20,564 nt of DNA from a virus: IMG/VR virus record IMGVR_UViG_3300020442_000218, positions 1-20,564 of that record; one strand, 5' to 3'. Below are positions 1-20,564 of this stretch, piece after piece. Position 1 is the stretch's first letter, and each line of letters opens with the position of its first letter. The position numbers were made by a program, and so were the translations under genes. The notes under the pieces are model-generated. The model saw nothing but the letters and a program-made list of their open reading frames with translations, did not search any database and was not told where the DNA came from.

Positions 1-513
1 GTTTTAGGTGGGCCAATGGTAGAAAATACATACGGAAATAATATCAAGTGTTCTGGGCCACAAATGACAGTAAGCCCATTTGTTACCACTTCGTTTAACC
101 AAAAGCGACCACAGGACTACATTTACCATACACCCGTCTACGATCCAACAGACACAAATGATGATGGAGTGCCCGATAATCCAGGAAATATACTTTACTA
201 TCAAGAAAACTATAGTGGTAATAAAGATTCTTTAGGATTGAACTTTGGATTTGCACTTACTTTCAATATTCCGCTAGACAACAGATTTCAAGATTCTTGT
301 TTAGATGCAGCCAACACACAAATAAATTTACAGAAGCAAGAACTAAATGCAAAGTTGCTTAACTATGAAATAGCCAGATTGAAAAATTGTGGAGAGCTAA
401 TGTTGAAGGGAATTTATTTCGATCCTAAAAGCAATTTTGCAAAATTATGCGAAGGGGTAGTTGTCCAACCACCTCCAAATCAAGTTATCCCACATACTCA
501 CAAATTTAAGTAG
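1..513 (+). CDS. Hypothetical phage protein, 5'-truncated, convergent to all other genes
   Basis: The reading frame is open to the left edge of the window (codons gtt tta ggt ggg cca precede the first visible ATG at 16), so the true N-terminus lies outside. The visible part is about 170 residues. It has a Pro/Asn/Asp-rich first half, including an acidic DPTDTNDDGVPDNPG stretch that resembles a calcium-binding-type loop. Next comes a short beta-like segment (LGLNFGFALTFNIPLD), then a Gln/Asn-rich probable helix containing two cysteines (DSCLDAANTQ and RLKNCGEL), and a short tail with a third cysteine and a Pro run. No signal peptide can be judged because the start is missing. I do not recognise the function; similar-looking proteins occur beside tail genes in marine phages, from memory only. 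It is the only gene on the plus strand and converges on the 216-aa minus-strand gene, ending 34 bases from it. Confidence 0.75.
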   Translation, partial: VLGGPMVENTYGNNIKCSGPQMTVSPFVTTSFNQKRPQDYIYHTPVYDPTDTNDDGVPDNPGNILYYQENYSGNKDSLGLNFGFALTFNIPLDNRFQDSCLDAANTQINLQKQELNAKLLNYEIARLKNCGELMLKGIYFDPKSNFAKLCEGVVVQPPPNQVIPHTHKFK

Positions 514-541
514 ACAAGTCACGGGTATTAAACTTATCTAC
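510..541. terminator. Possible bidirectional hairpin between convergent genes
   Basis: Between the plus-strand stop and the end of the minus-strand gene, arms gtagacaagt (510-519) and acttatctac (532-541) pair over 10 positions with one mismatch around a 12-base loop. There is no strong T-run on either side, so it would be a weak intrinsic terminator. The convergent position is the main support. Confidence 0.3.
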
Positions 542-547
542 GGATAA

Positions 548-1198
548 TTATTCTACCTTATCTTTCTTAGGTTTGCTTAAACGCTTAAAAGCCTGTCGTA
601 CTAAGGGTTTTACGAGATTAAGTAATAATGGAGTAGTGGCAGCAACGCTAGCAATGAGAGCAGTGCTAACAAGCTGTGGAGGATTCGGTATGTATTGCTC
701 GATGAATTTAGTACTTTCATACAAGGTTATACATTCAGTACCATCTTCGCTTCTTTCATGCCCGATGACACGTTCCAGTTTAAATTCGTTACGATAATCT
801 CCAACTCTTTGATCTTTTTTGCCAGGGCAAGCAACAAAAAGTGGATCATCTTTTTTCTTTTTTGGTTCGTATTTTGGAGGTTCTACAGTAGGTTGGACAA
901 ATTCTTGTTCCTGATTTTGGGGGGTTTCTGATTGCGTATATACAAATTCGTTGGGGTTGTACTGTAAAGGTTCAAAACTAGGAATACTGAAATTACCACA
1001 TTCTGTATATGTGCCATATTCATCTTTATCACTATCTATAAGACTTGTTAGATTATTTCTATGTACTCTTACACAACCAGGAATATCAACTATAGGTTTA
1101 CTTATATTATTTAATGTTTGTATATCAGTTTTCCAAACGGGTATTTCGTGTATTTCAATCTTTCTTATGTCAAAACGTGGTATTTCAATCGTAGGCAT
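548..1198 (-). CDS. Proline-rich phage protein with one C-terminal membrane segment
   Basis: This is a 216-residue protein of unknown function. The N-terminal 45 residues repeat an alternating E/I/P pattern (IEIPRFDIRKIEIHEIPVW), a style I associate with membrane proteins of marine phages. Residues 70-115 are Pro/Glu/Gln-rich and probably extended, ending in a KKKKDD cluster. Single cysteines lie near 42, 67, 124 and 156. Residues about 176-197 (LVSTALIASVAATTPLLLNL) form one hydrophobic helix, followed by a strongly basic tail (RQAFKRLSKPKKDK). This suggests a C-terminally anchored membrane protein with the positive tail on the cytoplasmic side. Its start overlaps the 55-aa zinc-ribbon-like gene by 14 bases, so the two are likely translationally coupled. 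It is the last gene of the minus-strand late cluster. A spanin- or lysis-like role is conceivable but nothing in the sequence proves it. Confidence 0.7.
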   Translation of the reverse strand: MPTIEIPRFDIRKIEIHEIPVWKTDIQTLNNISKPIVDIPGCVRVHRNNLTSLIDSDKDEYGTYTECGNFSIPSFEPLQYNPNEFVYTQSETPQNQEQEFVQPTVEPPKYEPKKKKDDPLFVACPGKKDQRVGDYRNEFKLERVIGHERSEDGTECITLYESTKFIEQYIPNPPQLVSTALIASVAATTPLLLNLVKPLVRQAFKRLSKPKKDKVE

Positions 1199-1352
1199 CT
1201 CTTCGTTTATAGACCTCTACATACGAATCACATTTAGGGCAAGAGAAATTGCTTACCATTGAGTATTCTTGATATAAAACAGGTTGAAAATCCTCTTCTA
1301 TATCTGCATCAGCACCCCAGATAAGTTCAGTTTTACAGTGCCAGCAATTCAT
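1185..1352 (-). CDS. 55-aa double-CxxC (zinc-ribbon-like) small protein
   Basis: I translated this small gene directly: it begins MNCWHCKTELIWG and ends VEVYKRRDAYD, 55 residues. Two CxxC pairs, CWHC (residues 3-6) and CPKC (38-41), are spaced as in a treble-clef or zinc-ribbon knuckle, with an acidic middle (DADIEEDF). Its ATG shares four bases (ATGA) with the stop of the upstream 72-aa gene, and its end overlaps the start of the downstream 216-aa gene by 14 bases. That is the tight packing expected of a real phage gene. A single-metal-binding protein is the likely structure; the role (protein binding, nucleic acid binding or a virion accessory) is not known. There are no GGAGG-type sites nearby, so its translation probably depends on coupling to the upstream gene. 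Confidence 0.8.
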   Translation of the reverse strand: MNCWHCKTELIWGADADIEEDFQPVLYQEYSMVSNFSCPKCDSYVEVYKRRDAYD

Positions 1353-1567
1353 TTTATTATCGGCATAGATGGGCCTGTCATTTTAGGTAGACCTTGATCT
1401 AATAACTTAGGCATCATACCTTGTACATTACCGAGAATCTCATTCATTATCTTCGACTTAAACTGCTCTGATGTGAAGTATTTATAAGCAAAATACGTTC
1501 CACCACTCATGGAGGCTACCATAATAAAAGAGATGATACTCAAAACATTAGCTATTTTTTGAAACAT
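1349..1567 (-). CDS. Small single-pass membrane protein
   Basis: This 72-residue protein starts MFQKIANVL and has one hydrophobic helix (about residues 5-31, ending SGGTYFAYKYF), then an amphipathic, Met/Lys-rich region (about 34-60) and a Pro/Met-rich tail (LPKMTGPSMPIIK). The short N-terminus followed immediately by a transmembrane helix suggests an anchored protein. Its position downstream of the fibre genes among other small genes is where many phages carry lysis genes. A holin-like role is therefore possible, but one helix plus a long soluble tail is not diagnostic. It ends with an ATGA overlap into the 55-aa double-CxxC gene. Confidence 0.7.
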   Translation of the reverse strand: MFQKIANVLSIISFIMVASMSGGTYFAYKYFTSEQFKSKIMNEILGNVQGMMPKLLDQGLPKMTGPSMPIIK

Positions 1568-1599
1568 GATTAAAGAGGCATTAATAAAGGCTTTAGCAC

Positions 1600-1833
1600 C
1601 TATTTCTTTGATGGTGCTTTTCCTGATTGTTGGTTTAGCTCCACTGTACCTGTTGGCTGGGATTCTTGTTCGATCTTCCTCAGTAACATCTCCTTCGCCT
1701 GTATCCCGCCCTCAATCATTAAAATAGTTTTTGTTTCTTCTTCTAATACTTTTTGTGCTTGATTTCTAGTTTCAACGTGTTTTGCTAGTTCTTCTTTCCA
1801 TTGAACTAACTGTTTTTCAATAATAGCTTTCAT
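1600..1833 (-). CDS. 77-aa coiled-coil protein
   Basis: The sequence is dominated by one predicted helix: residues 1-58 carry heptad-like spacing of Ile/Leu/Val/Ala with many Glu, Lys and Gln (MKAIIEKQLVQWKEEL, then KVLEEETKTILMIEGGIQAK). A short polar Gln/Ser/Pro/Lys tail follows. It has no cysteine and no membrane segment. It starts three bases after the stop of the 517-aa fibre gene and precedes a small membrane protein. The function is unknown. A structural linker, fibre chaperone or trimerisation helper would fit the context, but this is inference from position. Confidence 0.65.
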   Translation of the reverse strand: MKAIIEKQLVQWKEELAKHVETRNQAQKVLEEETKTILMIEGGIQAKEMLLRKIEQESQPTGTVELNQQSGKAPSKK

Positions 1834-1836
1834 AAA

Positions 1837-3390
1837 TCAAACGATAGTAAGAGTTTCTCCTGATCCAACAGTGACAGTAGCACCGCTATCTATAGTAATA
1901 GGACCAGCAGCCATAGCATTTTTGCCGTTAGTAATAGTATAGTCAGTAGTTACATTCTGACCATTTTCGTAAAAAATTTCATCAGATCCACCACCTGTAG
2001 CTCCAGCCGATATTCCTGTTAGATTCGATCCATCAACAGCAGGAAGTGTAGAAGGAAAACGTGCGTCAGGTAATGTTCCAGAATTTAAATTTGAAGCATT
2101 ACCAGCAGTAAAACCGCCAGATGTTCCAGTTGTATTTTGGTTTCCAGCAGTATTTACACCAGGGAGATTTATGTTTGCTGTTCCGTCAAACGATACTCCA
2201 CCAATGTTTCGTGCAGTTTCAAGAGCCGTTGCAGTTGCAGCATTTCCCGTAGTGTCCTGATTTAACGTGCCAACAACAAAATCTATAGTGCCATCGCCAT
2301 CTTGGTACGTTACTGTTATGCCTGTTTCGGTATTGCCTGTAAGCATACCTCCAACAATATCTTGGACTTGCTCATTGGTTAGGGTTGCGGTTATGAACCC
2401 TGCTCCATTTGTTAATTGGTTTGTGTTGGTTACATTTGTAGCACCATCAGCTACATTAAGCATTGTCCGTAGATTTGCTGGTGTTATTTCTTCAATAACA
2501 CCTGCACCACTTGAATCTCTACCTAATATTCTGTTTGTTGCTGATACATTTTGAATTTTTGCATAAGTTACAGCATCATCATTAATATTTGCAGTTGCTA
2601 CGGCTACGCCTGACGGTAAAGTACCGCTTGCAATTGAACTTGTAGCAATATTATCGGTTCCAAATCTACCTGTTGGTATAGTTCCAGTTGTTAGCTGAGT
2701 TGCATTAAGGTCTGTAAGATTTCCACCTCCTGCTGCTGGTAATGTAGACGGAAATCTTGCATCAGGTATAGTTCCCTCACCAAGATCGTTAGCATCAAGT
2801 GAGGCATATTCAGCTTGACCTATCGCAGTTGAACCCGAACCAGAAATACTTTTTATTTTTAAATATTTATCAGCAGCAATTTGATTATCTGGAAAAATTA
2901 ATGTGTAAGATTGTCCTGCACTATGAGCAGGGGAAGCTAATTTTATTCCATGACTTTGTGCAGAACAGTTTAGTTGTAACTTGCCATCATTACCTCCAGC
3001 ACCTCTGACTTCAACAACTCCAGTACCATTTGGCTCGATTTTTACATTACCATTGCTAGTTGCCGTAGTTATCTTGCTTGATTGAACATCTAAATCACCT
3101 CCAAGTTGAGGAGAAGTATCACTGACAACATCAGCTATGTAACCAGCACCATTAGTAATAGCATTGTTATTAAGTGAGATATTTCCCGACCCATCAAAAC
3201 TTACTCCAGCTATTGTTCTTGCTGTAGTTAAAGTATCTGCTGATCCAGCGACTACACCAACAGCAGAACCTCCATCATTTTTACTGAATAGCTTACAATT
3301 ACTGGTTCGTATAGCTAATTCGCCAACAGAAAGATCACTAGCACTTGGGTCGCTACCACTTGCTCTTTTTAATTTAATTGTGTTTGCCAT
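1837..3390 (-). CDS. Modular tail fibre protein (517 aa)
   Basis: This is a Gly/Thr/Asn/Ala-rich, low-charge beta-type protein of the phage fibre kind. The N-terminus (MANTIKLKRASGSDPS, then ELAIRT) is a capping module close to that of the neighbouring 427-aa fibre. Internal repeats are visible: TAR(T/N)IxGVSFDG at about 56-67 and 392-403, and GT(I/L)PDARFPSTLPA followed by NLT at about 206-226 and 438-458. Residues about 468-517 form a conserved C-terminal module (EIFYENGQNV, then YTITNGKNA, GPITIDSGATVTVG and ETLTIV) that also closes the 257-aa fibre. A good ribosome-binding site (AGGAGGT) sits 7 bases before the ATG. The protein is expected to trimerise into a shaft and contact host surface structures. 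No catalytic residues or chaperone domain were seen. Confidence 0.85.
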   Translation of the reverse strand: MANTIKLKRASGSDPSASDLSVGELAIRTSNCKLFSKNDGGSAVGVVAGSADTLTTARTIAGVSFDGSGNISLNNNAITNGAGYIADVVSDTSPQLGGDLDVQSSKITTATSNGNVKIEPNGTGVVEVRGAGGNDGKLQLNCSAQSHGIKLASPAHSAGQSYTLIFPDNQIAADKYLKIKSISGSGSTAIGQAEYASLDANDLGEGTIPDARFPSTLPAAGGGNLTDLNATQLTTGTIPTGRFGTDNIATSSIASGTLPSGVAVATANINDDAVTYAKIQNVSATNRILGRDSSGAGVIEEITPANLRTMLNVADGATNVTNTNQLTNGAGFITATLTNEQVQDIVGGMLTGNTETGITVTYQDGDGTIDFVVGTLNQDTTGNAATATALETARNIGGVSFDGTANINLPGVNTAGNQNTTGTSGGFTAGNASNLNSGTLPDARFPSTLPAVDGSNLTGISAGATGGGSDEIFYENGQNVTTDYTITNGKNAMAAGPITIDSGATVTVGSGETLTIV

Positions 3391-3414
3391 TGTTCGACCT
3401 CCTGATGGTTAAAT

Positions 3415-4698
3415 TTAGTATGTTCCTCCATCTATATCAAAACTAGAGGCACTTTCATCTTCTAAAAATGTAACCAGATCAGATAATGCAACTTGTTTCA
3501 TTGTTCCAGCATCGTTCATTACTAGACGATCTGCTGCTGCCAAAGTAGTAGATGTTGCAGCAGTATCACCATCTATGATGTTCAGTTCAGAAGTCGATAC
3601 TGTCGCTCCATCGAGAATAGCCACTTCGGTCGAAGTTAAGGCAGCTAAAGCAGCAGAGGCTCCAGATTGACAACCAGATAGATTAGCCAAGTCTGCATCA
3701 TACGCTTGAACATTAGTTCCGATAGCAAGTCCTAAAGCTGTTCTAGCTGCACTTGCACTTGTAGCCCCCGTTCCACCGTCAGAAATTGCTAAAGTGCCTG
3801 TTATAGAACTAGCAGCTAAATCAACAGCTAATTCGGTTGATTCAATAACTAAACCACCATTGGCCTTAAGATCAACACTTAATTCATTTCCAGATTTATC
3901 TAATCCATCTCCAGCAGTTACGTTTCCACTTGAAGAAAATGTACTGAATGATAAATTATTTGTTCCTACAACAGCAGATCCTTTATTACTTGTACAAACA
4001 AAACCAATATCAGCATTGGTTGATCCTTGCTCTACAAAGGTAAACGCACCAGCAGCATCAGCACCCGTAGTTAAGTCGTCAGCCCTGGCTGGCGTATCTC
4101 CTACAACATAGATACCATTTTGTGTGGCTGTGCTCTGATCTTTAACAAGAACTCTGTCTCCATTTGCAAGAGTTACTCCATCTATTGAATCGCCACTATT
4201 AAGAGCAGTTGCAATAGTGATGTTTGCTGTTGTAGCTGCAACACAACTTCCTTTTACATCTAATCCCTCACTAACAGAATCTACATATCCTTTTGTTGCA
4301 AAATGAGCATCGGCAGTGGGTGTAACTCCAGAAACAGTGCTTGTTGCACTTGCTAATTGGTCAAGTCTATTTGTTCTTACTTGTGTATCGAAATCAGACA
4401 CCTTCGCTGAAGTTAGCGTTGGAATATCTGCGACAACGAGCGACCTAAATGTTGGTGCAGCGTCACTACCTGTTGTTGGTCCTGATAATACTAAATTGGC
4501 TCCTCTTACTGTTGCTTTATCAAAAAATGCTCCCTTACCACCAATAGCAATAATACTTGTAGCGGAACCTCCCGATCCCCCTGTACCCGTACCATAGACT
4601 AAAACTTCATCGCCTTCTCGAAAGGCAACTTCAGCATTTTCTAATGACGTTGGGTTTGATGATCCTGTTGATCTTTTTATTCTGATCGTGTTAGCCAT
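3415..4698 (-). CDS. Modular tail fibre protein (427 aa)
   Basis: This fibre-type protein opens with MANTIRIKRSTGSSNPTS, parallel to the 517-aa fibre. A Gly/Ser-rich linker (about 37-47) is followed by a repeat-type phage fibre segment: THFATKGYVDS-like wording here reads AHFATKGYVDSVSEGLDVKGS, then GDRVLVKDQSTATQNGIYVV, a motif widespread in phage and prophage fibres. The C-terminal half is Ala/Ser/Thr-rich (LAISDGGTGATSASAARTALGL, then LNIIDGDTAATS) and ends DEDESASSFDIDGGTY-like, with the same terminal DGGx(F/Y) signature as the 74-aa neighbour. It shares one base with the stop of that neighbour (TAATG), and a GGAGG site lies within the neighbour's last codons. The likely role is a distal receptor-contacting or adaptor fibre. 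Confidence 0.83.
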   Translation of the reverse strand: MANTIRIKRSTGSSNPTSLENAEVAFREGDEVLVYGTGTGGSGGSATSIIAIGGKGAFFDKATVRGANLVLSGPTTGSDAAPTFRSLVVADIPTLTSAKVSDFDTQVRTNRLDQLASATSTVSGVTPTADAHFATKGYVDSVSEGLDVKGSCVAATTANITIATALNSGDSIDGVTLANGDRVLVKDQSTATQNGIYVVGDTPARADDLTTGADAAGAFTFVEQGSTNADIGFVCTSNKGSAVVGTNNLSFSTFSSSGNVTAGDGLDKSGNELSVDLKANGGLVIESTELAVDLAASSITGTLAISDGGTGATSASAARTALGLAIGTNVQAYDADLANLSGCQSGASAALAALTSTEVAILDGATVSTSELNIIDGDTAATSTTLAAADRLVMNDAGTMKQVALSDLVTFLEDESASSFDIDGGTY

Positions 4699-4922
4699 TA
4701 GAAGTTACCTCCATCTACGAGTGTAAGTTTAGTTGTTGTGGTATCTGCCTTAAAGTTACCAGATGTGGAGTCATAATACAGTATTGATCCATCAACTTTT
4801 GCAGAAACGTCAAAAGTTAGACCACTAATAGATCCTGATGGACCTTGTGGCCCTTGTGTTGTGATCTCAACTGTAGTTACGTCAGAAATTTGACTTACAG
4901 TTACAGAATTAGGACTGCTCAT
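4698..4922 (-). CDS. 74-aa fibre-associated protein with short collagen-like linker
   Basis: This small protein has a beta-like N-terminal segment (VTVSQISDVTTVEITTQ), a short collagen-type GPQGPSG linker at about residues 29-35 and a C-terminal part (LTFDVSAKVDGSILYYDS, then LVDGGNF) resembling pieces of phage fibre heads. The terminal DGGNF matches the DGGTY end of the downstream 427-aa fibre. Codons for DGG (gatggaggt) also provide the GGAGG site for that next gene. Its ATG overlaps the preceding stop by four bases (ATGA). It is probably a structural connector or fibre tip component; its small size leaves alternatives open. Confidence 0.75.
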   Translation of the reverse strand: MSSPNSVTVSQISDVTTVEITTQGPQGPSGSISGLTFDVSAKVDGSILYYDSTSGNFKADTTTTKLTLVDGGNF

Positions 4923-5260
4923 GCTGTGTAACCCTCACTTATAAATAGTTTACCCTCTAAATAATAGTTTTTGCTACCACCAGGTTCTGTTAATAATACG
5001 TCATAAAACAAAATACTTGGAGTAAAAGTAGCTGTCTGTGTATCTGTAAGAGAAATATCTACAATCCCACCCGTTCTATTGGTGTAAGCTACTGTCCAAT
5101 CTGCATATTTTGTGGAACGTGATTCATCATAAACTTGTGCAGCTACAGTATATCCAGTTAAATTTATTGCCGATCCAGTTGAATCTTTAAATGTGAGTCT
5201 AATGGGAAAGTCTGCTCTCCTATCAACAGTAAAATTCTTTTTTCCTGGAATTATTGCCAT
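4919..5260 (-). CDS. BppU N-terminal-like baseplate/fibre attachment protein (113 aa)
   Basis: The protein has the layout of the phage BppU N-terminal domain and related immunoglobulin-like adaptors. A start rich in Arg/Asp leads to DFPIRLTFKDSTGSAINLTGY (about 17-37), then AAQVYDE, a polar insertion, VDISLTDTQTATF (about 67-79), and the closing strands LFYDVLLTEPGG and YYLEGKLFISEG. In that family the domain anchors receptor-binding parts to the tail tip. Here it sits in the middle of the fibre cassette between the 188-aa paralogue and the 74-aa protein. It overlaps by one base upstream (TAATG) and by four bases downstream (ATGA). The assignment rests on pattern recognition of the strand motifs, not on a search. 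Confidence 0.7.
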   Translation of the reverse strand: MAIIPGKKNFTVDRRADFPIRLTFKDSTGSAINLTGYTVAAQVYDESRSTKYADWTVAYTNRTGGIVDISLTDTQTATFTPSILFYDVLLTEPGGSKNYYLEGKLFISEGYTA

Positions 5261-5796
5261 TACGTTGTTACTTCAAAAGCTGTTATTGTAGAAATGGTTT
5301 GTGCATATCTTTCATTAATTTGTTGTGCAGTTGCATTAAAATATGCAGTTCCACTTGATGAATGTCTTTGCCCATAAAGTGCATAGGTTGTGGCACTTGT
5401 AGTAGCAGGGCTATCTAAATAACTAAAACTTGTTGAAGTACCCTCCCAATAATTTGCAAATTTATGGTAAGAAGCACATCTTACAGGGTCAGAACTTCCA
5501 GCCGTTCCATCTCCCTTTGCACCCGAAATTTGTGAGCCTCCTTTATACAGTTGCCAAAATACTGGATAAGCAGAATTGTAAACACCTGATGCACCTATTT
5601 GAACCATTATCAAAACTTTACTTGCACTGCTTGATGGGGTTATTGATACAGTCATTCCTGTAATTGCAACATCACCAGTTGTTCCCCATGTAAATACGTC
5701 ACTTTTTATTGTAGAAGCACATTGAATAATTCCACCATTAGCACCACTTGGCAGCCCACCGACAGGAACGATTGAATTGACTTTAAGTTGGCTCAT
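5260..5796 (-). CDS. Tail-tip paralogue A (MSQLKVNSI family, about 178 aa)
   Basis: I place the start at 5796 (MSQLKVNSIVPVGG) rather than at the upstream in-frame ATG at 5826. The MSQLKVNSIVP opening is shared with the 194-aa paralogue. The ATG at 5796 makes an ATGA overlap with the preceding stop and has GGAGG about 7-10 bases before it. The body is a single beta-sandwich-like domain: GGIIQCAST, then ISITPSSSASKVLIMVQIG, SYLDSPATTSATTYALYGQ, ending ITAFEVTT. The pattern (SKVLI/SKLLVEF/SKFIFSA strand, then 'DSP...A...TY' strand, then terminal E-V) is common to all three tandem paralogues. It probably decorates the tail tip or fibre; the function has not been shown by anything in the sequence. 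Confidence 0.78.
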   Translation of the reverse strand: MSQLKVNSIVPVGGLPSGANGGIIQCASTIKSDVFTWGTTGDVAITGMTVSITPSSSASKVLIMVQIGASGVYNSAYPVFWQLYKGGSQISGAKGDGTAGSSDPVRCASYHKFANYWEGTSTSFSYLDSPATTSATTYALYGQRHSSSGTAYFNATAQQINERYAQTISTITAFEVTT

Positions 5797-6362
5797 GTTG
5801 TTGCAACCTCCATAACTGTTAACCAACTAGCTCCTCTTTCATAAGTTGCTGAATCATTGTCATTTACAGTCCTATTTAAGTAAAAAGTCCAAGAAGGTGA
5901 ACCACCTGTACTCTTTACATTTATTCTGTAAGTTATAGCAGTTCCAGCAGCTACGTTTGGACTATCTACGATTGAAGAAAAATTCGTAGCACTCGGTGTA
6001 GATTCATTTTCACTACTAAAATATGCTAAAGTTAAATTTCTCGTTACTCTATCTCGATTACCGATAGAACCAGTTCCACTGGCAAAATAAGTTTCAGTAC
6101 CTCCTACAACTCGTGCTAATTCATAAGCAAAATCATTATCTTGCCCATTAATTTCCGCAAAAACTTGTGCAGAAAAAATAAATTTTGAATTAGCCTGCGT
6201 TGAAGTTATGGCTGTATCTAAAGCACTTACAGCAAAATTTGTATTAGCAGAACTTATTGTGAAAGAAGAAGTAGTAGTTACATTAGTGTTTTTAACCTGT
6301 AATAACCTAGAAAAAGTACTTCCGTCAGCTTCTTGAATTTCGTTAACTCTTAATGTACTCAT
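5793..6362 (-). CDS. Tail-tip paralogue B (MSTLRVNEI family, 189 aa)
   Basis: This is the second member of the tandem family. It opens MSTLRVNEIQEADGS, then follows the same strand order as its neighbours: SSFTISSANTNFAV, ANSKFIFSAQVFAEI, a long variable middle, SSIVDSPNVAAGTAITYRI, and a conserved end GASWLTVMEVATT. The end codons (atg gag gtt) include the GGAGG site used by the next gene. Its ATG shares four bases with the stop of the XkdW-like gene. Sequence identity to the other two paralogues is confined mostly to the N-terminal decapeptide, the SK(F/L/V) strand, the DSP turn and the terminal EV, as expected of diversifying surface proteins. Its role is inferred from family and location only. 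Confidence 0.78.
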   Translation of the reverse strand: MSTLRVNEIQEADGSTFSRLLQVKNTNVTTTSSFTISSANTNFAVSALDTAITSTQANSKFIFSAQVFAEINGQDNDFAYELARVVGGTETYFASGTGSIGNRDRVTRNLTLAYFSSENESTPSATNFSSIVDSPNVAAGTAITYRINVKSTGGSPSWTFYLNRTVNDNDSATYERGASWLTVMEVATT

Positions 6363-6682
6363 GGCTTAGGATTAGCGTCTTTAACAGCTTTTATGTGAGT
6401 TGCCCAAGTGCCAGTGGTATCAAACTTACCTGCTACTAAGTCTTTGTAGATCATGTCTAGCTGATTACCATAAGAGTCATACGTTGTAGAACCGTTGGTT
6501 GTTCTGTCTGTTTGATATTTTATTGCAGCAGCTTCAGCATCTAAAGTAGCTCTTGCAGCATCTACAAGAGATTGATCTAAAGTTACAGAATTACCGCTTG
6601 CATCAAAAGCACCAGCACCATCATCAATAGAAACTACCGTTCCAGCGTATGCTTTGTAAATTGCTTCGTGATCTAAGGCCAT
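6359..6682 (-). CDS. XkdW-like small tail/fibre-assembly protein (107 aa)
   Basis: The C-terminal half carries the motif seen in many phage XkdW-like and fibre-assembly proteins: an AAAIKYQTDR helix, then SYGNQLDMIYKDLVAG (about 70-85), and WATHIKAVKDANPKP to the end. In relatives the middle usually reads YPS-GDQLDM. The N-terminal half (MALDHEAIYKAYAGTV, then DDGAGAFDASGN) is a small variable domain. The short length, conserved C-terminal helix pair and position among fibre genes point to a fibre-assembly chaperone rather than a receptor binder, but that is inference. There is no clear ribosome-binding site before the ATG. Instead a micro-ORF with a strong site overlaps its start, and a promoter-like TATAAT lies just upstream. 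Confidence 0.75.
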   Translation of the reverse strand: MALDHEAIYKAYAGTVVSIDDGAGAFDASGNSVTLDQSLVDAARATLDAEAAAIKYQTDRTTNGSTTYDSYGNQLDMIYKDLVAGKFDTTGTWATHIKAVKDANPKP

Positions 6683-6708
6683 AGTCGGTTTTTAATTAAA
6701 TTATACAT
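6673..6708 (-). other. Possible 11-codon leader ORF coupled to the XkdW-like gene
   Basis: After the stop of the 194-aa gene, GGAGG is followed at nine bases by ATG and the frame MYNLIKNRLWP, stopping 10 bases inside the XkdW-like gene, whose own start lacks such a site. It could feed ribosomes to that start by coupling. It may equally be a chance ORF created by the retained ribosome-binding site. Confidence 0.3.
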
Positions 6709-6728
6709 GGAAGTTATCCTCCTGACAC
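6700..6728 (-). promoter_or_regulatory. Candidate promoter upstream of the XkdW-like gene
   Basis: On the minus strand a perfect TATAAT (6705-6700) is preceded at 17 bases by GTGTCA (6728-6723), which matches four of six positions of the -35 consensus. It lies in one of the few intergenic gaps of the fibre cassette and would start transcripts a few bases before the ATG at 6682. AT-rich DNA makes chance matches common. Confidence 0.35.
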
Positions 6729-7298
6729 CTCCGTAACAGTAAGTGTTGATGCTTGTAAACCATCATAATGAGTTTCTGTTTGCTCACTTCCTGATCTATT
6801 TAAATAAACTGTTGAACCAGAGCTATGACCTTTCCCTTCTAAATGATATGTAATTTTATTGCCTACAGAATAACTAGGAGAATCTAAAAAAGTAAAATGT
6901 GCTTGATGTATAGCATGGGTTTTCATTGCACTTTGGTCAAAACGAATTTGTCTTGAAACTCTTGGTCTACTTCCGCTTGCATCACCTAAAAAAGGATATG
7001 CAGCATTAGAGTCGTTTATTTCTCTTACTAATCTTACTGACACCATAACTGCCTGATTACCACCCATTGCTCCACTAAATTCAACTAACAATTTACTGTT
7101 TGCTGCTTTTGGTGTAATGTTTACCTCCCATATAGAACCAGCACCAGTTTCATCTGTGCCAGCAATATTAGAAAAAGAAGTACCTGTCCAACTTGCTGTA
7201 TCACTTTTGACGTTTGAAACTATTTGAATTATTCCACCGCCACCACCTGTAGGCACTCCTGTTGTTGGTACTATGCTGTTGACTTTTAACTGACTCAT
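6714..7298 (-). CDS. Tail-tip paralogue C (MSQLKVNSI family, 194 aa)
   Basis: This is the third member of the family and the first transcribed. MSQLKVNSIVPTTGVP at the start is nearly identical to the start of paralogue A over 11 residues. A Gly-rich turn (GGGGGIIQIVS) follows, then VNITPKAANSKLLVEFSG, a basic variable loop (SGSRPRVSRQIRFD), FTFLDSPSYSVGNKITYHLEG and STVYLNRS, ending ASTLTVTEVSGG. The codons for the end (acg gag gtg tca gga gga) contain two ribosome-binding-site-like GGAGG runs. The predicted fold is a single beta sandwich. It starts three bases after the stop of the 257-aa fibre. It is likely a tail-tip or fibre-associated surface protein. Confidence 0.78.
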   Translation of the reverse strand: MSQLKVNSIVPTTGVPTGGGGGIIQIVSNVKSDTASWTGTSFSNIAGTDETGAGSIWEVNITPKAANSKLLVEFSGAMGGNQAVMVSVRLVREINDSNAAYPFLGDASGSRPRVSRQIRFDQSAMKTHAIHQAHFTFLDSPSYSVGNKITYHLEGKGHSSGSTVYLNRSGSEQTETHYDGLQASTLTVTEVSGG

Positions 7299-7301
7299 AA
7301 T

Positions 7302-8075
7302 TTAAACGACTGTCCAGGTTTCACCAGCACCAACTGTAACTGTTACCCCTGATTGTATAGTAATTGGACCAAAGCTGCCAGCATTTTGTCCATTAGTAAT
7401 AGTATAACTCTGAGTTACTGTTTGGTCATTTTCCCAAAAGATATTGTCACCTCCAGCACCTTGAGCACCAGCACCAGCAGCAGCCCAACTTAACGTTCCA
7501 GATGCGTCAGATACAAGAGCATAGCCAGAAACAGCAGCATCAGCAGCAGGTAATGTCCAGGTAAGACTTGAAGAAACCGTAGCTGGTGCTTGAAATCCTA
7601 CATAATGACTACTATCAGCATCAGCAAACCTTAGATCATTTTGTGCCTGAAGCGTTAATCCATTACCATCAAATATCATCTGCTCTGTACCACTAGACGA
7701 AAATCCCATTACATTTGCAGATTTTCTAAATAAACCTAAGTCTGTATCTGTATCAAAACTTATAGCAGGAGCAGATGCAGTACCAGCGTTATCCGCTAAA
7801 AAAGCACCTGTCATAGTACCGCCAGCTTTTGATAGTAGCCCTAAATTTGCTTGATCTATATTTCCTATCTCTGTAAAAGCACCATTGCTTGAATTTCTTA
7901 TCTTTAAAATATTTGTAGTGGTATTAAGAAAAGGCATACCAGCTACACATTGACTTGTAGCTAAGTCAGTAGATTTTGAATTACTTGATTGGATAGCAGC
8001 AAAAACATTATTAAGGTCAGTTCTTACATTTGCTCCAGAAGCATTTTCAATAGTGTAGTTTGTTACGTCAGCCAC
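7302..8075 (-). CDS. Tail fibre protein with shared C-terminal module (257 aa)
   Basis: The gene starts with GTG. Residues 1-70 (NYTIENASGANVRTDLNNVFAAIQ, then MPFLNTTTNILKIRN and AFTEIGN) are a typical N-terminal attachment module of phage fibres. KAGGTMTGAFLADNAG and DTDLGLFRKSANVMGFSS (about 86-130) are the familiar shaft motifs with GLFR. A beta segment (FADADSSHYVGFQAPA, then LTWTLPAADA) follows. Residues about 208-257 (NIFWENDQTV, YTITNGQNA, GPITIQSGVTVTVG, ETWTVV) match the end of the 517-aa fibre. It comes 24 bases after the J-like gene and opens the fibre cassette, so it may be the fibre attached directly to the tail tip. Confidence 0.82.
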   Translation of the reverse strand: MADVTNYTIENASGANVRTDLNNVFAAIQSSNSKSTDLATSQCVAGMPFLNTTTNILKIRNSSNGAFTEIGNIDQANLGLLSKAGGTMTGAFLADNAGTASAPAISFDTDTDLGLFRKSANVMGFSSSGTEQMIFDGNGLTLQAQNDLRFADADSSHYVGFQAPATVSSSLTWTLPAADAAVSGYALVSDASGTLSWAAAGAGAQGAGGDNIFWENDQTVTQSYTITNGQNAGSFGPITIQSGVTVTVGAGETWTVV

Positions 8076-8099
8076 AATTAAATACTATTTTTCTCCATG

Positions 8100-11000
8100 T
8101 TAACCTCCTTTACCAAAACCAACAGCACTATAGGTAAAGTTCCTATCAATACTAGCATTACTTGAGTTTTTAAAGTGAACTGTAAAGCCAGTTCCAGATA
8201 TATTACTAAGTTCAAAATAATCTCCTGATGCCATATTCTGTGCAGAAATATTAACAGATGGCAAAAAGCTATTAAGGTTTCCTAATGCAGATGTTCCAAC
8301 AAAAAATGGTGCTGTGAATGTGACAGCTTTTGCTCCTGCTCCAGACGCTATTACAGAGGATTGTTCAGTTCTTGATTGCATTGTTGCTGTATATCCTGCT
8401 TGTTGTAGATTCATATTTTGTGCAGTATCACTTGTTTCTAATGTGATTCTAAATTGAAATCCTCTAGCTCTAAAAGTACCATTAGCAAAATCATTGAAAT
8501 CTGTATAAGTAGGTGATCCACTTGGATCATCTGTTGTGGTTCGTACAGCTATTTTTGCATTAGCTTCATTAGCAACTGATCCATCAAAATCTGTCCAAGT
8601 ATCTATATTGTCTGTTCTGTTATCAAATTCATCTCCAACATAAAAGCCTTCTCCTTGAAAATGTCTTTTTAAAGTAAGAGAGAATGTGTTACCAAGATCT
8701 AAAGTATCTACAAAGTCATAAGTACCACTAGTATTTGTTGTTGGATCTGTAAGTTTTAATCCACCAAGAGATGAATCATACACAACATTTGATTTGGCTC
8801 CGTTGTAAGGAGTTCCATCTGTATCTTCTCTATCAGTTTCTACAACGACAGAATCTAAAAGGTTGACAAGTGAAAGAGTTGTTTTTGCTTCAACAGCACT
8901 AAATCTACCACCATCATCTTGAAATTTTAAAAGGTAAGTTCCTGAAAGAGCAGGAGCTATAACTTCTGTAGCATTACCAGCTACAGCTTCAATTATATCT
9001 TGGGAAGATTGAAAAGTAGCGTTCGTTCCAGTTTGATTAGAATGTCTAACATATACTCGACCACCATGTAAAACATCAAGAGCAGTGGCTTGTCGAAAAC
9101 GTAATCTTACAAACTGTTCATTTACAGGCTCAATAGTTAAATTCTGCACATTACCAGGAATAGCAGTTTTACCTTTAGCTGTAAACGTAGTTTCAGTTGG
9201 ATTTGCAGATATTTCTCCTAATGCGTTATAAGAAAATACTTGAATCGTATAAGTTGCTTTTACAGTATCTAAAAGTTCAAAATCACTACTAAATACAACT
9301 TGAGAAACGTAATTACCATTCGATATTTTGTAATTAACAAGATATTGAGTAACACCGACTACTGGTTGCCAATCAACAATAAGTTTACTTCTAGCAATGT
9401 TATTTATAACAACTGTTTGTTCTGAAACTGTTAAGTTACTAGGAGGACTAGCTGGTTGATTTAATATTGATATTGTTCGTGTAGGTAAAGTAGTTCCATT
9501 TTCAATAAATGCGTATTTTCCTTCCACATAAGATAAGGCTGTAATTACATAATTAACTTCATCTTGTTCCTCTACTTGAACAACTCTAAATAATTGAGTT
9601 TGTAAGGTTGTACTAGATATTAAGTAAGGTGCATTTGTACTGGGTGCAGAAGAAAAAGCAGAATTTACTGTTAATACTGCTCCTGTAATATCAGTTATAG
9701 TCTTGGATTCAACTGTTCCATCAGATAAAATAACACTAATTGTTGGATTATCGTTTAAAGCTGGTAATCCTGTTTGCTCTAAAGCATCAATCGTAACAGT
9801 AGTAGTAGTTGCAGACACCACACGACCACCTCTTCTGGCTCCTGCCCTTACTGGATCGTTTATTTCAATAACAGAACCAGGTCTAACAACGACTCCAGCA
9901 TCTATTGAAGTTGTAAAACTTACAGTTTCAGATTCATTTTGTTCGGCAAAAAGAATTGCTCGACCTAATCTTGCTGCTTGGTTACGAGATGTGCAAGCAA
10001 ATGCTTTTACTTTTTTTACTATTGCTCCGAATTTACTTATTGCAGTAGCATCTTCAACAACTTCAAAATCAACCTCTTTTGAATCCATGTTGAAGTAACT
10101 TACAGAAATTACACTATTTCTGGTTTTTAAACTGCTTCCTGAATAGGAAAAACCTCCTTCTCCTACATTTGCTAAATTAAATAGATAGCTTGCTGATGTT
10201 TCTTTATCCTGTGCCAAAGTTATGCCTCCAGCAGACCAGATAGGCATACATCTCATAACACCAGCTAAATCATTTATCGCTGCAAAGGCTTCTTTAGGAC
10301 TTTGAATATTTACATTGCAACTAAACCTAGCTTCTTTTGCACCTGATCCCGTTCCATCATCTACCTCTTCATTTGCATATTTACTAGCAGCAACAAAACT
10401 AAATAAATCTATGTTGCTATCAACTATATGATTACCTAACCCATACCTAGTGTTTGTAAGAAGATCGAGTAAGCACATCGCAGGGCAATTTGTGTAAACA
10501 GCAGCACCCATTACTCCATTAAAAACGTAGCCACTTGGATAAACAATTCTTCCAGTTTGAATATCAACTGTTGGAGTGCCAGTTCCAGAAGCTCCTGCTC
10601 CTGGTATTCTTACTTTTATTCCTCTAATTCGATACTTTCTCGAAGGAATACGATCAAACTGCTTACTGTCAAAACGAAGAGCAGTATAAGCACTATTAGC
10701 ATAAGTTGAAGAATTATCTAAAACTTCCTGAAAACTTGTAAATTGAAAAGCATTAACTCTATTCGATTCTGTACTGTCTGCGGTTACACGAACCACTCTT
10801 ATATCTACAGTTGTAAAACCACTTGTTAGCTCTATTCTGTGATCTCGAGCGTAAGCATCAGCAGTTCTACCAGAAACTTGGGCTGTTCCTGCTGTGCCTC
10901 CGACTTTATCTACAAAACCACCACTATCATGTTGAATTTGAATTTTATATTCAACCGTATCTCCTCTTAAATCTCCATCATCTTCAGCTACTTGAATTTG

Positions 11001-11465
11001 AGGCCAAGTCAAAGTAACAATTACAGCGTTAGTGTCAGTATTTGTAATCTGTCTAGTAACTGGAGAAGAAGTGGTTACAACAACTCCAACACCTGTAGGT
11101 GATCTAGTGTCAGCAGCAATGCCACTCATCGCTGTCTGATTTGACGTTCCAAAACGTGACTTAAATCCTACATCCCTAAAATTAAAGTCAGTATTAGCAG
11201 GACTACTGTTTGAAGCAGTTGAATTTAATATCGGAGTATCATTAAGAAAAATATCTTTTAAACTTGCGTTGTCATAAGCAGTTGTGCCTTTTGTAAGCCC
11301 TGCTTTTGATGCACTAGCAAAACCTTCTATCTCTCCTTCAGATATTAAATCTTGAACCGTAGCAAAACTTCTACTATGTAAAGTATCAGGAGCACGATAC
11401 GGAGGGGGAGGGGGTTTAGGTCCACCACCACCAGCACCTTGAATGATTTTAAACTCGTCTGTCAT
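8100..11465 (-). CDS. Tail tip attachment / host specificity protein, lambda J family (1121 aa)
   Basis: This is the central tail-tip protein that closes the tail tube and carries host-recognition domains. The N-terminus has a Gly run and a PPPPPY stretch, then the J-family signature LHSRSFATVQDLISEGEIEGF, followed by SLKDIFLNDTPI. Further conserved parts are YKIQIQHDSGGF, the RYRIRGIKVRIPG strand and LLTNTRYGLG, then VNIQSPKEAFAAINDLAGVMRCMPIWSAGG-type hub sequence. Around residues 670-765 a fibronectin type III-like domain is visible (SPPSNLTV, LIVDWQPV, YTIQVFSYNALGE), with a second similar domain after it. The C-terminal part (TFRARGFQFRITL near 1000, final FTVHFKNS and FTYSAVGFGKGG) is a domain I associate with marine phage J proteins. 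The length is close to lambda J (1132). The ATG overlaps the stop of the I-like gene by four bases. Confidence 0.93.
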   Translation of the reverse strand: MTDEFKIIQGAGGGGPKPPPPPYRAPDTLHSRSFATVQDLISEGEIEGFASASKAGLTKGTTAYDNASLKDIFLNDTPILNSTASNSSPANTDFNFRDVGFKSRFGTSNQTAMSGIAADTRSPTGVGVVVTTSSPVTRQITNTDTNAVIVTLTWPQIQVAEDDGDLRGDTVEYKIQIQHDSGGFVDKVGGTAGTAQVSGRTADAYARDHRIELTSGFTTVDIRVVRVTADSTESNRVNAFQFTSFQEVLDNSSTYANSAYTALRFDSKQFDRIPSRKYRIRGIKVRIPGAGASGTGTPTVDIQTGRIVYPSGYVFNGVMGAAVYTNCPAMCLLDLLTNTRYGLGNHIVDSNIDLFSFVAASKYANEEVDDGTGSGAKEARFSCNVNIQSPKEAFAAINDLAGVMRCMPIWSAGGITLAQDKETSASYLFNLANVGEGGFSYSGSSLKTRNSVISVSYFNMDSKEVDFEVVEDATAISKFGAIVKKVKAFACTSRNQAARLGRAILFAEQNESETVSFTTSIDAGVVVRPGSVIEINDPVRAGARRGGRVVSATTTTVTIDALEQTGLPALNDNPTISVILSDGTVESKTITDITGAVLTVNSAFSSAPSTNAPYLISSTTLQTQLFRVVQVEEQDEVNYVITALSYVEGKYAFIENGTTLPTRTISILNQPASPPSNLTVSEQTVVINNIARSKLIVDWQPVVGVTQYLVNYKISNGNYVSQVVFSSDFELLDTVKATYTIQVFSYNALGEISANPTETTFTAKGKTAIPGNVQNLTIEPVNEQFVRLRFRQATALDVLHGGRVYVRHSNQTGTNATFQSSQDIIEAVAGNATEVIAPALSGTYLLKFQDDGGRFSAVEAKTTLSLVNLLDSVVVETDREDTDGTPYNGAKSNVVYDSSLGGLKLTDPTTNTSGTYDFVDTLDLGNTFSLTLKRHFQGEGFYVGDEFDNRTDNIDTWTDFDGSVANEANAKIAVRTTTDDPSGSPTYTDFNDFANGTFRARGFQFRITLETSDTAQNMNLQQAGYTATMQSRTEQSSVIASGAGAKAVTFTAPFFVGTSALGNLNSFLPSVNISAQNMASGDYFELSNISGTGFTVHFKNSSNASIDRNFTYSAVGFGKGG

Positions 11466-12064
11466 GCTTCTACCTGATTAGTGTCAACTGCTGCACTTAT
11501 TACAACACTTCCTGTAAATATTTCACCATACACTATTGGAACGGAAGTACCTGCTCTTGATGTATTTTGAACTCCACTAAAACTAAAAGATACTTGGGGA
11601 TCAGATTCCGAACTAAATTCTTGTGGTTTTGGTAAAGGAAATAACATATCAGATACTCCTGATAAAGCTAATGCGATTCCGATATTTCCAACTGTTGCTT
11701 GAAACGCACTAAACCCTGTTGCAGCTTGAAATCCTAATCCAGTAAATTGAGCACCAGGCATGGCAATAGCTAAACCTATCAAAGCTGCTCCCAATAATAC
11801 TTTTCCTAGACCTCTTCCTGCTCCTTTAATTACAGGTATAAAGTGTATATCTTCTTTTCCTACTGGATAATGTATTTCTTCTTTTTCAATATCATAATTA
11901 CCCACTTTAACTTGGTAATAATTAGGACTCATGTAACTTTGAATTTCTGGAAAATTATGCACTAAAAAACTTACTGCTTTACCTACTGTATCTGCCTTAA
12001 CTTCAAATTCTTTATGGCCTACAAATTTAGCTAGTTCGCCATACAATTTTATTTTACGAAGCAT
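11462..12064 (-). CDS. Tail tip assembly protein, lambda I family (TAPI, 200 aa)
   Basis: The first 95 residues form a ubiquitin-like beta-grasp domain (KIKLYGELAKFVG, then VGKAVSFLVHNFPE and HFIPVIKGAGRG). After it come two Gly/Ala hydrophobic stretches (VLLGAALIGLAIAMPG and GNIGIALALSGVSDMLF). The protein closes with SFSGVQNTSRAGTSVPIVYGEIFTGSVVISA, the strongly conserved end of lambda I-type proteins, which probably complements the J tip. This is the standard TAPI order and length (lambda I is 223). It lies between K-like and J-like genes, overlapping them by 11 and 4 bases. In lambda the protein is needed for tail-tip assembly and is not retained in mature tails. Confidence 0.9.
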   Translation of the reverse strand: MLRKIKLYGELAKFVGHKEFEVKADTVGKAVSFLVHNFPEIQSYMSPNYYQVKVGNYDIEKEEIHYPVGKEDIHFIPVIKGAGRGLGKVLLGAALIGLAIAMPGAQFTGLGFQAATGFSAFQATVGNIGIALALSGVSDMLFPLPKPQEFSSESDPQVSFSFSGVQNTSRAGTSVPIVYGEIFTGSVVISAAVDTNQVEA

Positions 12065-12755
12065 AACGTAACCTCTTTCCTGTGCATTTTAGCAACCACT
12101 CAGAATATGGCTCTCTACAAGATAGTCTATCGGTTAAATGATGAATTACATCTCCCTCAAAAAATAATGCTACATGATTTAATCCTGGATTTAAAATACT
12201 CATAAATAATAAATCTCCATCCTCTAAAGGTTCTTCTGGTCTTAATTCTCTAAAACCTGTTCTCCATGCACATCTTTCAAACATTGGATCTTTTAAAAAT
12301 TCCTCTGGTGTAGTAGGTCTTTGCCAATCTCTTAACTCTATATTTTTATTTTCTTTATACCAATCTCTTACTAAACTCCAACAATCTGTTATACCCCATA
12401 CCCATTGACGGCCCAATAATGGTGGTTTATATCCACAAGGCTCTAAATAAGCCCATTGTTCTGTTTTGGGATTAACAATATACCACGGTAAATTACTATC
12501 TTCACAGCTAATCTTATCTGCCTGACTAGGAGTAGGTGGTGTTACTGGATGACTATGAACTACCCCTACAATTTCCCCTGCATTATCAGCTTTTACATAA
12601 TCTTCTGGGTCGATAATAAAACATTGATGATCTGTCATCGAAAGATTACGACAAGGATAGTATCTTTCTTTTCCTTTGATATTAAGTAATAGTCCACAAC
12701 ACTCTTTAGGATCTTCACGTTGGGCATGAAGTAGTGCTTTGTATTTCCAAGTCAT
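12054..12755 (-). CDS. Tail tip peptidase, lambda K family: JAMM metalloprotease plus NlpC/P60 (233 aa)
   Basis: Two enzyme domains are visible. The N-terminal JAB/JAMM domain has the complete metal-binding set: Glu18 (PKECCGLL), His67 and His69 in HSHP, and Ser77/Asp80 in SQAD, with the family spacing H-x-H-x7-S-x2-D. The C-terminal NlpC/P60 domain has Cys125 in ITDCWSLVRDWY, His194 in NHVALFF and His205/206 as the likely third residue. In lambda-like phages this protein assembles at the tail tip and is thought to process tail proteins and/or cut peptidoglycan cross-links during DNA entry. Both active sites look intact. The start overlaps the L-like stop (ATGA) and the end overlaps the I-like gene by 11 bases, matching lambda order L-K-I. 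Confidence 0.93.
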   Translation of the reverse strand: MTWKYKALLHAQREDPKECCGLLLNIKGKERYYPCRNLSMTDHQCFIIDPEDYVKADNAGEIVGVVHSHPVTPPTPSQADKISCEDSNLPWYIVNPKTEQWAYLEPCGYKPPLLGRQWVWGITDCWSLVRDWYKENKNIELRDWQRPTTPEEFLKDPMFERCAWRTGFRELRPEEPLEDGDLLFMSILNPGLNHVALFFEGDVIHHLTDRLSCREPYSEWLLKCTGKRLRYAS

Positions 12756-13327
12756 CCTACAAACGTACCAATAGCAGGGAAAATTGAGCGAGTAGCTTGA
12801 CGGCCTGGAATGCGAACTCCAGCAAGATCTGTAGGAGCAGCAAGCTCAAATTCAACAATCTCTCTGTTTTCTGCTGCTTTGCGATCTATAGAATAGATTT
12901 CTTGAGGAAACTCTGCTGTATTATCTGCTGTAGCATTTGTCCCGTCAGCAAAGTTAACAGCATCAATAAATTTAGCTAGTGTTCTTATCCTTGTAACTGT
13001 GGCTCCTGTTAAATCATTGCCAGTTGTTTCTTCATTAACAGATAAAAGTATTGATGAAATCAATCCTGTTCCATTACTAATCATTAGTTTTGGTCTAGGT
13101 AGCTGTCCTTTTTGAAAAGCAAAACCTGATGCTTGTACAGGAAATCTAAGATATTCATTGCCAGCCCATACTATTTTTCCGTTTGCATTTAAATTACTAC
13201 CAGCGTGAAATCTATAAATTGTATTTGCACCATGCAATGCTGTAGATAACTGGAGCGTAAATAACTCAATAATTGCTGATGGGTTAATGTCTTGAAGACT
13301 GCTAAATATCTTAGAATTAACTGTCAT
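12752..13327 (-). CDS. Minor tail protein, lambda L family, without C-terminal cysteine cluster (191 aa)
   Basis: The protein follows the M-like gene and precedes the K-like gene, as L does in lambda. Its core motifs fit: DINPSAIIELFTLQL at about 13-27, FHAG, IVWAGNEYLRFPVQASGF (about 52-69), LPRPKLMISNG, VTRIRTLAKFID and REIVEFELAAPTDLAGVRIPGRQA near the end. In lambda L (232 residues) the sequence after the PGRQ-type motif continues into a C-terminal region whose cysteines bind an iron-sulfur cluster. Here the protein stops 12 residues after PGRQ (ATRSIFPAIGTFVG from the R-Q on) and contains no cysteine at all. The next gene begins inside the stop codon, so no lost exon-like remainder is visible in any frame. 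The start overlaps the M-like stop by one base. Confidence 0.87.
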   Translation of the reverse strand: MTVNSKIFSSLQDINPSAIIELFTLQLSTALHGANTIYRFHAGSNLNANGKIVWAGNEYLRFPVQASGFAFQKGQLPRPKLMISNGTGLISSILLSVNEETTGNDLTGATVTRIRTLAKFIDAVNFADGTNATADNTAEFPQEIYSIDRKAAENREIVEFELAAPTDLAGVRIPGRQATRSIFPAIGTFVG

Positions 13328-13692
13328 TATGATGCTGGTTCAAATACTTGTCTAAAAGTCGCTTGAATTTTAGCTCTGTTATTGAAAGGTATTGATTTAT
13401 TCCAACTTTCGCAAACAAATTTAAAGTTTGAAGCAGTTTCTTCAGGTAAAAAACCTTCAGCAAAATCAAAACTAGCACTATCGTTTGCACGAGCATCAAG
13501 AAAAGTTTCTATCTCATCTGCTTGAGTTTCAGATACTTCATAAGTAAAAGTAAATTCTTTTGGATTTTGATGTTGAGCTAATCCAAATAAAAGTCTATGT
13601 TCGTATCCATCAGCAAAACGAATAGTTCTGGTTTTAGGTTGAGATTTTTTACGCTGCCCATAAATAGGTTTTATTGAAGGGAAAGTAGCCAT
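13327..13692 (-). CDS. Minor tail protein, lambda M family (121 aa)
   Basis: This short all-beta protein sits between the tape measure and the L-like gene, as lambda M does. Recognisable elements are the N-terminal KPIYGQRKKSQPKTRTIRFADGYEHRLLFG-type pattern (the RFADGYEHR core at about 25-33), FTFTYEVSETQADEIETFLDAR (about 47-68), a FDFAEG strand and the closing IPFNNRAKIQATFRQVFEPAS, with the ATFRQVFEP ending common in the family. In lambda, M helps build the tail tip together with L, K, I and J. It overlaps by one base with both neighbours (TAATG), the tightest coupling in the tail block. Confidence 0.9.
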   Translation of the reverse strand: MATFPSIKPIYGQRKKSQPKTRTIRFADGYEHRLLFGLAQHQNPKEFTFTYEVSETQADEIETFLDARANDSASFDFAEGFLPEETASNFKFVCESWNKSIPFNNRAKIQATFRQVFEPAS

Positions 13693-15572
13693 TATGCAAG
13701 TATTCCTCCAGGTCTTTTTTGTTGTATTATTTCAGATTGTACCGCAGCCGAGATAAGTCGACCAAGTTCTCTTCCTCTATCTTCATCACCTTCAACTGAT
13801 GAACCAGAAGCATCTACATTTACTACTATATTTGTTGAACCACCCATACCACCTAATTGATGGTTTGGAATAACTGTGCCTGTATTTTTTGGAGTAAATA
13901 TTTCAGGACCACGTTCTCCAACAAGATATGATTGACCTGACCTAGCAGTTCCACCATTAGCCAAACCAAAGTTAGGTCCTGCAACACCTAAACCTGTTAC
14001 TGGATCATAATATCCCCCTCCTCCCATAGTTGGACCTCCACCACCAAAACCACCTAAGAAGCCACCAAACATTCCTAATATACTTTGCTGAAACTGGTTC
14101 GCTGCCATTCGTGCTGCTGATTTTATAAAGTGATCTACTATTGCATTAAACATATTTCTAAACGCATCATTAATAGACATTGTTCCTCTAATAATTCCTT
14201 CAAATGAACGTTCAAATGATTGACCCATTGTTTGAGATAAGGTAATAACTTGATAAACTGGATTTTGTAACTTCAACATTTCATCTTGCAAATCTTTAAT
14301 TTTATCTGTAATTGCAGAAATAGCTAAAACTCCTGATTGTCCAAATTGATTATTAGCTTCATTAACAAGACCTAACATTTCTCTTACTTGATCTAATGCT
14401 TCTTTAAAGTCTTTCATTCTTTTATTTCTGCCTTCTTCAAATTCTTTTTGTAATTTATTTGCCCTTCCTTCTCCATATCTTGTTGGATCGCCACCTCCTC
14501 TAAACAATAATTCTTCACCAAAATCTCTGAATCTATCTAAAAATGTTATTTGTTTTGCTTGAGCTACAGCAACATCATTTTCTGCTTTTGCTCTAGCTTC
14601 TGCCAATGCTAATTCAATAGTTGCACTATCAGTTATTAAATTTTGATTTAATAATTGTGTAGCAACTTCATTACCTATTTTCGTTCTAGCTTCAAAAATC
14701 TGATTAGCTAATTCAGCCTGTCTATTCGCAGTAGCTATACTATCAAAAGCTCCAGCATCAGCACCAAAAATTTCCGTTAAAGATTTAGCAATACTTCCAG
14801 AACCAAATTGTGCAAAAGCTCCTAATACACCAAAAGCCTCTTCTTTTGTAATTCTTAGACGTTTAGCAACTTTATCAATATCTTCTGCTGTAAGTTGAGC
14901 ACTACCGCTTACATCTGAAAAACGAACGTTTAAAGCAGCTAATGATTGATTAAATTTATCGTTTTTATCAATAGCTGTGCCTAAAGCAGTACCAACAATA
15001 GATAAAGCAAAACCAAACTGTCCACCTATAGCTCCACCAGCAAGTCCACCAAGTCCACCACCAACTGCTGCTGCTCCTGTTTGCCCAAATAATAAAGGGA
15101 AAGCTCCACCAATAGCTGCACTAGATATAGTTTGACCAAATCTTTTGCCTCTTTCTTTTCTAGCTGTTGCGTCTTTAGCTTTTGCTAATTCTCTTTCTAC
15201 TACTAATTCTGCTTTTGCAAGCGAAATTCCTTTTTTTTGTGCAACTCTTTGTACTGCTAACGCTCTTTCTCTTTTTTTTAATTGCTTATTGTACTTTTCT
15301 TCAACTTTTACTACATTTTCTACTGCCTTATTAAATTGATCCGTACCAATAGCAGCTTTATTAAGTTGTGATCTAGCATTGCTTACCTCTTTTGATAAAT
15401 TATTAAAACTCTGAACAAAACTACCTTCCTTCTTCTTCCTACCCATTTTCTTATCAACTACTCTATTAAACTTATTAATTTCTTTTGATAAAAGATTAGT
15501 CTCTGTTCTTAATTTCTTTATTTTTTCAGCACCTTTTAGGGCTACTTGTAAATTGACTTCATAATTAGCCAC
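13692..15572 (-). CDS. Tail tape measure protein (626 aa)
   Basis: This sets tail length, occupies the tube lumen and is ejected with the DNA. The gene starts with GTG. Residues 1-145 are highly charged and helical (NLLSKEINKFNRVVDKK, then YNKQLKKRERALAVQRVA). Residues about 148-200 are a Gly/Ala-rich hydrophobic segment (SSAAIGGAFPLLFG and onwards) like the membrane-active part of tape measures. A long helical centre follows. The C-terminal Gly-rich part contains SYLVGERGPEIFTPKNTGTVIPN, the classic tape-measure ending. At about 1.5 angstrom per residue it predicts a tail near 94 nm, shorter than lambda's (gpH 853). It follows the G/T chaperone reading frames and overlaps the M-like gene by one base. 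Confidence 0.93.
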   Translation of the reverse strand: MANYEVNLQVALKGAEKIKKLRTETNLLSKEINKFNRVVDKKMGRKKKEGSFVQSFNNLSKEVSNARSQLNKAAIGTDQFNKAVENVVKVEEKYNKQLKKRERALAVQRVAQKKGISLAKAELVVERELAKAKDATARKERGKRFGQTISSAAIGGAFPLLFGQTGAAAVGGGLGGLAGGAIGGQFGFALSIVGTALGTAIDKNDKFNQSLAALNVRFSDVSGSAQLTAEDIDKVAKRLRITKEEAFGVLGAFAQFGSGSIAKSLTEIFGADAGAFDSIATANRQAELANQIFEARTKIGNEVATQLLNQNLITDSATIELALAEARAKAENDVAVAQAKQITFLDRFRDFGEELLFRGGGDPTRYGEGRANKLQKEFEEGRNKRMKDFKEALDQVREMLGLVNEANNQFGQSGVLAISAITDKIKDLQDEMLKLQNPVYQVITLSQTMGQSFERSFEGIIRGTMSINDAFRNMFNAIVDHFIKSAARMAANQFQQSILGMFGGFLGGFGGGGPTMGGGGYYDPVTGLGVAGPNFGLANGGTARSGQSYLVGERGPEIFTPKNTGTVIPNHQLGGMGGSTNIVVNVDASGSSVEGDEDRGRELGRLISAAVQSEIIQQKRPGGILA

Positions 15573-15591
15573 TTCTTAAAAATTAAAACAT

Positions 15592-15792
15592 TTATCTCAT
15601 TCTACCTCTTTTCCCTTTCAAAGCACTACCTCTTTGTGCTTCTTGTTGTGCTTTCTCAAAATCTTCGTGTTCAATTTCTGCATAAGCAGCCCAACCTATC
15701 AGTTCTTCTACAGTTAAAGTTTCTGACAGTTCAGCAACAGTTTTTCCTAATTCCTTCGCTAATGAAAAAATGAACTTCCAATCGTTATTAGC
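15592..15792 (-). CDS. Tail assembly chaperone T extension, expressed by frameshifting from G
   Basis: This frame has no ATG near its beginning and is open only from just after an in-frame TGA at 15798-15796. Its translation begins ANNDWKFIFSLAKELGKTVAEL and continues TVEELIGWAAYAEIEHEDFEKAQQEAQRG, ending RGRMR: 66 residues matching the style of lambda gpT and of GT-type chaperones (NDW...AKELG...EL...E.Y......W..Y). It directly follows the G-like gene and directly precedes the tape measure, as T does in lambda. The frame is +1 relative to G (codons of G end tta-side TTG AAA AGC TAA; T reads ... GCT AAT AAC GAT TGG). A GT fusion of about 182 residues would result from a slip between the TGA and the TAA. 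No independent start with a ribosome-binding site is visible. Confidence 0.8.
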   Translation of the reverse strand, partial: ANNDWKFIFSLAKELGKTVAELSETLTVEELIGWAAYAEIEHEDFEKAQQEAQRGSALKGKRGRMR

Positions 15793-15799
15793 TTTTCAA
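15788..15799 (-). promoter_or_regulatory. Probable +1 ribosomal frameshift site joining G and T
   Basis: The minus strand reads TTG AAA AGC TAA in the G frame. The T frame is closed upstream by TGA (15798-15796), so the shift must fall inside these bases. A tRNA-Lys on AAA can slip one base forward along AAAA (15796-15793) and keep three pairs, giving TTG AAA (A) GCT AAT. A -1 slip would not reach the T frame. No classical XXXYYYZ heptamer is present. An AAGGAGG lies about 23 bases upstream, which is farther than usual for a stimulator. Confidence 0.65.
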
Positions 15800-16141
15800 G
15801 TCGGCTTTAGCCTCTGATACCTCCTTAGTTTGACCAGCTTCTATCATTGCTAATTGTATTTCTTGCAAAATATTTGCTTCAACTTCTCTTCTCAGAGATG
15901 CTTTATCACCATCCTGAAAAAGTTTGTTACCATTTTTATCTAATGCCTTTTCAATCATTAACATTAAAGCAAAATCATTAGTGTCATTAGTATTTGATTT
16001 TTTTGTTATTGATTCTCTTTCAGCAATAGTAAGAGGATGCCAGTAAACACTTAAAATTAGTGTTCCATCTTTTACTACGTCATGTTGATATAGCTGGCTC
16101 ACACCAAAACTATTCTTCAGAAGTTCAACTGCTCTAGTCAT
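15788..16141 (-). CDS. Tail assembly chaperone G-like protein (117 aa)
   Basis: This gene lies between the tail terminator and the tape measure, the lambda G position. It begins MTRAVELLKNSFGV, has a beta segment (GTLILSVYWHPLTIAERESITKKS, about 27-50) and a helical, charged remainder (ALDKNGNKLFQDGDKASLRREVEANIL, about 67-93) ending SEAKADLKS. The pattern of a small PLT-type domain followed by a helical tail is typical of G-like chaperones that coat the tape measure during tail assembly. The downstream T frame supports the call strongly. In such phages the G:GT ratio matters for correct tail formation. No strong ribosome-binding site precedes its ATG, and it is separated from the terminator gene by 26 bases. 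Confidence 0.85.
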   Translation of the reverse strand: MTRAVELLKNSFGVSQLYQHDVVKDGTLILSVYWHPLTIAERESITKKSNTNDTNDFALMLMIEKALDKNGNKLFQDGDKASLRREVEANILQEIQLAMIEAGQTKEVSEAKADLKS

Positions 16142-16161
16142 AAATAATACAATGCTATTCT

Positions 16162-16192
16162 ATTATACTAGGCATTGGCTGAAAATTGGCAA
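16162..16192 (-). promoter_or_regulatory. Weak candidate promoter before the G chaperone
   Basis: TATAAT (16167-16162) is preceded by TTGCCA (16192-16187), a 5/6 match to the -35 consensus, but the spacing is 19 bases, longer than optimal. It would give a very short leader for the chaperone/tape-measure genes. The AT-rich context makes this uncertain. Confidence 0.22.
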
Positions 16193-16596
16193 GATATTAC
16201 GCCAACAAAATGACTTCTTTCTTCAATATCTAATAAACTTGGTCCTACCATATCTTGCACTCTAGGTTTTACTGAAAAAGTATCAGTATAATCAGAAGCA
16301 TTTACGGAAGTTAATCCATCTATAACTTTTTCTGCGATCTCTATTAATACTTTTGTCCCAACATTTTTAGGAACATGAATATTACATTGAATAACTCCAG
16401 AATAATAATCTAAAGCTGCACCATGAGGTTGAATAGTTGATTGTGAATAATTTACATTCATTACTACATATTTTTGCTCTTGCCCAGGAGTATTAAAATT
16501 TAGGTTGTCATAAACCATTGATATTTCTGGATCGCCATCTAAAACGGCATCAGTAACCGCTTTTTCAAATGCAGCACGAGTATTTTTTAAACTCAT
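16168..16596 (-). CDS. Tail terminator-like protein, DUF4128 type (142 aa)
   Basis: The sequence pattern fits DUF4128 / lambda U-type tail terminators: an N-terminal helix (TRAAFEKAVTDAVLD), VYDNLNFNTPGQEQKYVVMNVNYSQS (about 28-53, with the NTPG..Q.YV..N core), DYYSGVIQCNIHVPKNVGT, a helix (VLIEIAEKVIDGLTS) and a C-terminal strand ending SHFVGVISCQFSA. Such proteins cap the tail tube at the end that joins the head. It overlaps the gp10-like gene by four bases. The chaperone G starts only 26 bases after it, so the gene for the tail tube protein (lambda V), which normally follows, is not here. It does not itself look like a tail tube protein. Confidence 0.82.
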   Translation of the reverse strand: MSLKNTRAAFEKAVTDAVLDGDPEISMVYDNLNFNTPGQEQKYVVMNVNYSQSTIQPHGAALDYYSGVIQCNIHVPKNVGTKVLIEIAEKVIDGLTSVNASDYTDTFSVKPRVQDMVGPSLLDIEERSHFVGVISCQFSANA

Positions 16597-17132
16597 AAAT
16601 TAAGCTCCGTAGATGATGCTGATTTACCGATGCTACCAAAACCAGGACTTTGCCTTGCTTGTAAGAATATTCTACCTTTTGTTTTCTTTTCTTTCATAGT
16701 GTCTTTAATAATTTTACCTAAACGACCTTGTATGAAATTTTGAACTTTACCACCTTCTAGAGCAAAAGCAGCGTGTGTTGCTCTGTTTCCAATAAAAACA
16801 GGTCTATTAATATTGAACGTTCTAGTAACTGGATACCTTATTCGTATAGTTGGATTGCTTGGTCTTGTGCTAACCCATTTACCATTAATTGACTTAGTAC
16901 TATTCTTTTTAATATTAGACCAGGGTTTAAAGTTTCTAATATCATCTTTAGGTCTAACACCAGTTGTCTGTACCTTCCAGCTTGAAGCAAAAAATCCTGT
17001 GTACACAGGGCTATGAGTTTTAGTTGACAAACTTTTATGAGCTTTTCTTATAACAGTATTAAAATCAGCATTAATTTGAGCTTGAAGATCAGCAGCAGGA
17101 TCACTATTTACTATATCTTTCTTTCTAGCCAT
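16593..17132 (-). CDS. HK97 gp10-like / lambda Z-like neck protein (179 aa)
   Basis: The protein has the layout of the HK97 gp10-like family, which completes the head-tail joint. It has a helical N-terminal part (DLQAQINADFNTVIRKAHKSL), the family motif SPVYTGFFASSWKVQ (about 41-55), a basic middle (IKKNSTKSINGKWVSTRPS), RPVFIGNRATHAAFALEGGK (about 110-129) and a helix-rich basic end. Family members contain a TG-x-x-x-x-S-W core and a conserved NxxxHAxxxExG region; both are present here. It is joined to the stopper gene by a one-base overlap and to the terminator gene by four bases. Confidence 0.8.
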   Translation of the reverse strand: MARKKDIVNSDPAADLQAQINADFNTVIRKAHKSLSTKTHSPVYTGFFASSWKVQTTGVRPKDDIRNFKPWSNIKKNSTKSINGKWVSTRPSNPTIRIRYPVTRTFNINRPVFIGNRATHAAFALEGGKVQNFIQGRLGKIIKDTMKEKKTKGRIFLQARQSPGFGSIGKSASSTELNL

Positions 17133-17518
17133 TAGAATCGCACCATAACAATGTAAAGATAGACTTGATTACCTTTCTTGGTGTTTATGTCATAAATCTG
17201 TGCCGTTCTTAGCTGCCCATCATAAGTAAGTTTTATTTTATCTTGGAACGTAACTTGATTGTCGCCAATCAAATCTGGAGTTATGTAAAGTTTTGCTCTT
17301 CTAATTTCTTGCCCTTCTTCTTCCTCAGATTGAATAAATTCAAGTGGAACTTTAATATCTGAGTAAGTTGTATTTATGCTCACAAGTTCACCATTATCTA
17401 CATCATATTCTTGAACTCCTTTTTTAATAAAAGTAATTGTGTGATTGAAAGAATCACCTAAAGTTGCAACAACACTTTTAGCAACATTTTTAAATACTGA
17501 ATCAAGTTGACCTGCCAT
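17132..17518 (-). CDS. Head closure / stopper protein (128 aa)
   Basis: This small, mainly beta protein lies between the adaptor and the gp10-like gene, which is the usual position of the stopper (lambda FII, SPP1 gp16 type). Visible elements are an N-terminal helix (QLDSVFKNVAKSVVATLGDSF), strand NHTITFIKKGVQEYD, a loop with DVDNGELVSINTTYSDIKVPLEFI, an acidic SEEEEGQEIRRAKLYITPDL segment and closing strands KIKLTYDGQLRTAQIYDINTK and VYLYIVMVRF. I assign it by neighbours and by its 'oligomer-ring' type pattern, so the family-level call is less secure than the position. Confidence 0.68.
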   Translation of the reverse strand: MAGQLDSVFKNVAKSVVATLGDSFNHTITFIKKGVQEYDVDNGELVSINTTYSDIKVPLEFIQSEEEEGQEIRRAKLYITPDLIGDNQVTFQDKIKLTYDGQLRTAQIYDINTKKGNQVYLYIVMVRF

Positions 17519-18048
17519 TATCCTCTAACTACTCTCATTTGAAAAGTACCTGCTCCACCAAGCATATAAGCTCCAAGATAACTTTGTAACCACGGGTAAA
17601 CATCCATAATATTATTTACAGATCCAGTTCCTTGACTAGCTGTATTGTATTTAACTCGAAGTTCACCTAAAGCAACTTCTTCAAAATTACCATCTTTACC
17701 AGTAGTTCCTGTAATAGCATCGGTATCATTTGCTAATGCCCTAGCCAATTCATACTGTGCATACTTAATATTCAAAGGAATAGTAGAGCAACTTAACTCA
17801 ACTCTATCTACTTGATAATTTGTTCTAGGAAATTTTAATGCCTGATTTTCGTCACATCTATCTCCTTGAAATACAAAAGTATCAATCCATCTTGTAGCAG
17901 CTATTAATGATCTATTTTTCTGATCGTCTGTTTTATCTGTCCAAGTGCTTGAATCAGGCACAGTTTCAAAATAACTATTAGCCTCTGTCAATGTGACATA
18001 ACTATTAGCAGTTTCACTTTTTATAGTTGCATTTATGGTAGCTGCCAC
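17518..18048 (-). CDS. Head-tail adaptor protein, DnaT-like/gp6 family (176 aa)
   Basis: The N-terminus shows the adaptor signature of phage proteins often annotated 'DnaT-like ssDNA-binding': NSYVTLTEANSYFE (about 15-28), SSTWTDKTDDQKNRSLIAATRWIDTFVFQGD (about 33-63), then ALKFPRTN. A helix IKYAQYELARALAND follows, then ELRVKYN and a hydrophobic end (VYPWLQSYLG). These are helical-bundle adaptors that sit on the portal. The gene starts with GTG and lies 95 bases after the capsid gene across a terminator. It ends with a one-base overlap (TAATG) into the stopper gene. Confidence 0.82.
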   Translation of the reverse strand: MAATINATIKSETANSYVTLTEANSYFETVPDSSTWTDKTDDQKNRSLIAATRWIDTFVFQGDRCDENQALKFPRTNYQVDRVELSCSTIPLNIKYAQYELARALANDTDAITGTTGKDGNFEEVALGELRVKYNTASQGTGSVNNIMDVYPWLQSYLGAYMLGGAGTFQMRVVRG

Positions 18049-18084
18049 GATTGATAAAGTAATTTAGTTTTATTGTAGCGTAAA

Positions 18085-18115
18085 GAAAAAACCCCACCAA
18101 TATTCGGTGAGGTTT
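18085..18115 (-). terminator. Rho-independent terminator after the major capsid gene
   Basis: On the minus strand AAACCTCACC (18115-18106), loop GAATATT, and GGTGGGGTTT (18098-18089) form a perfect 10-pair stem with one G-U pair, followed by a T-rich tail continuing TTTCTTTA. It stands between the capsid gene and the adaptor gene. That location would reduce read-through into the neck and tail genes and so favour capsid protein, which is needed in far more copies. Confidence 0.85.
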
Positions 18116-18143
18116 GATGACCACATTTTAATCTTAATATAAA

Positions 18144-19226
18144 TTAAGATTTTAGGGCATTAGATAATGGTGTGTTTACAAAGATTTCAACCATAGGAAT
18201 TTGGTCGATGTCATAAGTTACACCCCAGTTAGAACCAGTTCTAAGTGCTGAGTTAGCAGGGTTATCAGCAGCGTTTGTCCACTTAGTACCCATAACGTGA
18301 TAAGCACTATGGTAGTCAACAGACATAACATCTTGCTTAGATAAGATGTTTCTTTCTGCTTCAATACTTAGCTCAGATTGCTGACCTTCAAGAATTGTTC
18401 CTGACTTCATTAAGTAGCAACGGAACTCTTGACGATTACCAGTAGTTGTTGGATCGTTAATGTTTACCTGAGAGTCGATTACAACTGTGCAACCAGCAAA
18501 CTGACCGATTGATCTGTCAGTTACACCAACTCCACCACCACCCCAAGTAATGCCTGTACCAGTTGATAAAGCAGAAGTTGAGAATGTTAATAGACCTACT
18601 TGGTATAAGTAGTAAGCAACCGCAGGGTGAACTATAAGAAGATCAAGTTCTTCTCCTCTTTCTCCTAAAAGAGAACGAGCTTCTGCAACAGTAGCAGCAG
18701 TAAGATAGTTTGCTTCAGCAGTAGAGCCAGAACCACCTAATTGCTTCTCAAGGCGATGACCATTAAGAGCAGTATGGAATAAACCAGTAAGAGTTTCAAA
18801 TAAACGAACAGAGTTTAATTTGTTGATAGCATCTGCAAGCTGATTTCTGATGTGACCCATTGGATCTTCACCAGCAGCTAATACAGCTACATCATCAACA
18901 GCATAAGCAAAACCTCTATGACAGATAGTTGCAATCTGCGTATCTGTACCGATTTTTTGAGGTGTTAGATAACCAGCACCACTTGTTCCCCAAGTACCTG
19001 TACCATCTAAAATTTCTTCAGTTGGTGCGATGGGGTTAAATTCTGGAACCTGTATTCTTGTTCCTCCTGCTGTTGCATCAAGCAAAGCATTACGAACTAC
19101 AGCACCAGACTGTATAAATAGGCTACGCTCTTTAATAGCTTGAGAAACGTAAGCACTAAAATTATTTCTCTTAACGATGTCCGCTAATAGGACACCGCCA
19201 GTATAATTCTGAAACGGAGCAGCCAT
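18144..19226 (-). CDS. Major capsid protein, HK97-fold type (360 aa)
   Basis: The protein is the size and composition of a siphovirus major capsid protein and lies between scaffold and adaptor, the standard place. Features are an N-terminal FQNYTGGVLLADIVKRNNFSAYV arm-like part, GAVVRNALLDATAGGTRIQVPEF (about 42-64), the E-loop-like GTGTWGTSGAGYLTPQKIGTDTQ region (about 75-97), a long helix DPMGHIRNQLADAINKLNSVRLF (about 120-142), LLIVHPAVAYYLYQVGL (about 196-212) and a C-terminal DVMSVDYHSAYHVMGTKW strand. Family memory places it near marine phage capsid proteins of the 'gp13-like' kind. There is no obvious N-terminal delta domain or cleavage site, so assembly probably uses the separate scaffold upstream. 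An AAGG lies about 10 bases before the ATG. Confidence 0.9.
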   Translation of the reverse strand: MAAPFQNYTGGVLLADIVKRNNFSAYVSQAIKERSLFIQSGAVVRNALLDATAGGTRIQVPEFNPIAPTEEILDGTGTWGTSGAGYLTPQKIGTDTQIATICHRGFAYAVDDVAVLAAGEDPMGHIRNQLADAINKLNSVRLFETLTGLFHTALNGHRLEKQLGGSGSTAEANYLTAATVAEARSLLGERGEELDLLIVHPAVAYYLYQVGLLTFSTSALSTGTGITWGGGGVGVTDRSIGQFAGCTVVIDSQVNINDPTTTGNRQEFRCYLMKSGTILEGQQSELSIEAERNILSKQDVMSVDYHSAYHVMGTKWTNAADNPANSALRTGSNWGVTYDIDQIPMVEIFVNTPLSNALKS

Positions 19227-19255
19227 TCAGATTTACCTTAATAAGTTTTGCGATA

Positions 19256-19295
19256 CCCTAATCACAGATAAGGGCATTAGTTTCACGGAAACTAA
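19256..19295 (-). promoter_or_regulatory. Two adjacent RNA hairpins between scaffold and capsid genes
   Basis: Hairpin 1 (19277-19295): arms ttagtttc and gaaactaa, perfect 8-pair stem, 3-base loop. Hairpin 2 (19256-19274): arms ccctaatc and gataaggg, 7 of 8 pairs, 3-base loop. They are two bases apart and fill most of the 75-base gap before the capsid ATG. Neither has a T-run, so they are not classical terminators. RNA processing, 5'-end stabilisation of the capsid mRNA or attenuation are possible uses. Confidence 0.5.
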
Positions 19296-19301
19296 CTATT
19301 T

Positions 19302-20030
19302 TTATTGAGCCTCTCTCTTCAGCACGGCTGCGAGGTCGGGGTTCTCATTCTCCATTATAAGCTGTTGCGTCAAATTGCCAGTCTTCCAAGGATTATCTGT
19401 TCCACCTGACACATTTGATACAGGACTAGGCTTTGCACCCATACCAGCAGCACTGCTTGGTTTAAAGTGATGTTCCCATCCACTACCAGGGTTTTTCAAA
19501 GTAGAAAGATAAACATTTAAATCCTGTTCAACACCACCATTAAGAACAACTACTTTGCCTTCAGCATTTCGTTGTAGTTTATTTTGCAATAATGATAATG
19601 TTTGCTCTGCATTTATAGCACCTTGATTACTGATAGCTGCAAGTGCTGTAGTTTTTGTTGATGCCATTTCGTTAGAAGTTTTCATATCTTCTAACTGTTG
19701 AGATAAAGTATTTATCTGTTGGTCTTTATCTTGAGCAGTTTTATTAGCTTCTTCCCAAAGAGTTTTCCATTGACCTTGATCTTCTAACTCTTGTTTTCGT
19801 TGCTCTTCTTTTTTCTTATAAACTTCATCAAGTTTATTTTTTGCACCTTTAAACTTTTCTTCGCCTTCAGCGATTTGTTTTTTTAGTGCTGCAATCTGTT
19901 CTTCATATTGTGTTTTAACAGCAGTAAGATCAGGTGCTTGTGGTTGTGTTGGTTGTGAAGGAGTTTCAGTCACGGACTGATCAGAAGGAGTCACAGACTC
20001 AGACTGAACTACTTTTTCTTCGATTGCCAT
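19302..20030 (-). CDS. Capsid scaffolding protein (242 aa)
   Basis: This is a scaffold by position and composition, directly before the capsid gene. Residues 1-35 are Ser/Thr/Pro/Gln-rich and disordered. Residues about 36-125 are an extended coiled coil with heptad spacing and alternating charge (YEEQIAALKKQIAEGEEKFKGAK, then LDEVYKKKEEQRKQELEDQG). A helical TALAAISNQGAINAEQTLSLL part and a Gly/Ser/Pro-rich C-terminal tail (SSAAGMGAKPSPVSNVSGG) ending in a short helix (NLTQQLIMENENPDLAAVLKREAQ) follow. Such C-terminal helices bind the capsid protein in known phages. No protease signature (catalytic Ser/His) is visible, so it is a scaffold and not a fused protease. Confidence 0.88.
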   Translation of the reverse strand: MAIEEKVVQSESVTPSDQSVTETPSQPTQPQAPDLTAVKTQYEEQIAALKKQIAEGEEKFKGAKNKLDEVYKKKEEQRKQELEDQGQWKTLWEEANKTAQDKDQQINTLSQQLEDMKTSNEMASTKTTALAAISNQGAINAEQTLSLLQNKLQRNAEGKVVVLNGGVEQDLNVYLSTLKNPGSGWEHHFKPSSAAGMGAKPSPVSNVSGGTDNPWKTGNLTQQLIMENENPDLAAVLKREAQ

Positions 20031-20033
20031 GAA

Positions 20034-20192
20034 TTATTCAGATAAGATGTTAGTGGATTTTTTTTTAGAAGACTTTTTCTTAGCTTCTGATGTTGATGTT
20101 TCTGTTGAAGTGGATTTAACAGCAGGGATTTCTGCTAGTTCCCACTTATAAGTTCCGTCAGCTTGCTGAACGTAATCTATGTGTTTGCCCAT
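20034..20192 (-). CDS. 52-aa small head-region protein with Lys/Ser-rich tail
   Basis: I translated this gene directly: MGKHIDYVQQADGTYKWEL, then AEIPAVKSTSTETSTSEAKKKSSKKKS and NILSE, 52 residues. The first 25 residues look ordered (DYVQQADGTYKWELAE), and the rest is a disordered Ser/Thr/Lys segment. It fills the gap between the portal and scaffold genes, ending 4 bases before the scaffold ATG, so it is probably part of the same operon. The basic tail could touch DNA or capsid; nothing proves a role. No homologue family came to mind. Confidence 0.65.
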   Translation of the reverse strand: MGKHIDYVQQADGTYKWELAEIPAVKSTSTETSTSEAKKKSSKKKSTNILSE

Positions 20193-20226
20193 AATAAAAT
20201 ATGTACTTGCTCTTTAGTTTACCAAA

Positions 20227-20564
20227 CTATTCAGATTTGGCTTCGTTAGCTGAAGGTAGTACTTCTCCTTGCACCAAAATGTCTCTAAATTCTTCTCTAT
20301 CTATTACCTGTTGATCAAACAGAGATGTTAATGCTGTAATATCCTGTCCAATCAATCTTTCAATATCAAAATCTCTACTGATTTTAACTTCGGGTGGTTC
20401 AATTCCTACATATTGAGCAGATAAATTAAATGCCTTTTGTAACTTCTGTTCTAATTCCATAGAGACCATTGCAAGCATAGAATTAGTATCTACACGATCT
20501 AGTCTTCTTGCATCAGCAGATTCAGCTACAAACTTTTGTTGACTCAAAGTACTAATACCAAGAG
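20227..20564 (-). CDS. Portal protein C-terminus, DUF4055 type (partial)
   Basis: The frame is open through the right edge (LGISTLSQQKFVAESADARRLDR), so only the C-terminal 112 residues are visible; the apparent TTG start at 20547 is not a true start. The segment SADARRLDRVDTNSMLAMVSMELEQKLQKAFNLSAQYVGI, then PPEVKISRDFDIERL and ITALTSLFDQQVIDREEFRDIL, follows the pattern at the end of DUF4055 proteins and other portals: a helix for the hub, then the 'R-D-F' strand and a helix-turn-helix tail. Its place before scaffold and capsid genes fits the portal role of forming the DNA channel at one capsid vertex. The tail ends in an acidic/Asn-rich NEAKSE. Confidence 0.82.
   Translation of the reverse strand, partial: LGISTLSQQKFVAESADARRLDRVDTNSMLAMVSMELEQKLQKAFNLSAQYVGIEPPEVKISRDFDIERLIGQDITALTSLFDQQVIDREEFRDILVQGEVLPSANEAKSE

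Follow-up and report, generated by a model that had tools for sequence, protein, structure and literature searches.

How the T-like part of a tail assembly chaperone could be made from a frame lying one base forward of the preceding gene, without a conserved start of its own, is the question raised by a junction in the window, i.e. the whole 20,564-nt stretch of IMG/VR virus record IMGVR_UViG_3300020442_000218 analysed here. Comparison with several hundred related loci indicates that this is very probably the G-GT tail assembly chaperone of a lambda-like cassette, expressed through programmed +1 ribosomal frameshifting.

Gene cassette and frame layout at the G/T junction

This 20.6-kb record carries a lambda-like set of head and tail genes on its minus strand, in the order capsid, connector, tail terminator, G, T and tape measure, followed by M-, L-, K-, I- and J-like genes. 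The G-like gene (15788-16141, minus strand, 117 aa, zero frame) and the T-like extension (15592-15795, minus strand, 67 post-slip codons and a stop) are situated directly 5' of the gene for the tape measure protein (13692-15572, minus strand; PHROG 1538, tail length tape measure protein, E 1.8e-15), which is the position expected for a G-GT chaperone. G matched PHROG 20784 with E 8.5e-24, and ten out of ten family members matched the tail assembly chaperone family PHROG 344, mostly weakly (best E 5e-5; window's own G, weak, 0.016). T matched the tail protein family PHROG 337 (E 2.1e-8), as did ten of ten family members, and tblastn with T recovered the T region of Prochlorococcus phage MED4-184 (2e-4) and, weakly, that of HK97 (0.1). 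By homology, G and T are parts of a tail assembly chaperone. No relative of G was found in GTDB genomes.

Some observations on the neighbouring genes should be added. The tail terminator gene occupies 16168-16596, and no recognisable major tail protein gene was present between it and G (16141-16168), the position of lambda V, nor was one identified elsewhere in the window. Three similar genes were located in the region 5260-7298 (5260-5826, 5793-6362 and 6714-7298), the second and third both matching tail fibre family PHROG 6942 in its C-terminal part, which suggests duplicated fibre tips. The nearest named relatives of the capsid, AG-345-A17 aside, are cyanophages.

The zero frame of G ends with GAC TTG AAA AGC TAA, the TAA being located at 15790-15788 on the minus strand. 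The +1 frame contains a TGA (15798-15796, minus strand), followed immediately by AAA GCT AAT AAC GAT TGG, and stays open for 67 codons (KANNDWKFIFSLAKELGKTVAEL...) up to the stop at 15594-15592. The earlier note, made from the window alone, had described this ending of G and a gpT-like peptide in the +1 frame; both were found in the sequence, the latter with the PHROG 337 match (E 2e-8). Since the +1 frame is closed by the TGA and the zero frame by the TAA, any shift would have to occur within 12 bases (15799-15788), as had been estimated. The statement that no -1 heptamer exists holds for the window, where the -1 frame meets a stop some 11 codons on, but not for some relatives, which read GAT TTA AAA and thus contain the formal heptamer T TTA AAA; this heptamer cannot give T, because these relatives also lack an open -1 frame. 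In all 371 loci of the window's clade the -1 frame ends after 4-31 codons, and a canonical -1 extension from an X_XXY_YYZ heptamer is therefore not available.

Conservation of the +1 relation and of the proposed slip site

A first IMG/VR search with G as a query returned 80 relatives, all with T in the +1 frame and all with AAA-AG. Additional scans extended the clade set to 371 IMG/VR loci, of which 233 were distinct over 180 nt, the set including repeat copies of some contigs. TTR-AAA-AGN was present in 371 of the 371; T was open in +1 in 362 by length alone, and in the remaining nine it was cut by the contig end, truncated or near the length cut. A wider clade contributed a further 80 loci, each with a T match in +1 and with AAA-AG. 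The codon 5' of AAA varied in this wider clade (TTG, TTA, CTN, ATG) and AAA-AG was constant; AGC was the A-site codon in the great majority of AAA-AGN loci. The same layout was found in AG-345-A17 (MH327491), the amplified genome of a single virus particle sorted outside cells (the AG-345 plate derives from an extracellular sort gate; PMC6122165). Taken across these loci, the T/G junction is a recurrent and conserved layout, beyond what chance would produce.

The slip site AAA_AGC (15791-15796, minus strand) occurs in frame only at the junction within the window, where AGC accounts for 8% of Ser codons. Synonymous difference was 0.087 in the eight codons carrying the signals and 0.340 on average in the rest of G, and none of the 20,000 random draws of eight background codons was as low, a figure that describes a contrast rather than a test of a prior hypothesis, since the eight codons were picked after viewing the alignment. 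Selection on the nucleotides of the upstream Shine-Dalgarno (SD)-like element, of the hairpin and of AGC is evident from the alignments. One +1 relative (L391 1804-1908, identical to L272) has an intact slip site but an early stop, which leaves T with 21 codons.

Elements upstream of the proposed slip site

An AAGGAGG-like element (15820-15826, minus strand) has its last base 23 nt 5' of the slip AAA. Among 116 representatives of the +1 relatives, the predicted duplex with the anti-SD was -7.3 kcal/mol or better in every one, and the offset deviated by no more than 2 nt in 111 and was shifted by 5 nt in five. On the tree of 83 representatives of the window's clade, the amino-acid pair encoded by the element (KE, KG, RE or RG) changed about 19 times with complementarity retained. 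In the lineage of L382, L391 and L392, the element is displaced by a few bases in the direction of the slip (AAAGAAGGAG, AAAGAGGGAG). According to a review (PMC5009743), an SD stimulates +1 shifts at a spacing of 3 nt and -1 shifts at 9-14 nt. The 23-nt spacing lies outside these ranges and persists in lineages without the hairpin, so that the element may act in a different manner.

Between the element and the slip site, a three-pair hairpin GGC-UAAA-GCC (15803-15812, minus strand) ends 6 nt 5' of the slip AAA. It can be formed in all 83 representatives of the window's clade (SH-aLRT 99), with G-C as the outer pair in 77 and A-U in six: a G at the end of codon -6 goes with the rare GCC at codon -3, an A with GCT. 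RNAalifold predicted this 5' hairpin as the sole structure on the 83-sequence alignment, with no conserved stimulator downstream. Its stability is low (-3.5 kcal/mol), and two of its three pairs, the inner ones, are a by-product of Ala-X-Ala codons. The single-sequence fold was no better than that of shuffles, and Rfam gave no match. Covariation was rejected as proof of the hairpin, for the 83-sequence tree shows a single double change of the outer pair, and the test of paired changes over 116 rows was not significant. Beyond the window's clade, C-G, U-A and U-G pairs are also seen, and the hairpin is absent or weakened in 16 of the 116 wider representatives (mismatches in ten, full loss in six), making it an accessory feature at best; a pattern search leaving the hairpin free found +1 relatives without it, and it was rejected as a required part. 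A pairing of the GCN at codon -5 with AGC was likewise discarded, since GCN varies and AGC is constant.

In a 70S system, a hairpin adjacent to the E site was able to act like an SD duplex, stimulating +1 and damping -1 shifts (PMC6321510), although the hairpin tested there had 12 base pairs and was far more stable than the three-pair one of the phage. That the two elements represent a new kind of 5' forward-shift stimulator, in which complementarity to the anti-SD at 23 nt, outside the working range known so far, is joined in the window's clade by a mini-hairpin in the exit channel, is a tentative and rather doubtful proposal.

Proposed slippage and alternative routes to T

Ribosomal slippage at the junction would follow this scheme. 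Most ribosomes would terminate at the zero-frame stop, releasing G alone. In some, peptidyl-tRNA-Lys on AAA (15796-15794), with the uncommon AGC in the A site, would slip one base forward onto the overlapping AAA (15795-15793), the next codon being GCT in the window and GCN in relatives, and the product would be a G-T fusion with the junction ...Leu-Lys-Ala... AGC in the A site may slow the ribosome, and the SD-like element, together with the hairpin in the window's clade, may promote the +1 slip from the side where the mRNA leaves the ribosome. Only the movement from AAA to AAA reaches the T frame with full re-pairing, and the P-site codon AAA_A, which re-pairs completely one base on, is kept in every locus, in agreement with the earlier proposal that AAAA permits tRNA-Lys to slip with full pairing just before AGC. 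Among relatives, AGC or its counterpart is followed by the zero-frame stop at a distance of 1-3 codons; given this variation, the stop does not serve as the trigger, in contrast to prfB.

Other explanations need to be weighed against this one. An indel in the homopolymer AAAA of a single contig could conceal one continuous ORF, a concern that the earlier note had raised; the run of As and the offset between the frames are nevertheless kept in every relative, across the 371 clade loci, the 80 wider-clade loci and the single-particle genome MH327491, with the stops conserved at the junction in both frames, and the probability of a sequencing or assembly error is next to nil. T might otherwise be made independently by internal initiation with AAGGAGG as its ribosome-binding site, as the strength of the SD-like element could suggest, but no conserved start codon lies 3' of that element at a usable distance, for which reason its role as the T start site was rejected. 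Moreover, the +1 frame is stopped right at the 5' side of the slip in 112 of the 116 representatives (in the other four, where that stop is not adjacent, other slip sites are formally possible), 68 of the 116 have no ATG, GTG or TTG among the first 25 T codons, and any given start position is common to at most nine. Internal initiation of T, likewise considered in the earlier note, is on this evidence very unlikely.

A shift of -2, reported for phage Mu, arrives in the same frame as +1. Since a move by two bases backwards would place tRNA-Lys on UGA or UAA (in most relatives) and tRNA-Ser on AAA, without adequate re-pairing in either case, this route is likewise very improbable. The A-rich site could also bring to mind transcriptional slippage; however, the A run consists of only four As in the TTG variants, and transcriptional slippage is not known to occur on so short a run. 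Conservation of AGC and of the upstream elements would furthermore be needless for such a mechanism, which we regard as extremely improbable. Programmed +1 ribosomal slippage at AAA-AGC remains the preferred reading.

The direction of the shift can be viewed against relatives that use the opposite one. T lies in the -1 frame in KBS-S-2A, S-2L, MED4-184 and pelagiphages HTVC202P and HTVC026P, and the HK97 junction is annotated as -1. In the pelagiphage sister (HTVC) group, a clear T match was obtained in 81 of 82 loci, all 81 in -1, with GTA AAA AAA AAC invariant at the junction. The HTVC026P/HTVC202P-type junction shares with that of the window a homologous G (about 39% over 77 aa), a homologous T and the gene order, but, in contrast to the window's clade, no upstream SD or hairpin was conserved among 28 HTVC-group representatives. 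A -1 heptamer in relatives, which the earlier note had named as evidence against the +1 claim, does occur in the HTVC group and KBS-S-2A, but these form separate clades outside the +1 clade. In MED4-184 (L087 1150-1260), the -1 junction reads GCA AAG GAA TCC TAA, without a standard -1 heptamer. As all the outgroups considered have T in -1, the simplest view is that +1 is the derived state here, the direction having probably switched from -1 to +1. The G of AAA-AGC, which breaks the A run, would remove A-site re-pairing for -1 and leave AAA-A for +1.

Relation to known frameshift systems and significance

In lambda and HK97, too, a G-like gene lies 5' of the tape measure gene and is followed by an out-of-frame T-like extension without its own start, but the shift there is -1, whereas it would be +1 at AAA-AGC in the window's clade. 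With prfB (release factor 2), the phage junction would share the forward slip of one P-site tRNA, an SD-like element 5' of the slip and an A site that is presumably slow. The two differ in that the SD of prfB lies 3 nt before the P-site codon, compared with 23 nt in the phage, and that the stop in the A site is replaced by the sense codon AGC, with the phage stop variable in position. HSTV-2 and annotated actinophage chaperone sites are likewise presumed to use +1 (PMC5009743, PMC10885494), in other hosts and at other sites, and the portions of these sources considered here do not describe a conserved SD-plus-hairpin layout for them. The SEA-PHAGES training set holds 350 forward and 2,368 backward motif sites (PMC10885494). 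The assertion of the earlier note that +1 cases are rare was hence overstated, many forward sites being already annotated in actinophages, and the kind of system is known; what is new is the AAA-AGC site, the distant position of the SD-like element and the probable change of direction at the level of a clade. Neither the SD-like element nor the hairpin nor the -1 sister group figured in the earlier note.

Gene callers that ignore frameshifts miss T in this group of uncultured marine phages. Forward frameshifts lack a general sequence rule, and hundreds of natural variants of a +1 site beside a homologous -1 sister site (AAA-AGC versus AAA-AAC) offer a comparison for the determinants of shift direction, which also informs on how the upstream elements act.
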